Assembly: GCF_017301615.1 (NCBI RefSeq)
Contig: NZ_CP059066.1
Location: 1,082,001 to 1,146,000, forward strand
Direction: 5' to 3'
DNA: 64,000 nt
Source of the DNA: Koleobacter methoxysyntrophicus
GTDB lineage: Bacteria; Bacillota; Thermosediminibacteria; Koleobacterales; Koleobacteraceae
Shown here: piece after piece, positions 1 to 64,000 of the stretch
Numbering within the stretch: position 1 is the stretch's first letter
Layout: the number at the start of each line of letters is the position of its first letter
Notes under the pieces: model-generated
Seen by the model: only the letters and a program-made list of their open reading frames with translations
Told to the model about the DNA's origin: nothing
Database searches by the model: none
Program-made: the position numbers and the translations under genes

Positions 1-245
1 TGGATATCCTTGAAATGCTTCAGGCTCTGGATAAGATAGCACCGGGGGTGTATTCCAGACATACGCTGTTGTACGGGGTTGAAGCCAAATTTTACTCTTC
101 AAGGTTGAAATTGACCTCCCGGTTGGAGACCCAGATAAAGAACCTATTTGCTGTAGGTGATGGTGCGGGTATAACCAGGGGTCTGGCCCAAGCATCTGTG
201 TCCGGGGTCGTGGCTGCTCGGGAGATAATAAACAGAATAGGATAA
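1..245 (+). CDS. FAD-dependent dehydrogenase, C-terminal end (partial)
   Basis: Only the last roughly 80 residues are in the window; the reading frame is open from position 3 and enters from upstream. The tail NLFAVGDGAGITRGLAQA is the classic C-terminal FAD-contacting segment of flavoprotein oxidoreductases (a GDG-containing motif followed by a helix), and the continuation ASVSGVVAAREI fits the uncharacterised COG2509 family of FAD-dependent dehydrogenases. In many Clostridia that family sits directly before purA, as here, with a 12-base gap. The substrate is unknown. Assignment to COG2509 rests on this tail and the neighbour, so the broad flavoprotein call is firmer than the subfamily. Confidence 0.8.
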   Translation, partial: DILEMLQALDKIAPGVYSRHTLLYGVEAKFYSSRLKLTSRLETQIKNLFAVGDGAGITRGLAQASVSGVVAAREIINRIG

Positions 246-1541
<1,296 letters not shown>

Positions 1542-1677
1542 TGGAATTGCACTTATCAGGCTGTTTAAACAGTTTGTTCCATCAGAAGACCGGCCTAAAA
1601 CAATTATTCAAAAAGGGCTGCTATTACACATCTGCTTGGACTGGATTCGTTATAAATTTATAGAAGAAGGGTGAAAA

Positions 1678-2118
1678 ATGAGAGATTATTCAGTGGTGTG
1701 GGAGAAGTATTTAGAAAATCTTAAACCGGGTAAGGCAGCGGTGTTGCTGGCCATGTCACCGCGGGAACAAGAAGGGGAATTGCTCGACATGTTTACTCAA
1801 ATGGGGTTTAAGTGCGGTGTTACAGAAGCCGGGGGGATGAGACATGAGATTGAAAAAAAAGTGAATAATGCCCTTTTAGGAATGGGCTTTAATTTAAATG
1901 TACTGAGAAGGGATTCTTCTGATGTCCACGCTGCGGTTCATGCTGCTATAGAAGCGTGTAACGGGCTTTTGCTCCATTCCCCCATGGTATCAAGCTATTC
2001 TTTAAAAATTGCACTTGTTAGAAAAGATAAATGGTTAGCCGTTGCTTTGTACGGGTATTCGGCTGCTCACAATTTAACGAACCATGAACGTATCGGTCTG
2101 GGAATAATGCACGTATAA
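1678..2118 (+). CDS. hutP: HutP-like histidine-responsive RNA-binding antiterminator
   Basis: A 146-residue protein matching the HutP family in length and pattern. In Bacillus subtilis HutP is a hexamer that binds L-histidine and Mg2+, then NAG triplets in the hut leader RNA, opening a terminator. Visible family marks are GKAAVLLAMS near residues 18-28, the metal-binding VHAAVHAAIEA with HxxxH near residues 82-88, SLYG-like VALYGYSA, and the terminal NHERIGLGIMHV corresponding to the conserved HETFGVGINHI end. No histidine-degradation gene is adjacent; instead a structured leader with a terminator and a CoA-transferase follow. The start has a good ribosome site (AAGAAGGGTG). Family call is strong; the effector and target here are inference. 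Confidence 0.85.
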   Translation: MRDYSVVWEKYLENLKPGKAAVLLAMSPREQEGELLDMFTQMGFKCGVTEAGGMRHEIEKKVNNALLGMGFNLNVLRRDSSDVHAAVHAAIEACNGLLLHSPMVSSYSLKIALVRKDKWLAVALYGYSAAHNLTNHERIGLGIMHV

Positions 2119-2141
2119 AATTTATAAAAACTTAAAAAGTG

Positions 2142-2170
2142 TTTTCAAACCGGGGAAAATATGATATTAT
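2142..2170 (+). promoter_or_regulatory. Candidate sigma-A promoter for the leader RNA
   Basis: TTTTCA (2142-2147) and TATTAT (2165-2170) are separated by 17 bases. Transcription would begin near 2177, just before the structured leader and outside the hutP coding region, so the leader could be made independently of hutP. Confidence 0.45.
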
Positions 2171-2176
2171 AAAATT

Positions 2177-2345
2177 CAGAGGGCTGAGTAATTGTAGTGA
2201 CTTAGGGAAAGCCGGCGGGGATCCTCAGGGAGATGAAAGCCGGGAGCATGAAGAGCGCCAATTCATTGGCGATGCAGTTCAAAACCCTTACAAAAGGCAT
2301 AGTGAAAAAGCGCTTGAGAGAGCCTGATGCTCTCTTTTTGTTTTT
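2177..2345 (+). promoter_or_regulatory. Structured, NAG-rich leader upstream of the CoA-transferase gene
   Basis: About 170 bases with several foldable elements: CTGAGT/ACTTAG near 2182-2208, CCGGC/GCCGG near 2213-2245, a CGCCAA/TTGGCG hairpin near 2257-2272, and a terminator at the end. The first 35 bases contain CAG, GAG, GAG, TAG, TAG and AAG triplets spaced mostly 6-9 bases apart, and the middle is also GAG/AAG rich. NAG triplets are what HutP recognises in B. subtilis. I could not match it to a known riboswitch class (no T-box, SAM, TPP, cobalamin or THF signature), so an HutP-controlled attenuator is my leading hypothesis. Confidence 0.5.
2316..2345 (+). terminator. Intrinsic terminator in the leader
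   Basis: GAGAGC (2318-2323), loop CTGAT, GCTCTC (2329-2334), then TTTTTGTTTTT. It lies after the leader and before the ribosome site of the CoA-transferase gene, the position expected for an attenuator. Confidence 0.8.
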
Positions 2346-2382
2346 AATAAGCTCTTTTAAAAAATGAGAGGAGTGTGATAAT

Positions 2383-3543
2383 ATGAAAAAAGCTTTATCA
2401 GGTGTAAAGGTTATAGACCTTACCAGGGTGCTGGCAGGTCCGTTCTGCACCATGATGCTGGCCGATATGGGGGCAGAAGTTGTTAAAATCGAGCGTCCAA
2501 AAACCGGCGACGATTCAAGGGCATTCGGGCCTTTTTTAAAAGGAGAGAGCGCCTATTTTATGTGCTTAAACAGGAACAAAAAGAGCATAGTGCTGGACCT
2601 CAAGTCTAAAGAAGATATAGAAATATTCAAGAGACTTATTGCTAAGGCCGATGTAGTTGTAGAAAATTTCAGACCGGGAACTATGGAAAAACTGGGTATC
2701 GGGTATGAAGAACTAAAAAAAGTCAACCCAGGGATAATTTATGCAGCCTGCTCAGGTTTCGGCCATTCAGGGCCGTATTCAAAAAAACCGGCATATGACT
2801 CGATAATTCAGGCCATGAGCGGGTTAATGAGCATCACGGGTCAGCCGGAAGGTATTCCCACAAGGGTAGGGGCCTCCATTGCCGATATAATTGCGGGTAT
2901 GTATACGGCATTTGGGATTCTTGCTGCCTTATATTTCAGGCAGGTAACAGGGGTCGGACAGAAGGTTGATGTTGCCATGTTCGATTCCGTTGTATCCGTA
3001 CTTGAAAATGCCGTCGTAAGGTATTTTGTTACAGGAGAAGTGCCTACCCGCATCGGTAACCGTCATCCCTCTATAGCCCCCTTTACATCTTATAAAACAA
3101 AGGATGACTATATTATTATTGCCGTTGGGAATGACAGGTTATGGGAGGCCTTTTGCAGAGCCGTCGGAAGGCCTGATTTATTGGAAGATGAAAGGTTTAA
3201 GACAAATAAAGACCGTTCAATGAGATGGGCACTTCTGGATGAAATATTGGGAGAGGTTTTAAAGAACAAGACGACAGAGGAATGGATACAAATTTTAGAA
3301 GAGGCAGGGGTTCCCTGCGGCCCTATAAACACAATAGATAAAGTCGTAAAGGACCCTCAACTGTTAGCCAGAGATATGATTGTTAAAACCATTCACAGTG
3401 TTGCTGGTGAACTGCTTGTCCCGGGGATTCCCGTTAAACTTTCCGAAACTCCCGGCAAGGTAGAAACACCTGCTCCGTTACTGGGCGAGCATACAGAAGA
3501 AGTGCTGCGTACATGGCTGGGATATAAGAAAGAACAGGGATAA
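2383..3543 (+). CDS. CaiB/BaiF family CoA-transferase (class III)
   Basis: A 386-residue family III CoA-transferase, which moves CoA between carboxylic acids through an aspartyl-CoA intermediate. The N-terminus GVKVIDLTRVLAGPFCTMMLADMGAEVVKIE is the family signature; RNKKSIVLDLKS and the NFRPGTMEKLGIGYEEL segment, which precedes the region of the catalytic Asp (YDSIIQAMSGLM), are all present. The C-terminus GEHTEEVLR is also typical. The carboxylate substrate cannot be read from sequence. The ATG follows a good ribosome site (GAGAGGAGTG). Expression probably depends on read-through of the terminator immediately upstream. Confidence 0.92.
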   Translation: MKKALSGVKVIDLTRVLAGPFCTMMLADMGAEVVKIERPKTGDDSRAFGPFLKGESAYFMCLNRNKKSIVLDLKSKEDIEIFKRLIAKADVVVENFRPGTMEKLGIGYEELKKVNPGIIYAACSGFGHSGPYSKKPAYDSIIQAMSGLMSITGQPEGIPTRVGASIADIIAGMYTAFGILAALYFRQVTGVGQKVDVAMFDSVVSVLENAVVRYFVTGEVPTRIGNRHPSIAPFTSYKTKDDYIIIAVGNDRLWEAFCRAVGRPDLLEDERFKTNKDRSMRWALLDEILGEVLKNKTTEEWIQILEEAGVPCGPINTIDKVVKDPQLLARDMIVKTIHSVAGELLVPGIPVKLSETPGKVETPAPLLGEHTEEVLRTWLGYKKEQG

Positions 3544-3625
3544 ATTCTTGGAAAAGGCAGTGTTAAATTTAATTTAATGTAGATAGCAGGGAGGAAAAAT
3601 ACATTCAGGCGTAGAAAATTATCTG

Positions 3626-3654
3626 TTGACATATTACAAAAAATATAGTAATAT
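3626..3654 (+). promoter_or_regulatory. Promoter of the tRNA cluster
   Basis: TTGACA (3626-3631), a 17-base spacer and TAATAT (3649-3654), about 20 bases before tRNA-Lys. The perfect -35 and spacing fit a strong stable-RNA promoter. Confidence 0.8.
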
Positions 3655-3674
3655 ATAAACCTGTGAGACAGAGT

Positions 3675-3750
3675 GGGCCATTAGCTCAGGCGGTAGAGCA
3701 CCTGACTTTTAATCAGGGTGTCGGAGGTTCGAGTCCTCCATGGCTCACCA
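3675..3750 (+). tRNA. tRNA-Lys(TTT)
   Basis: Complete cloverleaf: acceptor GGGCCAT/ATGGCTC, anticodon stem CCTGA/TCAGG with loop CTTTTAA, T-arm GGAGG-TTCGAGT-CCTCC, encoded CCA. Confidence 0.97.
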
Positions 3751-3767
3751 TTGTTTAAAACCAGGAA

Positions 3768-3842
3768 GGCCCCTTGGTCAAGTGGTTAAGACACCGCCCT
3801 TTCACGGCGGTAACAGGGGTTCGAATCCCCTAGGGGTCACCA
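3768..3842 (+). tRNA. tRNA-Glu(TTC)
   Basis: Acceptor GGCCCCT/AGGGGTC, anticodon stem CCGCC/GGCGG with loop CTTTCAC, T-arm AGGGG-TTCGAAT-CCCCT, encoded CCA. It lies 17 bases after tRNA-Lys. Confidence 0.97.
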
Positions 3843-3843
3843 C

Positions 3844-3920
3844 GGCCCAGTAGTTCAGTTGGTCAGAACGCCGGCCTGTCACGCCGGAGGTCGAGGGTTC
3901 AAGTCCCTTCTGGGTCGCCA
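3844..3920 (+). tRNA. tRNA-Asp(GTC)
   Basis: Acceptor GGCCCAG/CTGGGTC, anticodon stem CCGGC/GCCGG with loop CTGTCAC, T-arm GAGGG-TTCAAGT-CCCTT, encoded CCA. One base separates it from tRNA-Glu. Confidence 0.97.
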
Positions 3921-3926
3921 TTACCA

Positions 3927-4002
3927 GCTGGCGTAGCTCAACCGGTAGAGCAGCTGACTTGTAATCAGCAGGTTGCGGGTTCGAGTCCCATCGCCAGCTC
4001 CA
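3927..4002 (+). tRNA. tRNA-Thr(TGT)
   Basis: Acceptor GCTGGCG/CGCCAGC, anticodon stem CTGA/TCAG with loop CTTGTAA, T-arm GCGGG-TTCGAGT-CCCAT, encoded CCA. A T8 run directly after CCA could help end the transcript. Confidence 0.97.
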
Positions 4003-4124
4003 TTTTTTTTGTAGGGCTGTATTAAAGAAATATATTGATATTTGTATAAAAACCCTTACATTCTTTATAAACTGTGAAAAAAGCCTGACCTAACGCTTAT
4101 AATTGTAAAAAAAGAGGTGGGCGC

Positions 4125-4700
4125 ATGATGACTGACAAAAAAACGCTACGCCGCAGATTCCTGGAAAAAAGGCTTGGTTTATCTACTAAAGACGTAAAAA
4201 CTACGAGTGAAAAGATAATCACAAGGCTCTTTTCTCTACAAGAGTTCAAAGAATCCGAAACAGTAATGTTTTATGTAGATACCAGAAATGAAGTTCAGAC
4301 CATAGAAGCAATTAAAAAGGTTCTGGCTATGGGTAAAAGGGTAGTGCTTCCTAAAGTAAAGAAAGGCCAAGGGCTTCTGGCGGTGGAAATAAAAGATATA
4401 AGTGAATTAAAACCGGGTACTTTCGGCTTACTCGAGCCCGAAGGAGATGAGGGTCTAGAACCTGAGATAATTGACCTGGTCGTGGTGCCCGGGGTAGCCT
4501 TTGACAGGCAGGGTCACCGCCTGGGGTACGGAGCCGGTTATTATGACGGCTTCCTGCCGCAGTTAAGACCGGGAGTTAAGAAAATAGCCCTTGCCTTCGA
4601 AGTGCAGGTTGCGGAGTCCATACCGGTGGAAGAACACGATGTAAGAATGGATGCTGTCATCACCGAAAAATGTGTGTACCGATTCTGCAAAAGCGGATAA
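4125..4700 (+). CDS. 5-formyltetrahydrofolate cyclo-ligase
   Basis: Converts 5-formyl-THF and ATP to 5,10-methenyl-THF, returning the stored folate to one-carbon metabolism. The 191-residue length is normal. The N-terminal basic segment KKTLRRRFLEKR contributes to nucleotide binding in the family, VMFYVDTRNEVQT contacts the folate, and the signature GHRLGYGAGYYDGFL forms the phosphate-binding loop. Two adjacent ATGs (4125 and 4128) follow the ribosome site AAGAGGTGG; either could be used. It appears to be monocistronic between the tRNA cluster and a pseudogene. Confidence 0.95.
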   Translation: MMTDKKTLRRRFLEKRLGLSTKDVKTTSEKIITRLFSLQEFKESETVMFYVDTRNEVQTIEAIKKVLAMGKRVVLPKVKKGQGLLAVEIKDISELKPGTFGLLEPEGDEGLEPEIIDLVVVPGVAFDRQGHRLGYGAGYYDGFLPQLRPGVKKIALAFEVQVAESIPVEEHDVRMDAVITEKCVYRFCKSG

Positions 4701-4730
4701 GTGGCGGCGGAGACCTTGGAGGGACTTAGC

Positions 4731-6129
4731 ATGAAAATAGATAAGTTCTTATATTTTATTCTTTTGGCCATGTTATTTATGGTTGTTAGTTGTGGGCAAA
4801 TAGATATAAATCCTCAAAACAGTAAAGAAAGGGAATTAAATCATAGTGGATTTCCAAACAAATTAATAGTGAAATAGATATTAAGGACATCGATAATAAT
4901 AATACTATAACTCTTTATTCCGAAACCTATAAAAAAACAATTGCTGAATGAGCTTAATAATTCTTTTGAAGTTTCCACAATTAACAATTTTTATCCTAAT
5001 TATATAATAATCATAGATGAGCAAAATATTTATTTTTCCAATGAAGGGTATTTAAAATATAATAACTTATATTATGCAAACTGGTCATTAAAACACATAT
5101 TAGACGATTTAATAGTTAAAAGTATGTTTGAAAATACACGGGAAAAATCCACACAAGCTATATTAACATCGAATATTTTAAATGGGAAGATAGAAATTAA
5201 CATACAAAACAAAAAAACAATAACAGAACTGTTAAAATTATTACAAAAATTAGATTACAAGCAAGAATATATAGATGTGATTTATTATAAAAATAACTTT
5301 AAATTACTTGAGAATAATAAAGTTGTTTTGGAATTAAGAGATGACTATGTCCTATTGTTTGGTAAAACTTTTGCCACTAAGCAGCAATATGCGATTCTAG
5401 ACAATTTTTGGTATTCAGGAGAAGTTGCTGAGGTTTATTTGAACAAAATAAAGAGTTTGATATTAGATAAATCATCTAAAATTACTTTGACATCAAAAGA
5501 CAGAGGGAAAGAGATTATTTTAAATGACCTTCAAAAAAAGGCCATAGCGGAGTCCTTACAAAAATAGCAATTTAAAGATTTAGAGGGATTAAATAAAACA
5601 AGATTTCCGGCATATGAATTAAATATATGCTACGGGAATAATGAAAAAATATCAATAAAATTATTGGATGAAAATTTATTATTAATAGATGGTCAAAACA
5701 ATGGAATTATTACAAATGTGGATTTATGGAGGGTTTTATCTAATATTTTTCCAATCAAGCCGGTTACCCCAATAGAGGAACTCTTTATGGCAGATGAAAT
5801 GATATTAAAATTTACTGACAAGAATGACACCGTGAAAATAGATAGTTGTTTAAAAGATAATTATATAAGATTATTTATTCCTGGGAAACCATCTTCAAAC
5901 ATACCTGAAGAAGTTCTCCAAACTGAATTGATTTTTATTGACGAAAAAGGAAACAAAAAATTTGAAAATCTATGATAATTATTTCAGTATAGATGAAAAA
6001 AATTACGAATTAGAAAATATAGGGGAGATTTTCTATAAATATTATGTGCTCAATCATTAAAACAAGATGGAAATAATGAATTGAATATTCTGGCACAGCA
6101 ATATACAGAACTGATTGACAAAGCCTTGT
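4731..6129 (+). pseudogene. Decayed AT-rich lipoprotein gene of unknown function
   Basis: An ATG at 4731 starts a lipoprotein signal peptide (MKIDKFLYFILLAMLFMVVSC, with a VVSC lipobox), but the frame breaks. Following the protein-like signal requires a shift near 4860-4880, a second back at the A7 run 4931-4937, passage through an in-frame TAG at 5565-5567, and further shifts near 5960 and 6050. Between these points the translation is continuous and plausible (for example ELIFIDEKGNKKFEN before 5973 and KIYDNYFSIDEKNYE after it). It is richer in A+T than its neighbours. I do not recognise the family. The last readable codons run into the promoter of tRNA-Gly. At least four frameshifts and one nonsense codon make a sequencing artefact unlikely. 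Confidence 0.75.
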
Positions 6130-6143
6130 TTATATGCTATACT
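6115..6143 (+). promoter_or_regulatory. Promoter of tRNA-Gly
   Basis: TTGACA (6115-6120), 17-base spacer and TATACT (6138-6143), ending 12 bases before the tRNA. It lies inside the tail of the decayed lipoprotein gene. Confidence 0.85.
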
Positions 6144-6155
6144 TTATTGAAGGAT

Positions 6156-6230
6156 GCGGTAGTAGTTCAGGGGTAGAATGTCGGCTTCCCAAGCCGAAGA
6201 TCGCGGGTTCGAATCCCGTCTACCGCTCCA
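6156..6230 (+). tRNA. tRNA-Gly(TCC)
   Basis: Acceptor GCGGTAG/CTACCGC, anticodon stem TCGGC/GCCGA with loop TTCCCAA (anticodon TCC), T-arm CGCGGG-TTCGAAT-CCCGT, encoded CCA, then a T8 run. Confidence 0.97.
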
Positions 6231-6513
6231 TTTTTTTTAGTTTAAGTTCACCAAGACTAGATGTGGAGCAAAACCAGCAAGCAGATGGACGGATACAGGC
6301 ACAAAGTTTAAGTGTAATTGAGCCCATAATATGTTTGGATGTCAATGCACAGTCATATGATTTTAACGGTATATTCCAACAGATGTTGGGATTTTTTTAT
6401 TTTTTAAAATTATGGAAGGAATATCCTGTATAAAAAAATAATATACATAAAAGGACTACTCAAGAGTTCTTAGATAAACCGATATTACCTTAATTTAAAA
6501 GGGGAGGATCTTT
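6231..6513 (+). other. Non-coding gap after tRNA-Gly
   Basis: No convincing gene. One open stretch (about 6260-6430) has a weakly protein-like translation but no start or ribosome site of its own and is continuous with the tRNA, so I do not call it. A short hairpin CCAAC/GTTGG (6376-6389) followed by seven Ts could terminate the tRNA transcript. Confidence 0.4.
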
Positions 6514-8046
6514 GTGTTCAGGGTGTTTAATTTAAAGAAAATTGCCATTCCCGCAGCAGTTCTGTTAATAATTTTGTTATTAGTTACCACATTTATGGCT
6601 TTTATGAAAAGGGATAAAGCTTCATGGTATGACGAAAAATTCGCGAGGATAGCCAGAAAATGCCCACAGTATTATATGAATGTTAGTTTTAATCCAGAAG
6701 AAAAAACTGTAAATGCTGTAATGAAGGTGAAATATACAAATAATTCGAATAAAAACCTTGAGGAGGTCTACTTTTATCTTTATCCTAATGCCTTCAAAGA
6801 CGAGAACAGGCTTCCCTTCCTGGAAGATGAAATCCCGAAAGTATATCCCAATGGCTTTGATCCCGGCTATATAGAAGTAAACTATGTAAAAACCCCGGAA
6901 GAGGGCCAGGACCTTGAGTTTCATATAGAGGATATATATATGAAGGTCATTATGCCTCAAAGCCTAAAACCCGGAAGGAAAATTTCCCTAGAAGTCTCGT
7001 TTTCTGTTAAACTCCCCAATTCCTTAGGGAGATTCGGATACGGGCAGAAAACCTATAATGTCTGCAACTGGTATCCCATCCTTGCTGTATATGATGACGA
7101 TGGATGGAACCTCAATCCCTATTATGCAATAGGAGACCCTTTTTACAGTGAGATTGCCCTTTATGATGTTGTAATTGAGGTACCTAAGGACCTGGTTATT
7201 GCATCAACGGGGACCCAGGTTGAAATAAAAGAAAAAGACGGCGGTACAAGGGAGTGGCACATAAAAACGGGTTTGGTGCGGGATTTCGCCTGGGTAGCCA
7301 GCACCGAGTTCCAAATCCATCAAAAGGAAGTAGATGGAACGAACATCTATTCATATTATTTTGATGAAGAAGGCAGTCGAAAAGCCCTGGAAGCAGCGGC
7401 TGAAGCTGTTAGATTTTTTAACAGCTACTTCGGGAAGTACCCCTATGACACCTTTTCAGTTGTAGCGGCAGATTTCTACATAGGAGGGATGGAATATCCC
7501 AATCTGGTTTTAATTGATAAAACACTTTATGGAGGTAGTTTTTTAGAATACATAGTTGTTCATGAAACAGCCCACCAGTGGTGGTACGGTCTGGTAGGAA
7601 GCAACCAGATAAAAGAAGCGTGGCTTGATGAAGGTCTAACTGAATATTCAACGATAATGTATTACGAACACAGATACGGGAAGGCCAGGGGAGCCCGGAT
7701 GTACAACGACTTTGTAAAAAACAGGTATCGATTTTATGAATTGACCAACCCCAAAGATTTCAGGGTTCTGAGGCCGTTACATGAATTCCGGGATTGGAGG
7801 GATTACGATGCCCTGGTTTATGCGCGGGGTGCTATGGTATTCGGCGAGTTAAGAGAACAGGCCGGCGATAAAACCTTTCAGAGGGTCATGAGACAATATT
7901 TTAGGGAATACATATATGAAAATTCTACAACTGAAGCGTTTATACGGCTGTGGGAAAAAGAAACGGAAAACTTTGATAAAGCATTTTTTAATAAGATGTT
8001 AAACCTGCCGCCCGAAGGCCAAAATATACAAATCCCAGCAGCATAA
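6514..8046 (+). CDS. Membrane-anchored M1-family metallopeptidase
   Basis: A 510-residue gluzincin. An N-terminal membrane segment (about residues 8-30, IAIPAAVLLIILLLVTTFMAFM) anchors it, probably with the enzyme outside. The zinc site HETAHQWW with the downstream Glu in WLDEGLTEYS fits HExxH-x18-E of M1 aminopeptidases, and GGMEYPN stands in for the GxMEN exopeptidase motif. The N-terminal beta-sandwich precedes it. The family trims peptides from the N-terminus; the GGMEYP variant leaves true aminopeptidase activity uncertain. The start is GTG with a strong AGGGGAGG site eight bases upstream. Confidence 0.9.
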   Translation: MFRVFNLKKIAIPAAVLLIILLLVTTFMAFMKRDKASWYDEKFARIARKCPQYYMNVSFNPEEKTVNAVMKVKYTNNSNKNLEEVYFYLYPNAFKDENRLPFLEDEIPKVYPNGFDPGYIEVNYVKTPEEGQDLEFHIEDIYMKVIMPQSLKPGRKISLEVSFSVKLPNSLGRFGYGQKTYNVCNWYPILAVYDDDGWNLNPYYAIGDPFYSEIALYDVVIEVPKDLVIASTGTQVEIKEKDGGTREWHIKTGLVRDFAWVASTEFQIHQKEVDGTNIYSYYFDEEGSRKALEAAAEAVRFFNSYFGKYPYDTFSVVAADFYIGGMEYPNLVLIDKTLYGGSFLEYIVVHETAHQWWYGLVGSNQIKEAWLDEGLTEYSTIMYYEHRYGKARGARMYNDFVKNRYRFYELTNPKDFRVLRPLHEFRDWRDYDALVYARGAMVFGELREQAGDKTFQRVMRQYFREYIYENSTTEAFIRLWEKETENFDKAFFNKMLNLPPEGQNIQIPAA

Positions 8047-8177
8047 TGAATTTATATCCGGATCTATCTCTTTGTTTTTGGTCCGGAAAATGCCGCAAAC
8101 CCCAGCAGCATGATGGTTTATATTCCTATATAAAAGAGGATTTTAAAGATTTATATCGAATTACAGTCAATATAATA

Positions 8178-8374
8178 ATATGACTATATACTTTACTCAG
8201 GATACGGTAAGTCCAGTTGAATAAATGGCAAACACATAAGCGACTGTTAATTTGGCTCGAAGTCATGGATGGCGGAGAGCCAAATTCCAGAGTGAGCGGA
8301 GCATGGAGGCGGAGCAAACGGCAAGCGGAGGGATGCCATTTATAATTCTCCCTGAGCTAAGGGGATAGTCATAT
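8178..8374. mobile_element. MITE-like structured element with terminal inverted repeats
   Basis: About 197 bases bounded by ATATGACTAT (8178-8187) and its exact complement ATAGTCATAT (8365-8374); the similarity continues inward around CTCAGG/CCTGAG. Two nested perfect 10-bp inverted repeats lie inside: ATAAATGGCA (8221-8230) with TGCCATTTAT (8334-8343), and AATTTGGCTC (8249-8258) with GAGCCAAATT (8277-8286). The right half is repeated near 57.3 kb. No coding capacity is seen. The whole unit would fold as a long hairpin, as expected of a miniature transposable element or a REP-like repeat. The parent transposase is not in the window. Confidence 0.6.
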
Positions 8375-8462
8375 ATAATAATAACCATAGGTTTTTCAAA
8401 TAAAGTCAATAAAGCCATAAAGAAAATACAATAACTAAAAGTGCTATGATAGTAGAAGTTTT

Positions 8463-8498
8463 AATAAAGTCAATAAAGTCAATAAAGTCAATAAAGTC
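8463..8498 (+). repeat. Tandem 9-bp repeat AATAAAGTC before a ribosome site
   Basis: Four head-to-tail copies of AATAAAGTC (8463-8498) lead into ATAAAGGAGGG, the ribosome site of the DMT transporter gene. A partial extra array (AATAAAGTC, AATAAAGCC) lies at about 8399-8416. Copy-number slippage would change the promoter-to-ribosome-site distance. Confidence 0.85.
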
Positions 8499-8515
8499 AT
8501 AAAGGAGGGTAGCAA

Positions 8516-9418
8516 ATGGAATTCAGACACGGGCTGGGAATCTTTTATGCAGCTGTCGGTACCCTGTTTTTTGCAACCAGTCCCATTTTTACCCTCCTTA
8601 TTCAGGGGATTTCACCTGGCGGGATTGCTTTTTTGAGGATGTTCCTTGGTTCTATGTTTATCCTGGCTTTTGCAAAACTGCGGGGAAAAAGGATAACAAT
8701 CCCCGGAACGGACCTGAAAAAATTCCTCCTTTACGGATTCATTGCTGCAATGCACTTTTTATTCTATATTTATTCGCTGTTTTATACTACAATAGCCCAC
8801 AGCCTGAGTATTGTTTATACCGCCCCTATTTTTGTAACCCTGTTATCCAGTTTAGTATTAAAGGAACCCCTGCCAAGATATAAATATATCGGTATAGGTC
8901 TTGTAATCATCGGAATAGCAGTTATCACAGGCTTTGAGCCATTATTGAGCAGCAGAATGATTATAGGAGACATGATGGCCCTGGTTTCTGCTTTCTGCTT
9001 TGGTCTATATTCTGTGGCAGGTAGGAAGGAAAGAGAGAATTATACCCTTTTCCAGTATACCTTCTGGCTGTATTTATTCGCTGCTATTTTTTTGTTGCCC
9101 TTTGGAGCAGGTTCCCTGAAGCCGGATTATCTAATTAAGGCGGCTGTCCCTATAATATTTTTGGCTCTGCTGCCCACAACCCTTGGTCATACGATGTATA
9201 ATGCAAGTGTCAGGCATACCCACGCTGCATATTCCAACCTGATTTCCACCCAGGAGGTGACCGGTGGGATAATTCTGGGATATTTTGTGCTGAACCAGGT
9301 TCCGGGTATTAATACATTCCTTGGCTGTGGTATAATGTTCGCGGGACTGGGGATAGTACTAATTGACAGAAATCCTTTTTCTGACATAAGCAAAAAACGG
9401 AAGGAAAATGCTAATTAA
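8516..9418 (+). CDS. DMT-superfamily (EamA) transporter
   Basis: A 300-residue integral membrane protein made of two EamA repeats of about five helices each, the usual ten-helix drug/metabolite transporter layout. Repeat 1 holds FFATSPIFTLLIQGISPGGIAFLRM and ends with the family segment VYTAPIFVTLLSSLVLKEPL-P; repeat 2 ends with the matching LISTQEVTGGIILGYFVL. Family members export metabolites or amino acids; the substrate is not predictable. ATG with strong AAAGGAGGG site. It stands alone between the MITE-like element and the peptidase gene. Confidence 0.93.
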   Translation: MEFRHGLGIFYAAVGTLFFATSPIFTLLIQGISPGGIAFLRMFLGSMFILAFAKLRGKRITIPGTDLKKFLLYGFIAAMHFLFYIYSLFYTTIAHSLSIVYTAPIFVTLLSSLVLKEPLPRYKYIGIGLVIIGIAVITGFEPLLSSRMIIGDMMALVSAFCFGLYSVAGRKERENYTLFQYTFWLYLFAAIFLLPFGAGSLKPDYLIKAAVPIIFLALLPTTLGHTMYNASVRHTHAAYSNLISTQEVTGGIILGYFVLNQVPGINTFLGCGIMFAGLGIVLIDRNPFSDISKKRKENAN

Positions 9419-9472
9419 TGTAGAATGTTATAATAGTTATTTTGCGATTTTTTAAGCGGAAGGAGGGGTGAA

Positions 9473-10843
9473 ATGCTCCGGGAAGATAACGAGGCTCATA
9501 AAACAGCGAAAAAGAGGAGACTTCACCCGGTTTTGCTTGGGATTATCGCGTGTGCCCTCCTAATTACGGGTTTTGCCCTGTATTACAATAACAATACGGC
9601 CTTTTGCGTTGTTGTAGATGGGGAAGAGATAGGGGTAGTAAAGAATAAAGAAGACTTTCAGTCTGTCATCGATGAGCTGGCCCGGGAAGCAGAGGAACGG
9701 CTGGGGTCAGAGGTGAAATTCCTGATAGAGGCCGACTTCAGAAGGATTAAGGGTTTAAGTTTAGATATAACCCCGAAGGAAGAAATCAAGCAGGTTTTGA
9801 ACTCTAAAATGGAGTATAAGGTTAAGGCAGCTGCTGTTCAGATTTCGGGGGAAAAGGTGGTCTGGGTAGAGGATGAAGAGGCTGCCCGAAGGGTGCTTGA
9901 TGCTGTTAAGGCTGCCTTTATAGAGGAAGATGAGAATTCAAAACTGGAAGGCGTAGAAATCGAAGAAGAGGTCCTGATTGTGGAAGATTACGTATTTCCC
10001 GATAAGGTACTGGATGAAGAAAATGCAGTAGCAATCCTTCTCAGGGGAACCGATGAAATCAAGGTCCACAAGGTCAAAAAGGGAGAATCCCTCTGGTTAA
10101 TTGCAAGAAATAACAGCATGACTGTTAGTGACCTAAAGAATGCCAATCCCGACATAAAATCGGAGACCCTTCAGATAGGCCAAGAACTGAACCTAATTGT
10201 TCCAAAACCCTACCTGAATGTGGTTACAAGGGAGATTATTACATATAATAAGGGAATTCCATATTCCACAAAAGTAGAGTATGATGACAGCCTCTGGTCA
10301 TGGGAAACACGGGTAAAGCAGAACGGAATTTACGGAACGAAAGAGGTAACGGCAAGGGTTATCCGCAAGAACGGGGTTGAAGTCGAAAGGGAAATCCTTG
10401 AAGAAAGGGTGTTGAAGGAACCCGTTTACAGGATTCTGACAAGAGGAACGAAAACCGCCCCTTCAAGGGGTACCGGCAGATTTCTATGGCCGACAATAGG
10501 AAGAATCTCCTCTCCATTCGGGAAAAGAGGAAGAGAATTCCATACAGGGGTTGACATAGCGGCATCCGTCGGCACACCGGTTAAGGCTGCGGACAGCGGT
10601 ACTGTTACCTTTGCCGGCTGGAACGGCGGCTATGGGAGGCTGATTATTGTGGACCATGGAAACGGTTTTACTACATATTATGCCCATAACAGCAAACTGC
10701 TGGTGGGTGTAGGCGATAAAGTAGAGAAGGGACAAACCATTTCCCTTGTGGGCAACAGCGGGAGGAGCACAGGACCCCATTTACATTTTGAAATCAGAAA
10801 AAACGGAGAACCGTTGAATCCCTTGAACTTCTTCGAGAAATAG
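9473..10843 (+). CDS. LysM-G5-M23 cell-wall endopeptidase
   Basis: A 456-residue murein hydrolase of the type that cuts peptide cross-links. One N-terminal membrane segment (about 22-42) precedes a long helical region. A LysM domain (about 200-245, HKVKKGESLWLIARNNSMTV) binds peptidoglycan; a G5 domain (about 248-330, VVTREIITYNKG...) follows. The C-terminal M23 domain holds the zinc ligands in HTGVDIA and the catalytic HLHFE within STGPHLHFEIRKNG. Domain order matches clostridial spore- or vegetative-wall M23 proteins. The ATG at 9473 has an AAGGAGGGGTG site. Confidence 0.95.
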   Translation: MLREDNEAHKTAKKRRLHPVLLGIIACALLITGFALYYNNNTAFCVVVDGEEIGVVKNKEDFQSVIDELAREAEERLGSEVKFLIEADFRRIKGLSLDITPKEEIKQVLNSKMEYKVKAAAVQISGEKVVWVEDEEAARRVLDAVKAAFIEEDENSKLEGVEIEEEVLIVEDYVFPDKVLDEENAVAILLRGTDEIKVHKVKKGESLWLIARNNSMTVSDLKNANPDIKSETLQIGQELNLIVPKPYLNVVTREIITYNKGIPYSTKVEYDDSLWSWETRVKQNGIYGTKEVTARVIRKNGVEVEREILEERVLKEPVYRILTRGTKTAPSRGTGRFLWPTIGRISSPFGKRGREFHTGVDIAASVGTPVKAADSGTVTFAGWNGGYGRLIIVDHGNGFTTYYAHNSKLLVGVGDKVEKGQTISLVGNSGRSTGPHLHFEIRKNGEPLNPLNFFEK

Positions 10844-10937
10844 ATTCAGGTAGGAGGGGGCGACTAAACTCCCTACCTTTCATATACAAGAATTTAGTTC
10901 TGTATACGACAGAACTATCTCCCATATCTGTCATACA

Positions 10938-10978
10938 TAGAAGGGATGGTAATAGGAAACCATCCCTTCTATATTTTC
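10938..10978 (+). terminator. Terminator hairpin downstream of the M23 gene
   Basis: Thirteen-base perfect stem TAGAAGGGATGGT (10938-10950) / ACCATCCCTTCTA (10959-10971) with an 8-base loop, then TATTTTCT. Two weaker hairpins precede it at about 10850-10880 (GGTAGG/CCTACC) and 10896-10916 (AGTTCTGT/ACAGAACT). Confidence 0.75.
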
Positions 10979-11012
10979 TAAGATCAGGTCTTCTTGGCAC
11001 ACATATAATAAC

Positions 11013-11044
11013 CCCGGAGATATCCGGGATTTTTTATTTTTTTT
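11013..11044 (+). terminator. Intrinsic terminator
   Basis: CCCGGA-gata-TCCGGG (11013-11028) followed by ATTTTTTATTTTTTTT. It stops plus-strand transcription just before the convergent DUF441 gene. Confidence 0.9.
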
Positions 11045-11045
11045 A

Positions 11046-11501
11046 CTACTTAAACAATCTGGCAATTTCAATAAATAATGCGGCTATTCCGGCCGCTACA
11101 AGTGGGCCTGTCGGGACCCCGTTAAAAAAGGAGGTACCCAAAATACTGCCGAAAATCAAACCGACCATTACTTCAGGGCTTAATTTTAAGAGGTTTACTC
11201 CTTTCCTGGCCAGAACAGCAGAGCAGATCCCAACTATAGTAGCTATTAACCCCTCAAGGGAGAAGATCCTCCTGTATATTATCTCTATGGATATATCCCC
11301 CGAGGCCAGGGGCAAAAGTATACCTATTATGAGAAAAACCAGACCTGCATCGAAAAATACGTTTTGCCAGTTTGAAGATATGTTAACTATTTTGCTTACC
11401 GATAATGATAAAATTAAACCCGATGCACAGGCTACCAGATGGTTTTTGCTCAACAAACCCAAAACAAAAAAGAAAAAGAGCACCCGCATAGGTTCTTTCA
11501 C
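11046..11501 (-). CDS. DUF441 family membrane protein (YtwI-like)
   Basis: A 151-residue protein with four hydrophobic segments, matching DUF441 in length and in its conserved blocks: GILLPLASGDIS, the segment AVLARKGVNLLKLSPEVMVGLIFGSILGTSFFNGVP, and the ending GPLVAAGIAALFIE. The function of the family is unknown; it is widespread in Bacillota. It is encoded alone on the minus strand between two plus-strand units. Confidence 0.92.
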   Translation of the reverse strand: MKEPMRVLFFFFVLGLLSKNHLVACASGLILSLSVSKIVNISSNWQNVFFDAGLVFLIIGILLPLASGDISIEIIYRRIFSLEGLIATIVGICSAVLARKGVNLLKLSPEVMVGLIFGSILGTSFFNGVPTGPLVAAGIAALFIEIARLFK

Positions 11502-11647
11502 CGATATCCCCTCCTATGTTAAGGATATGATTTTTTACTGCAAAAAAGAATAGAGATGGATTTTTGTTTTGTCGGTCAAGCACAATGATACTTCGATAAA
11601 AATAATATAAATTGATGAATTTTTATTTTTGAGAGGAGGAACAGATA

Positions 11648-12655
11648 ATGAAGAAATTGTTAATCTTATTTCTGCTAGCCGTGCTGGTAACAATCTCTCT
11701 TACAGGTTGCAAAGGAAAGGGGGAAACAGCGGATCAGATATCACCGGGGGAAAAGGGATACAAGATCAGGATTGCGGAACAGTTCGGTCTTGTTTATGCT
11801 CCTCTGATGATAGCCAGGGAAAAGGGGTTTTTTGAAAAGTACGGTCTTGATGTAGAATGGAAGAGGTTTGGCTCAGGTGGAGCGGCTAGAGAAGCCCTTG
11901 CTTCGGGAGACCTGGATGCAGCTTTTATGGGTATCCCTCCTTTTTTGATTGGGTGGGATAAGGGAGTCCCTGCTAAGGTTGCTTTAGGATACGTAGTTTC
12001 ACCGGTATCTCTGGTTACATATAATCCGGAAATCAGGTCAATCAAAGATTTAAAACCAGGCTACAAGATTGCTCTGCCTTCACCTGGAAGTGTCCAGCAT
12101 ATACTGCTGTCTATGGCAGCAGAGAGGGAATTGGGTGACCCCAGGGCACTGGATGACCTTCTAGTAGCCCTGCCTCATCCCGATGGCGCTGCCGCGATGA
12201 TAGCAAAAAAGGATATCCATGCCCATTTCACTACCCCGCCGTATCTCTTTGAAGAATTAAGTCAACCGGGGTACGTGGAAATCCTCAAAGGGACCGAGGC
12301 CTTCGGTGGGGAATTCAGCTTTAATGTAGGGTTGGTTACCCTTAAGTACCATGATGAAAATCCGCAGGGTTATGCAGCCTTTATCCAGGGGGTAAATGAA
12401 GCCATTGCCTGGATCAATTTAAACAAAAGGGAAGCAGCGAAGATTCTGTCCCCTAAATTCAACCTTCCTGAAGATAAGCTGTATAAGTACATGACATGGG
12501 AAGGGATGAACTATACCACGGCAACATATGGGCTTTTGGAATTTGCAGAATTCATGAAAAAAACAGGGTATATCGGTCGATTACCGAAAGACCTGTCAGA
12601 AGTAGCCTATGAAAACGTTTTGGCGGTAATTGGGAAAAGAGAAGGAGGGCAGTAA
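11648..12655 (+). CDS. ABC importer substrate-binding lipoprotein, NMT1/SsuA type
   Basis: A 335-residue extracytoplasmic binding protein. The signal peptide ends in a lipobox (SLTGC), so the mature protein is lipid-anchored. The body IRIAEQFGLVYAPLMIAREKGFFEKYGLDVEWKRFGSGGAAREALASGDLDAAFMG is the standard opening of the NMT1/THI5-like fold used by nitrate, sulfonate/taurine and thiamine-precursor transporters. No TPP or other riboswitch is visible upstream, so the ligand stays open. The permease and ATPase genes follow at once, forming a three-gene operon. Ribosome site GAGAGGAGG precedes the ATG. Confidence 0.93.
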   Translation: MKKLLILFLLAVLVTISLTGCKGKGETADQISPGEKGYKIRIAEQFGLVYAPLMIAREKGFFEKYGLDVEWKRFGSGGAAREALASGDLDAAFMGIPPFLIGWDKGVPAKVALGYVVSPVSLVTYNPEIRSIKDLKPGYKIALPSPGSVQHILLSMAAERELGDPRALDDLLVALPHPDGAAAMIAKKDIHAHFTTPPYLFEELSQPGYVEILKGTEAFGGEFSFNVGLVTLKYHDENPQGYAAFIQGVNEAIAWINLNKREAAKILSPKFNLPEDKLYKYMTWEGMNYTTATYGLLEFAEFMKKTGYIGRLPKDLSEVAYENVLAVIGKREGGQ

Positions 12656-12677
12656 AACCCCTTTGGGAGGGAACAAA

Positions 12678-13439
12678 ATGGCAAAAACAATGCGGCATTT
12701 GGTAATCGTAGTTATATTGATAGTTTTCTGGGAGCTTTTGGCCCGATCAGGCTGGTATCCCCCTCTGCTATTTCCGCCCCTTCGGGATATATTGAGGTCC
12801 CTTTCTATCCACAAACAGGAGATACTGTACAGGACATGTTATTCTATTTCATTGATCGGAAAAGGCTTCTCTGTTTCAATAGGTGTGGCCTTCCTCTTAG
12901 CAGGGCTGGCAGTTTTCTATAAACCTATTTCCGAAGGGGTTTCTACCCTTATGGGCATAATGCATCCCCTTCCCGCTATAGCTATTTTACCCATAGCCCT
13001 GTTGTGGTTCGGTTCGGGGAACAGGTCCATTATCGCTATAATAATATTCTCTTCCCTGTGGCCCCTAATAGCCAATATATATAATGGATTCCGTTCCGTA
13101 CCCGCAACTCAGCTGGAAGTCGGCAGGAATCTGGGGTTAAAAGGAATGAACTTGATGTTGAAGGTCATGCTCCCGGCAAGCTTACCGCACATACTCACGG
13201 GTCTCAGAATAGGATGGGCCAGAGCATGGCAGGCTTCCGTTGCTGCAGAAATGGTTTTCGGGGCTTCAGGTGGAGAAGGGGGGATAGGGTGGTTTCTATA
13301 TAAAAAGAGGTTCATGATGGAAATCCCGGGGGCATTTGCAGGTCTGACCATAATAATAATCATAGGGATTCTGGTAGAGAATATTATTCTCGCATATATT
13401 GAAAACAATACCATTAAAAAATGGAAGATGGCCGGTTAA
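12678..13439 (+). CDS. ABC importer permease, SsuC/TauC type
   Basis: A membrane subunit of about 253 residues with six predicted helices and the binding-protein-dependent transport motif around LEVGRNLGLKGMNLMLKVMLPASLPHILTGLRIGWARAWQ, including the EAA-like coupling loop. I prefer the ATG at 12678, which follows GGGAGGGAACAAA, over an earlier TTG at 12630 that would overlap the end of the binding-protein gene. It partners the flanking lipoprotein and ATPase. Confidence 0.93.
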   Translation: MAKTMRHLVIVVILIVFWELLARSGWYPPLLFPPLRDILRSLSIHKQEILYRTCYSISLIGKGFSVSIGVAFLLAGLAVFYKPISEGVSTLMGIMHPLPAIAILPIALLWFGSGNRSIIAIIIFSSLWPLIANIYNGFRSVPATQLEVGRNLGLKGMNLMLKVMLPASLPHILTGLRIGWARAWQASVAAEMVFGASGGEGGIGWFLYKKRFMMEIPGAFAGLTIIIIIGILVENIILAYIENNTIKKWKMAG

Positions 13440-13476
13440 TTTTTGCGGATTAGGGATATGAAGGGAGTTGAGAACT

Positions 13477-14283
13477 TTGGCCACAATAATGGATGTAGAG
13501 GGCCTGTGTAAGAGGTTCCAGACCTCAAAAAGTGAAATCACTGCCCTGCATGAAGTAAACTTCCGGGTGCGTCAGGGGGAATTCCTCGCTGTAATAGGGC
13601 CTTCGGGCTGCGGCAAAACAACCCTGTTAAGATGTATAGCAGGTCTTGAATCCCCCAGCCTGGGGGAAATACGTATAAATGACAGGCCGGTAACAGGGCC
13701 GGGAACTGACAGAATGATGGTTTTTCAGGACTTTAACCAGCTTTTCCCGTGGTTAACGGTAAGGGATAATATCCTCTTCCCTCTGAAATTAGTAAATAGG
13801 GGGAAGAATAATATCGAACGGAAGGTGCTGGCAGAATATTACCTGGAATTAGTAGGTCTTGCGGATTACGGTCATATGTACCCTCATCAGCTCTCAGGGG
13901 GTATGAAACAGCGGGTAGCAATAGCCAGAGCCCTTGCCCTTTCGCCAAAGGTGCTTCTGATGGATGAACCCTTCGGGAGCCTGGATGCCATAACACGCAC
14001 CAACCTTCAGGAAGAACTCCTCAATATATGGGAGAAAACGGGGGTTACCATAATATTTGTGACCCATAACATAGAAGAGGCTATAATGCTGGCAGACAGA
14101 ATAATGGTGCTGAAATCAGGCAGGGTTGAAAAGCTCATGATAAATACAGTTACAAGACCGAGGTACTATGATAGCCCTGAATTTGCATCCCTCTGGGAAC
14201 ACCTCCACAATCTTCTGCAGGGAAGAAGGGAAAAAGAAAAGTTAAAGGGAGAAATAAAAAAAGAGGTGGGCCTGGCATTTTAA
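13477..14283 (+). CDS. ABC importer ATPase, SsuB/TauB type
   Basis: The nucleotide-binding subunit of the same importer. Walker A GPSGCGKTT, Q-loop MVFQDFNQLFPWLTV, signature LSGGMKQRVAIARAL, Walker B VLLMDEPFGSLD and the switch His in FVTHNIEEA are intact. The start is probably the TTG at 13477, nine bases after AAGGGAG; the TTG at 13468 abuts that site and ATG 13489 is also possible. Its stop overlaps by four bases the stop of the convergent MFS gene. Confidence 0.93.
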   Translation: MATIMDVEGLCKRFQTSKSEITALHEVNFRVRQGEFLAVIGPSGCGKTTLLRCIAGLESPSLGEIRINDRPVTGPGTDRMMVFQDFNQLFPWLTVRDNILFPLKLVNRGKNNIERKVLAEYYLELVGLADYGHMYPHQLSGGMKQRVAIARALALSPKVLLMDEPFGSLDAITRTNLQEELLNIWEKTGVTIIFVTHNIEEAIMLADRIMVLKSGRVEKLMINTVTRPRYYDSPEFASLWEHLHNLLQGRREKEKLKGEIKKEVGLAF

Positions 14284-15497
14284 CCGGTCCCGCTCTTTTC
14301 TTTTCCCATAATAACCCTCTCATTTATAAATAGGATACCAAAGATTATTGCTATTGCAACTATTCCCGAGGAAAGGGCAAGGGGAATTTCTCTGCCTATT
14401 TTTTCTATAAACCCATATAAGGGAGGGCCGATAGCCACTCCGAAAAACCGTACGGTTCCGTACAGACAGGTTATTATACCCCTGCGTTTTGTGCTGGCAG
14501 AACTGGTGATAAGGGTATTAACGGGAGGAAGCACTCCCCCGACCCCGGCACCGACCAATGTGACTGCAGCAAAAAGAGACCAGAAGAAGGGGAAAACGGC
14601 AAATAACACCTGACCGATTAGTATAACAGCCAAACCGGTTACTATCAGGGTTTTCATATACCGGTTCCTTTTTTCCAGGAATATCCCCAGTGAAAAGGAT
14701 AATACTGCCATTGCAAGAACGGGACCGGCTATTATGATTCCCTTTAAGAAACCCTTAATTTTAAAGGTTACCTCAAGAAGGTCTGAATAAAAGGACAGGG
14801 TCCCGAAGAGAACAAACAGGGCTACCATACCTGCCAGGAAACAGGAAATTAGGGGCATAGCTTTTTTCTGGATGATTTCCTGTAAGGAAATCCTGTATTC
14901 CAGATAACTCTGTTTCTTTAAGTTTTCCTTGGATTCTGAAACCACAAACCGTATGGCAATTCCCGCGGGGATTGCAAGGATACCGTAAATAAAAAAAGGT
15001 GCATACCAGGAGATGAGCCCCGCGGCAGCTCCGGCCAACGGACTTATCACCTTTCCCAGGCCGTTTGCAGCTTCTAAGAACCCCAGGGCTTTTGCCCTCT
15101 CATTGCTCTTAAATATATCCCCCGTTAATGCCATAGCCAGCTGATAGGTCCCCCCTGCCCCGATACCCTGAATTATCCTGCCTGCTAGAATCAGGGGATA
15201 TGGGTTTTCCAGGGTAACGGCTGCAATTCCCGCAATAAGACCGCCCAGGCCGTATATTATCAAGGCAGGTACTATAATGATTACCCTTCCTACATGGTCC
15301 GAAAGCACTCCGGCAAAGGGAATAACGATTCCCGCAGGAATAGAAAAGGCCGTTATTAAAAGGCCTACCCTGAGCTGGGAAATATTTAAAGCCGATTTAA
15401 TTGAAGGCAGAACGGGGATCAGCATGGAATTACCTAAAACCATTATAAAGGGGACCAGACATAAAACGGCAAATTTAAGCTGCATTCCTTTTTTCAT
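14280..15497 (-). CDS. Major facilitator superfamily exporter (multidrug type)
   Basis: About 405 residues with twelve hydrophobic segments. The loop GVLSDHVGRVIIIVPALIIYG carries the MFS motif A (G-x-L-S-D-x-x-G-R), and GRIIQGIGAGGTYQLAMALTGDIF is typical of DHA1/DHA2 drug:proton antiporters. An alternative start at 15578 would add 27 non-membrane residues; the ATG at 15497 begins right before helix 1 and follows GGAAGGAG on the minus strand. Substrate unknown. Confidence 0.88.
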   Translation of the reverse strand: MKKGMQLKFAVLCLVPFIMVLGNSMLIPVLPSIKSALNISQLRVGLLITAFSIPAGIVIPFAGVLSDHVGRVIIIVPALIIYGLGGLIAGIAAVTLENPYPLILAGRIIQGIGAGGTYQLAMALTGDIFKSNERAKALGFLEAANGLGKVISPLAGAAAGLISWYAPFFIYGILAIPAGIAIRFVVSESKENLKKQSYLEYRISLQEIIQKKAMPLISCFLAGMVALFVLFGTLSFYSDLLEVTFKIKGFLKGIIIAGPVLAMAVLSFSLGIFLEKRNRYMKTLIVTGLAVILIGQVLFAVFPFFWSLFAAVTLVGAGVGGVLPPVNTLITSSASTKRRGIITCLYGTVRFFGVAIGPPLYGFIEKIGREIPLALSSGIVAIAIIFGILFINERVIMGKEKSGTG

Positions 15498-15665
15498 ATA
15501 AAATTCATCTCCTTCCGGGTACATATCTAAATTTCCCAATATACACAGGTTTAAAACATGGAATAATATAGAATGCATAATTCGGGTTGTGATGAACTAG
15601 AAATAATAGTAAAATAATAGTTGAAATTATATATTCACCTATAAAAAGAATCCGGGGGGAAGGCT

Positions 15666-16584
15666 TTGAAAAAAACGCTGATAATGGTGGTGGTCCTTAG
15701 TATGGCAGTATTATTTTACCCGATTATGCCGGTTACTGCCCGTGGGGAAGGGCCCGTAACCATAGGGGCAGTAGGGGATATAATGCTGGCCAGAAGGGTT
15801 GAAAAGAAAATAATGACGGAAGGCTATTCCTATCCCTTCGATGAAATGAAACCTATAATGCTGACGGCTGATATCGTTATAGGCAATTTAGAGACATCCC
15901 TTGCTACATCCGGGGAACCGCTGGCGGGTAAAGGTATATGGTTCAGGGCTGATCCCCGGTTGGTTGAAAGCCTTTGCTTCGCCGGTTTTAAAGCCCTATC
16001 CCTTGCAAACAATCACATCCTGGATTACGATTCCCCTGCCCTGCTGGAGACGGTACAGGTCCTTGAAAAAAACGGTATAAGAGCCTTCGGTGCAGGAGAG
16101 AATATAAGAGGATATTGCAAAGGCCAGACAGAAGGCAGATGTAGTTGTGGTTTCCCTCCACTGGGGGGTAGAAAACAGCAACTGGCCAACTCCAGAACAG
16201 CAGCTGCTGGCAAGGGATATCATTGACAGCGGGGCCGATGTCATCCTTGGTCATCACCCTCATGTTTTGCAGGGGGTTGAAATATACAAAGGGGGGGTTA
16301 TTGCTTACAGCCTGGGGAATTTCGTGTTTGACCAGCCTTGGGAAAACAACCGCCAGAGTGTATTCCTCATGATAAACATTAACAGCGGCAGGGTTACGGA
16401 AGTCGGGATGGTCCCGGTATATATAAAAGACCTAAGACCCATTCCTGTATCAGGGGAAATGGGTGTGGAGATTTTGAATAAAATTGCTTACCTATCCGGG
16501 CCTTTCGGGACCCGGATGGGCATAAGGCAGAATTACGGGTGGGTTTTGGGTTTGGAAAAAACTAGGGGGTTATTAGTCCCGTAA
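15666..16584 (+). pseudogene. capA-like (poly-gamma-glutamate synthesis) gene with internal deletion
   Basis: The first part (15666 to about 16110) encodes a signal peptide and the CapA metallophosphatase-like start (VTIGAVGDIMLARRV, IGNLETSL, ALSLANNHILDYD, GIRAFGAGEN). The second part, in another frame from about 16111, encodes the rest (EDIAKARQKADVVVVSLHWGVE, GADVILGHHPHVLQGVEIYK, YSLGNFVFD). Compared with intact CapA proteins about 50-60 residues between GAGEN and EDIAKA are missing and the frame changes at the join. A single out-of-frame deletion explains this. The first piece opens with TTG. The C-terminus otherwise looks undamaged, suggesting a recent event. Confidence 0.85.
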
Positions 16585-16778
16585 GGGCTTAGGGCTTGGA
16601 GAGCAACAAAACCGAAAGGATTCTCTTTGAGGCAGCCCGGGTTTTTGCACATATTTGAAACACACAAAATTATTTGCGACAAAGGTTTATCCCCATTATA
16701 TGATTCATGATGGCAAAACTGAGATGATATCTAATATCATTAATAATGGTAAACAATAACTGAGCAGGAGGGAGTTTT

Positions 16779-16991
16779 ATGGCGGTTATTGATTTCAAAT
16801 GTACACAGTGCGGAAAACAATTTTTCGAGGTCACCACATCAAAAGACAGGGCTAAGGTTAGATGTCCTCAATGTGGAACCAATGAACTTAAGCAGGTATT
16901 TGGAGGAACGGCGTATCTGAAAACCTCTTCAGAAAAAGGCAAAGGGGGGTGCGGCAGAAGCTGCAGCAGCTGTGGCAGTTCATGCGGTTAA
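16779..16991 (+). CDS. FmdB-type zinc-ribbon protein
   Basis: Seventy residues with two CxxC knuckles (FKCTQCGK near residue 8 and VRCPQCGT near 28), the FmdB/CxxC-SSSS zinc-ribbon arrangement, and then the usual flexible tail, here Cys/Ser-rich (CGRSCSSCGSSCG). Family members are small putative regulators of unknown partner. The ATG follows GCAGGAGGGAG. Confidence 0.85.
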   Translation: MAVIDFKCTQCGKQFFEVTTSKDRAKVRCPQCGTNELKQVFGGTAYLKTSSEKGKGGCGRSCSSCGSSCG

Positions 16992-17112
16992 AGGGCGAAA
17001 ATTGTAATAAAAATGTAACAATTGCTTAATAATCATTTAACAATTATTAGCTACAATAGAATTAAGCAAAGCAACACTTTGATCCCCCCTTTAATATATA
17101 CAAATTTTTAAA

Positions 17113-17143
17113 GACGGTCTAATATAGGCCGTTTATTTTTTTT
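17113..17143 (+). terminator. Intrinsic terminator after the zinc-ribbon gene
   Basis: GACGGTC (17113-17119) pairs with GGCCGTT (17127-17133) around a 7-base loop, followed by TATTTTTTTT. Confidence 0.8.
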
Positions 17144-17170
17144 CGCTAAATTACCAGTGAAAAAGTTCCC

Positions 17171-17197
17171 CCTGATTTAATATAATTAAATCAGGGA
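17171..17197. promoter_or_regulatory. Twelve-base perfect palindrome next to a ribosome site
   Basis: CCCTGATTTAAT (17171-17182) and ATTAAATCAGGG (17186-17197) flank three bases. The right arm runs straight into GAGGGGGAAGCT and the GTG at 17208. It may be an operator or an mRNA hairpin that limits ribosome access. Confidence 0.6.
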
Positions 17198-17207
17198 GGG
17201 GGAAGCT

Positions 17208-18086
17208 GTGAACATCAATCCTTTAAGAACGTATTCGAGCAAAAGGGTTTATTATATCCTTCTTGTTTCTTTATTGTTTTTATATATCCTGGTTTACGGA
17301 TTACCCTATAGGCCTAATCTCATTTATATCCACGGGTATACCCTCACGAAAAAGCTTATTTCTCTGAAATACCCCTGGCAGTTTAAAGATTTTAAAACCT
17401 GCCGCACTCCTAATTTCAATATTAAATATAGTTCACCGGATGAAGAATCTATTGAAATCCTGGCCGATGCTGCGGAAAGGGCGTTAAAGACCCTCGGCAG
17501 GGATTTTAAATTTTCCCCGGCCCGCCGGATACTCATTGTAGCCCTTGACCGAAAGGATGACCTCAGTGAAAACTTCTTGTGGGAGAATAAAGGGGCCGTC
17601 GGGGTTTACTGGGCAGATTCTATAAGGGTAATTTCGCCGGCATCGTGTGTGTTCGAGGATTACTGGCTCGACGGTCCTATCATCCACGAACTGACCCACT
17701 ACATTATAGACCAGCTGGCAGGCGGCAATTACCCTAAATGGTTTACCGAAGGGCTGGCTCAGTATGAAGAAAGCATCATAACGGGCCGATTCTGGCTGGA
17801 AGACCGGTTAAGCTCTTTCCATAGTTTTTACGAATACCGCCGATTGACCGGGAATTTCGATGACCTTAAGGACCAGGAACTGGCTTACTATCAGTCGTAT
17901 TTGATGATAAAGGCACTGGTTGAAGATAAAGGCTTCGATGTAATAAACAAAATATTGAGGGACCTTTCCCGGGGCCGTACATTTGAACGGGTTTTTATGA
18001 GCCGAATCAATCAATCCCCAGAAGAATATTTTAAAAAAATTAACACTATTCACCAGAAGGAAAAAGGTGATTCCTTAGAGAATTAA
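17208..18086 (+). CDS. Membrane-anchored gluzincin (peptidase MA-like)
   Basis: A 292-residue protein with one N-terminal membrane segment (about 13-32) and a metalloprotease-like domain. HELTHYIIDQLAGGNYPKWFTEGLAQYEE gives HExxH followed by the third-ligand Glu in the TEG/AQYEE helix, as in the peptidase MA-like and M1 clans. It probably acts outside the cell. It begins with GTG after a strong G-rich site and lies 30 bases before walR, so it may be transcribed with the WalRK cluster. The exact substrate is unknown. Confidence 0.82.
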   Translation: MNINPLRTYSSKRVYYILLVSLLFLYILVYGLPYRPNLIYIHGYTLTKKLISLKYPWQFKDFKTCRTPNFNIKYSSPDEESIEILADAAERALKTLGRDFKFSPARRILIVALDRKDDLSENFLWENKGAVGVYWADSIRVISPASCVFEDYWLDGPIIHELTHYIIDQLAGGNYPKWFTEGLAQYEESIITGRFWLEDRLSSFHSFYEYRRLTGNFDDLKDQELAYYQSYLMIKALVEDKGFDVINKILRDLSRGRTFERVFMSRINQSPEEYFKKINTIHQKEKGDSLEN

Positions 18087-18116
18087 TAGATTATTACAGA
18101 TTAGAGGTGATGTTTC

Positions 18117-18809
18117 GTGAAGGAGAAGATCCTTGTAGTGGATGATGAGAAACCCATTGCCGATATTCTAAGGTATAATCTAGAAAAAGAAGGGTTCCAG
18201 GTCGTTCTTGCATATGATGGGGAGGAGGCTATTGATAAAGCCTTTCAGGAAGAACCCAACCTTGTACTTCTGGATATAATGCTTCCCAAAATGGACGGCT
18301 TTGCCGTATGCAGGAAATTGAGGGAACACCTTACCATACCCATACTGATGTTAACAGCTAAAGAAGAAGAAGTGGATAAGGTCCTGGGGCTGGAACTCGG
18401 TGCCGATGATTATATAACAAAACCATTCAGCAACAGAGAGCTGATTGCCAGGATAAAGGCCAATCTGAGAAGGGTTAATATCCAGGGCTCAGGCACTAAT
18501 GAAAGCAGTAAAATCATAAAATCGGGTGATTTGGTTATTGACCTTGACAAATATGAGGTTGCTAAAAAGGGTAAGCCCGTCCAGCTGACATTAAGGGAAT
18601 TCGAACTGCTGAAATACCTTGCATGTCAGAGGGGCCAGGTATTTTCAAGGGAAAACCTCCTGGAAGAGGTCTGGGGGTACGAGTATTACGGTGATATAAG
18701 GACCGTCGATGTAACCGTCAGAAGGCTTCGGGAAAAGATAGAAGACGACCCCAGCAATCCCCAGTACATTCAGACGAAACGGGGAGTGGGTTACCTGTTT
18801 AAAAAATAA
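18117..18809 (+). CDS. walR: WalR (YycF) response regulator
   Basis: A 230-residue OmpR/PhoB-type regulator that with WalK controls cell-wall hydrolases in Bacillota. The receiver has the acidic pair VVDDE, the phospho-acceptor Asp in [14 protein letters not shown] (near residue 53) and the Lys of ITKPFS. The winged helix ends with the recognition stretch [21 protein letters not shown]. Sequence and the downstream yycH/yycI genes single it out from other OmpR regulators. GTG start behind AGAGGTGA. Confidence 0.95.
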
Positions 18810-18832
18810 ACCGGGGAAAAGGTGAAAAGCTG

Positions 18833-20596
18833 ATGTTCAAAAGCATTCAGTGGAAAATGGTTATAATATATTTCCTTTTAATTCTGCTTGCGATGCAGGT
18901 TATCAGTGTATATCTCCTCAGGTCTCTGGAGCAATACCATCTGAACAGCCTGTCTTCTTTTTTAAATAAACAGGCCCAGTTAATTTCCGGTTTTTTGGAA
19001 AGATACCTTAAAGAACCCTATGATAATGAACATATAAGCGATTTGCTGAGGGAACTGGGTTTTGAAATAAAGGAAATCTATGTTCTTGATCCCACAGGCA
19101 GTGTCATAAGCACGTCCAGTCCCGACATTTCCCGCATAGGTAAGAGAATGCTCTCGAATGAAATTACAAAGGCGATGGTCGGGGAAGTAGGTGAAGATAT
19201 AAGGCTGGACCCTACTACAAATGAGAGGCTGAAATATATGGCCTTTCCCGTGGAATCGGGCGGTAAAGTAGTGGGGATACTGTATATGGTAGCTTCCCTT
19301 GAAAAAATATATGAAACCCTGCGGGACATCAAAGAGATTTTATTGGGTGCAACGATACTGGCCCTGGTTATTACAGGCTTTCTCGGGTTTGCCCTGGCAA
19401 GGACTATTACCGGGCCTATTCAGGAGGTTACTTCAAAAGCGGCCAGTCTGGCCCGGGGTGATTTTGACCAGAAAATAGAGGTTAAATCAAGTGATGAGAT
19501 AGGCCAGCTGACCGAGATGTTCAACTACCTTACACTGAGGCTAAAGGATACACTGGGCGAAATATCCAATGAGAAGAGCAAGGTTGAGGCAATACTTACA
19601 TATATGGCCGATGGTGTTGTCGCCATAAACAATACTGGGGAAATAATCCACATAAACCCGAGGGCTATGGAGATGCTCGGGGTTTCTTCGGAAGCCATCG
19701 GCAAGAAATTTACCCAGGTGTTTTCCGAAGAGTTTAAGGGGATAACCCTAAAAGAACTCTTTGAAAAGAACAGTGAACACGGTCGGGAAATCGTTCTTGA
19801 ACTGAAATCTTCAGTTTTGCGGGCACATTTTGCCTATTTCAAAAATGAGAAGGGCAATATTACCGGGGTTGTCATCGTTATTAGAGATATAACGGAAGAG
19901 GAAAAACTGGAAAGGATGCGGAAGGAATTCGTTGCAAATGTATCCCATGAAATAAAAACCCCTATAACGACAATAAAGAGCTATGCCGAAACCCTTATGG
20001 AAGGAGCCCTAAGCGACAGAGAAATATCCCAAAGATTTTTGAGCGTAATAATCAAGGAAGCTGATAGGATGTCAAGGCTTGTAAGTGACCTCCTGCAGCT
20101 TTCCAGACTGGATTATCAAAAAAACCGCTGGGTTAAAGAACCCATATCCCTCGTAAAAATCGTAGAAGATGTTATTACTAAACTGGCAGTTACTATAAAA
20201 CAGAAGAATATGGAGGTGTACCAGACATTTGAGGATGGATTCCCTATGATTCTGGGGGACAGGGACAGGATAGAACAGGTAATCCTGAATGTGATAGGGA
20301 ATGCTGTTAAATACACCCCTGAAGGGGGGCGAATAGGAATAAAAGGCAGTAGCGAAAACCGCAGGGCCGTATTGAGCATATCGGACAACGGAATAGGAAT
20401 ACCCAAAGAGGACCTCCCCAGGGTATTTGAACGGTTTTACAGGGTAGATAAGGCCAGGTCCCGGGATTTAGGGGGGACCGGTCTAGGCCTTTCTATTGCA
20501 AAACAGATAATCGAAGCCCACGATGGAACTATTGTCATAGACAGCAGATATGGCGAAGGAACTACGGTAACCATTACCCTGCCCGCCTATTTGTAA
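18833..20596 (+). CDS. walK: WalK (YycG) sensor histidine kinase
   Basis: A 587-residue membrane kinase: helix 1 (about 8-28), extracytoplasmic sensor (about 30-165), helix 2 (about 166-188), HAMP (ARTITGPIQEVT...), PAS (VEAILTYMADGVVAINNTGE...), dimerisation domain with the phospho-acceptor His in FVANVSHEIKTP, and catalytic domain with DNGIGIPKEDL and GGTGLGLSIAK. Order and length match WalK. It follows walR by 23 bases and is followed by its regulators yycH and yycI. Confidence 0.95.
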   Translation: MFKSIQWKMVIIYFLLILLAMQVISVYLLRSLEQYHLNSLSSFLNKQAQLISGFLERYLKEPYDNEHISDLLRELGFEIKEIYVLDPTGSVISTSSPDISRIGKRMLSNEITKAMVGEVGEDIRLDPTTNERLKYMAFPVESGGKVVGILYMVASLEKIYETLRDIKEILLGATILALVITGFLGFALARTITGPIQEVTSKAASLARGDFDQKIEVKSSDEIGQLTEMFNYLTLRLKDTLGEISNEKSKVEAILTYMADGVVAINNTGEIIHINPRAMEMLGVSSEAIGKKFTQVFSEEFKGITLKELFEKNSEHGREIVLELKSSVLRAHFAYFKNEKGNITGVVIVIRDITEEEKLERMRKEFVANVSHEIKTPITTIKSYAETLMEGALSDREISQRFLSVIIKEADRMSRLVSDLLQLSRLDYQKNRWVKEPISLVKIVEDVITKLAVTIKQKNMEVYQTFEDGFPMILGDRDRIEQVILNVIGNAVKYTPEGGRIGIKGSSENRRAVLSISDNGIGIPKEDLPRVFERFYRVDKARSRDLGGTGLGLSIAKQIIEAHDGTIVIDSRYGEGTTVTITLPAYL

Positions 20597-20709
20597 TTTA
20601 ATTTTAATGAATATGTAACTTATCTATAAAAGATTTTCGGTATAATATAAACAAGTAGTTGACCGGCCCGGTATGAGTTAGTCCCTGACGGGTTGAAAGG
20701 CGGATTTAT

Positions 20710-22056
20710 ATGAGCAGAGAAGACATAAAAACGATGGTATTGATCAGCCTTGTAATTATGAGCCTTTTTCTAACTTCAGAAATATGGTTTGAGACTGCTT
20801 CTATTGAAAGAAGCCCTGTAACGGATAATAACGGGTTTGTAGATGATAACATAAATATCCTTGATGTTATCAGCCCCGGCAGGGTTGCTGTCCATTTAGG
20901 CGAAGATAAAATAAAACTGCTAAATCCGGTTGATGGAAAATACCCAAAGGCCTGGTTGCAGGGTATTAATACGATAAAAAACCTTCTGGAGCGTGATAAG
21001 CTGGATACGGTAGAGACCGTGGATGAAAAGGTTTGGCAGGAACTAAAAAAAGGCCGGTGCCTGGAATTTATTTTCGATTACCCCTTTGATCTGGAATTCT
21101 GGGGCAGGGCCCTGAACCTGAAAAAAAGAGGTAATGCCGGTATAAAGCTGTCAAGGCTGCTAATAAAAGAGAATTCTGATTCAGTGTTTATCTTCGATGG
21201 AGAAAAACAGAGTTACCACAGGATTTCTACCGGTAAGAACGGAGATATAGCTCAGCTGCTTGAAGAAATAGGAAATTCAGACGAGATTGAGGAATATACA
21301 GAACTACCTTACAGCATATCAGGTTTAACCCTCGAACAGGGGATATATGTGCCTAACAACCCTCAAAAAATATCAGATATCAAGATTAAAGGCGAAGATA
21401 TAAAACCGGATAGGCTCGCAAAGGATTTTTTTAATGATATGTCAATAGTACGGAAGATCGAAGAAAAGGATGGAGCCAGGATATATACCGACGGAAGAAA
21501 GGGTCTCAGGATATATCCTACAGGGGCCGTGGAATATAATTACGCCATTACCCCTGATAAAGGGGAATATTCCGGTGACCTGTTTGATGGTGCAAAGATA
21601 AGCTATAGTTTTATTACTACTTATGGCGGTCTGCCTAAAGAGGCATATCTTGATGAAGTTAAAACCGTTGATCATGAACCAAAAAGTCATATATTTATTT
21701 ACAATTACAGGTATAACGGCATACCGGTTCTCGGCGAAAAAAGGGCAATAGAAGTAATCGTGACCCAGGGGGAAGTAAAAAACTATTTCAGACATCTGGA
21801 ACATCCCGTATCCCCTTTAGAAGACAGCGAAAAGCTGCCCATAACCCCTGTTAAGGCACTGGAGGTCGTGGCTTCTAACCTCAGATTTCTTATTGGTGTT
21901 CATGAAGATGAGCACAGCATAAAGGATATATATCCGGCATATTACAGGATAGGAAAGGAACAGGAATACATAAGGCCCGTTTGGGTAATAGAATTTAAAG
22001 ACCTGAAATTATTTGTGGATGCCGTCGAGGGCAAGATAATTTCCGGTAATGAGTAG
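20710..22056 (+). CDS. yycH: YycH (WalH), regulator of WalK
   Basis: A 448-residue protein with one N-terminal membrane helix (MVLISLVIMSLFLTSEIWF) and a large extracytoplasmic part, the layout of YycH. In B. subtilis YycH and YycI form a membrane complex that restrains WalK. Position directly after walK and before a YycI-like gene supports the call. It is joined by two-domain repeats resembling the fold in YycI. The family diverges fast, so recognition rests on context, topology and length. Confidence 0.85.
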   Translation: MSREDIKTMVLISLVIMSLFLTSEIWFETASIERSPVTDNNGFVDDNINILDVISPGRVAVHLGEDKIKLLNPVDGKYPKAWLQGINTIKNLLERDKLDTVETVDEKVWQELKKGRCLEFIFDYPFDLEFWGRALNLKKRGNAGIKLSRLLIKENSDSVFIFDGEKQSYHRISTGKNGDIAQLLEEIGNSDEIEEYTELPYSISGLTLEQGIYVPNNPQKISDIKIKGEDIKPDRLAKDFFNDMSIVRKIEEKDGARIYTDGRKGLRIYPTGAVEYNYAITPDKGEYSGDLFDGAKISYSFITTYGGLPKEAYLDEVKTVDHEPKSHIFIYNYRYNGIPVLGEKRAIEVIVTQGEVKNYFRHLEHPVSPLEDSEKLPITPVKALEVVASNLRFLIGVHEDEHSIKDIYPAYYRIGKEQEYIRPVWVIEFKDLKLFVDAVEGKIISGNE

Positions 22057-22071
22057 GAGGAACCTAAAACT

Positions 22072-22932
22072 ATGGATTGGTCAAAAGCGAAAACCATCTT
22101 AATCACGGCTTTCACAATAATAAATATCTTCCTGGGTACCAATCTGTGGTTTAAAAACAATGATATTAACAAAGTAACCGCTGTCTCTGTTAAGGAGATG
22201 GAAGAAGTAAAGAGGTTTTTAAAACAAGAAGGCATAATAGTTGATGCGGATATACCGAAAAAGGTTGAACCTCAGCCCTTCCTGATGATAGGTTATAAAA
22301 AGACTGATGCAAAAAAAGTTGCCCAGTCCTTTTTCCATGACCTGAAAGATGTCAGTTATGAAAAGGTGAAAGACAGCACTACCTTCCAGAAGGGCTTCCA
22401 GCAGCTGATAGTTATGGAAAACGGGATAATCTCCTATTTCAATAATGAGGAAAAAGGGGAGATTTATAAGGATTTAGACGAAAACAGAGCAAGAGAGCTT
22501 GCCGAAGAATTTATAAAAAAGCACGGCGGGTTTCCGCCTAATGCAGAATACGACCGCACCATATATTATAACCAGAGCAAAAGCTACCTGGTTGAATATG
22601 TCCAGGTATACAGAGGCAAATTCCTGGCAAGCAGTTATATAGATGTTTTGGTTACCCCATCGGGGATAAAAAGCTATTACTGCAGCTGGCTGGAACCCCT
22701 CGGCTACAGCGGGAACCCGAAAAAGGTCATATCCCCTGCCCATGCCCTTTTAAAAATGGTAGACATCCTTGAGAAGGTTGAAAAACCTGTAAGGGTTACG
22801 GGCATTCATCTGGGTTATTATTCCAGATACTATAATGCGGAAAAGTGGCAGGCTGTTCCTGTATGGCGCGTTTCTGTTGAGAAGGATGAATACTATTATA
22901 TAAACGGCTATACGGGTGAATTAGAACAATGA
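22072..22932 (+). CDS. yycI: YycI (WalI), regulator of WalK
   Basis: A 286-residue single-helix membrane protein (helix MDWSKAKTILITAFTIINIFLGTNLW; MDWSKAKTI is the family's typical opening) with extracytoplasmic domains similar to those of YycH. It ends GYTGELEQ, matching the conserved NGYTGE tail. It starts 16 bases after yycH with an AGGAGG site, implying a shared transcript. Confidence 0.9.
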   Translation: MDWSKAKTILITAFTIINIFLGTNLWFKNNDINKVTAVSVKEMEEVKRFLKQEGIIVDADIPKKVEPQPFLMIGYKKTDAKKVAQSFFHDLKDVSYEKVKDSTTFQKGFQQLIVMENGIISYFNNEEKGEIYKDLDENRARELAEEFIKKHGGFPPNAEYDRTIYYNQSKSYLVEYVQVYRGKFLASSYIDVLVTPSGIKSYYCSWLEPLGYSGNPKKVISPAHALLKMVDILEKVEKPVRVTGIHLGYYSRYYNAEKWQAVPVWRVSVEKDEYYYINGYTGELEQ

Positions 22933-22992
22933 GATCCTAGGTGATGCCATACTTCCTAGTAAAAAGGCCATCCGGGGTGAATTGGAGCAGTA
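22933..22992 (+). repeat. Vestigial copy of the yycI 3' end
   Basis: Right after the yycI stop, the codons GGT GAA TTG GAG CAG TAA (ending 22992) repeat the end of yycI (GGT GAA TTA GAA CAA TGA): both encode GELEQ and a stop. The spacer has no other recognisable coding. This is consistent with a relic of a duplicated or recombined tail. A GCCGGC/GCCGGC hairpin at 23055-23072 may terminate the transcript. Confidence 0.4.
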
Positions 22993-23179
22993 AGCTTGTT
23001 AGTGACAACTTCATGGGTAACGGTTTTCCGGCCCATGAGCGTGTGATGGTAGAAGCCGGCTTCGAAGCCGGCTTTAGTTAATTTATAAAATTAAAAATTT
23101 CCTGCAGGAAAATATTTGTTTATAGCGAATTAAAAAAGAAAATGTAGTTATAGACAAGCGGGTTAGGGGGACGGACTAA

Positions 23180-24436
23180 TTGGAAAAGTTTATAATTCGT
23201 GGCGGAATTCCGTTAAGAGGGAAGGTTAAAATCAGCGGTGCTAAAAATGCTGCAGTGGCGGCGATCCCGGCAGCTTTACTGGCAAATGATGAAGTAGTTC
23301 TGGAAAACCTCCCGATGATAAACGATGTCAGGGTATTTGCAGATATCATTCAATATATGGGAGCGAGGGTTTCCTTAACGGATGACGGGGTTATGAGGAT
23401 CAATCCTCACATCAACCCGGCCAACCTGCCGCCTTATGACCTGATTAAAAAACTAAGGGCTTCGTACTACCTTCTGGGCGTTTTACTGGCTAAATATGGA
23501 GAAGCAACTATATCCATGCCCGGTGGGTGTGATATAGGCACCAGGCCCATAGACCAGCATATAAAGGGGTTCCAGGCTATGGGGGCCAGGATAGATATTG
23601 AACACGGGATGATAAAGGCGAGAGCAAAGCAACTTGTGGGCGCCCCCATATATCTGGATGTAGTAAGTGTTGGGGCTACTATAAATATTATGCTTGCAGC
23701 TTCGATGGCAAAGGGGACAACCATAATTGAAAATGCTGCAAAAGAACCCCATATAGTAGATATTGCTAATTTCATTAATGCCATGGGAGGTAATGTTAAA
23801 GGTGCCGGAACAGATGTTATAAAGGTAACGGGGGTAGAACACCTCCACGGCTGCACCCATATGGTAATACCCGACCAGATAGAGGCAGGGACCTTTATGA
23901 TAGCGGCGGCAGCAGCGGGCGGAGATGTAATTATAGATAATATTATACCGAAACACCTTGACCCTATAACAGCAAAATTGGTTGAAGCAGGGGCAACGGT
24001 AGAAGAAAACGGAGACCATGTCAGGGTAATTTCCGATGGGTCTTTAAATCAAATTAATGTAAAGACACTGCCGTATCCGGGTTTTCCTACCGACCTGCAG
24101 CAGCCGATGACATCACTGCTTACCATTGCAAGGGGTACCAGCATCATTACCGAAACCGTATGGGAGAGCCGGTTTAAGCATGTGGATGAATTAAAACGAA
24201 TGGGGGCCAATATAAAGGTTGAAGGAAGTTCCGCAATAATCCAAGGGGTAAAGGAACTTTCGGGGGCACCAGTAAAGGCCACCGATTTGAGGGCGGGGGC
24301 TGCCATGGTTATAGCAGGTCTGATAGCCAGCGGAGAGACGGAAATTTCCTGTATACACCATATTGACAGGGGATATGAAAGCATTGAAAAAAAATTAAAA
24401 GAAATCGGGGCAGATATAGTCAGGATAAAGAATTAA
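23180..24436 (+). CDS. murA: UDP-GlcNAc 1-carboxyvinyltransferase
   Basis: Transfers enolpyruvate from PEP to UDP-GlcNAc, the first committed step of peptidoglycan synthesis. The 418-residue length is normal. Visible marks are the opening [22 protein letters not shown] with the catalytic Lys-Asn, the active-site Cys in [13 protein letters not shown], and the late catalytic Asp region [11 protein letters not shown]. Cys rather than Asp at the active site predicts fosfomycin sensitivity. The start is TTG after a G-rich site. Its place inside the WalRK cluster suits the envelope theme. Confidence 0.97.
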
Positions 24437-24479
24437 CATTGCTCTTATAACAGCATATAACCTGGGAGGTTTTCTTTTT

Positions 24480-25775
24480 ATGTATCAGACGGTAGACTTC
24501 GGTTATGGAAGAAATACAGTAACCGGTGAATTCCCTGCCAAAAATATATTAAATAAACTTGAAAACAGAAAGATAAAGGCCTTGGACGATCCCAGGGTTG
24601 AAATCATTAATGCTTTAAATAATCCTATCGATTCTCCGCCTCTAAAAGATATAGTGAAACCAGGGGAGAAAATAGTGGTGGTAATAAGCGATATAACCAG
24701 GAGTGTGGGGAACAGAATCCTTATTCCCGTTTTACTTGAACAGCTGACAGAAAGGATGAAGATCCCTAAGGACGACATAACCATCCTTACGGCTACAGGG
24801 ACCCATAGGCCACATACCTCCGAAGAGCTGATAAGATTGGTGGGGGAAGAGGTCTATAGAAACTACAGAATTATAGACCACGAGGGAGCCAAAAAGGAGG
24901 ACATGGTATATTTAGGAACGACCTCCAGAGGAACCCCTATTTATATAAACAAACTGGCAGCTGAAGCGGATAGAGTAATTACTACAGGGGGGATTATCTA
25001 TCACTCGCTGGCGGGTTTCGGAGGCGGGAAAAAGAGCATATGTCCGGGTATATGCAGCTACGAGACCATTCAAGCCAACCACAAATTGATCCTGAATGAC
25101 TGCAATAAAGGTGGGGGGCTGCATCCCGGCGTAGGTCTCGGTAAAACGGCAGGTAACCCAATGGCCCAGGACTTAATTGAGATAGCTCGAAGATTTAAAC
25201 CCCATTTTATGATAAATACCATTCTGAATGAAAAAGGACAGATATCGAGGGTTGTAGCGGGGGACATATTTACGGCCCATGAGAATGGGTGTAAAATAGT
25301 AGAAGAATACTTCGGCTTAACCGTCCGGGAACAGGCCGATTTTATAGTTATTTCATGTGGGGGTTATCCCAAAGACATAGACCTCTATCAGGCAACAAAA
25401 GCGATAGAAAATACGATGGCGGCTGTAAGGCGGGGAGGCAGAATTATCCTTCTGGCCGAGTGCAGTGATGGGCTTGGGAGCCAGGAGGTTTTCGATATAC
25501 TGGTTAATTATAAAAGCTTGAAGGACAGGGAAAAAGCCCTGAGAGATTATTTCACCATAGCCAGGGCGGTGGGCTATATCATTGCCGGATGCCTTGAAGA
25601 AAAGGATATAATTCTGGTCTCTTCGCTGCCCGATGACCTGGTTAAGAGGATGGGGATAATACCTAAAAGGAGCCTAAAGGAAGCCCTGAAGGATACCTTA
25701 GAAACCCTGGGGCCGGAAGCAAAAGGGTATTTAATTCCTCATGCTTCGGAAACCGTTACCTTTTTAAAGACATAG
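24480..25775 (+). CDS. LarA-like nickel-pincer racemase family protein
   Basis: A 431-residue protein of the lactate racemase LarA family, whose members use a nickel pincer nucleotide covalently bound to a Lys. Visible blocks are VVVISDITRSVGN, ILTATGTHRPH, and IIYHSLAGFGGGKKSICPGI, which contains the His and the cofactor-attaching Lys of the family. The protein also has the C-terminal Rossmann-like half (ADFIVISCGGYPKDIDLYQATKAI). Many homologues act on hydroxy acids other than lactate. No larB, larC or larE is in the window, so the cofactor source is elsewhere. ATG with a GGGAGG site. Confidence 0.88.
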   Translation: MYQTVDFGYGRNTVTGEFPAKNILNKLENRKIKALDDPRVEIINALNNPIDSPPLKDIVKPGEKIVVVISDITRSVGNRILIPVLLEQLTERMKIPKDDITILTATGTHRPHTSEELIRLVGEEVYRNYRIIDHEGAKKEDMVYLGTTSRGTPIYINKLAAEADRVITTGGIIYHSLAGFGGGKKSICPGICSYETIQANHKLILNDCNKGGGLHPGVGLGKTAGNPMAQDLIEIARRFKPHFMINTILNEKGQISRVVAGDIFTAHENGCKIVEEYFGLTVREQADFIVISCGGYPKDIDLYQATKAIENTMAAVRRGGRIILLAECSDGLGSQEVFDILVNYKSLKDREKALRDYFTIARAVGYIIAGCLEEKDIILVSSLPDDLVKRMGIIPKRSLKEALKDTLETLGPEAKGYLIPHASETVTFLKT

Positions 25776-25789
25776 ATTCAAATATTAGT

Positions 25790-26626
25790 ATGTATAACAG
25801 GAAGGAGAGGGAAAGGAGAGAACAGGAATTGGAGGAGGTAAGGGCATGTGCGCTGGCAAGCGGCAGTTCAGGAAATTCTTTTTACATAGAAGGCGGTAAC
25901 GGCAAACTCCTTATAGATGCAGGCCTGAGCGGTAAAAGGATTACAAAAAACTTGGAGGAAATCGGAGTTAAGCCCGACGAACTGGACGGCATACTTATAA
26001 CCCATGAACACAGGGACCATATCACCGGGGCGGGAGTGTTGTCCCGCCGGTTCAATTTACCGATATATGCAACTGAAAAGACATGGGAAGCTATGGGCCC
26101 ATGCATTGGTGAGATTAAACCGGAAAACCGCAGGGTGTATGATAAGAAAAGGGGCTTTGAGATAAAGGGCTTCAAGGTTGAGCCCTTTGATATACCCCAT
26201 GATGCTGTAGAACCGGTAGGGTATTCCCTGTTTTATAACAGCAAAAAAATTTCTTCGGCAACTGATATAGGCCACATTAACAGGGGCCTGGCCCGAAAGC
26301 TGGATAATTCCGATCTGATTCTCCTTGAATCCAACCACGATGTAGAGATGCTGAAGGTAGGCCCTTATCCGTGGCCCTTAAAAAGGCGCATACTGGGGGA
26401 AAAGGGTCATCTTTCAAACGAAGATGCCGGCAAAATGGCCGCATGGCTTGCGAGGAACAAAAGGGTCCATGTTCTTCTGGGCCATCTGAGTGCAGAGAAC
26501 AATTTTCCTGAACTTGCCTATAGAACGGTAGCATCAATTCTTCAAGAAAAGGGGATAAATATAACAAAGGATATTGACCTGGATGTTGCATACAGGGATA
26601 TGCGGAGTGCGGTTTTTCACATATAA
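25790..26626 (+). CDS. yycJ: YycJ (WalJ) MBL-fold metallohydrolase
   Basis: A metallo-beta-lactamase-fold protein of about 278 residues, the conserved third member of WalRK clusters, thought to act as a nuclease-like hydrolase linked to cell division. The metal motif HEHRDH is in GILITHEHRDHITGAGVL, with further ligands in SATDIGHINR and the late ESNHD and LLGHLS. The opening CALASGSSGNSFYIEGG is diagnostic. The annotated ATG at 25790 lies 15 bases after the upstream stop; an internal start nearer the core is possible. Confidence 0.93.
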   Translation: MYNRKERERREQELEEVRACALASGSSGNSFYIEGGNGKLLIDAGLSGKRITKNLEEIGVKPDELDGILITHEHRDHITGAGVLSRRFNLPIYATEKTWEAMGPCIGEIKPENRRVYDKKRGFEIKGFKVEPFDIPHDAVEPVGYSLFYNSKKISSATDIGHINRGLARKLDNSDLILLESNHDVEMLKVGPYPWPLKRRILGEKGHLSNEDAGKMAAWLARNKRVHVLLGHLSAENNFPELAYRTVASILQEKGINITKDIDLDVAYRDMRSAVFHI

Positions 26627-26641
26627 CCGGGAGGTGCTTTG

Positions 26642-27784
26642 ATGGACTACTATTATTATTCAAAGGGTAAAAATTCCGCATGGAAATACATAATTGTCGG
26701 TCTGGTAGGGGCGTTGATTGGAGGATTAATAGCGGCTTACATAGCTCCCGTTTACCTATATGGAAATATAATACCCTGGCCCGAGCTCCCACCGTCTTTA
26801 CAGGATGATGCCGGGAATTCCCGGGATTCTCGAATCGATTTGCCGCAAAATCAAGGAGACAGTATCATTCCGGTAATCGCGCGGGAAATCACTCCTGCTG
26901 TCGTCGGAATAAGTACCGTTGAGATACACTATGACCTTTTTTTCAGGCCTGTAGAAAGTATGTCTGTGGGGTCTGGGGTTATCGTTGCCCCAAACGGCTA
27001 TATACTCACCAATGACCATGTAGTTGGAAGAGCGAGAAAGATAACCGTTATACTATCAGATGGGCGCCATTATGATGCAAAACGCCTCTGGAGCGACCCA
27101 ACCCTTGATCTGGCTGTAATAAAGATTAAAGCTGAGGACCTCAAGGTTGCACCTCTGGGAGATTCCGATAGATTGGTAGTAGGTGAACTGGCGGTTGCTA
27201 TCGGAAACCCGCTGGGTCTAAGATTTCAGCGGACGGTAACTGCAGGCATTATAAGTGCTCTTGAACGCAGCCTGCCCGTGGGAAATGTTATAATGCAGGA
27301 CCTTATACAGACCGATGCCTCTATTAATCCCGGCAACAGCGGAGGTCCCCTGATAAATTCGAGAGGGGAAGTTATAGGCATAAATACCGCTAAGGCTTCG
27401 GAGGCTGAAGCTATGGGATTTGCCATTCCCATAAACCTGGCAAAACCTATTGTAAAGAGTATTATCGAACACGGCAGGTTTATAAAACCGTGGCTCGGTA
27501 TTTCAGGGATAGACAGGGAGATTGCAGCGTATTATAATACCAAGGTTAAGATTGACAGGGGCATATTAGTAGGAGGGGTTGAACCCGGAAGCCCTGCATA
27601 TAAAGGAGGAATAAGGGAGGGTGATATAATAACCCACATCCAGGGGCAGGAAATAAACACAATGGCCAAACTGAGAATGGTTCTTTACAACCTAGAAGTA
27701 GGTCAAACCGTCGAGATAAGGGTATTACGGGATAATAAAGAAAGGATAATTAGTGTAACACTGGAAGAAATGCCGGGCAGCTAG
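26642..27784 (+). CDS. HtrA/DegP-like membrane serine protease (YycK)
   Basis: About 380 residues: an N-terminal membrane helix (about 16-38), trypsin-like protease domain and one C-terminal PDZ domain. The triad is visible as His in GYILTNDHVVG, Asp in DPTLDLAVIK and Ser in INPGNSGGPLI. The PDZ holds the carboxylate-loop-like GILVGGVEPGSPAYKGGIREGD. HtrA proteins degrade misfolded extracytoplasmic proteins. I choose ATG 26642 over TTG 26639, three bases upstream, because it follows GGGAGGTG at better spacing. Confidence 0.95.
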   Translation: MDYYYYSKGKNSAWKYIIVGLVGALIGGLIAAYIAPVYLYGNIIPWPELPPSLQDDAGNSRDSRIDLPQNQGDSIIPVIAREITPAVVGISTVEIHYDLFFRPVESMSVGSGVIVAPNGYILTNDHVVGRARKITVILSDGRHYDAKRLWSDPTLDLAVIKIKAEDLKVAPLGDSDRLVVGELAVAIGNPLGLRFQRTVTAGIISALERSLPVGNVIMQDLIQTDASINPGNSGGPLINSRGEVIGINTAKASEAEAMGFAIPINLAKPIVKSIIEHGRFIKPWLGISGIDREIAAYYNTKVKIDRGILVGGVEPGSPAYKGGIREGDIITHIQGQEINTMAKLRMVLYNLEVGQTVEIRVLRDNKERIISVTLEEMPGS

Positions 27785-27818
27785 AAATAATCCTGTGGGG
27801 AAGAAAGGAGATGAATTT

Positions 27819-28382
27819 GTGAGTTTATTTTACAGTGAAAAGGTTAAAACCCTTGTTATTCCAATTATTGCTGTAACAATGACCGTTTCATTGTTAACGT
27901 TAACGGGGTGTTTTAACAGACAGCCCCAGCCCCCTCAAGAGGATGGGGAACCTATGGATGACAGGGCTCGTGAAATAATCCTGTATTTCGATGCATCTAC
28001 CCCCCAAAGGGAATATCTGGCACCAGAGACCAGAAAAGTTACCGGAGATAACCTTCCTTTAAGGGCCATCCAGGAACTAATAAAGGGACCGGCAGAGGGC
28101 AGCGATCTGAAGCCGGTTCTACCCAAGGAAGCGGAAGTCAAATCCGTCAGGGTAGAAGACGGTATTGCTTATGTGGATTTCAATAAAGAATTCCCTGAAA
28201 GTTTGAATGTAGGCAGCAGCGGAGAAGCCCTTGTGATAAGCGCAATTGTAAATACCCTTACGGAATTCCCCGAAATCCAGAAGGTCCAGATTTTGATCGA
28301 AGGAGAAAAAAGGGAGAGCCTTGCAGGCCACCTCGATATCAGCCAGCCTCTGGAGAGAAATGAAGCTATGATCAGGAGATAA
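27819..28382 (+). CDS. GerMN-domain lipoprotein
   Basis: About 187 residues: lipoprotein signal with lipobox (LTLTGC), a proline-rich linker and one GerMN domain (about residues 45-170) with LRAIQELIKGPAEGSDLKPVLP, VRVEDGIAYVDFNKEF and the end block GEALVISAIVNTLTEFPEIQKVQILIEGE. GerMN domains occur in germination and cell-wall proteins. GTG 27819 follows AAAGGAGATG with good spacing and is preferred over GTG 27795. Confidence 0.9.
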   Translation: MSLFYSEKVKTLVIPIIAVTMTVSLLTLTGCFNRQPQPPQEDGEPMDDRAREIILYFDASTPQREYLAPETRKVTGDNLPLRAIQELIKGPAEGSDLKPVLPKEAEVKSVRVEDGIAYVDFNKEFPESLNVGSSGEALVISAIVNTLTEFPEIQKVQILIEGEKRESLAGHLDISQPLERNEAMIRR

Positions 28383-28417
28383 TACCGGGTGCCGAAAAGG
28401 AAAAGGGGGAGAGAACC

Positions 28418-28585
28418 GTGTACGTGGTATGCAGTAAACACCTGGAAGAGGCGATAGATGAGTTTGTTGAGATTTATGAGATGCCTCCGGATATATACAG
28501 GCTGGGAGAAGTGTCTTTTACCGACTGGACGGCACCTTCTACCTGTGATTTCTGTGACGCTCCCCCTAAATATCTGGTGGTATGA
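28418..28585 (+). CDS. CxxH/CxxC small protein
   Basis: A 55-residue protein starting with GTG, too short for routine gene finding but strongly family-like: MYVVCSKHLEEAIDEFVEIYE, then SFTDW and the end CDFCDAPPKYLVV. CxxH near the start and CxxC near the end suggest a metal site; this is the CxxH/CxxC protein family known from Bacillus (BA_5709-like). Its stop overlaps the rlmH start (ATGA-type overlap), the usual neighbour arrangement. Function unknown. Confidence 0.88.
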   Translation: MYVVCSKHLEEAIDEFVEIYEMPPDIYRLGEVSFTDWTAPSTCDFCDAPPKYLVV

Positions 28586-29067
28586 TTATGAAGATTACAA
28601 TAATTGCAGTAGGTAAAATCAAGAAAAGGTATTTGAAAGACGGTATAAAAGACTATATTTTAAGGATTAAGCCCTATTCTTCCGTGAACATTATTGAAGT
28701 AAATGACGAACAGGCTCCGGAGGGAATAGGGCAAAAACTTTTACAGGAAATAAAGGACCGGGAAGGGGAAAGGATTTTAAAGAGGCTGGATACCAGGTCC
28801 CATATAATTTCCCTGGACGTGAAAGGAGCATCCATGTCTTCGAAGGAATTTGCCGATTACATAGACAAACTGACCATTTCGGGTAAAAGCCATATAACCT
28901 TCATAATCGGCGGCTCCGTAGGCCTTTCACGCGACATCCTCAAGACAAGCAACCTGGTTCTTTCATTTTCAAAAATGACCTTTCCCCATCAATTGATGAG
29001 GATAATACTGCTGGAACAGATATACCGGGCTTTTAAGATAATAAGAGGAGAACCGTATCATAAGTGA
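28582..29067 (+). CDS. rlmH: 23S rRNA (pseudouridine-1915-N3)-methyltransferase
   Basis: A SPOUT-class methyltransferase of 161 residues that methylates pseudouridine 1915 in helix 69 of 23S rRNA. The SAM-binding knot is visible in ITFIIGGSVGLSRDI and the conserved C-terminus MTFPHQLMRIILLEQIYRAFKIIRGEPYHK is complete. ATG 28582 or 28588 could be used. It closes the cluster. Confidence 0.97.
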   Translation: MIMKITIIAVGKIKKRYLKDGIKDYILRIKPYSSVNIIEVNDEQAPEGIGQKLLQEIKDREGERILKRLDTRSHIISLDVKGASMSSKEFADYIDKLTISGKSHITFIIGGSVGLSRDILKTSNLVLSFSKMTFPHQLMRIILLEQIYRAFKIIRGEPYHK

Positions 29068-29105
29068 GCAAAAGATAGTATAGGGTTCATAACATTTCCC
29101 TCAAT

Positions 29106-30464
29106 CTATTTGGTGCGAACGAATTGGCTTTGATAAAGGTTGTAGTAAAACCCCTTTCGTTTTAATAGTTCTTCATGCGTGCCTTTCTCTACCAGTTGAC
29201 CGTGGTTAATTACCACAATTAAGTCGGCATCCCTGATGGTACTCAGCCGGTGGGCGATAACAAAGCTGGTACGACCTTTCATAAGATTCAGCATGGCCCT
29301 TTGTATATAAACTTCTGTCCGGGTATCTACGCTGGAAGTTGCTTCATCTAGAATGAGGATGGTCGTATCGGCTAAAACTGCCCGGGCAATGGCCAATAGC
29401 TGGCGTTGACCATGACTCAGGTTACCACCGTCATCGGTAAGGATGGTATCATAACCTTGTGGTAGTCGGATAATAAAACCATGGGCGTTAGCGGTTTTTG
29501 CTGCCTGTTCTACTTCTTCATCAGTGGCATCCAGCCGGCCGTACCGAATGTTTTCCCGGACGCTTGTGTTAAAAAGGTAAGTGTCCTGCAGTACAATTCC
29601 CAACGAGGAACGGAGGCTATTACGTTTAATATTCCTTATATCTATTCCGTCAATGCGGATACTTCCCTCTTTAACATCGTAAAAACGTGTAAGTAGGTTA
29701 ATTATTGTGGTTTTGCCGGCACCGGTTGGGCCTACTAGGGCAATGGTTTGCCCTGGCTTTGCTTCCAAACTAAAGTCTTTGAGAACCAGGTTTTCATCAT
29801 CATAGGTGAAGGAAACATGGTCAAATTCAACATGTCCTTTTATACCAATCTCTTTAAGGTCAATAGCATCAGGGGCATCAGCCGGCTCAGGGGCCTGTTC
29901 AAGGACCTGAAATACCCGTTCAGCTCCGGCAACCGCCGAAAGTACCATATTATATTGGTTAGCCAGCTCATTGATGGGACGGGTAAACTGTCGGGAATAG
30001 TTGAGAAATATAGAGATGGTACCGATGGTTATGGAACCAAAATTTCTTATGGCCAGTAACCCTCCAATGCCTGCTACAAGAACGAATCCCAAATTGTTGA
30101 GCATATTCATAGAAGGACCCATGATTCTGGATAATACCTGGGCTTTTAAAGCCGTTTTCTTTAATTTTTGATTAGATTCTTCAAATTCAGCAATGACACG
30201 TTCTTCGTGGCAGAACAATTTAACTACCCGTTGGCCTGAAATGGTTTCTTCGATTTTCCCGTTAAGTTCACCTAAAGTTTGTTGTTGTGCCACAAACAGC
30301 TTACCTGTGTGTTTGGTGATTAATCGGGTCAGAAGCGTCATCAAGGGAATTACTGAAAGGGTAACTAGGGTTAGGCTCAGGCTTTTTAAAAGCATGAGGA
30401 CAATGGTTCCTATTATGGTAATTGCTCCCGAGATAAACTGTACCCCCATAAAAAGTGGTGCCAA
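29106..30464 (-). pseudogene. ABC exporter (MsbA/LmrA type) lacking its N-terminal third
   Basis: The readable part has the later membrane helices and a full ATPase: Walker A GPTGAGKTT, Q-loop VLQDTYLF, signature LSHGQRQLLAIAR, Walker B ILILDEATSSVD, H-loop IAHRLSTI. Intact exporters have about 570-620 residues; here homology begins near FISGAITIIGT, so roughly 140 residues including helices 1-3 are missing. The open frame continues upstream to about 30560 with unrelated sequence (ALDHWCSKALKSGTFPLKQF), faintly like the C-terminus of an ISL3-type transposase, then a stop. No partner half-transporter is adjacent. The 452-residue form starting at TTG is unlikely to transport. Confidence 0.65.
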
Positions 30465-30600
30465 CAGAACATATACCCAGTAAGGTTGTTGAAGTTGTAA
30501 AGTTTTAATAAACTGTTTTAGTGGAAAGGTACCGGATTTTAATGCTTTAGAACACCAATGATCAAGTGCCTGAAGCTATTATCTGGTTTGTTCCTTCAAT

Positions 30601-30990
30601 CTAGTTTTTACCAATATAAGGAAGAATAGTTTTTATAAGTTTTTTTACTAACTCCAATTCTTTCTGTGAGCATTTGTTTATCAATTCAATCAGTTCCGTA
30701 TCCTGGCTGCTGTCCGGACTGCCGTAAATATTGCGGGCATCACGGATGTAATATGCATCAAAGGTAATTTTGCCCCAAATCAGATAGTCCAGAGATATAT
30801 GCAAACAATTGGCGATTTTGACCAGAACGGGGAGACTCATTTGCCGTTCTCCCCTTTCCAGCTGTCCGACATAGTAATCCGAAAGCCCAATGATTTCAGC
30901 AAACTCTTCCCGTGAGAGCCCGAGTTTTTCCCTTTCTTCCCGTATTCTCTGCCCGACAGTCTTATTATCTATCTTCGCATTCTTTTTCAC
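30601..30990 (-). CDS. XRE-family transcriptional regulator
   Basis: A 129-residue protein with a Cro/CI-type helix-turn-helix at residues 12-68 (GQRIREEREKLGLSREEFAEIIGLSDYYVGQLERGERQMSLPVLVKIA) and a short helical C-terminus. It is like the clostridial XRE regulators of about 110-130 residues, such as AbrA/SinR-like switches. It is divergent from the Spo0E-like gene, with about 200 bases between them, and could regulate that pair. Target unknown. Confidence 0.88.
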   Translation of the reverse strand: MKKNAKIDNKTVGQRIREEREKLGLSREEFAEIIGLSDYYVGQLERGERQMSLPVLVKIANCLHISLDYLIWGKITFDAYYIRDARNIYGSPDSSQDTELIELINKCSQKELELVKKLIKTILPYIGKN

Positions 30991-31191
30991 TTTTCATTCA
31001 CTCCCTACTTAAGAATACTTTATCTGATTTTGAGCCCCATCTGAATTTGCTATGTGCATATATTTATTGTTTGCAACAAGCCAATATTTAATGTATAATT
31101 ATGTTTGTAGTTTAAAATCGCTTTTTACCTTGAGGCAAGAGCTAATCGAAATTCTACCGTGTGATACATGGTTTCTAGGGGAGTGAACGGG

Positions 31192-31368
31192 GTGAACGTG
31201 AAAGACAAAATAAAAACAGCAAGAAGTATACTTACTAATGCCGTCAACATGAATATGAGCAGCGAAATTCTCCTGAAAATAAGTCAAAAAATAGATAAAT
31301 ACATTGTTGAATATTACCGAAAAAGTGAGGGCCAAAGGGGTGAGAGGGATGAAAGAGAAAGTCTATAA
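31192..31368 (+). CDS. Spo0E-like aspartyl-phosphate phosphatase
   Basis: A protein of about 58 residues matching Spo0E-like phosphatases, which dephosphorylate Spo0A~P and so delay sporulation. The core is MNMSSEILLKISQKIDKYIVEYYRK, with SQKID in place of the SQELD signature, and two predicted antiparallel helices. GTG 31192 has an AGGGGAG site eight bases upstream; GTG 31198 is an alternative. Its 3' end overlaps the diguanylate cyclase gene by 20 bases. Confidence 0.75.
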   Translation: MNVKDKIKTARSILTNAVNMNMSSEILLKISQKIDKYIVEYYRKSEGQRGERDERESL

Positions 31369-32017
31369 ATATGCTCCTGCTATTTTATTGTCAGGTGGGC
31401 TATTCTTATGGTTTGTAACTGTTTTGATAGATAGACATTACAACTACAATCAGGGCTTGGTATGGATGCCATTTGTAATATTCCAGGTGACAATTAGTAC
31501 AATCTGCGGCATCTTAATTAAAAAACTGCACCAACAGGTATATACTGATTCCCTGACAGGCCTGTGCAACAGGAGATATTTTTATACAAAGCTGTCAGAA
31601 CTGAAATCTAAAGCTCCGGTCTCATTAATTTTACTGGATATAGATAATTTTAAAAGCATAAATGATACTTACGGGCATTTAACAGGAGATCGAGTATTGC
31701 AGCAAATTGCCGATATTCTGCAGAGCAATACGAGAAAAAACGATATAATTGCCCGATGGGGCGGGGAAGAATTTGCTGTAATTCTTCCCCAGACTGATGT
31801 CGAAGAGGCTTTTAAAATTGCGGATAGGATTAGAACCACAGCAGAAAATCACATTTTTTCTTATGAACATATCACCTGCAAAATTACTGTAAGTGTTGGT
31901 ATAGCTTCAGCAAAAGAAGTGGATATTAGCACGGACCAGTTCTTTAAGATTGCTGATAAAGCCCTTTATAAAGCAAAAGAAAAAAAGAATTTTATAGTAA
32001 CTGTTTCCGAGAGCTGA
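31349..32017 (+). CDS. Membrane diguanylate cyclase (GGDEF)
   Basis: About 222 residues: two N-terminal membrane helices (AILLSGGLFLWFVTVLI and MPFVIFQVTISTICGILI) and a GGDEF domain with the active-site form GGEEF (WGGEEFAVILP), substrate-binding DIDNFKSINDTYGH and no RxxD inhibitory site five residues before GGEEF (the local sequence is NDIIARW). It should make c-di-GMP. The ATG 31349 has its own AAAGGGG site within the preceding gene, suggesting translational coupling to the Spo0E-like protein. Confidence 0.93.
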   Translation: MKEKVYKYAPAILLSGGLFLWFVTVLIDRHYNYNQGLVWMPFVIFQVTISTICGILIKKLHQQVYTDSLTGLCNRRYFYTKLSELKSKAPVSLILLDIDNFKSINDTYGHLTGDRVLQQIADILQSNTRKNDIIARWGGEEFAVILPQTDVEEAFKIADRIRTTAENHIFSYEHITCKITVSVGIASAKEVDISTDQFFKIADKALYKAKEKKNFIVTVSES

Positions 32018-32190
32018 TGCGAGGTTTTCGGTAGCTGCCCTGCAAGTATTAGCCAATCTCCTGTTGATTTAATTTGCTACAAAGATATATAATTAACATA
32101 AATAACTATAACATAAATAATATTCATCTGTCCTGAAAAACAACTTCGAGAATGAGCGACATGGAATATTCTGAATGGGAGAGGATGTAA

Positions 32191-34221
32191 ATGAAGGTAT
32201 ACCGCACAGCATGCACGCGGGATTGCCCTGATTGCTGTTCAATTCTTGCATATGTCGATGAAAAAGGAAGACTAACTGAAGTAAAGGGAGACCCCGAACA
32301 TCCAGTTACAAATGGCTTTCTCTGTGCCAAGGGCTATTCACACATTGAACTCGTCTATCATCCCGACCGCCTGAAGCATCCCCTTATAAAAAGAAATGGG
32401 GAATTTATGCGAGCTGGCTGGGATGAAGCTCTGGAGTTTATATGTGAAAGGATGAGCGGCATTATCGACGAATACGGCCCTCTTGCAATTCTGCACTATC
32501 ACTACAGCGGATCAGAAGGTATTTTAAAAAATATAAGCAGGAGATTTTTCAATACCCTGGGAGGAGTTACCGGGGTAGCAGGAGATATCTGCTACAGTGG
32601 GGGGCTTGCGGCCCAGATTTATGACTTTGGAGGCCTTATGCAGAGTGATATTGAAGATATAGCCAATGCCAGGGGATGTGTTATCTGGGGAAGGAATGTG
32701 AGATCCACCAATGTCCATGCACTGCCCTTTATCCGGAAGTGCAGTGAAAGGGGAGGAAAGATAGCTGTTGTAAACCCCCTGCCTACCGGCCTGGAAAATA
32801 TGGCTGATTTGATCATAAGGCCAAAACCCGGCACCGATGCAGCGCTGGCTCTGGGTGCGTGCTGCTGCCTTCTGAAGGAGGGAAGGTTTGACCGAGGATT
32901 TATAGAGAATCATACTCACGGATTTGAAGAATTTCGGAGAACACTGGAACACTATTCCATTAAAAGGGTTTCGGATATTACAGGGGTTGGTGAAGGGGAG
33001 ATAGAAAAACTTGCCCTTTTTTACGCCGATAACGTTCCCGTTACCACCCTCCTCGGGTACGGCCTGCAGAGATACAGGGGAGGCGGGAATACCATAAGGG
33101 CCATAGATGCCCTGGCCGCCATGACGGGGAATATAGGCATGAAGGGTGCCGGTGTTTCTTATGGGGCTGATACGTACTGGGCCTGGGGTGCCCATGTAGC
33201 CGGTTCGGAACCGGCAGCAGAAAGGCGCTTCATCGACAGGGCCGACCTTGCCCGGGGAATTCTCAATGCCCAGGGTCCCCCTGTAAAAATGGCATTCGTC
33301 ACCGGAGCAAATCCCGCCGTAACGGTGCCGGATACCGCTTCGATTAAAAAGGCTCTGAGTGAAATAGATACACTTGTTGTCATAGACCTTTTCATGACCG
33401 ATACTGCAAAACAGGCCGATGTGGTCCTGCCGTGTACCACCTTTTTTGAAGGGGAAGATATAAAGGTGAATTCGTGGAGCCCGTGGATATACTACTGCCC
33501 GAAGGTGATAGAACCCATAGGGGAAGCACAGCCCGATGAAGAGATTTTCCTTGAACTGGGGAAGCTCCTCGGCCTTGAGTGGTTCAAGGATAAATCCCCG
33601 GAGGATTTGCTTGAATGGGCGGCAGAACCCCTAAGAAGGTTCGGTGTTAGCCTTTCATCATTAAGGGAAGAGGGCCATATCCGCAATCCCTTAGTGCCTC
33701 ATGTGGCATGGGAGGATAAAAAATTCCGCACCCCTTCAGGGAAATTTGAGTTTTATTCGGAAAAGGCGCTGTCTGAAGGGCAATCCCCCGTTGCTGTATA
33801 TGTTTCACCTGAGAGCTGTGATGACCCGTTCCCTTATCATTTTATTACACCCCATTCCCGGTTACGCATCCATTCTCAGTTCCAAAAAGCGGCTAAAATC
33901 AAAAACCTTAATCCCTTCCCTAAGGCTTTCATTCACCCGGAAGAAGGAATGAGCATCGGCTTAATTGAGGGGGAGGAAGCAGAGATTTACAATGACCGGG
34001 GCAGCCTGCGGGTGAAAATCTATTTCGACCCGGGAATGAGGAAGGACGTTATAAGCCTGGAATCGGGGTGGGATGTGGAGAGCGGTGGATGTGCCAATTA
34101 CCTTATACCGCCCCGCACTACCGATATGGGGAACTGTGCGGCACTGTATGATGTCAGGGTTGGAATAAGATTGTATAATAATAAAAATCAAAAGAATAAT
34201 ACAAAGATAAAACATGGGTGA
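32191..34221 (+). CDS. Molybdopterin oxidoreductase (formate-dehydrogenase-like)
   Basis: A 676-residue DMSO-reductase-superfamily enzyme. The N-terminus has the [4Fe-4S] motif CTRDCPDCC...GFLCAKGY; the body has the molybdopterin domains (SGSEGILKN..., VIWGRNVRSTNVHA, KQADVVLPCTTFFEGEDIKVNS), and the C-terminus the MGD-binding beta-barrel. No selenocysteine TGA is present. It lacks extra ferredoxin domains and electron-transfer partners nearby, like stand-alone YoaE-type proteins. Physiological substrate is unknown. Confidence 0.9.
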   Translation: MKVYRTACTRDCPDCCSILAYVDEKGRLTEVKGDPEHPVTNGFLCAKGYSHIELVYHPDRLKHPLIKRNGEFMRAGWDEALEFICERMSGIIDEYGPLAILHYHYSGSEGILKNISRRFFNTLGGVTGVAGDICYSGGLAAQIYDFGGLMQSDIEDIANARGCVIWGRNVRSTNVHALPFIRKCSERGGKIAVVNPLPTGLENMADLIIRPKPGTDAALALGACCCLLKEGRFDRGFIENHTHGFEEFRRTLEHYSIKRVSDITGVGEGEIEKLALFYADNVPVTTLLGYGLQRYRGGGNTIRAIDALAAMTGNIGMKGAGVSYGADTYWAWGAHVAGSEPAAERRFIDRADLARGILNAQGPPVKMAFVTGANPAVTVPDTASIKKALSEIDTLVVIDLFMTDTAKQADVVLPCTTFFEGEDIKVNSWSPWIYYCPKVIEPIGEAQPDEEIFLELGKLLGLEWFKDKSPEDLLEWAAEPLRRFGVSLSSLREEGHIRNPLVPHVAWEDKKFRTPSGKFEFYSEKALSEGQSPVAVYVSPESCDDPFPYHFITPHSRLRIHSQFQKAAKIKNLNPFPKAFIHPEEGMSIGLIEGEEAEIYNDRGSLRVKIYFDPGMRKDVISLESGWDVESGGCANYLIPPRTTDMGNCAALYDVRVGIRLYNNKNQKNNTKIKHG

Positions 34222-34344
34222 TTAGACCTTAAGTGAGATTATTCATGATTTATCTGTTCATGTATAACACAAACATAATACAGAGACAGAGGAATCGCAT
34301 AAAGGAATAAATCCGCGTAATAAAAAATAGAATGCAAGAATGTT

Positions 34345-34376
34345 AGGGGTCTGCTTGTTCGAGCAGACCCCTTTTA
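34345..34376 (+). terminator. Intrinsic terminator
   Basis: AGGGGTCTGCT (34345-34355) / AGCAGACCCCT (34362-34372) with a 6-base loop, followed by TTTTAAA. It separates the molybdopterin gene from the GntR operon. Confidence 0.85.
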
Positions 34377-34480
34377 AATAAAATATGACTTTATATTCAC
34401 AACTTCATATTCAGAATGCTGGACCTTAAGGGAAAACAGCTTCAATATTAGCTATAAGAAACAAATTATTTTTGAAAACA

Positions 34481-34509
34481 TTGACATAAGGCTTATAACA
34501 GTATATAAT
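34481..34509 (+). promoter_or_regulatory. Promoter of the GntR-ABC operon
   Basis: TTGACA (34481-34486), 17 bases, TATAAT (34504-34509): a perfect sigma-A consensus about 40 bases before the gntR start. Confidence 0.9.
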
Positions 34510-34534
34510 ATATATACACAATCATAACGGTATA
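34501..34534. promoter_or_regulatory. Candidate GntR operator over the -10 element
   Basis: GTATATA-ATA-TATATAC (34501-34517) covers the -10 element; a further GTATATAC half lies at 34530-34537. Such placement would let the YtrA-type regulator encoded next repress its own operon. Inference from position and symmetry only. Confidence 0.45.
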
Positions 34535-34548
34535 TACGGGGGGATTTT

Positions 34549-34926
34549 ATGAACATTATTATATCTAATTCATCTCAACAACCCCTATATCAGCAGATCG
34601 TGACTCAAATCAAAAACCAGATTATAAGGGGGGAACTGGAAGAAGGTGAAGCCCTGCCTTCTATGAGAAATCTGGCAAAAGAATTACAGATTAGTGTGAT
34701 CACTACCAAGAGGGCTTATGAAGAACTGGAAAGAGAAGGTTATATTGTAACGGTAGCGGGTAAGGGCTCTTTTGTTGCTGATCAGAACAGAGAGCTTTTA
34801 CGGGAAAGACGGCTGAAAATCATCGAAGAAAAACTGGCAGAGGTGATTGCGGAAAGCAGGGTTTTAAACATTGGGCTTGATGAACTAAAGGAAATGATAC
34901 AGCTGCTTTATGAGGAGGGAGAGTAG
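34549..34926 (+). CDS. GntR-family (YtrA subfamily) regulator
   Basis: A 125-residue regulator with an N-terminal winged helix (PLYQQIVTQIKNQIIRGELEEGEALPSMRNLAKELQISVITTKRAYEELEREGYIVTVAGKGSFV) and a short helical C-terminus instead of a ligand domain, which defines the YtrA subgroup. YtrA-type proteins repress neighbouring ABC exporter genes and respond to cell-wall-active antibiotics in B. subtilis. Its stop overlaps the GTG of the ATPase gene. Confidence 0.92.
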   Translation: MNIIISNSSQQPLYQQIVTQIKNQIIRGELEEGEALPSMRNLAKELQISVITTKRAYEELEREGYIVTVAGKGSFVADQNRELLRERRLKIIEEKLAEVIAESRVLNIGLDELKEMIQLLYEEGE

Positions 34927-35792
34927 TGGAAAAGATTTTAGAAGTAAAGAACCTGAGAAAAGAGTATAGTGATTTTATTTTAAACGATATAAGTTTCAGC
35001 CTTGAGAAGGGGTATATTATGGGATTTATTGGGCCTAATGGTGCAGGTAAGAGTACAACCATTAAACTGATTATGAATCTGGCAAAAAGGGACGCCGGAG
35101 AAATAAAAATATTCGGATTGGATAACATTAATGATGAAGTAGTGATTAAACAGAAAATAGGTTTCGTTTATGACCAGAATTACTTTTACGGGGATTTAAC
35201 GATAGCGGAAATAAAGAGGATAATTGCTCCATTTTATGTAAACTGGAATGATCGTATCTTTAATAAATATATAAAGGAATTTGAACTGCCCGCTGATAGG
35301 AAGATTAAACACTTATCCAGAGGTATGCAGATGAAGTTTTCTTTAGCTTTAGCCCTTTCTCATGATGCTGACTTAATTATACTGGATGAACCTACATCTG
35401 GGCTGGACCCTGTTTTCAGGAACGGAATTTTAGATATACTGGCCGATTTAATACAGGACGAAAATAAAGGGGTGCTGTTTTCCACTCATATAACTGGGGA
35501 TTTAGATAAAATAGCCGACTACATCACTTTTATAAACAAAGGCGAAATCGTTTTTTCAATGGCCAAGGATGATATTTTAGATAATTATGCCATTGTAAAA
35601 GGCCCTAGAGAACTTTTAGATGATGGCATTAAGAAGGAATTTACCGGAATGAGATTTAACAGGTTCGGCTTCGAAGGGCTGATCAGTGACAGAAACAGGA
35701 CAAAAAAGTTATTTAAAGACAGGGTAATAGTTGAAAGGGCTACACTCGAGGACATTATGCTTTTTAGCGTAAGGGGGAATGGAAATGATTAA
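34926..35792 (+). CDS. ABC-2 type exporter ATPase
   Basis: A 288-residue ATPase with Walker A GPNGAGKST, signature LSRGMQMKFSLALAL, Walker B LIILDEPTSGLD and H-loop STHITGDLDKIA. SRGMQ in place of SGGQ is typical of YtrB/CcmA-like ABC-2 systems. A C-terminal extension of about 70 residues follows. GTG start directly after GAGGAGGGA, overlapping gntR by one base. Confidence 0.93.
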   Translation: MEKILEVKNLRKEYSDFILNDISFSLEKGYIMGFIGPNGAGKSTTIKLIMNLAKRDAGEIKIFGLDNINDEVVIKQKIGFVYDQNYFYGDLTIAEIKRIIAPFYVNWNDRIFNKYIKEFELPADRKIKHLSRGMQMKFSLALALSHDADLIILDEPTSGLDPVFRNGILDILADLIQDENKGVLFSTHITGDLDKIADYITFINKGEIVFSMAKDDILDNYAIVKGPRELLDDGIKKEFTGMRFNRFGFEGLISDRNRTKKLFKDRVIVERATLEDIMLFSVRGNGND

Positions 35793-36450
35793 CCTGATTA
35801 TCAAGGATTTTATGCTGCAGAAAAAGTACATCTATTTTGCCGTAGGGTACGGGGTATTCATATTTTTTGCCTTTCAACATGCAGGTTTTAATAATTTTAT
35901 TTACAGCATGGGTTCAATAGCAATATCTTATATTTTTATTGCATCTGCCATTAATCATGATGAGAAAGATAATGCGAATGTTGTCCTGATTAGTCTGCCC
36001 ATCAAAAGATACCGCATCGTTTTAGCAAAATATATAACTATATTAACTGTCATAGCTTTATCACTGGCAGTTATGGGATTATTAGGTGCAGTTTTTAAAG
36101 TCGTGGGTTTTCCTACGGTCGTGAGGTTTATCAATATATCGGATGCAATCATTACATTTGTGAGTGTGGGCCTTTTGAGTTCGGTTTACTACCCTATAAA
36201 CTTAAAATTTGGCAGTTCATACCTAAGGATTTTCAATGTTTTCATATTTATGCTGGTTTTCTTTTTGCCTAAAACTATTGCCGAGCTTTTAACTGAATAC
36301 AGGGATTCAGTATTCGTGCGGTTTATCACTGTAATGAAAGCCGGTTTGCCCGACTGGTTAAAAGTTTTCCTTGCCGTTGTCACTACCCTGTTTATAATGG
36401 TTTTATCTTTTACAATTTCGGTGAAAATATACAACAATAAGGAATTTTAA
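35779..36450 (+). CDS. ABC-2 type membrane subunit
   Basis: A 223-residue protein with about six hydrophobic segments, matching the ABC-2 family membrane subunit found with YtrA/YtrB-like pairs (ABC2_membrane type). It overlaps the ATPase gene by 14 bases, so the two are likely co-translated. Substrate unknown; a role in resistance to envelope-active compounds is inferred from the regulator class. Confidence 0.85.
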   Translation: MEMINLIIKDFMLQKKYIYFAVGYGVFIFFAFQHAGFNNFIYSMGSIAISYIFIASAINHDEKDNANVVLISLPIKRYRIVLAKYITILTVIALSLAVMGLLGAVFKVVGFPTVVRFINISDAIITFVSVGLLSSVYYPINLKFGSSYLRIFNVFIFMLVFFLPKTIAELLTEYRDSVFVRFITVMKAGLPDWLKVFLAVVTTLFIMVLSFTISVKIYNNKEF

Positions 36451-36561
36451 ATCAATTCTTTTTCACACACTTTTTCCACAATTATAATATTTTTATTCTA
36501 AGATCTCTCCTTATAATAAAAACATAAACAATATAAAATTTTAAAAAAGGAGAGATGGAAA

Positions 36562-37074
36562 ATGAAAAAAATCTTATCGATGATTCTCGTAGGGTTGATG
36601 GTATTTGGGATTATAGGGAGCGTGTTAGCCGAGGAGCTAGAAAATGACCTGCCGGTAAATTCTGAGGAGGCGAATAACGGTAAGAGATTCCAGTTATTAA
36701 AAGAATTCCGAGATGAAATCCATCAGATTAATGCATTAAGGATCGAAATCCTCCATTTAAGAAGCCAGGTAGTTGAAAAACACGATGCTATACTGGACCT
36801 TTACATTGAAGCAAGGGAAAACGGTGATATAGAGGCCATAAAGGCAACCAGGGAAGTCAAGCAGAAGATAAATGGAATCAACGGAGAAATAAAAGTAATT
36901 GTTGAACAGATTGCTGCTGAGAAGGAAGCTTTCAGGGAAGAAGTAAAGAACCGGAATATAGAGGCAGCAAGGGAACATGTCAACAACATAATATCCTTAA
37001 AAACAACCGCAATAACCAAGATGGAAGATAAAATCGAGCTGCTGGATAAAATAATAGATATCCTTTCGGAATAA
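36562..37074 (+). CDS. Secreted helical protein of unknown function
   Basis: A 170-residue protein with a signal peptide (MKKILSMILVGLMVFGIIGSVLA, probable cleavage at VLA-EE) and an almost wholly helical, charged mature part with heptad-like spacing (INALRIEILHLRSQVVEKHDAIL, IKVIVEQIAAEKEAFREEV). It resembles small periplasmic-type coiled-coil proteins but I recognise no family. The ATG follows AAAAGGAGAG. It sits behind its own promoter-like A+T-rich stretch, separate from the ABC operon. Confidence 0.75.
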   Translation: MKKILSMILVGLMVFGIIGSVLAEELENDLPVNSEEANNGKRFQLLKEFRDEIHQINALRIEILHLRSQVVEKHDAILDLYIEARENGDIEAIKATREVKQKINGINGEIKVIVEQIAAEKEAFREEVKNRNIEAAREHVNNIISLKTTAITKMEDKIELLDKIIDILSE

Positions 37075-37101
37075 CTGCACAGCTTCAACGGGTTAATAAA
37101 G

Positions 37102-37133
37102 CAAGGGATAGGCCTGCCTATCCCTTGTTGATT
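37102..37133 (+). terminator. Terminator after the secreted helical protein
   Basis: CAAGGGATAGG (37102-37112), loop CCTG, CCTATCCCTTG (37117-37127), followed by TTGATTAGTTTG, only weakly T-rich. Confidence 0.65.
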
Positions 37134-37166
37134 AGTTTGTGGTATAATTATAATTAGCCTGAATCC

Positions 37167-37560
37167 ATGAAACACATTTTTGTAGTCGATGATGAAAGGG
37201 ATATCAGGGATTTGATAAAGAAATACCTTGAGAAGGAAGGATTTAAAGTGATGCCGACATCAGGGAGAAATTGCTGCAGAGAAGGGACATGAATATAGCC
37301 GGCAGGTTTATCGATGCCAGGGTAATAGTTCTTAACAGGGACAGAAAATTAATATACACAAATTTGGAGGCAGCAGATAGAGGAGTAATACTGAAGCTGT
37401 CGAAACTTCCGGATAAAGCTGCAGAGGGTTATGTTACGGAAAGACTGCCCATTGTAGGCCCTAAAGGGGAGTTAAAGGGCCATGTATTTTTACTTACGAG
37501 GATAAAGGATATAAACAGCTTAAACCTGTTGATGCGCCGGACACAGATTTTGAGCTTCCT
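37167..37560 (+). pseudogene. Relic of a two-component system (regulator start joined to kinase sensor)
   Basis: ATG 37167 opens a response-regulator receiver (MKHIFVVDDERDIRDLIKKYLEKEGFKV) that stops making sense after about 30 residues. From about 37250 another frame reads as the extracytoplasmic sensor of a membrane kinase (DADIREKLLQRRDMNIAGRFIDARVIVLNRDRKLIYTN, then ERLPIVGPKGELKGHVFLLTRI). The rest of the regulator, the first kinase helix and the kinase core are all missing. A large deletion across an OmpR-type regulator-kinase pair explains the join. Confidence 0.7.
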
Positions 37561-37564
37561 TTTA

Positions 37565-37717
37565 TTATTCAAGCTTTGTAAGTGTAAAAACAGTTCCTCC
37601 CGGACAATAGTTCGAATTATTCATTGGCCTTTTTATTCAAGCTTTATAAGAACGAGACTTGCATGGTGTATCGTCTCGAAACTTTCTTCTACTCTCGTTT
37701 TATTCAAGTATTATAAG
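37565..37717. repeat. Three 18-bp repeats at a 67-68 bp period
   Basis: TTATTCAAGCTTTGTAAG (37565-37582), TTATTCAAGCTTTATAAG (37633-37650) and TTATTCAAGTATTATAAG (37700-37717). The intervening stretches differ and one holds an inverted repeat CGAGAC/GTCTCG. They lie just after the two-component relic. Identity unknown. Confidence 0.7.
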
Positions 37718-37857
37718 TTCAAAAGAACAAGACAGATAACTGTCGAAAAAATAGACACAAGCTAACAAAACCAAGTTATTTATGTTTCGGGCTTAAACGT
37801 AAATTCAAACCTGTTTGCAGCTATCTTACAGTATTATTCATTAACAGCATTATCGAG

Positions 37858-37874
37858 TGTAAAAATATTAGACA
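37858..37874. promoter_or_regulatory. Enhancer-type site upstream of the kinase gene
   Basis: TGTAAAAATATTAGACA fits the shared 17-bp palindrome TGY-N2-A-N5-T-N2-ACA of this island. It lies 79 bases before the -24 element. A weak second match (TTTGCAGCTATCTTACA, 37814-37830) is 44 bases upstream. Confidence 0.65.
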
Positions 37875-37924
37875 GTTCTACTAAAGGGTTTAGCCTTGAG
37901 AGAATTCGATAAGACGGGTGGAAG

Positions 37925-37964
37925 GTCATACCATCTTTTCAGATTAAAGGTATGGCATTTTTTT
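37925..37964 (+). terminator. Hairpin and T-run overlapping a sigma-54 promoter
   Basis: GTCATACC (37925-37932) pairs with GGTATGGC (37949-37956), followed by ATTTTTTTT. It looks like an intrinsic terminator, yet the right arm plus T-run is also the -24/-12 element described next. Confidence 0.65.
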
Positions 37965-37968
37965 TGCA
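37953..37968 (+). promoter_or_regulatory. Sigma-54 promoter of the kinase operon
   Basis: TGGCATTTTTTTTGCA has GG and GC exactly ten bases apart, as required for RNA polymerase with sigma-54 (consensus TGGCAC-N5-TTGCA). The enhancer-type palindrome upstream supports it; overlap with a terminator-like hairpin adds doubt. Confidence 0.6.
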
Positions 37969-38043
37969 TAAAATTGAGTGTTGAATTCGAAAGACATAAA
38001 GTAATCAATAAAAAAGCCGACCAAATATTACGGAGGAATCTAT

Positions 38044-39594
38044 ATGAACAGCAGTAATGACCAGCATATTGTTACACTAAATTATTTGTCGGACATTATG
38101 AAAAAGATCAGCAGGTCAAAAGACCTTAAGGAGAGTTTGCATCATATATTTGAATTCACTAAACAGCTTTTAAATTACACTATGATGGTAATATACTTTT
38201 ATGATGATGAAAACGAAGAACTAAAAGTGGTAGCGGCACAGGGTGCATCTATAGAAAATCTGAAGAAGAGAACGAAATTTAAAGTCGGAGAAGGTGTTGT
38301 CGGATGGGTTGCTAAGGAAAAGAAGGCTATTGTGCTGGAAGATGCAACCAAGGCTGATGATTTTAAGGTAAGACAGTACTATAAAGAAGACCCATTAATA
38401 AAATCTTTTATGGCAGTACCTCTGATCTATGAAAATAAAGTGCTAGGGATAATAAGCATTTCACACAATGATCCCGGTATGTACAATGAAAAAGATGTGC
38501 AGATGATGTCGATAATTGCATCACAGGTTGCTGCTATAGTAAAAATAAATAAACTTCTGCAGGACAGGACCCAAATCCATAAACACATTCTCCAGAGCAT
38601 TAATTCGGGTGTCATAGTAATAGACGGCAAAAAAAACATAACATTGCTTAATAAGGCTGCGGAAGAAATAATCGGATATTCACGAAAAGAACTCATAGGT
38701 AAAAAAATCAGCTTTTTAAAAGAATCTCCCTGTTATCGATACATTATAAAAACCCTGACTTCAAAAAGGCCCTTTTATGAAGTTGAGACTTCTGTTTATT
38801 GCAAAGATAAACGGAAGCTGCCTATAGTGATGAGCACCACTGTTCTAAAGAACTCAGCAGGGGATTTTTTGGGGGTTACGACCATATTTAGAGATATAAG
38901 CGAATTTAGAAAATTGCAAGAGGAAATACAGAGAACGGAGAGGCTGGCAAGTCTCGGCAAATTAGCCGCGGGTGTCGCCCATGAAATACGAAATCCCCTT
39001 CTGCCGATAAGGACTGCAGCAAACTATTTGCTTAAAAAAATACCTGTCGAGGATGAGAATTACTTATTGATAAACACTATCTGTGAAGAAAGTGAAAGAT
39101 TGAATAAACTGCTTAATAATTTCGTTTCTTTTGCCAAACCCTCCAGTTCCAAAGACGTATTTGAATTAAACAACCTGATTTTAGAAACCGTTGCCCTTAT
39201 GAAGCCGGAGTTCGAATCAAAAAACATTTTGCTGAAACTAGATTTAACCGACGACCGGACTAAAATACTGGCTTCAGTCCAGGAAATCAGACAGGTTTTA
39301 ATAAATTTATTGCTCAATGCAGTAGATTCGATGCCCTGCGGAGGGGCAATCTCCATTGAAACCGTTACTGATCCCGAGTTTTTAACCCTCAGCATTTCTG
39401 ATACCGGCTGCGGTATGTCTGAGGAGCAGAAGAAAAATGCCTTTGACCCCTTCTTTACTACAAAAAAGGATGGAACGGGCTTGGGATTATTTATCGTGCA
39501 CAATTTAGTTTTAAAAAACGACGGGAAAATCTACCTCCGCAGTAAAGAAGGTGAAGGGACTACCTTTACAATAAAAATAAAAAGACATATTTAA
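38044..39594 (+). CDS. GAF-PAS sensor histidine kinase (AtoS/NtrB type)
   Basis: A 516-residue soluble kinase with no membrane segment: GAF (about 10-170), PAS (about 182-290), HisKA with the phospho-acceptor His near residue 313 in GVAHEIRNPLLPI, and a catalytic domain with SISDTGCGMSEEQ and GTGLGLFIVHNLV. The HEIRNPL form is typical of kinases that pair with NtrC-family regulators, and such a regulator lies 3.7 kb downstream (43316-44695). The GAF/PAS pair implies a cytosolic signal. The start follows ACGGAGG. It heads the operon with the D-aminoacylase gene. Confidence 0.93.
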   Translation: MNSSNDQHIVTLNYLSDIMKKISRSKDLKESLHHIFEFTKQLLNYTMMVIYFYDDENEELKVVAAQGASIENLKKRTKFKVGEGVVGWVAKEKKAIVLEDATKADDFKVRQYYKEDPLIKSFMAVPLIYENKVLGIISISHNDPGMYNEKDVQMMSIIASQVAAIVKINKLLQDRTQIHKHILQSINSGVIVIDGKKNITLLNKAAEEIIGYSRKELIGKKISFLKESPCYRYIIKTLTSKRPFYEVETSVYCKDKRKLPIVMSTTVLKNSAGDFLGVTTIFRDISEFRKLQEEIQRTERLASLGKLAAGVAHEIRNPLLPIRTAANYLLKKIPVEDENYLLINTICEESERLNKLLNNFVSFAKPSSSKDVFELNNLILETVALMKPEFESKNILLKLDLTDDRTKILASVQEIRQVLINLLLNAVDSMPCGGAISIETVTDPEFLTLSISDTGCGMSEEQKKNAFDPFFTTKKDGTGLGLFIVHNLVLKNDGKIYLRSKEGEGTTFTIKIKRHI

Positions 39595-39663
39595 AAAATA
39601 CGTTTTTAAAGAAAAATATTCAAAAATTTTTATTGAAAAATGAAAGGAGTGCTTTTTTAAGAA

Positions 39664-41031
39664 ATGAAAACGGATTTAGTAATTACAAACGGCAAAGTGG
39701 TGGATTTTAACAAAAGAGAACTTGTAGAGAAGAATATAGGTATTAAGAACGGAAAGATTTATACTTTAACTTCAGCAGACATTACGGGACAGACAGTATT
39801 GGATGCTGCAGGCAGCGTAGTTTCGCCGGGGTTTATAGATATACACAATCACAGTGACTACAACTTCAATACCGGTGCAAAGGACCTGTTTGAGACTTCA
39901 AAACACCTATTGCTGATGGGTGTAACTACGTCTGTTGGCGGGAATTGCGGAAGCGGAAGAACGGATATTGAGACATATTTTGATTATATAGAAAAAAACG
40001 GGGCTCCAAATAACTATTTGGGTTTTGTCGGGCACAGAAAATTGAGAGAAGAGGTCGGAATTACCGATGTCTATAGAGCTGCAACAAACACAGAGATTAA
40101 AAAAATGCAGGAGCTGGCCAAAAAGGCTGTTGAAAACGGGGCTGTAGGGATATCTTTCGGCCTGGAATATTCCCCGGGGGCATCATTCGAGGAATTGGTG
40201 GAGGTCGGTAGGGTTTTAAAAGAATATCCTAATACACTGCTTAGTGCCCATTACAGATATGATGCCGATAGGTCACTGGAGGCACTGGAAGAATTAATCG
40301 AGCTTTCAAAAGAAACGGGTGTGCCGATGCAGGTTTCCCACCTAAACAGCGGAATATGCTTTGGTTACGCTAGGGAAGGCCTTGAAATGCTGGAGACTGC
40401 ATACGGACAGAAATTGGATATTATGGCAGATGCTTATCCTTACAGTGCATTTAGCACTTCTGCGGGCTCAGCAGTTTTTGATGACGGCTGTCTGGAAAGA
40501 TGGGATGTTGATTATGACAGTATAATGGTAGCGGGGGGCGAACATGCAGGGAAAAGGTGTGATAAGCAGCTCTTTGAACATATAAGGAAAACGAGTCCCG
40601 ATACTCCGTTTATCGCTTTTGTGATGAAAGAGGAAGAAGTAGACAGGGTTATTGCACACCCACTTGTTATGGTCGGCAGTGACGGAAATATTAATAACGG
40701 ACACGGACATCCGAGGGCTTCAGGGACATTCCCCCGCGTATTACACAGGTACGCTGCAGGGAAAGGGGTTGAAACCTTACTCCTGTTCCTTGAAAAGATG
40801 ACGAAGCTCCCTGCTCAAAGATTAGGCATTAAAACGAAAGGAGATTTATTTGAAGGAGCAGATGCCGATATTATAATATTCAATAAAGATAATATTAAAG
40901 ATAATGCGACTTTTAACAATCCGGCTGAACAGCCGTCAGGGATAGATTATGTATTGATAGGCGGCAAGATTGTCGTAGAGAAAGGAGTTATTAAAAAAGC
41001 TGACAGCGGTAAAGTTATAAAATTAAAGTGA
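39664..41031 (+). CDS. N-acyl-D-amino-acid deacylase family amidohydrolase (1)
   Basis: A 455-residue metal-dependent amidohydrolase of the D-aminoacylase/dihydroorotase-like group. The metal motif HNHSDY (from DIHNHSDYNF), the family's Cys in GGNCGSGR, FGLEYSPG, the His in VSHLNSG, and the catalytic Asp in MVGSDGNINNGHGHPRASGTFPRVL are visible. Such enzymes release a carboxylic acid from N-acyl-D-amino acids; actual substrate range varies widely. It is shorter than the second copy at 52272 and clearly divergent from it. It lies 69 bases after the kinase gene, probably in its operon. Confidence 0.9.
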   Translation: MKTDLVITNGKVVDFNKRELVEKNIGIKNGKIYTLTSADITGQTVLDAAGSVVSPGFIDIHNHSDYNFNTGAKDLFETSKHLLLMGVTTSVGGNCGSGRTDIETYFDYIEKNGAPNNYLGFVGHRKLREEVGITDVYRAATNTEIKKMQELAKKAVENGAVGISFGLEYSPGASFEELVEVGRVLKEYPNTLLSAHYRYDADRSLEALEELIELSKETGVPMQVSHLNSGICFGYAREGLEMLETAYGQKLDIMADAYPYSAFSTSAGSAVFDDGCLERWDVDYDSIMVAGGEHAGKRCDKQLFEHIRKTSPDTPFIAFVMKEEEVDRVIAHPLVMVGSDGNINNGHGHPRASGTFPRVLHRYAAGKGVETLLLFLEKMTKLPAQRLGIKTKGDLFEGADADIIIFNKDNIKDNATFNNPAEQPSGIDYVLIGGKIVVEKGVIKKADSGKVIKLK

Positions 41032-41071
41032 GTAAAAGGTTTTTTCCCGGGCCGGGCAGCACTTTTGGTGC

Positions 41072-41132
41072 TGTATATGAATTATACACCCTCTATTTTA
41101 ATTGAATTAGATTATTGTAAAAAGAATAGACA
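41072..41132. promoter_or_regulatory. Paired enhancer-type sites upstream of the AtuA gene
   Basis: TGTATATGAATTATACA (41072-41088), a TGTATA-N5 palindrome with one mismatch-free arm set, and TGTAAAAAGAATAGACA (41116-41132) start 44 bases apart, about four helical turns, and 72-116 bases before the -24 element. Confidence 0.75.
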
Positions 41133-41203
41133 AAGGTTTTTCGTATTCTAAGGGAATATAAGAAAAATCGTATAAGAAAAATCTTATTGTTAAGCGAGGC
41201 ATT

Positions 41204-41219
41204 TGGCACAGTAATTGCA
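41204..41219 (+). promoter_or_regulatory. Sigma-54 promoter of the AtuA-DUF4387 operon
   Basis: TGGCACAGTAATTGCA matches the consensus TGGCAC-N5-TTGCA at every specified position. It precedes the AtuA start by about 90 bases. Confidence 0.92.
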
Positions 41220-41310
41220 TTATTTTAGAAATAAATCATTTTCTGACGGTAAAAACGAGAAACCGTAGACAGCAGCATATAAAGCAGACATTGAAAGGAG
41301 AGGGAATTAG

Positions 41311-42672
41311 ATGAAAAAGGAACTGAGGATAATATCGCCAACGGGCCATTTAGGATTTGCCCCAATGAAGCTGGAAAGCTTCAAAATAGGATTAAAAGAA
41401 AACCCTGATTATATATGTGCGGATTCCGGGAGTGACGATATAGGGCCTACTCCCCTGGGGAAAGATAGTCAGGCCAGCCCGGTAAAATGGCAGGAACATG
41501 ACCTGGAGAATATTCTGCTTGCATGCAGGGAATTGAAAATCCCGATGATAATCGGTTCTGCCTGTGATACCGGAACGAACAGGGGAGTGGACTTATATGT
41601 CAGCATTATAGAAAGGCTTGCACGCAAACACGGGCTATCGAAGTTTAGGCTTGCTTATATTTATTCACAGCAGAGCAAAGAGTTTATACTGGACAGATTA
41701 AAAAAAGGCATAGAAATTAAGGGTCTTGACGGCCGGCCGCCCCTTACGGAAGAGGATGTGAAAAAGACAGATAACATAGTAGCTGTAATGGGTGTTCATC
41801 CGATAATAGAAGCCCTGAATGAAGGCGCGGATGTAATTATTTGCGGCCGTTCCAGCGATGTGGCAATTTTCGCTGCGCCGGCAATAAAAGAAGGCTTTCC
41901 GAAGGCATTATCCTATTATTTGGGCAAGGTACTGGAATGCGCGTCATTCTGCGCCGAACCCTATATGGGTAAGGAAAGCGTTTTAGGCATTATTACCCAT
42001 GAAGACGTTAAGGTCAAAGCGCTTCATCCTAACGCCCGTTGCACAATCGCTTCTGTTGCCGGTCATGCAATGTATGAAAGGGCAAATCCTTTTTATGAGT
42101 ACTTTGTCGGCGGAAGGCTCAATATGCGGAACTGCAGATATGAGCAGTATGATGAAAAGACCACCAGAATAACGGGGCCTGTTTTTGAACCGGCAGAAAG
42201 ATACTTTGTGAAGCTGGAAGGTGCCGGGAAGGTAGGTGAAAGGTATTTCGGGATAGCCGGGATCAGGGACCCGTATACAATTAAAAATCTCGACAAAGTC
42301 ATTGAATGGGCGAAAAACGAGGTCAGGTCAGAATTTGGTAAAGAGGGATATCAGCTTCACTTCCACGTCTTCGGCAAAAATGGAGTCATGGAAGAATTGG
42401 AGCCCATAAAACATATAACACCTCATGAAGTAGGTATCGTAGTTGAAGGAGTTGCTCCGACTGAAGAAATGGCTGAAAGCATAACTATAACGGCAACAAG
42501 ACAGATCTTTTATGCCAGACTGCCTGAAGTAAAAGGAACAGCAGGGGGGTGTGCGTATATAATAGATGAGGTTTTAAAGGGAACACCGGCTTATATGTGG
42601 ACCATGAACCATGCTATGCAGGTGGATGATCCCATGGAATTGTTTAAAGTCAATATGATTGAAATAGGATGA
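41311..42672 (+). CDS. AtuA-like (DUF1446) protein
   Basis: A 453-residue member of the acyclic terpene utilisation AtuA family. The opening ISPTGHLGFAPMK, then YICADSGSDDIGPTPLG, IGSACDTGTNRG, and VDVIICGRSSDVAIFAAPAIKEGF are the conserved blocks. The biochemical role is not established; family members often pair with a DUF4387 protein, as here 19 bases downstream, and sit in catabolic operons with CoA-linked genes. Transcribed from a near-perfect sigma-54 promoter. ATG with an AAAGGAGAGG site. Confidence 0.9.
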   Translation: MKKELRIISPTGHLGFAPMKLESFKIGLKENPDYICADSGSDDIGPTPLGKDSQASPVKWQEHDLENILLACRELKIPMIIGSACDTGTNRGVDLYVSIIERLARKHGLSKFRLAYIYSQQSKEFILDRLKKGIEIKGLDGRPPLTEEDVKKTDNIVAVMGVHPIIEALNEGADVIICGRSSDVAIFAAPAIKEGFPKALSYYLGKVLECASFCAEPYMGKESVLGIITHEDVKVKALHPNARCTIASVAGHAMYERANPFYEYFVGGRLNMRNCRYEQYDEKTTRITGPVFEPAERYFVKLEGAGKVGERYFGIAGIRDPYTIKNLDKVIEWAKNEVRSEFGKEGYQLHFHVFGKNGVMEELEPIKHITPHEVGIVVEGVAPTEEMAESITITATRQIFYARLPEVKGTAGGCAYIIDEVLKGTPAYMWTMNHAMQVDDPMELFKVNMIEIG

Positions 42673-42691
42673 TTAAAAGGGGGAAGTGAGA

Positions 42692-43027
42692 ATGCTTGCA
42701 AAAAAGCTAAAATATAAAAAATTGGTAGATTTAGCAAAAACCATAAGAAGCAAAAATGCAGGCCCGGATTTAATTACCTTTGATATTATCTTTAGGCAAA
42801 AAGAAGATTACGAGCTCGTTAAGAGAAGCGGGGTTATAAATAAAAAAACAATATCCGAATTATTTAATATTGATGAATCCAGGATAACGGATTTAGTGGA
42901 ATTTGATCCGGCAAATGCCATAAAATTTACAATAGCCCGCAAACTCCCGAGCGGGAGCCCGGGCGAAAGCGATACCTTTGGGTCGCAACAATATGCTCCA
43001 TTATATGATTTAGAGATACCAGTTTAA
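42692..43027 (+). CDS. DUF4387 family protein
   Basis: About 111 residues, matching DUF4387: LVDLAKTIRSKNAGPDLITFDIIF, NIDESRITDLVEFDPANAIKFTIARKLPSGSPGESDTFGSQQYAPLYDLEIPV. The family is almost always next to, or fused with, AtuA-like proteins, suggesting a complex. I chose ATG 42692 at good distance from AAAGGGGG; GTG 42686 is two codons earlier. Confidence 0.9.
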   Translation: MLAKKLKYKKLVDLAKTIRSKNAGPDLITFDIIFRQKEDYELVKRSGVINKKTISELFNIDESRITDLVEFDPANAIKFTIARKLPSGSPGESDTFGSQQYAPLYDLEIPV

Positions 43028-43028
43028 A

Positions 43029-43056
43029 AGGGTGATTAATCACCCTATTTTTAATA
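43029..43056 (+). terminator. Terminator of the AtuA-DUF4387 operon
   Basis: AGGGTGATTAATCACCCT (43029-43046) is a perfect palindrome overlapping the end of the stop codon region, followed by ATTTTTAATATTTT. Confidence 0.75.
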
Positions 43057-43315
43057 TTTTAGGAAGGTATGCTTTGAAGAAAGATGAGAACGACTTTAAA
43101 GCATAGTTTCCGGATATTAACAAAATTAACCTTTAATCTTTTTTAAAAGATTTGTTCTATTTTGTTCTTGCTTCCAAAATGTTATTACTTTAAAATATAA
43201 CATAAAGACGGTGAATATTTATAAGAAAAAAGCAGATTTAATATAAGATGAACTGCTGCTTCAGGATTCTTGAGCTTTAGCCAGACACAATTTAGAGAGG
43301 TCAGGGGTGTTAATT

Positions 43316-44695
43316 ATGCCGGAAGCCAAAGTACTTTTGGTAGATGATGAAGCAAAAATAAGGGAAATATTGAAATTAGTATTAGAAAAAGAAGGCTATC
43401 AGGTCCATACTTCAAAAAACGGTTCAGAGGCCCTGAGTGCTTTAGAAAATGAATATTTTGATGTAATGATAACAGATCTAAAAATGCCTAAAATGGATGG
43501 TTTGGAATTGATGAGAGAAATAAAACAAAAAGGGATAAAGGTGAATGTAGTCTTTATTACAGCATATGCCGATATTAAGGATGCTGTTGAAGCGATTAAA
43601 CTGGGAGCATTTGATTATCTCGAGAAGAATTTCAAAATGGAAGAACTGCTTTCTGTGATAAAAGAAGCGGTTAAAGAACAAAAAATGATAGGTGAAAATG
43701 AAAGTTTAAAGAAAAAATTAGCAGAGCACGACTCATTTTTCGGCATAATAGGTGAAAGCCCAAAAATAAAAGAGATAAAGGACTTAATTATTAAAATAGC
43801 GAATAGTCAGGCATCGGTTCTCCTTACGGGAGAAAGCGGAACAGGTAAGGAAATGTTTGCCCGGGCAATACATATGTGCAGTAAACGTAAAAATAAACCC
43901 TTTGTGGCAATTAACTGTGCAGCTCTTCCCCAAACCCTGCTTGAAAGCGAGCTCTTTGGTTATGAAAAAGGTGCATTTACGGGTGCACTGAAGCAGAAAA
44001 AGGGCAAATTTGAACAAGCTAATGAGGGAACAATATTTCTTGATGAGATAGGTGAAATGAATATTCAAACCCAGAGCAAACTGTTAAGGGTCCTCCAGGA
44101 AAGGGAATACGAAAGGGTGGGCGGGCTTGAAACAATAAAAATAGATATCAGGGTGATAACCGCAACAAACAGGGACCTTGAAGAGGCTATAAAAGCAGGC
44201 GATTTCCGCGAAGACCTGTATTACAGAATAAATGTAATACCGATTCACATACCGCCTTTAAGGGAAAGAAGGGAAGACATACCCCTGCTTGCCGAGTATT
44301 TTTTAAAAAAATTTAATGTAGATTACAAAAAGAATATTGAATTAATATCGATGGAAGTTATCGACATATTTATGGAATACGATTGGCCCGGTAATATCAG
44401 AGAGCTGAAAAATGTAATTGAGAGGGCCGTTGCTATTGCAGAACCGGATGTCGATATTTTAATGCCGCACCACTTACGGCCTCAACTAATTTGTCCAAAA
44501 AAGGAAAAGGACCTTTTAGAGATACAGGACGGATTGAGTTTAGCGGAGTTTGAAAAATACTATATATATAATACTTTAAAGAAGGTTAACTGGAATAAAT
44601 CTAAAGCTGCTCAAATTTTAGGTATAAACAGGCAGACCCTGTATAATAAGATGAGAGAATTAAGTATTGAAAACAAAAAAAGGGAGTGCAGATGA
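43316..44695 (+). CDS. NtrC-family sigma-54-activating response regulator
   Basis: About 459 residues: receiver with acceptor Asp near residue 54 ([13 protein letters not shown]), AAA+ sigma-54-interaction domain with Walker [12 protein letters not shown], the sigma-54 contact loop GAFTGA ([17 protein letters not shown]), Walker [11 protein letters not shown] and arginine-finger region, and a C-terminal Fis-type helix-turn-helix ([25 protein letters not shown]). The receiver's usual Lys-Pro after beta-5 is Lys-Asn. It is the obvious partner of the kinase at 38044 and the likely binder of the 17-bp palindromes. ATG 43316 follows CAGGGGTG; GTG 43307 is an alternative. Confidence 0.95.
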
Positions 44696-44715
44696 TCATA
44701 CAATCTCCCTTTTTT
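44675..44715 (+). terminator. Terminator after the NtrC-family gene
   Basis: AAAAAAGGGAG (44675-44685) pairs with CTCCCTTTTTT (44705-44715). The A-rich left arm could also serve the convergent symporter transcript. Confidence 0.75.
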
Positions 44716-44784
44716 GCTTCCCGGACCTGATAATTTGCAGGTAATACAGTAACAGGCGAAGACATAACCCACGTTTTTTGCTTT

Positions 44785-46206
44785 CTAGATGTGATCCTTA
44801 TACTGGCACTGATTAATTTTAGTATTTCTGCGAAAAACAAGACTAAAAACAACCGTACTCACGAAAGCTGCTATAATGGAAGCGTACGTTTCTGTCAGCA
44901 TTCTGTGTACGGGATAATAACCGAGCACAGCTTTGTGAATTATCCAAAAGAAACCCACTAAAGCAGTTATTATCATTGCATAAACGGCACCCTTTTCTGA
45001 TGTTTTTTTCCAGTAAATGCCCAACAGCAGCACAACGAATATTGCCCCCCTCAGGGTATAGGCGAAGTATACCATATCGAGTATCCTTGTGCTCCCGTAC
45101 ATTATTACGGCTAATATAATGCATATCAGCCCAGCTACCCCGGTTGTCAGCCTTGATACAAACAGCAGCTGATCGTCTGACGCGTCAGTTTTAAAGACCC
45201 TGTGATAGATATCTTTTGTAATCATTGTTCCCGAAGCCAGTATTATAGGTGAAACCGTTGAAAGTATTGCCGCCATTATTGACGCCAGGACTATTCCGCC
45301 CGCTATGGGATTTAAATTCATCATAAGTGTCGGTAGGGCAAGTTTAGCGTTTTCTATTCCGGGATACTTTATTTTAGAGATAATTCCAAGTAGAGCGGTA
45401 AATAAACCGAATGGGGCTACTATAAAAGCAGTAATAACCGCCGATTTTTTTGCCACATGCACATCCTTAGCAGCAAGTATCGGTTGGATTCCCGCCTGGG
45501 CGGTGCACGCTCCGAGAATTGAAGCTGTAATCCATGAAGACACTTTAGGTATACCGATTGATGTCATATTAAAATACTGTTCTGCAGGGAGCGATGACCT
45601 GACTGCATTCAAGCCGCCAATATCTAAAAGGCTGATAATAATAGCGAGCAGTACTCCTCCGTACATAGCGATCAAATGAACCGTGTTGGTGTAACCTACC
45701 GCTACCATTCCCCCTGCAAGGGTATATACTATAAACCCTATACCTAAAATGATTACTGATGTAGTATAATCAAGGCCCAATACAGTGACTCCCAATGTGC
45801 CGGCTGCTATTATTTGAGCCGTACCTACAGCCAGCATAACAAATGTTAAAAGTATACTCGAAACGATCCGGGCATTAACTCCGATGAATTTTTCTATTAT
45901 CCCCGGGACGGTAACAGTCTCCAGACTCCTGTAAAGTTTGGCAAAAAAGAGAGCCAGTACTATTAAACCGATCCCGTTTGAGATTGTGTACCATGCACCA
46001 GACAAACCGAATAAGTACCCGTACTCAGAAACCCCTGTTGTAGAAGTGCCTCCGAGCCATTCCCCTGTTCCGGCAGCAACACACATCAGCACTCCTAAAC
46101 CGGCACCGTGAAATGAACTCGCCGAATTCGACTTTTTTTTAGCGTATACACCTATTGCAACAGTTAGCATTAAATAAAAAAGTATCAATATCAACTGCAG
46201 TGACAT
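44785..46206 (-). CDS. Sodium:solute symporter (SSS family)
   Basis: A 473-residue carrier with about thirteen hydrophobic segments. The early GTGEWLGGTSTTGVSEYGY resembles the substrate/sodium region of SSS proteins, and TVPGIIEKFIGVNARIVSS plus YTLAGGMVAVGYTNTVHLIAMY is a strong family match. SSS carriers import sugars, amino acids, nucleosides or carboxylates with sodium. The minus-strand ATG has AGGAGG at ideal spacing. It is divergent from the oligopeptide operon and has its own sigma-54 promoter, sharing the same enhancer sites. Confidence 0.92.
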   Translation of the reverse strand: MSLQLILILFYLMLTVAIGVYAKKKSNSASSFHGAGLGVLMCVAAGTGEWLGGTSTTGVSEYGYLFGLSGAWYTISNGIGLIVLALFFAKLYRSLETVTVPGIIEKFIGVNARIVSSILLTFVMLAVGTAQIIAAGTLGVTVLGLDYTTSVIILGIGFIVYTLAGGMVAVGYTNTVHLIAMYGGVLLAIIISLLDIGGLNAVRSSLPAEQYFNMTSIGIPKVSSWITASILGACTAQAGIQPILAAKDVHVAKKSAVITAFIVAPFGLFTALLGIISKIKYPGIENAKLALPTLMMNLNPIAGGIVLASIMAAILSTVSPIILASGTMITKDIYHRVFKTDASDDQLLFVSRLTTGVAGLICIILAVIMYGSTRILDMVYFAYTLRGAIFVVLLLGIYWKKTSEKGAVYAMIITALVGFFWIIHKAVLGYYPVHRMLTETYASIIAAFVSTVVFSLVFRRNTKINQCQYKDHI

Positions 46207-46274
46207 ATTTTGCCTCCTCTACTATTATATTTTAATATTAATTCAGCTTTAAAAATTTAACTTAAAAAAAATGT

Positions 46275-46290
46275 AGCAAACGGTATGCCA
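46275..46290 (-). promoter_or_regulatory. Sigma-54 promoter of the symporter gene
   Basis: Read on the minus strand: TGGCATACCGTTTGCT, GG and GC ten bases apart, matching the -24/-12 consensus. It is about 70 bases before the symporter start. Confidence 0.85.
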
Positions 46291-46410
46291 ACAAAGTTTC
46301 ATAAAATAAAAAAATTAGATTTTTGTTGAAAGAGGGAGAACAAGTGAAAAAGTGCTGAAGGCTTTTTATAAAGAGTTAAATAGCACCCATATATCTGCAA
46401 TTTTTATTGA

Positions 46411-46471
46411 TGTGTAAAAAATCTACAATGAGAATCTTTTAAAAAAGAATTAAATGCCTAATTTTTAGACA
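46411..46471. promoter_or_regulatory. Paired enhancer-type sites between divergent operons
   Basis: TGTGTAAAAAATCTACA (46411-46427) and TGCCTAATTTTTAGACA (46455-46471) begin 44 bases apart. They are 55-115 bases from the plus-strand -24 element and 121-181 bases from the minus-strand one, so one bound regulator could serve both. Confidence 0.75.
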
Positions 46472-46525
46472 TGCGTGTCGATTTAATTTACCAGAGGTTA
46501 CTCGCAAATCTGACAATTTAGCAAT

Positions 46526-46541
46526 TGGTATAAAATTTGCT
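46526..46541 (+). promoter_or_regulatory. Sigma-54 promoter of the oligopeptide ABC operon
   Basis: TGGTATAAAATTTGCT keeps GG-N10-GC and the TTGCT of the -12 box; position 4 is T instead of C. It is about 95 bases before the first ATPase gene. Confidence 0.75.
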
Positions 46542-46636
46542 AATATCTTTATTTTTAAAAAAGCGCTTAAATTGCAATATCCATTTTTTGCAACGAGCCA
46601 AATTTTAATCTATAACAAAATCTTTCGATCGGGGGT

Positions 46637-47611
46637 ATGATATTGGAGAACGAAATCCTCAGAGTAAATAACCTATGTGTTCATTTTCATACTGAAGGCA
46701 GAGTAATCCCTGCAGTCGATGGGGTAAGTTTTTCTGTGCCGAAAGGAGAGACCTTGGGTATAGTCGGGGAATCGGGCTGCGGAAAAAGCGTTACTGCCTT
46801 TGCGATTATGCAGCTGCTCCCAATGCCCCCTGCTAAAATTACAAAAGGGGAAATCTATTTTAAGGGTGAAAACCTGTTAACTAAAAGTCATGAGGAAATG
46901 CGGAGGGTCCGAGGCAATAATATATCAATGATATTCCAAGAACCTATGACTTCTCTAAACCCTGTTTTTACTATTGGGCATCAAATCTCAGAAGCGATTA
47001 TGCAGCATCAGAATCTATCAAAAAGGGATGCCCTCGAGAAAACCGTGGAAATGCTTAGGCTGGTTAAGATACCCCTTCCCGAAAAAAGGATAAAGGAGTA
47101 TCCCCATCAATTAAGCGGTGGGATGAGGCAAAGGGTTATGATTGCTATGGCCCTTTCCTGCAAGCCCGAACTGTTAATTGCAGATGAGCCTACGACGGCC
47201 CTCGATGTGACTATAGAGGCGCAGATTCTAGAATTAATTAAGGAATTGAAAGAGAAACTGAACTCTGCAGTTATTATGATAACCCATGACCTGGGGGTAA
47301 TTGCGGAGGTTGCTGATAAGGTTGCCGTTATGTACTGCGGGAGAATCGTTGAATATTCAGATGTGTATTCAATTTTCAATGATGCCAAGCACCCTTATAC
47401 TAGAGGGCTGTTGAGTTCAATTCCTGATATTGATACTCCGAGAGGCTTAAAACTCAAAGCGATAAAAGGGGTTGTACCTTCTCCCGACGAAATTAAAAAA
47501 GGGTGTAGATTTAAAACCAGATGTGAATGCGTAAAAGGGGAATGTTTTGACACAGAACCCCCTCTTATAAAAGTTGAATCAAGTTTTGTAAGATGCTGGA
47601 ATTACAGGTAA
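46637..47611 (+). CDS. Oligopeptide ABC importer ATPase, DppD/OppD type
   Basis: A 324-residue ATPase: Walker A GESGCGKSV, Q-loop MIFQEPMTSLNPVF, signature LSGGMRQRVMIAMAL, Walker B LLIADEPTTALDVT, H-loop ITHDLGVIAE, and the C-terminal oligopeptide extension with the Cys cluster (GCRFKTRCECVKGECF) that may bind Fe-S. ATG 46637 lies unusually close to GGGGGT; TTG 46643 would be better spaced. First gene of the sigma-54 operon. Confidence 0.94.
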   Translation: MILENEILRVNNLCVHFHTEGRVIPAVDGVSFSVPKGETLGIVGESGCGKSVTAFAIMQLLPMPPAKITKGEIYFKGENLLTKSHEEMRRVRGNNISMIFQEPMTSLNPVFTIGHQISEAIMQHQNLSKRDALEKTVEMLRLVKIPLPEKRIKEYPHQLSGGMRQRVMIAMALSCKPELLIADEPTTALDVTIEAQILELIKELKEKLNSAVIMITHDLGVIAEVADKVAVMYCGRIVEYSDVYSIFNDAKHPYTRGLLSSIPDIDTPRGLKLKAIKGVVPSPDEIKKGCRFKTRCECVKGECFDTEPPLIKVESSFVRCWNYR

Positions 47612-47625
47612 TGGGAGGAGTGAAA

Positions 47626-48591
47626 GTGTCTTCAAAAATTTTAGAAGTCAGAAATTTAAAAAAATATTTTCCGATCAAAAAAAGCTGGCTTCCGAGTACG
47701 GTTGAGCATGTTAGGGCAGTTGACGGGATTAATTTTTGGATGAATAAAGGGGAAACTCTTGGCCTTGTGGGTGAGAGCGGATGCGGTAAATCCACTACAG
47801 GAAGAACCATACTAAAGCTGCTGGAGCCAACAGACGGGGAAATACTTTTTGAAGGGGAAAATATAGTAAATTTTAACAGAAAAAGACTTAGATCAATTCA
47901 TCGGCAGATGCAGCTTATTTTCCAGGACCCTTTTGCTTCTTTAAATCCACGGAAAACCGTCGGGGATACGCTGGATGAGGTTCTGTTTATTCACGATATG
48001 AAAGATGCTGCAGAACGTAGTGAAAGGATCAAAGAGCTGCTTCGGATGGTTGGTTTGAAAAAGGAACATATACACAGGTATCCACACGAATTCAGCGGAG
48101 GACAGCGACAGAGGATAGTAATTGCGCGGGCCCTTGCAGTTAATCCGAAATTAATAATATGCGATGAGCCGGTGTCTGCCCTTGATGTATCTATTCAGGC
48201 GCAGGTCATAAACCTTTTAATAGAACTGCGTAATAAACTGGGCCTTACATATTTATTTATATCCCATGATTTAAGGGTTGTTAAACATATAAGCGATCGC
48301 GTAGCTGTTATGTACCTGGGCAAAATTGTAGAAATTGCACCATCTGAAGAACTGTTTAAAAACCCGGCTCATCCCTATTCGAAGGCCTTACTTTCCGTTA
48401 TCCCAGTTTTAAAGCCGGAAAGGAACAGAAAAAAACTCCTGCTGGAAGGTGAGGTTCCAAGCCCGGTTAACCCGCCGGCAGGCTGTAGATTTCATACAAG
48501 ATGCAGCTTTGCCCTAAAACAATGCTGTGAGATTGAGCCGCAAAAAAAGCGTATAGGGGGTGAACATTTTGTAGCATGCCATTTATACTAA
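47626..48591 (+). CDS. Oligopeptide ABC importer ATPase, DppF/OppF type
   Basis: Second ATPase of the importer (about 321 residues): Walker A GESGCGKST, LIFQDPFASLNPRKTVG, signature FSGGQRQRIVIARAL, Walker B LIICDEPVSALDVS, H-loop ISHDLRVVKH and Cys-containing C-terminal GCRFHTRCSFALKQCC. GTG 47626 after GGAGGAG is preferred over ATG 47593, which would overlap the upstream gene by 19 bases. Confidence 0.94.
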   Translation: MSSKILEVRNLKKYFPIKKSWLPSTVEHVRAVDGINFWMNKGETLGLVGESGCGKSTTGRTILKLLEPTDGEILFEGENIVNFNRKRLRSIHRQMQLIFQDPFASLNPRKTVGDTLDEVLFIHDMKDAAERSERIKELLRMVGLKKEHIHRYPHEFSGGQRQRIVIARALAVNPKLIICDEPVSALDVSIQAQVINLLIELRNKLGLTYLFISHDLRVVKHISDRVAVMYLGKIVEIAPSEELFKNPAHPYSKALLSVIPVLKPERNRKKLLLEGEVPSPVNPPAGCRFHTRCSFALKQCCEIEPQKKRIGGEHFVACHLY

Positions 48592-48624
48592 AACAACTAA
48601 ATTTAAAAATAAGGGGGAATAAGG

Positions 48625-50214
48625 ATGACCAGAAAAACATTTAAGAGAATTGCTGTGTTGCTGTTAATCGGTATGCTTGCAATTGGCATTCTTGGAGGCT
48701 GTTCGGAAAAAACCGAGACAGGAGATTCAGCTGCTCAAGGAGAAAGGCCGGAAAAGGTCCTGGTTATAGGCTATGATAGGGATGCGGAGATTCTGGATAC
48801 AATAAAAACGGCATGGTATTCAGATGCGCTGATTTATATTCATGACAGGCTTGTCAGCAGAGATTACAATTTCAGCTATAAACCGGGGCTTGCAGAGAGG
48901 TGGGATGTATCGGAGGACGGTTTAACATGGACCTTCTACCTGCGGAAAGGCGTTAAATTCCATGATGGGACAGATTTTACGGCAGAAGACGTTAAATGGA
49001 CCATCGATACGATAAAGGACCCCGATACAGGTTCGCCCTTCAGAGGTGACCTGGAGGCGATCAAGGAAGTTGAAGTTGTTGATGATTACACCGTTAAAGT
49101 AGTTTTGAATTACCCCTTCCCGAACCTTCTATTTAATCTGTCAAATACCGCTGCGGGCATACATCCTGCCAATGCATACGAGAAATACGGTGATGATTAC
49201 GGCAAAAAGATTGTAATAGGGACAGGGCCTTACAAATTGGAGGACTGGGTAAGAGGCGATAAGATAGTCCTGGTTAAAAACGAGGAATATAACTGGGGGC
49301 CCGAATGGATGTCAAACAGAGGGCCGGCTCTGATCGACAAAATAGTTTTAAGGGTTATTCCAGATGAGAGCTCCAGAATAATGGAAATGGAAGTGGGAGG
49401 TATTCACATATTAAGAAATGTCCCTGAGGCACATATTGAAAAACTTGAAAACAACCCCGATGTTACAGTTTATAAGGAACCTGCTACAAAGCTGGGTTAT
49501 CTTGCATATGCAACCGATAAAAAACCCTTTACTGATGTAAGGGTCCGCAGGGCTATAAACCATGCTTTAAACAGAGAAGAGATTATACAGTTCGTATTCA
49601 GGGGTGTAGGTGAAGAGGCTTACGGCTATCTGCCCCCAGCTTTAAAGGACGAATACCTTGAAGAGAGCAAAGATCTGGGATACCATTATGACCCCGAAAA
49701 AGCCAAACAGCTTTTAGCGGAGGCCGGTTATCCCAATGGGTTTGAAGCAACCCTTTCAGCCGACAATTCATCAAAGAGCAGTAAATTAGCAGAAATTGTT
49801 CAGAGCCAACTGAGGGATGTTGGAATAAATGCCAAAATACAACTATATGATTCGGCAAGCTATGTTGCTATGCTGAAAGAGGGCAAACAGGAGCTCTTTA
49901 TTAGAGAATACAGCTGGCCGAATGCGGATATTCTCGACTGGTTCCTGCTGTCGAGCCAGTTCCCATATCCTAACCACTCCAGGTGGGTTGATGATAAAAC
50001 TGATGAGATGATTAAATATGCCGCTACCAGACCCACATGGGGAGAAAGAGCAGAAGCATACAAAGAAGTGCAGCGGTATTTAATTGACCAAGCAGTATGG
50101 GCTCCTATGTACATTCCTAAGCAGATAATTGCGGTAAGAAAAGAAGTAAAGAATTTCAAATACCACCCATGGATGCTTCAATACAATGATGGCTTTGACC
50201 TTGATATAAAATAA
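48625..50214 (+). CDS. Peptide-binding lipoprotein, DppA/OppA type (SBP family 5)
   Basis: A 529-residue extracytoplasmic binding protein. Signal peptide with lipobox GILGGC, then the family-5 landmarks AERWDVSEDGLTWTFYLRKGVKFHDGTDFTAEDVKWTI, PYKLEDWVRGDKIVLVKNEEYNWG and VRRAINHALNREEII. It binds peptides or related oligomers; the size of the family-5 pocket gives no more detail. Followed by an 18-bp hairpin before the permeases. Confidence 0.94.
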   Translation: MTRKTFKRIAVLLLIGMLAIGILGGCSEKTETGDSAAQGERPEKVLVIGYDRDAEILDTIKTAWYSDALIYIHDRLVSRDYNFSYKPGLAERWDVSEDGLTWTFYLRKGVKFHDGTDFTAEDVKWTIDTIKDPDTGSPFRGDLEAIKEVEVVDDYTVKVVLNYPFPNLLFNLSNTAAGIHPANAYEKYGDDYGKKIVIGTGPYKLEDWVRGDKIVLVKNEEYNWGPEWMSNRGPALIDKIVLRVIPDESSRIMEMEVGGIHILRNVPEAHIEKLENNPDVTVYKEPATKLGYLAYATDKKPFTDVRVRRAINHALNREEIIQFVFRGVGEEAYGYLPPALKDEYLEESKDLGYHYDPEKAKQLLAEAGYPNGFEATLSADNSSKSSKLAEIVQSQLRDVGINAKIQLYDSASYVAMLKEGKQELFIREYSWPNADILDWFLLSSQFPYPNHSRWVDDKTDEMIKYAATRPTWGERAEAYKEVQRYLIDQAVWAPMYIPKQIIAVRKEVKNFKYHPWMLQYNDGFDLDIK

Positions 50215-50224
50215 TTCGATCAGC

Positions 50225-50265
50225 GTTATAACTTTTCCTGGGGCTAACCCAGGAAAAGTTATAAC
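50225..50265. terminator. Eighteen-base perfect hairpin after the binding-protein gene
   Basis: GTTATAACTTTTCCTGGG (50225-50242) and its full complement (50248-50265) with a 5-base loop. ATAAATATTTTTT follows after three bases, so it may be a leaky terminator, or a 3'-end stabiliser keeping binding protein in excess over permeases. Confidence 0.75.
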
Positions 50266-50297
50266 ATAAATATTTTTTGATTTAAGGAGTGTAACAG

Positions 50298-51218
50298 GTG
50301 CTGAAATACATAATAAAGAAACTGATTCTGATGATTCCGGTAATAATCGGGATGACAATAATCGTATTTTCAATCCTCTATTTTGCACCGGGAGACCCTG
50401 TCCATCTGATTGTAGGACCGAATGTAACACCTGAAGTATATGAAAGCATAAGACAGAAATACGGCCTAGATCAGCCTTTTGCAGTTCAATATCTGCGATT
50501 CATGAAAAGCGTTATTGAGGGCGACCTCGGTGTTTCGATCCTGCAGCAGCGGCCCGTAGTGGAGATGATCAAAGAGAGGCTTCCTGTAACCCTTCAGATA
50601 GGGTTTATTGGCCTCTTAATAACCTTTATTATTGCTGTTCCGGCAGGGGTAATAGCGGCTGTAAACAGGAATACGGTTATTGACTATTTATGCATGACAG
50701 GGGCACTGCTGGGGATTGCACTTCCTACATTTTGGTTTGGGATGCTGCTAATGTATGTTTTTGCCTACAAGTTCAGGTGGTTCCCGATTTCAGGCTACGG
50801 GACTCTAAAACACCTTATTCTCCCCTGTTTTGCAATTGGGCTGACCAATGCGGCGATAACCGCAAGGATGGTTAGATCCAGTATGCTAGAAGTGCTGAAA
50901 CAGGATTATGTTAGAACTGCCAGGAGCAAAGGCCTTGCAGAGAGAATAGTAATCTACCACCATGCCCTGAAAAATGCAATGATTCCGATTATAACACTTA
51001 TGGGTCTTAGATTGGGGTGGATAATTGGCGGTTCCGTTATGCTTGAGATAATATTCAGTATTCCAGGTATAGGTCGCCTTATGGTCGACTCCATATTGGC
51101 GAGAGATTACCCCGTTGTCCAGGGTTCCATGATTGTACTTACCTCTTCAATTATTTTAGCAAATATTTTAGCTGATATATTATATGCAGTCGTTGATCCC
51201 CGAATAAGATATAACTAA
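50298..51218 (+). CDS. Oligopeptide ABC importer permease, DppB type
   Basis: A 306-residue membrane subunit with six helices. The opening MLKYIIKKLILMIPVIIGMTIIVFSIL and APGDPVHLI are typical DppB, as is the coupling loop MLEVLKQDYVRTARSKGLAERIVIYHHALKNAMIPIITL. GTG start after TTTAAGGAGTG. It pairs with the next permease. Confidence 0.95.
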   Translation: MLKYIIKKLILMIPVIIGMTIIVFSILYFAPGDPVHLIVGPNVTPEVYESIRQKYGLDQPFAVQYLRFMKSVIEGDLGVSILQQRPVVEMIKERLPVTLQIGFIGLLITFIIAVPAGVIAAVNRNTVIDYLCMTGALLGIALPTFWFGMLLMYVFAYKFRWFPISGYGTLKHLILPCFAIGLTNAAITARMVRSSMLEVLKQDYVRTARSKGLAERIVIYHHALKNAMIPIITLMGLRLGWIIGGSVMLEIIFSIPGIGRLMVDSILARDYPVVQGSMIVLTSSIILANILADILYAVVDPRIRYN

Positions 51219-51277
51219 TTTAAATAGCAGAATTTATAGGATAAGATGCAATTAATTTTTAAAAAGGGTGATAATGA

Positions 51278-52186
51278 ATGATTTCAACTCAAGAAATCAA
51301 TAAAGATATGAACCAAGAACTTTTTGAAAATAAAAGCGAAAAAAGCAAAAAAACCTTCCTTGACTTTATGAAAAGGCTTTTAAAAAACAAAGGGGCAGTT
51401 TTCGGTATAATAATTATTTCCGTCTTCCTGTTCATTGCTGCATTTGCACCATTTATTGCACCATATGAATACGATAGACCTAATATAGCGACAATACTGA
51501 AGTCCCCCTCTGCCGAACATATCTTTGGAACTGATGAATTCGGTAGAGACATATTCAGCAGAATAGTTTACGGTGCTCGTATATCCCTGCAGGTAGCCTT
51601 TGTAGCCGTTGTTATTTCCCTTGTAATAGGGACCATCCTCGGTGCTGTTGCAGGTTACTACGGAGGGATTGCCGATTATATTGTTACGGCTATTACGGAT
51701 ATAGCGTGGGCATTTCCGACAACACTTTTAGCTATAGCGTTTATTGCCGCGCTGGGTACCGGCCTTAGAAATGTTGTAATTGCAATAGCACTCGTCAGCT
51801 GGTCGGGATACTGCAGATTGGTGCGGGGGCAATTTCTGTCCCTTAGAGAGCAGGAGTTTGTTGAGGCGGCGCGCCTACTTGGTATGAGCGACCTGCGGAT
51901 CATATTTAAGCATATGCTCCCCAATTCACTAGCTCCAATAATAGTAATGGCAACCCTGGAATTCCCTAAAGCAATTGTAGTTGAAGCATCTCTCAGTTTT
52001 TTAGGCCTGGGGGCACAACCGCCTCAACCCAGCTGGGGTTCAATCCTTAACAGTGGCAGAGCACTGATTGACCAGGCCCCCTGGATCTCCTTTTTTCCGG
52101 GGTTTATGATAATGATAGTCGTGCTCGGGTTTAACCTTTTTGGTGATGCATTAAGGGATGTTTTAGACCCGAGATTAAAGGAGTAA
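51278..52186 (+). CDS. Oligopeptide ABC importer permease, DppC type
   Basis: A 302-residue permease. A soluble N-terminus of about 35 residues precedes helix 1; HIFGTDEFGRDIFSRIVYGARISL is the DppC signature, and EFVEAARLLGMSDLRIIFKHMLPNSLAPIIV is the coupling loop. Completes the importer of two ATPases, binding protein and two permeases. Confidence 0.95.
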   Translation: MISTQEINKDMNQELFENKSEKSKKTFLDFMKRLLKNKGAVFGIIIISVFLFIAAFAPFIAPYEYDRPNIATILKSPSAEHIFGTDEFGRDIFSRIVYGARISLQVAFVAVVISLVIGTILGAVAGYYGGIADYIVTAITDIAWAFPTTLLAIAFIAALGTGLRNVVIAIALVSWSGYCRLVRGQFLSLREQEFVEAARLLGMSDLRIIFKHMLPNSLAPIIVMATLEFPKAIVVEASLSFLGLGAQPPQPSWGSILNSGRALIDQAPWISFFPGFMIMIVVLGFNLFGDALRDVLDPRLKE

Positions 52187-52271
52187 CCCGTAAAATTTAT
52201 AATGAAGGAACCTTTTAATTAAATATCGATTTAGTATATATAATACTATGCTGTATATGGAGGAATGGTCC

Positions 52272-53897
52272 ATGTTTGACATTCTAATTAAAAACGGTGA
52301 AATAATCGATGGCTCAGGGGCAGCGGCATTTAAAGGAGATATAGGGATAAAGGATGAGGTTATTTTGGAAATAGCTCCTTCGATTAGTGAAAAAGCAATG
52401 GAGGTAATTAATGCGGAAGGTTTGGTTGTATCACCGGGTTTCATAGATATGCACTCGCACAGTGATTTTTCCCTACTGTTAAACCCCTTTGGAGAAAGCA
52501 AAATAAGACAGGGGATAACGACAGAACTTGTTGGGAACTGCGGCTTTACCGCTGCACCAGTAAGAAAAAAGTATTTTCATGAACTCATGGAATATCTTGT
52601 GAATACAGTTATTTTAAGCAATAAGCTCAAGAAAGAATGGAAGTGGCACAGTCAAAAAGACTTCCTCGACACACTGACTTTAAAAGGAATAGCTTTTAAT
52701 ATTGCATCCTTAGTGGGGCATGGAACACTCAGAATCGCAGCAATGGGATTTGCAAATAGAAAACCTTCAACTTCAGAACTAAACAGTATGCTGGAAATGC
52801 TGGAATATGAAATGGAAAACGGTATATTTGGTTTGTCTGCCGGACTGCAGTACGAACCCGGCAGCTTTGCTTCAGCAGAAGAACTGATCGAGCTTTGCAG
52901 GGTAGTCGCCGAATACAATGGAATTTATACCGTCCATATGAAAAGTGAAGGAAACTACTTATTGGAATGCATTTTGCAAGCAATTGATATAGCAGAAAAA
53001 ACCGGTGTTTCGGTAGAAATATCTCATCTTAAAGCCGTAAATCCTCGGAACTGGTCAAAGGTTTCGGAAGCACTTAAACTCATTGAGGAGGCGAATGAAA
53101 AGGGTATATCTGTAGATTTTGATGTGTATCCCTATACTGCCTATGGAAGCGGGTTAATGGACCTTATCCCACCCCAATTTAAAGACAATGGAGTAGATAA
53201 AATGGTTTCCTTACTAAAAAGTGAAGAGACCAGAAAAAATGTCATAAACAGCATGACAGGGGATTATGATACTTGGGAAAACCCAATGGAGGGGAATAGC
53301 TGGAATAAAGTCAGAATAGCCTCAATTAAAACAAAGAAGAACAAGAAATACGAAGGGAAAAACCTCAATGAAATCTCCAAGGAAATGGGATGTTCACCTC
53401 ATGATGCCGTTATAAACCTGCTGGCAGAAGAAAAAGGTTCAGTTAAGATGATTTTTTTCGGAATGGAAGAAAAAGGGCTTTGCACCTTAATGAAACACCC
53501 CCGTGCTATTTTCTGCACAGATGGGAGGGCTGTGGCACCCTACGGAGAGCTTTCAAAAGGAAAGGTGCATCCAAGGTATTACGGAGCTTTCCCTAGAATT
53601 TTAGGGCGTTATGCCGGCCGAAGGAAGCTGCTTTCCCTTGAAGAGGCTGTTAACAAAATGACATTGCGCCCTGCCCAGAAAATAGGTCTTAAACAGCGGG
53701 GCATGATAAAAAAAGAGTATTACGCAGATATCGTCATCTTTGATAAAACAAAGATTATAGATAGAGCAACCTTTGATAATCCCCATAGTTATCCTGAAGG
53801 TATAATGTATGTTATTGTCAATGGTACGGTAGTAATCTCAAAAGGCGAACATACGGGAAGGCTGCCCGGAAAACTATTAACAAATATTCAAAATTGA
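52272..53897 (+). CDS. N-acyl-D-amino-acid deacylase family amidohydrolase (2)
   Basis: About 541 residues, the normal size for D-aminoacylases. Metal ligands HSHSDF (from DMHSHSDFSLL), the family Cys in LVGNCGFT, the GLSAGLQYEPG block, His in VSVEISHLKAV, and Asp in AIFCTDGRAVAPYG with HPRYYGAFPRILGRYA are visible. It cleaves N-acyl-D-amino acids or related D-amides. ATG 52272 follows TGGAGGAAT; ATG 52248 is upstream. Being last in the oligopeptide importer operon, it likely acts on what that importer brings in. Confidence 0.92.
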   Translation: MFDILIKNGEIIDGSGAAAFKGDIGIKDEVILEIAPSISEKAMEVINAEGLVVSPGFIDMHSHSDFSLLLNPFGESKIRQGITTELVGNCGFTAAPVRKKYFHELMEYLVNTVILSNKLKKEWKWHSQKDFLDTLTLKGIAFNIASLVGHGTLRIAAMGFANRKPSTSELNSMLEMLEYEMENGIFGLSAGLQYEPGSFASAEELIELCRVVAEYNGIYTVHMKSEGNYLLECILQAIDIAEKTGVSVEISHLKAVNPRNWSKVSEALKLIEEANEKGISVDFDVYPYTAYGSGLMDLIPPQFKDNGVDKMVSLLKSEETRKNVINSMTGDYDTWENPMEGNSWNKVRIASIKTKKNKKYEGKNLNEISKEMGCSPHDAVINLLAEEKGSVKMIFFGMEEKGLCTLMKHPRAIFCTDGRAVAPYGELSKGKVHPRYYGAFPRILGRYAGRRKLLSLEEAVNKMTLRPAQKIGLKQRGMIKKEYYADIVIFDKTKIIDRATFDNPHSYPEGIMYVIVNGTVVISKGEHTGRLPGKLLTNIQN

Positions 53898-53910
53898 ATA
53901 GGATTGAACT

Positions 53911-53949
53911 ATATATTGAGGGGCTTCGACACGAAGCCCCTCAATATAT
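53911..53949. terminator. Eighteen-base perfect hairpin after the ABC-deacylase operon
   Basis: ATATATTGAGGGGCTTCG (53911-53928), loop of three, and its full complement (53932-53949). No T-run follows on the plus strand. It likely ends or protects the transcript. Confidence 0.7.
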
Positions 53950-53982
53950 GTGCACCCCACACGAACATAGTGTTTTAACAGA

Positions 53983-54044
53983 TGTATAAAAACTCTACAG
54001 CAGCAGCTTCTATTTTTGAAAAACATCTGCACAAATTTTAGACA
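53983..54044. promoter_or_regulatory. Paired enhancer-type sites upstream of the YfcC gene
   Basis: TGTATAAAAACTCTACA (53983-53999) and TGCACAAATTTTAGACA (54028-54044) start 45 bases apart and lie 53-98 bases before the -24 element. Confidence 0.75.
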
Positions 54045-54096
54045 TAAATTGCTATAATATGGGGCATAAAATGCACAGCTTCTATATATAACAAAT

Positions 54097-54112
54097 TGGC
54101 ATATAGTTTGCA
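54097..54112 (+). promoter_or_regulatory. Sigma-54 promoter of the YfcC gene
   Basis: TGGCATATAGTTTGCA: GG-N10-GC with TTGCA, differing from the consensus only at position 6. About 143 bases before the ATG, leaving a leader of roughly 130 bases. Confidence 0.88.
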
Positions 54113-54254
54113 TTTTAACGTGCAATGTCTATAAATCTAGAAAAATTAAAAGGGGAAAGGAGGGAGGTTATGACTTAAGATTTAAAAACCCAAAGCAACA
54201 GTAAAGATCAAAGCAGTGATAATTAACCAAAATTCAAAAAACGAGGTGAAGTTA

Positions 54255-55649
54255 ATGAAATTACCTGAATTCTTAAGGAATCCAAACAACTATGTGATAA
54301 TCTTTATTCTGATAATACTCGCTATGATTTCAACATGGGTATTACCTGCAGGTGAATTTGACAGACAGAAAGACCCAAACACGGGAAGAACTGTAGTTGT
54401 CCCCGATTCATTTCATTATATTGAACCGAATCGCGTAGACCCGTTCGAGATGCTTCAGGCAATACCTAAAGGCATCAGAGAAACTGCTGGGATAATAGCA
54501 TTTATATTCCTTATCTCAGGTTCAATACAAATTGTTAGAGGCACGGGTGCTATAGATGCCGGCATAATAAATGTTGTTCAAAAGATGAAAGGCAAGGATA
54601 CACCGCTTCTGGTTGTGATGATGTTTCTGTTTTCACTGCTTGGCGCTGCTTTCGGGTTTGCTGAAGAAACTATACCCCTTATACCGATAGGAGTGGCAAT
54701 GGCTGTCGCTTTAGGCTATGACAGGGTCGTGGGCTTCCATATTGTACGAACGGCTGCTTTTGTCGGATTTGCCGGGGCTTTTATGAACCCCTTCACTATC
54801 GGTGTAGCACAAGGTATAGCTGAGCTTCCTCTCTTTTCAGGGTTAGGATACAGGCTCATATGTTACGGGGTGTTCTATTTAATAGGCCTGTGGTATGTAT
54901 TAAGCTATGCAAAAAAAGTAAAAGCCGACCCCACTAAGAGCATAATATATGGATATAAAGGGGATGTGGAGCGGAAAGACCTTGAGCTGGATATGAGCAA
55001 AAGTGAGTTTACCGGAACCCATAGGGTCGTTTTATTAGTCTTATTTGTAGGGATAATCTTCTTGGTTTATGGAGTAATAAAGAAAGGTTGGTACACCGTA
55101 GAGCTGTCAGCACTATTTTTGGCCATAGGGCTTGTTTCAGGGTTTGTCAGCAGGATGCCTGTTAACAGTATAGCAAAAGAGTTTGTTAAAGGCATGAGCG
55201 GAGTAACATACGGAGCCCTAATTGTAGGGTTTGCCAGGGCAATAGTTGTTGTGCTTTCTGAAGGCCAGGTTCTCGATACAATCATTTACTATCTCTCTCA
55301 ACCACTTATGAGTGTAGGTTCTATTACAGCAGCGGTAGGAATGTTTATTGTCCAGTCGTTAATAAATTTCTTTATAGGGTCGGGAAGCGGTCAGGCTGCA
55401 GCAACTATGCCGATAATGACACCGCTAAGCGATGTCATAGGTATTACGAGACAAACCGCCGTTCTGGCTTTCCAGTTTGGAGACGGAATAACAAATATGT
55501 TCTATCCCGCAATGATGTACTATCTTGTTTTTGCAGATATCCCATATAACAAATGGGCAAGACACATATTACCGTTAACACTGATATTATCCGCAGCGGC
55601 TGCTGTACTGGTTGCCATAGCAGGTATTATAAATTACGGTCCTTTTTAA
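54255..55649 (+). CDS. YfcC-family carrier
   Basis: About 464 residues with eleven to twelve hydrophobic segments. The opening FILIILAMISTWVLPAGEFDR and the internal FGFAEETIPLIPIGVAMAVALGYD and FFIGSGSGQAAATMPIMTPLSDVIG are hallmarks of YfcC/ArcD-like carriers of amino acids or dipeptides, related to AbgT and DcuC. ATG 54255 follows CGAGGTGAAG. Control by sigma-54 ties it to the D-aminoacylase island; it may export or import an amino-acid product. Confidence 0.9.
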   Translation: MKLPEFLRNPNNYVIIFILIILAMISTWVLPAGEFDRQKDPNTGRTVVVPDSFHYIEPNRVDPFEMLQAIPKGIRETAGIIAFIFLISGSIQIVRGTGAIDAGIINVVQKMKGKDTPLLVVMMFLFSLLGAAFGFAEETIPLIPIGVAMAVALGYDRVVGFHIVRTAAFVGFAGAFMNPFTIGVAQGIAELPLFSGLGYRLICYGVFYLIGLWYVLSYAKKVKADPTKSIIYGYKGDVERKDLELDMSKSEFTGTHRVVLLVLFVGIIFLVYGVIKKGWYTVELSALFLAIGLVSGFVSRMPVNSIAKEFVKGMSGVTYGALIVGFARAIVVVLSEGQVLDTIIYYLSQPLMSVGSITAAVGMFIVQSLINFFIGSGSGQAAATMPIMTPLSDVIGITRQTAVLAFQFGDGITNMFYPAMMYYLVFADIPYNKWARHILPLTLILSAAAAVLVAIAGIINYGPF

Positions 55650-55684
55650 ACCATCTAAGGACGAGTGGAAGTCCACTGTAAAGT

Positions 55685-55735
55685 TATATGGTCCTTGCCA
55701 TTCTTTTGGCAAAGGGCCATATCTATTTTTGCTCT
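55685..55735 (+). terminator. Terminator after the YfcC gene
   Basis: ATATGGTCCTTGCCA (55686-55700) pairs, with small bulges, with TGGCAAAGGGCCATAT (55707-55722); CTATTTTTGCTCTT follows. Confidence 0.8.
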
Positions 55736-55798
55736 TGATTTTAATAATAGAGATTTTGCAGTTCTACCTCGATTTTTGGCCCTGGAGGCCTATTAAGA

Positions 55799-55827
55799 TG
55801 AGCATAAATTATACATAATGTATAAAG
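55799..55827. promoter_or_regulatory. Palindromes upstream of the thiolase gene
   Basis: TGAGCATAAATTATACA (55799-55815) fits six of the seven clear enhancer sites' invariant positions with an A at position 3. Overlapping it is TTATACAT-A-ATGTATAA (55808-55824), a perfect 8-bp inverted repeat. No correctly spaced sigma-54 promoter follows. Confidence 0.4.
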
Positions 55828-55911
55828 GAGTTCGCATTCAAAACCAAAAATATAACAGACAAACCATTCCGAGATTATTGGTCGACACGCACGCTATTTT
55901 CAAAAAATGTA

Positions 55912-55941
55912 TTGTGATATCATGGAGGGTCGTAGTATAAT
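55912..55941 (+). promoter_or_regulatory. Candidate sigma-A promoter of the thiolase gene
   Basis: TTGTGA (55912-55917), 18 bases, TATAAT (55936-55941), about 50 bases before the thiolase start. Confidence 0.55.
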
Positions 55942-55992
55942 TTAAATGTACAGCTTATAAGCATGAATAATATTTAAGGGGAGGAAAGGCTA

Positions 55993-57174
55993 ATGAAAAA
56001 GGTTGTGATTGCAAGTGCAGTCAGAACAGCCATAGGCAGTTTTGGCGGGAGCCTTGCAGGCGTGTCAGCAGTCGATTTAGGCGCAATTGTTATAAAAGAG
56101 GCCCTGAACAGGGCGAAGGTTAAACCCGATATGGTCGATGAGGTATTTATGGGCTGTGTCCTTCAGGCAGCACTGGGCCAGAATGTTGCCCGCCAGGCGT
56201 CGATTAGGGCCGGGATTCCTGTTGGAGTGCCTACAATGACTATAAACAAGGTATGCGGTTCCGGTTTAAGGTCCGTAAGCCTTGCTTTCCAGAGCATTCT
56301 GACCGGAGATAATGAAATTGTCGTTGCCGGTGGGACAGAGAACATGAGCCAGGCCCCCTATTACCTCCCTAAAGCCCGCTGGGGCTTGCGGATGGGTAAC
56401 GGAGAACTGGTAGATGGCATGATTTATGACGGCCTCTGGGATATCTTCAACGGCTACCATATGGGGATAACAGCGGAAAACCTTGCTGAAAAATACGGCA
56501 TTACGAGAGAAGAACAGGACGAATTTGCTGCAGCAAGCCAGCAGAAAGCCGAAAAAGCCATAAAAGAAGGTAAATTCAAGGATGAAATAATTCCTGTTGA
56601 GATACCGCAGAGAAAGGGAGACCCTGTAATCTTTGATACCGATGAATTCCCCAGACCCGGTACGACCGTAGAGAAGCTGGCTAAGTTAAGACCTGCTTTC
56701 AAAAAAGGCGGGACGGTAACGGCGGGAAACGCTTCAGGTATAAATGATGGGGCGGCGGCCCTTGTTATTATGTCTGAAGAAAAGGCAGAGGAACTGGGTG
56801 TTGAGCCTCTGGCAACTATTGTAGCATGGGCTTCCGGCGGCGTTGACCCGAGTATTATGGGTATAGGTCCCGTCCCTGCCACCAAGAAGGTTATGGAAAA
56901 AGCAGGATTAACGGTAAACGATATGGACCTCATAGAAGCAAATGAAGCCTTTGCTGCTCAATCCATTGCTGTAGCCAGAGAGCTAAAATTCGACATGGAG
57001 AAGGTCAATGTAAACGGAGGAGCTATTGCACTCGGCCATCCTATAGGGGCCAGCGGTGCCCGAATCCTTGTAACCCTTTTGCACGAGATGAAGAAACGCA
57101 ATTCCAAATACGGGTTGGCTACCCTCTGTATCGGCGGCGGAATGGGTACCAGTCTCATCGTGAAAAGGGAATAG
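55993..57174 (+). CDS. Acetyl-CoA C-acetyltransferase (thiolase)
   Basis: A 393-residue thiolase. The nucleophile Cys is in [11 protein letters not shown], the second His in [20 protein letters not shown] and the third-site Cys in [13 protein letters not shown]. Catalyses condensation of two acetyl-CoA or cleavage of acetoacetyl-CoA; longer 3-ketoacyl-CoAs cannot be excluded. Located at the end of the island, it could handle acyl groups freed by the deacylases, much as atoB accompanies atoSC in Escherichia coli. Ribosome site GGGGAGG. Confidence 0.95.
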
Positions 57175-57207
57175 GTCTGTGACAGGCAGACAACATTAAA
57201 AAATCTT

Positions 57208-57246
57208 AAAAAGCAGGTATATATCTAGTAGGTATACCTGCTTTTT
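57208..57246 (+). terminator. Terminator after the thiolase gene
   Basis: AAAAAGCAGGTATA (57208-57221) pairs with TATACCTGCTTTTT (57233-57246); an 11-base loop. Usable in both directions. Confidence 0.88.
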
Positions 57247-57267
57247 AGTTTTGTCCTGATACGCCGT

Positions 57268-57356
57268 ATTCCGGAGTCAGCGGAGCTGAGAGCGATACGA
57301 ACGGCAAGTGGAGGGATGCCATTATAATTCTCTCTGAGCTAAGGGGATAGCCATAT
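57268..57356 (+). repeat. Second copy of the right half of the MITE-like repeat
   Basis: ATTCCGGAGTCAGCGGAGC... to GGGGATAGCCATAT matches 8285-8374 closely over about 90 bases with few differences; long identical runs include GAGGGATGCCAT and CTGAGCTAAGGGGATAG. The left half and its terminal inverted repeat are absent here. Confidence 0.8.
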
Positions 57357-57472
57357 TTCTTTTTGAAAATTTCCATCTATAAGAAGGGAAATAGGGATTA
57401 TTGTCGAATTTTCCTTATATAGCAATTTAAGCTAATACCGTAATAGAACCAAAAAACAAGGGGGTAACATAT

Positions 57473-59110
57473 ATGGGAGCTGATAAAATAGCTAGGGCTC
57501 GACTATTCTTAATGCTAATTATTATCTTGTGGATACCGGTTTTCATTTATTTTGCTCTGCAGATAATTACAGGCAGTTCTTTTGATATATCTTTTAAGCC
57601 CTTTGTTTTAACCCTCCTTTTAACAGCGCTATTAAGCCCGTTGTTCCACTATTTATGGATGAAGTCGATTATAGGTTTGTTATCATTTTTGAAGGAATTT
57701 GCTGATGGGGACATGACAAAGATATTTAAAATTAAAAGAACGGAAAAGGTCTATTCTTTTATTATGAATTCGCTGGAAAGGGTTTTCGAAAACGTTTTTG
57801 GGCTTGTAGGAAGGATGCAGAGGACATCCCAGGAATTGAAGTATTTTGCGGAGAATTTCATGAAAAACACCAATGAAGCAAATACAGCGGCCCAGCAGAT
57901 AGCTGCTTCTATAGAAGAGATCGCAAGCGGGGCCGGTGAACAGGCGGAATCGGCCCAGGAAACCTCCACAAATATAAATTCGTTAACTTCTATGGCCGAA
58001 GAAATAGCCGCCGAAACGGAAAAGAGCGACGGAATTATTCATAATATCGCTGAAAAAGCAAAAGAGACAAAGGATGTTTTAAACGGCCTGCTGGAGCATT
58101 TAAAACTTTCTGCTGATGAGAGCGTTAACTCTGCAAACAGAATGAAAAACCTGGAAAACCAGACAAATGAGATCACCGATTTCGTTGAAATAGTTGCCGA
58201 TATTGCCGAACAAACCAACCTCCTTGCCCTTAATGCAGCCATTGAAGCTGCCAGAGCGGGGGATCACGGAAGGGGATTTGCGGTGGTAGCCGGAGAGGTG
58301 AGGAAACTGGCGGAACAGTCTGCAAAAGCAGCAAAGCAGATAAGGGAACTGGCCGGGAAAATCCAGAATGAAGCACGGGATACGGCAGAACAGATAGTAA
58401 AGAGCCAGGAAAAGGCAAAAGAAAACATTGACAGAGGCGAAAACTCTAAGACGTCCTTTGATGATATAGTAAAAGGTGTAGAAGAACTGGATAGAGCCAT
58501 CGATAATATTAAACAATTATCCGGGGAACAGGTGGAGAAAGTCCGTGCTGTGCTTGAAGCGGCAGAAAAGATGGCTGCGGTATCGGAAGAAACGGCTGCG
58601 GGGGCTCAGGAAGTCTCGGCATCAAGCCAGCAGCAGAAGGCTGCACTGGAAAAGATCGCCGAATATGCGGAGAGGCTGAACCAAATGGCCCGGGAACTGC
58701 ACGACATATCTTCGGAATTTACTTCTAAGTACAAGATTACCGATGAAGCCAAAAAGGATATTTCGGAGATAAAAGGGAAGTTGCTGCTGTTAGCAGGAGA
58801 GAGGTGCGTAAAGGAGAAGGATGTACATAAACAAAGAGAGCTGTTTAAAAAGGCAATGGAGGAGAATCCCCAGATTGTAACCCTGTTTACTGTAGATGAA
58901 AAAGGGGATGTAATTTACATTACAGATGAAATAAATGTAAAAAACCTTGCTTTCAGGCCGTGGTTCCAGGAGGCTCTTAAGGGCAAGATTTATGTTTCAA
59001 ATCCCTATATAACCCTGGCTACCAACAGGGTAAATATCACCATATCTGTGCCAGTTAAAGATAAAGACGACAATGTGGTGGGGGTAATTGGGGCCAATGT
59101 GGACATTTAG
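57473..59110 (+). CDS. Methyl-accepting chemotaxis protein with C-terminal Cache-like sensor
   Basis: A 545-residue chemoreceptor. Two N-terminal hydrophobic segments (about 10-35 and 43-70) have almost no external loop. A long signalling coiled coil follows, with the conserved hairpin tip [40 protein letters not shown]. The last roughly 100 residues look like half of a Cache/PDC sensor ([46 protein letters not shown]). Sensing would be cytosolic, the reverse of the usual layout. It lies just before the c-di-GMP riboswitch and the giant surface protein. Confidence 0.9.
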
Positions 59111-59261
59111 CTCCAGTAAGTATTCTTTACAGAATTGGACCTGAATGGGTAATGGCAGCCAATGTGGAAATTTAGCAGACTTAAGTTAATTAAAAGGATT
59201 TTGAATCTTTATGCCGAATAGTAATTTATAAGCAATTAGTGAAATATTACGAAAATCAATA

Positions 59262-59341
59262 GTTTAAGGGTAAACCTGCCGAAAGACAGGGGCACAAAGC
59301 CGTGGGTCTAAGGCTTAAAAAGCTATGACTGCCTGGCTGCA
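59262..59341 (+). promoter_or_regulatory. Class-I cyclic-di-GMP riboswitch (GEMM) aptamer
   Basis: The conserved core is present: AAGGGTAAACC, a GAAA-tetraloop hairpin (CCTGCCGAAAGACAGG), then GGCACAAAGCCGTGGGTCTAAGG and the P3-side TATGACTGCCTGGCTGC. The GGG before TAAACC keeps the central G associated with c-di-GMP rather than cGAMP preference, an inference by alignment from memory. It stands directly before a terminator and the giant IPT/TIG gene. Confidence 0.93.
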
Positions 59342-59358
59342 ATTCTTTGGGGAGTTTA

Positions 59359-59392
59359 CCCTATTCATGGAATATGAATAGGGTTTAATTTT
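59359..59392 (+). terminator. Riboswitch expression-platform terminator
   Basis: CCCTATTCAT (59359-59368) / ATGAATAGGG (59374-59383) followed by TTTAATTTT. GTTTACCC (59354-59361) overlaps its left arm and is complementary to GGGTAAAC of the aptamer (59268-59275), offering an antiterminator pairing. If ligand binding holds GGGTAAAC, the terminator forms, suggesting an OFF switch. CCCC-AAAA-GGGG (59393-59404) may also mask the ribosome site. Confidence 0.75.
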
Positions 59393-59412
59393 CCCCAAAA
59401 GGGGTGAGTTTT

Positions 59413-62400
59413 ATGGTGTCTTATATGAGAAAAAAACGGGTGATATTTTGCTTTATAATAGTATTGAGCATACTGCTCTCATATTTTCCCGTTGAAGTAT
59501 CTGCGGCAACTCCTACTATAGATACAATAACGCCACAGGAGGGGACAACGGCTGGAGGCACTCAGGTAACGATAACGGGAACCAATTTTGCATCGAATGC
59601 TAAAGTCCTGTTCGGTGATTCTGAAGGACAGGTCATTTCAGTTTCAGGGGACGGGACCATAATAACTGTAAAAACCCCCCAGTATACTGGTGTATGGCCA
59701 GAAGGGGCAACAGAGATGTATGTAAATGTTACCGTTCAGTCAGGGGGTTATAATGTTATTGAACCTGACGGTTTTAAGTATATCCCCAGCTCACCGCAGA
59801 TTTATACGGTTACGCCTGAGGAAGGAACGGCGGGAGATGAAATAACGATAGATGGTGCCGAATTTATCCAGGGCGCTATTGTCGTTATAGGGGGTATAGA
59901 TTCACCTAAAGTGACGTTCATAGACAGCACACTGATAAAGGCTAAAATTCCGGCATTAGCATCGGGTTGGAAGCGGGTCAGGGTAACAAACCCGGATGGC
60001 CAGACGGTATTTATGGATGATGCATTTTATTATCAGAAAAGCACCCCGTCAATCACAAAAGTAGACCCCAGCAAAGGGCCTGTTGGGGATGAGACGGAGA
60101 CTATAAACGTGACCATTACGGGCGACAACTTTGTCCCAGGTGTGTATGAAGCTGGGCATCCTAAAGAAGGACAGCCTATAACCAGGGTATTTTTTGGGGA
60201 TTTAGAATCTCCAAATGTGAATGTGGTAAACCAGCAGACCATAATAGCTAAAACCCCTGCTACAATGGTAAGGGGTAAACGCCACGTGATTGTAGATGTC
60301 GATGAAGTTAAAGCAATAAAAGAAAATGCCTTTGAATACATTTCTAATCCGAAGATTACGGGGCTGAGCCCCGGCAGCGGTAATGTGCTGGGAGGAGAAT
60401 CGGTAAACATTACGGGAGAAGGTTTTCTGGCAGGGGCTACCGTATACTTCGGAACTAAAAAAGCAACAAATGTCGAAGTGAAGACAGATACCCTAATCAG
60501 CGTAATAACACCGCCCTATGACTATCCGGGAGAGGTTGCCGTGAAGGTGACAAATACCGACGGCGGTACTGCAACCACAACGACGGGCAACCACTATATC
60601 TATCTTCAGAGCAGTCCCACTATAACCAACATTTCTCCTGATAACGGCAGTGTTCTGGGCGGAACCCTTATAACCATTACCGGGACCGATTTTAGGTCAG
60701 GGATAAAACTGTATATAGACGGCAAAGAAGTCAGTGATGTTACAAGGATAAGCAGCACCGAGTTAAAAGCCGTAACCCCTTCGAACAGCAGGGAAGGGAA
60801 AAAGGACGTAAAGGTTGTAAACCAGGATAATGGGCAGTTTACCCTGGAAGACGGATTTACATATACCAGGAGCCAGCCTACCATAAGCTCCATTTCACCG
60901 GGGAGCTGTTCCACCGTTAAACAGGAAGTAGTAACCATAACCGGTACCAACTTTATGACGGGTGCAACGGTTAAGATTGGAAACAATTTCGCCACAGAGG
61001 TTAAGGTTAACAGCGATACGGAGATTACAGCAAGGGTCCCCGAAGGCACCGTAGGTCTCCATGATGTGGTCGTTACTAATGTGGATGGTGGAGAAGCTGT
61101 CATGGTTGAAGGGTTTCAGTATACGCCCAGTTCCCCGGCAATAGAAGAAGGCCCAATCAATGTAGATGTGGAAGCACTGCTGGGAAGCAGCCTGCCTCCC
61201 GGAGCGGACTTAAATACCGGCTCAACATATGGGGGTACCGAGATACGGATCAGGGGAAGAGAATTTTCCTACAGCGCTCAAGTGAAGATAGGAGGTAAAG
61301 ATGCTACTATCCTTTCGATAGAAAAAGACTATAATCTAAATGTCCATACAATAAGGGCATTAACTCCTCCCGGAGAGGTGGGAGAAAAGACCCTTACCAT
61401 TATCAATCCCGACGGCAGGACGGCTCAGGGGACTTTCAGGTATATTGTTACTCCTACCATAACAGGGATAACACCTAATGAAGGTACAACTGAAGGAGGT
61501 ACATTTATTACTGTAACGGGAACGAGATTTAATACCGGCCCTGAAGGTTTAAAGCTGTTCATAGGTGGAGCAGAAGCCACCGGGGTTACGGTGGAAAGCT
61601 CCACAAAGCTTACAGCTTTCACACCCGTGAATTCGGAAGGGGAAAAGGATGTAGTATTAATCAATATGGACAGCGATCTGGGAAGTTATAAGGTCCTTAA
61701 AGGGTTCTGCTACAACCTGCCTCCGAGCGATCCGTTCATTGAAAGCATTCAGCCTGTTACGGGTCCTACTGCCGGAGGGAACGAGGTAGAAATAAAGGGC
61801 ACAGATTTAAGGAGCGGGGCAAAGGTTTATTTCGGCAGTGAAGAAGCACAGGTCGTAAAAATAGAAACCATTGATGAAGGGGGAACTGCTAAAAATATTA
61901 TAACCTGTATTGCACCGCCCAATGTGGCGGGGGAAGCTGACGTTAAAGTTGTCAACCCCGATAATAATTATTACGTGGTAGCAAACGGGTATACCTATAA
62001 AATTGCAGAAAGCGCCCTTACGGTAAGCAGCATTACCCCGAATTCCGGTTTGATAGAAGGGGGAACCTTTGTTACCATAAAGGGTGCAAACTTCATCATA
62101 TGGCAGGATGTAGGCATAGACCCCGAGGACGGTAAAATGGTTTACAGGACTACAAACGTTACCATAGGCGGTAATGCCCTTACCGGCATAAATAGGGAAA
62201 GCAGCCAAAAGATAACGGGATACACGCCGGGAGGGACGGCCGGGCCGCAGGATGTTATAGTCAAAATAGTGCATGTTAAAGATGACGGCATGGGAGGCTA
62301 TGAAGAGGTATTTATTGAAGAATCTGTAAAACTTGTCGGAGGATTCACATATAAGCTGCCCCAGAGCCAGCCGGTGATAACCGGTGTAACCCCGGGAGAG

Positions 62401-64000
62401 GGCCCGACCTCCGGAGGGACGGATATTATCATAACAGGAGAAGATTTTGTAAGCGGAGCCGAAGTGTATATAGGGGATTACAACAACAGCAAAAACAAAG
62501 CCCTTTATATAAATGTAATAAGCCCCCAAGAAATACGGGCAACAACCCCGTCAACGACACAGCTGGGGTCCCGGGACGTATATGTTATTAATCCTGATGG
62601 GGGCAGGGCCGTTCTTGAAGATGGCTTCGTTTATCGGGGCAACATCCTGATCATCACCAGCATTACCCCTAACAGCGGAACGGTTCTGGGGAATACTTAT
62701 GCCACCATAAAGGGTGCCAATTTCATAGAGGGCACAAAGGTAAATATCGGAACAGAAGCCGCTTCGGGAGTAACAGTGGCCGATCCTGAGACCATTACCC
62801 TGTATACACCGGCCAATACCCCCGGGCCTAAGGATGTGGTAGTATATAATTCCTTTGGGGAAGCCAGATTAAAGAGTGCGTTTATATACTATATAAAACA
62901 GAGCCAGCCCGTTATTACCGCCTTATCCAGGACAGAAGGCACAGCCGCCGGAGGGGAAGAGATAAGGATATACGGCTTTGATTTCAGAAGCGGTGCTTCC
63001 GTTACCTTTGCCGGTACGGCGGCAACGGATGTTTTCGTTATGAGCCCTAACGAAATCAGAGTAACTACACCCCCGGGTGTGCCGGGATGGGTAGATATTA
63101 CCGTAACGAACAGTGATGGAGGTTCTGATGTTTTAGAAAACGGTTTTTTATATATAAGCAATCCCATCATCACCGAGGTTTTCCCGAATCAAGGGTCCGT
63201 GCAGAAGGAAGTACCCGTAACCATTACAGGCAGCAATTTTGATGATGGCGCAAAGGTATATATCGATGGCGAAGAGGTGCCGTATATAAAGGTGGTTAAC
63301 GAAAGCATCATAAAAATCCATACACCGGTACGGGTAGATCCCGGATATGTCGATGTGGTGGTTGAAAACCCTGATGGCGGTAAAAAGACCTTATATAACG
63401 GCTTCAGGTACAGGACACCCAACACTGCCCCAAATATCAACAGCATAATTCCCGATCAGGGACCCGTTGACGGAGGGACGGTAATAACCATAAAAGGAAG
63501 CGATTTTCAGGATGATGCTATAGTTATAATCGGTGATTATCAGGCCTTGGATGTGCAAGTAATAGACCCTTATACCATTTCGGCAAAGACCCCGCCGGGG
63601 TCAGAAGGGCCGAAGGATGTATATGTAATCAACCTGGCCGATACCGGTCAGGCAGTGTTTCCAGAAGGGTTTGAATACAAGATACCGACGAGTAAGCCCA
63701 CGATATCCAGTATAGAGCCTACAGAGGGGACGGTGTACGGTGGAACGGACGTTATTATAAAGGGGACGGACTTTAGAGCCGGTGCGATCGTTATTATAGG
63801 AGGGAACGAAGCCGTAGATGTTGAAATAGTAAGCCCCATAAAGATAAGGGCTAAAACCCCGCCCGGTTCCCACGGTAAAAAAGATGTAACGGTAATGAAT
63901 ACCGATGCAGGGTCCGCTACTCTGGAGGATGGTTTCGAATACAAAGCCCCCGCAACCATGCCTGAAATACATGATGTTACCCCTACCCAGGGGACTATCT
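59413..64000 (+). CDS. Giant IPT/TIG-repeat surface protein (partial, 3' end beyond window)
   Basis: An open frame of 1,529 codons with no stop before the window ends. A signal peptide (RVIFCFIIVLSILLSYFPVEVSA) is followed by at least sixteen whole IPT/TIG immunoglobulin-like repeats and the start of a seventeenth, each about 85-105 residues. Repeat openings share P-x-I-x-x-I-x-P-x-x-G-x-x-x-G-G-T-x-[IV]-x-I-x-G-x-x-F, for example near 59505, 60614, 61450, 62370, 63430 and 63696. Such arrays form rod-like adhesins or scaffold proteins. The start is fixed by GGGGTGAG five bases before ATG 59413. Control by c-di-GMP implies a role in adhesion or biofilm. Anchor and ligand-binding parts are not visible. 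Confidence 0.93.
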   Translation, partial: MVSYMRKKRVIFCFIIVLSILLSYFPVEVSAATPTIDTITPQEGTTAGGTQVTITGTNFASNAKVLFGDSEGQVISVSGDGTIITVKTPQYTGVWPEGATEMYVNVTVQSGGYNVIEPDGFKYIPSSPQIYTVTPEEGTAGDEITIDGAEFIQGAIVVIGGIDSPKVTFIDSTLIKAKIPALASGWKRVRVTNPDGQTVFMDDAFYYQKSTPSITKVDPSKGPVGDETETINVTITGDNFVPGVYEAGHPKEGQPITRVFFGDLESPNVNVVNQQTIIAKTPATMVRGKRHVIVDVDEVKAIKENAFEYISNPKITGLSPGSGNVLGGESVNITGEGFLAGATVYFGTKKATNVEVKTDTLISVITPPYDYPGEVAVKVTNTDGGTATTTTGNHYIYLQSSPTITNISPDNGSVLGGTLITITGTDFRSGIKLYIDGKEVSDVTRISSTELKAVTPSNSREGKKDVKVVNQDNGQFTLEDGFTYTRSQPTISSISPGSCSTVKQEVVTITGTNFMTGATVKIGNNFATEVKVNSDTEITARVPEGTVGLHDVVVTNVDGGEAVMVEGFQYTPSSPAIEEGPINVDVEALLGSSLPPGADLNTGSTYGGTEIRIRGREFSYSAQVKIGGKDATILSIEKDYNLNVHTIRALTPPGEVGEKTLTIINPDGRTAQGTFRYIVTPTITGITPNEGTTEGGTFITVTGTRFNTGPEGLKLFIGGAEATGVTVESSTKLTAFTPVNSEGEKDVVLINMDSDLGSYKVLKGFCYNLPPSDPFIESIQPVTGPTAGGNEVEIKGTDLRSGAKVYFGSEEAQVVKIETIDEGGTAKNIITCIAPPNVAGEADVKVVNPDNNYYVVANGYTYKIAESALTVSSITPNSGLIEGGTFVTIKGANFIIWQDVGIDPEDGKMVYRTTNVTIGGNALTGINRESSQKITGYTPGGTAGPQDVIVKIVHVKDDGMGGYEEVFIEESVKLVGGFTYKLPQSQPVITGVTPGEGPTSGGTDIIITGEDFVSGAEVYIGDYNNSKNKALYINVISPQEIRATTPSTTQLGSRDVYVINPDGGRAVLEDGFVYRGNILIITSITPNSGTVLGNTYATIKGANFIEGTKVNIGTEAASGVTVADPETITLYTPANTPGPKDVVVYNSFGEARLKSAFIYYIKQSQPVITALSRTEGTAAGGEEIRIYGFDFRSGASVTFAGTAATDVFVMSPNEIRVTTPPGVPGWVDITVTNSDGGSDVLENGFLYISNPIITEVFPNQGSVQKEVPVTITGSNFDDGAKVYIDGEEVPYIKVVNESIIKIHTPVRVDPGYVDVVVENPDGGKKTLYNGFRYRTPNTAPNINSIIPDQGPVDGGTVITIKGSDFQDDAIVIIGDYQALDVQVIDPYTISAKTPPGSEGPKDVYVINLADTGQAVFPEGFEYKIPTSKPTISSIEPTEGTVYGGTDVIIKGTDFRAGAIVIIGGNEAVDVEIVSPIKIRAKTPPGSHGKKDVTVMNTDAGSATLEDGFEYKAPATMPEIHDVTPTQGTI

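Follow-up and report, generated by a model that had tools for sequence, protein, structure and literature searches.

Do the nested hairpins at one intergenic locus of Koleobacter methoxysyntrophicus belong to a mobile element, and what might keep their fold? The locus lies in the window, the whole 64,000-nucleotide stretch analysed here (positions 1,082,001-1,146,000 of the single 3,102,782-bp contig, 3.10 Mb, of the host genome, G000). It was first noticed as an element with 10-bp terminal inverted repeats, two further inverted repeats nested within them and a half-copy elsewhere in the window. An inverted-repeat search recovered both inner repeats as perfect 10-nt pairs (8221-8230 with 8334-8343 and 8249-8258 with 8277-8286, each 100%), together with a 24-nt inverted repeat of 79% complementarity at the ends (8178-8201 with 8351-8374). 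The 10-bp terminal repeats are thus present, with the correction that bases 8178 and 8374, one at either extremity, are part of a target site duplication; the element proper ends in the perfect 9-bp termini TATGACTAT/ATAGTCATA (Table 1). No open reading frame of at least 120 amino acids runs across 8179-8373, in keeping with the non-coding character first ascribed to it, and the flanking genes are peptidase-like and transporter-like (names read from translations, not from family searches). The half-copy near 57.3 kb is real, with 89% identity to positions 106-194 of a full copy; it is a truncated relic, and lies between thiolase-like and chemoreceptor-like genes, again named from their translations. 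To the right of the full copy, AATAAAGTC-type units are repeated at 8396-8502, ahead of the next gene. The window also holds a cluster of four tRNA genes (3675-4002), a fifth tRNA gene (6156-6227) and a c-di-GMP-I riboswitch (59259-59344; Rfam RF01051, 72.4 bits).

Table 1. Parts of the full copy and of the truncated copy, in window coordinates.
Feature	Position	Strand	Evidence
Left 8-bp target site duplication, TATAATAA	8171-8178	.	Sequence; perfect match to right flank
Complete MITE copy, 195 bp	8179-8373	+	Sequence, BLAST, inverted repeats, target duplications
Left terminal inverted repeat; perfect over the outer 9 bp, imperfect further in	8179-8201	+	Inverted-repeat search; end pattern
5' side of core outer stem	8221-8230	+	Perfect inverted repeat with 8334-8343
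Conserved three-armed core; match to covariance model R1, 107.6 bits	8233-8333 (G000:C1:1090233-1090333)	+	
Arm B hairpin, AATTTGGCTC...GAGCCAAATT; symmetric purine internal loop, hairpin loop with GGA	8249-8286	+	
Arm C hairpin; GTGAGC...GCAAAC in this copy, GTGAGC...GCGAAC in the family	8292-8319	+	Sequence, alignment
3' side of core outer stem	8334-8343	+	Inverted-repeat search
Right terminal inverted repeat	8351-8373	+	Inverted-repeat search; end pattern
Right 8-bp target site duplication, TATAATAA	8374-8381	.	Sequence
Truncated right-half MITE copy, left part missing; terminus ATAGCCATA at 57347-57355	57268-57355	+	

We searched the host genome by BLAST with a 251-base query and obtained 41 matches, far above chance; the half-copy used as query gave 40. 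The pattern of the left end occurs at 51 sites of this genome and that of the right end at 35, with control counts of 0. The copies with two ends are 192-196 bp long (n = 23), and all full copies display one common architecture. These 23, out of 30 loci (the other seven lack two ends fitting the pattern), were used to examine the insertion boundaries. Perfect 8-bp, AT-rich target duplications flank 20 of the 23, two others agree at 7 of 8 positions and one at 5 of 8, and no perfect duplication was found at lengths of 5-7 or 9-11 bp (0/23). Among mismatched flank pairs, our chance control, only 3.2% agree at all 8 positions. Five of the 23, near-identical to each other (L006-L010), are the same insertion, located near one end of an insertion sequence (IS) and copied with it at five places, so that the independent insertions number 19, of which 16 have perfect duplications. 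The genome-wide family proposed in the original prediction is therefore borne out, and the outcome that would have spoken against it, two copies only and no insertion boundary, is not what we observe: copies are many and boundaries clear. A chance duplication of two sequences, without insertion boundary, has no point in its favour that we could find; it is refuted by the 41 matches and the sharp 8-bp duplications, and its probability is negligible. The same duplications speak against a REP or tyrosine-transposase repeat, as repeats of that type insert without target duplication. The element is almost certainly a miniature inverted-repeat transposable element (MITE), the outer parts of which are of the ordinary kind with clean target duplications, and its mobility in this genome is, as judged from the sequence, well supported.

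Partial copies are numerous. Many of them (L061-L079) keep an exact left end while their interior stops at varied points, some with more than 90% identity, and left-only relics are seemingly commoner than right-only ones (~10 versus 4, counted among the partial BLAST matches in G000). Clustering of their breakpoints at the central hairpin gave too weak a signal in this genome to be claimed. With respect to transcription, the orientation count, which took in 49 of 55 loci, gave 19 copies in sense and 15 in antisense between tandem gene pairs, the five IS-borne copies included, and hence no clear bias.

How these copies were moved was addressed through their ends. A transposase gene bounded by ATATGACTAT ends, which the original prediction had suggested as a partner, was found neither in G000 nor in the 397 further genomes searched from its phylum. 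With a looser end pattern, all 61 sites in G000 fall on MITE copies or relics, and the end pattern gave two single sites only in the 397 other genomes. Note that an autonomous element sharing the ends of a MITE is usual and not required; such partners may be lost or may have diverged. The IS that carries five of the copies was considered and rejected as the mover, its ends (CAGGGCAAAATCATTT...AAATGATTTTGCCCTG) being unlike TATGACTAT. Its transposase matches Pfam PF13808 and PF01609, from which we read it as an ISAs1-type IS.

The interior of the element tells a different kind of story from its ends. The core, of ~100 nt, folds on its purine-rich strand into an outer stem and two hairpins, arms B and C. 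Every arm contains a symmetric purine internal loop, and GGA usually occupies both hairpin loops in the alignment, one G000 subfamily (L018, L019, L023) lacking it in both; junction and loop bases are conserved besides the stems. We built a covariance model, R1, from 16 seed sequences, in which 14 of 23 pairs display double changes. In an alignment of 46 cores from 43 loci, changes on both sides are observed in 24 of 25 base pairs (225 cells), counts that lean towards the structure because this alignment was fitted to that of the model. In the same alignment, paired cells amount to 92.4%, the covariation score is 0.555 versus 0.233 when shuffled, none of 500 shuffles reaches any of the five measures, and slid versions yield at most 11 pairs. 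Rfam 15 gave no family on the core, either for the window at the gathering threshold or for 21 loci at E ≤ 1, with the exception of a chance-level match to MIR2619 (E 0.54, far below gathering) that overlaps the core in L103. An origin from a 5S rRNA-like sequence, to which the Y shape had pointed, was dropped because Rfam reported no 5S at the core.

We then asked how far the core extends beyond the host. A search of 80 relatives returned two genomes of other families that match the interior of the element only, and their interiors fold alike. The R1 model matches 12 of the 397 other genomes of the phylum, i.e. 13 of 398 with G000; its matches number 87 in G335, 50 in G000, 16 in G314, 15 in G171, 13 in G064 and 6, 4, 3, 2, 1, 1, 1 and 1 in the remaining ones. 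The core is present in all five examined genomes of the family to which G335 belongs. In genome contigs, a first pattern gave 0 matches and a looser one 11 stretches, and in viral contigs two patterns gave 0 matches. Some cores have particular surroundings: three loci of G335 (L103, L158, L172) hold pairs of cores ~50-90 bp apart in opposite orientation, and in L104, L115 and L125 (G393, G063) TTGTGGATAA, or a near match, which we take to resemble a DnaA box, lies to the left of the core, separating it from a terminator.

The carriers differ markedly in their ends. In G171, the core sits in elements of 234-236 bp with ends GAGCTTGTTGAC...CAACAGCCTGA, linked to the other carriers by the model alone (E 6.6e-11), BLAST giving no link. 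Within 2 bases of the ends of these elements, five of eight two-ended copies have direct repeats of 15-33 bp, each resembling a complete terminator hairpin; the repeats match exactly in two copies and contain mismatches in the other three (eight of nine loci were used, L198 lacking both ends); mismatched flank pairs average a score of 12.4 but reach 36, so that single cases need care. No transposase for these elements was found among the end sites examined. In G335, the carriers are mosaic elements with common ends TTGATATATTGTTGCAG, measured on 22 and 13 chosen loci; no target duplication was found at the ends tried, and mobility there thus rests on copy number. The BLAST similarity between one G335 element and that of the window is significant solely at positions 61-153 of the latter (E 2e-10). 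Similarity confined to the core, together with differing ends and duplications, shows that the carriers have the core in common but not their ends, and a module common to unlike MITEs is strongly indicated. Overall, the nested hairpins first noticed in the window are a conserved covarying fold, common to elements of distant genomes, and the core is very probably a shared module under structural constraint.

These data also bear on whether the core might itself be a tiny mobile element, inserted into different MITEs or swapped between them by recombination. Such a core would explain why similarity ends at its edges, why in G335 the core and its short arms stay constant amid mosaic outer flanks, and why in G064 a long-armed core is nested within another copy of its repeat, which it interrupts (L094/L122, G064:C6 near 80100). 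However, neither a target duplication nor a constant boundary was found at the core edges, and the full copies in G000 have one architecture; we consider a mobile core unlikely.

What the constraint acts on, single-stranded DNA or RNA, was approached through the composition of the pairs. Genome-consensus pairs from 11 of the 13 genomes (G240, G291 and two weak secondary matches left out) comprise 233 Watson-Crick, 4 G-U, 4 A-C and 10 other cells (251 in all), and 18 tRNAs of the same DNA have 373 Watson-Crick, 29 G-U and 0 A-C among 402 pairs, a control that is biased because ARAGORN reports standard pairs only. The share of G-U is 1.6% of core consensus cells versus 7.2% in tRNAs (Fisher p 0.0015, G-U versus Watson-Crick). 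Counted in 31 of the 46 cores, near-duplicates removed, single sequences give 622 Watson-Crick, 18 G-U, 20 A-C and 49 other. The scarcity of G-U pairs speaks, though not decisively, for single-stranded DNA rather than RNA, and the balance of G-U and A-C points to either a DNA-level constraint or a strand-neutral process; equal numbers of the two are also expected from the neutral decay of dead copies, which makes this a weak argument for DNA versus RNA. The purine-rich strand is the more stable in 12 of 12 cores with RNA and DNA parameters alike, an asymmetry equally compatible with RNA and with single-stranded DNA, and only one of the two strands gives meaningful purine loops. Note that the motifs stable in DNA hairpins include GGA triloops, GGA/GGA internal loops and tandem G-A pairs. 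With low confidence, we infer that the core folds as single-stranded DNA.

Alternatively, the core could be a structured RNA acting in trans once the element is transcribed, for instance as a putative decoy for an RNA-binding protein such as CsrA, the sites of which are GGA in hairpin loops. The strong covariation, the strand-specific purine loops with GGA in the hairpin loops of most alignment rows, the single strand that folds more stably in every core compared, and the pair at columns 9-113, where eight of the 46 sequences have G-U and not one has A-C, as expected of RNA, would all be in line with this. The deficit of G-U relative to tRNAs, the subfamily devoid of GGA in either hairpin loop, the lack of an Rfam match and the lack of a clear orientation bias relative to genes are not, and we regard a trans-acting RNA as rather unlikely. 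The equality of G-U and A-C, as produced by a strand-neutral process, is also what one expects if the core has no function and descends from one ancient MITE, its arms kept complementary by copying errors templated on the other arm; consistent with this, neither a partner nor a phenotype is known. A core of this kind would not account for junction and loop bases as conserved as the stems, nor for a module that persists in elements with unrelated ends, and it appears improbable.

We return to a constraint on folded single-stranded DNA. When a strand becomes single-stranded, e.g. at the replication fork, the module may fold, and its closing stem would then bring both element ends into proximity. 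Ends paired in this way could help any transposase, which would favour the copying of whichever MITE carries the module. Since other Bacillota have the module within MITE-like elements whose ends are unrelated, it is not tied to one transposase. This DNA-folding mechanism, with its candidate role in end pairing, is offered tentatively. Likewise, it is possible, and we would not put it higher, that the module is transposase-independent, promotes the spread of any MITE containing it, acting in the form of folded single-stranded DNA or of RNA, and has been kept by MITEs of unrelated transposase families across the Bacillota. The explanation as a whole, with the mechanism counted in part, seems to us evenly poised between right and wrong.

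Several known systems resemble parts of this picture. HEARO/IsrB and other transposon-linked structured RNAs are structured non-coding modules on multi-copy mobile elements, as is the core; the core differs from HEARO in having no Rfam match at E ≤ 1 and in the 8-bp target duplications of the window element. IS1182-type elements make long variable duplications, and the G171 carriers are like them in their 15-33-bp duplications of terminator-like hairpins and unlike them in that no transposase was found among the end sites examined. In PMC10969869, MITEs such as QMITE2 of Coxiella burnetii are described as ORF-free, of ~200 bp or less, strongly foldable, with terminal inverted repeats and AT-rich intergenic sites, all as in the window element, and the direct repeats of QMITE2, 7-9 bp, are similar to its 8 bp; the same text describes bacterial MITEs as giving transcripts with stable stem-loops. 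In contrast to QMITE2-type MITEs, the window element has an inner core kept by covariation, which other families of its phylum have in elements whose ends are unrelated, and no partner IS was found for it. BOX, RUP and SPRITE of the pneumococcus, compared by their description in PMC3049150, are alike in being interspersed, modular and probably parasitic, with extensive predicted secondary structure; they are described there for Streptococcus, whereas the core is found across several Bacillota families, in elements whose ends differ.

A description of the element or of its core was not found in the literature searched, mainly open-access, and a covarying core common to unlike elements appears undescribed there. 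MITEs are usually read as the stripped-down remains of one IS each. If a structured, covarying core is indeed common to elements that differ in ends and target duplications, non-autonomous elements would possess a functional component that is their own. The core is a candidate family missing from Rfam and offers a small, experimentally tractable system in which to study the multiplication of such elements.
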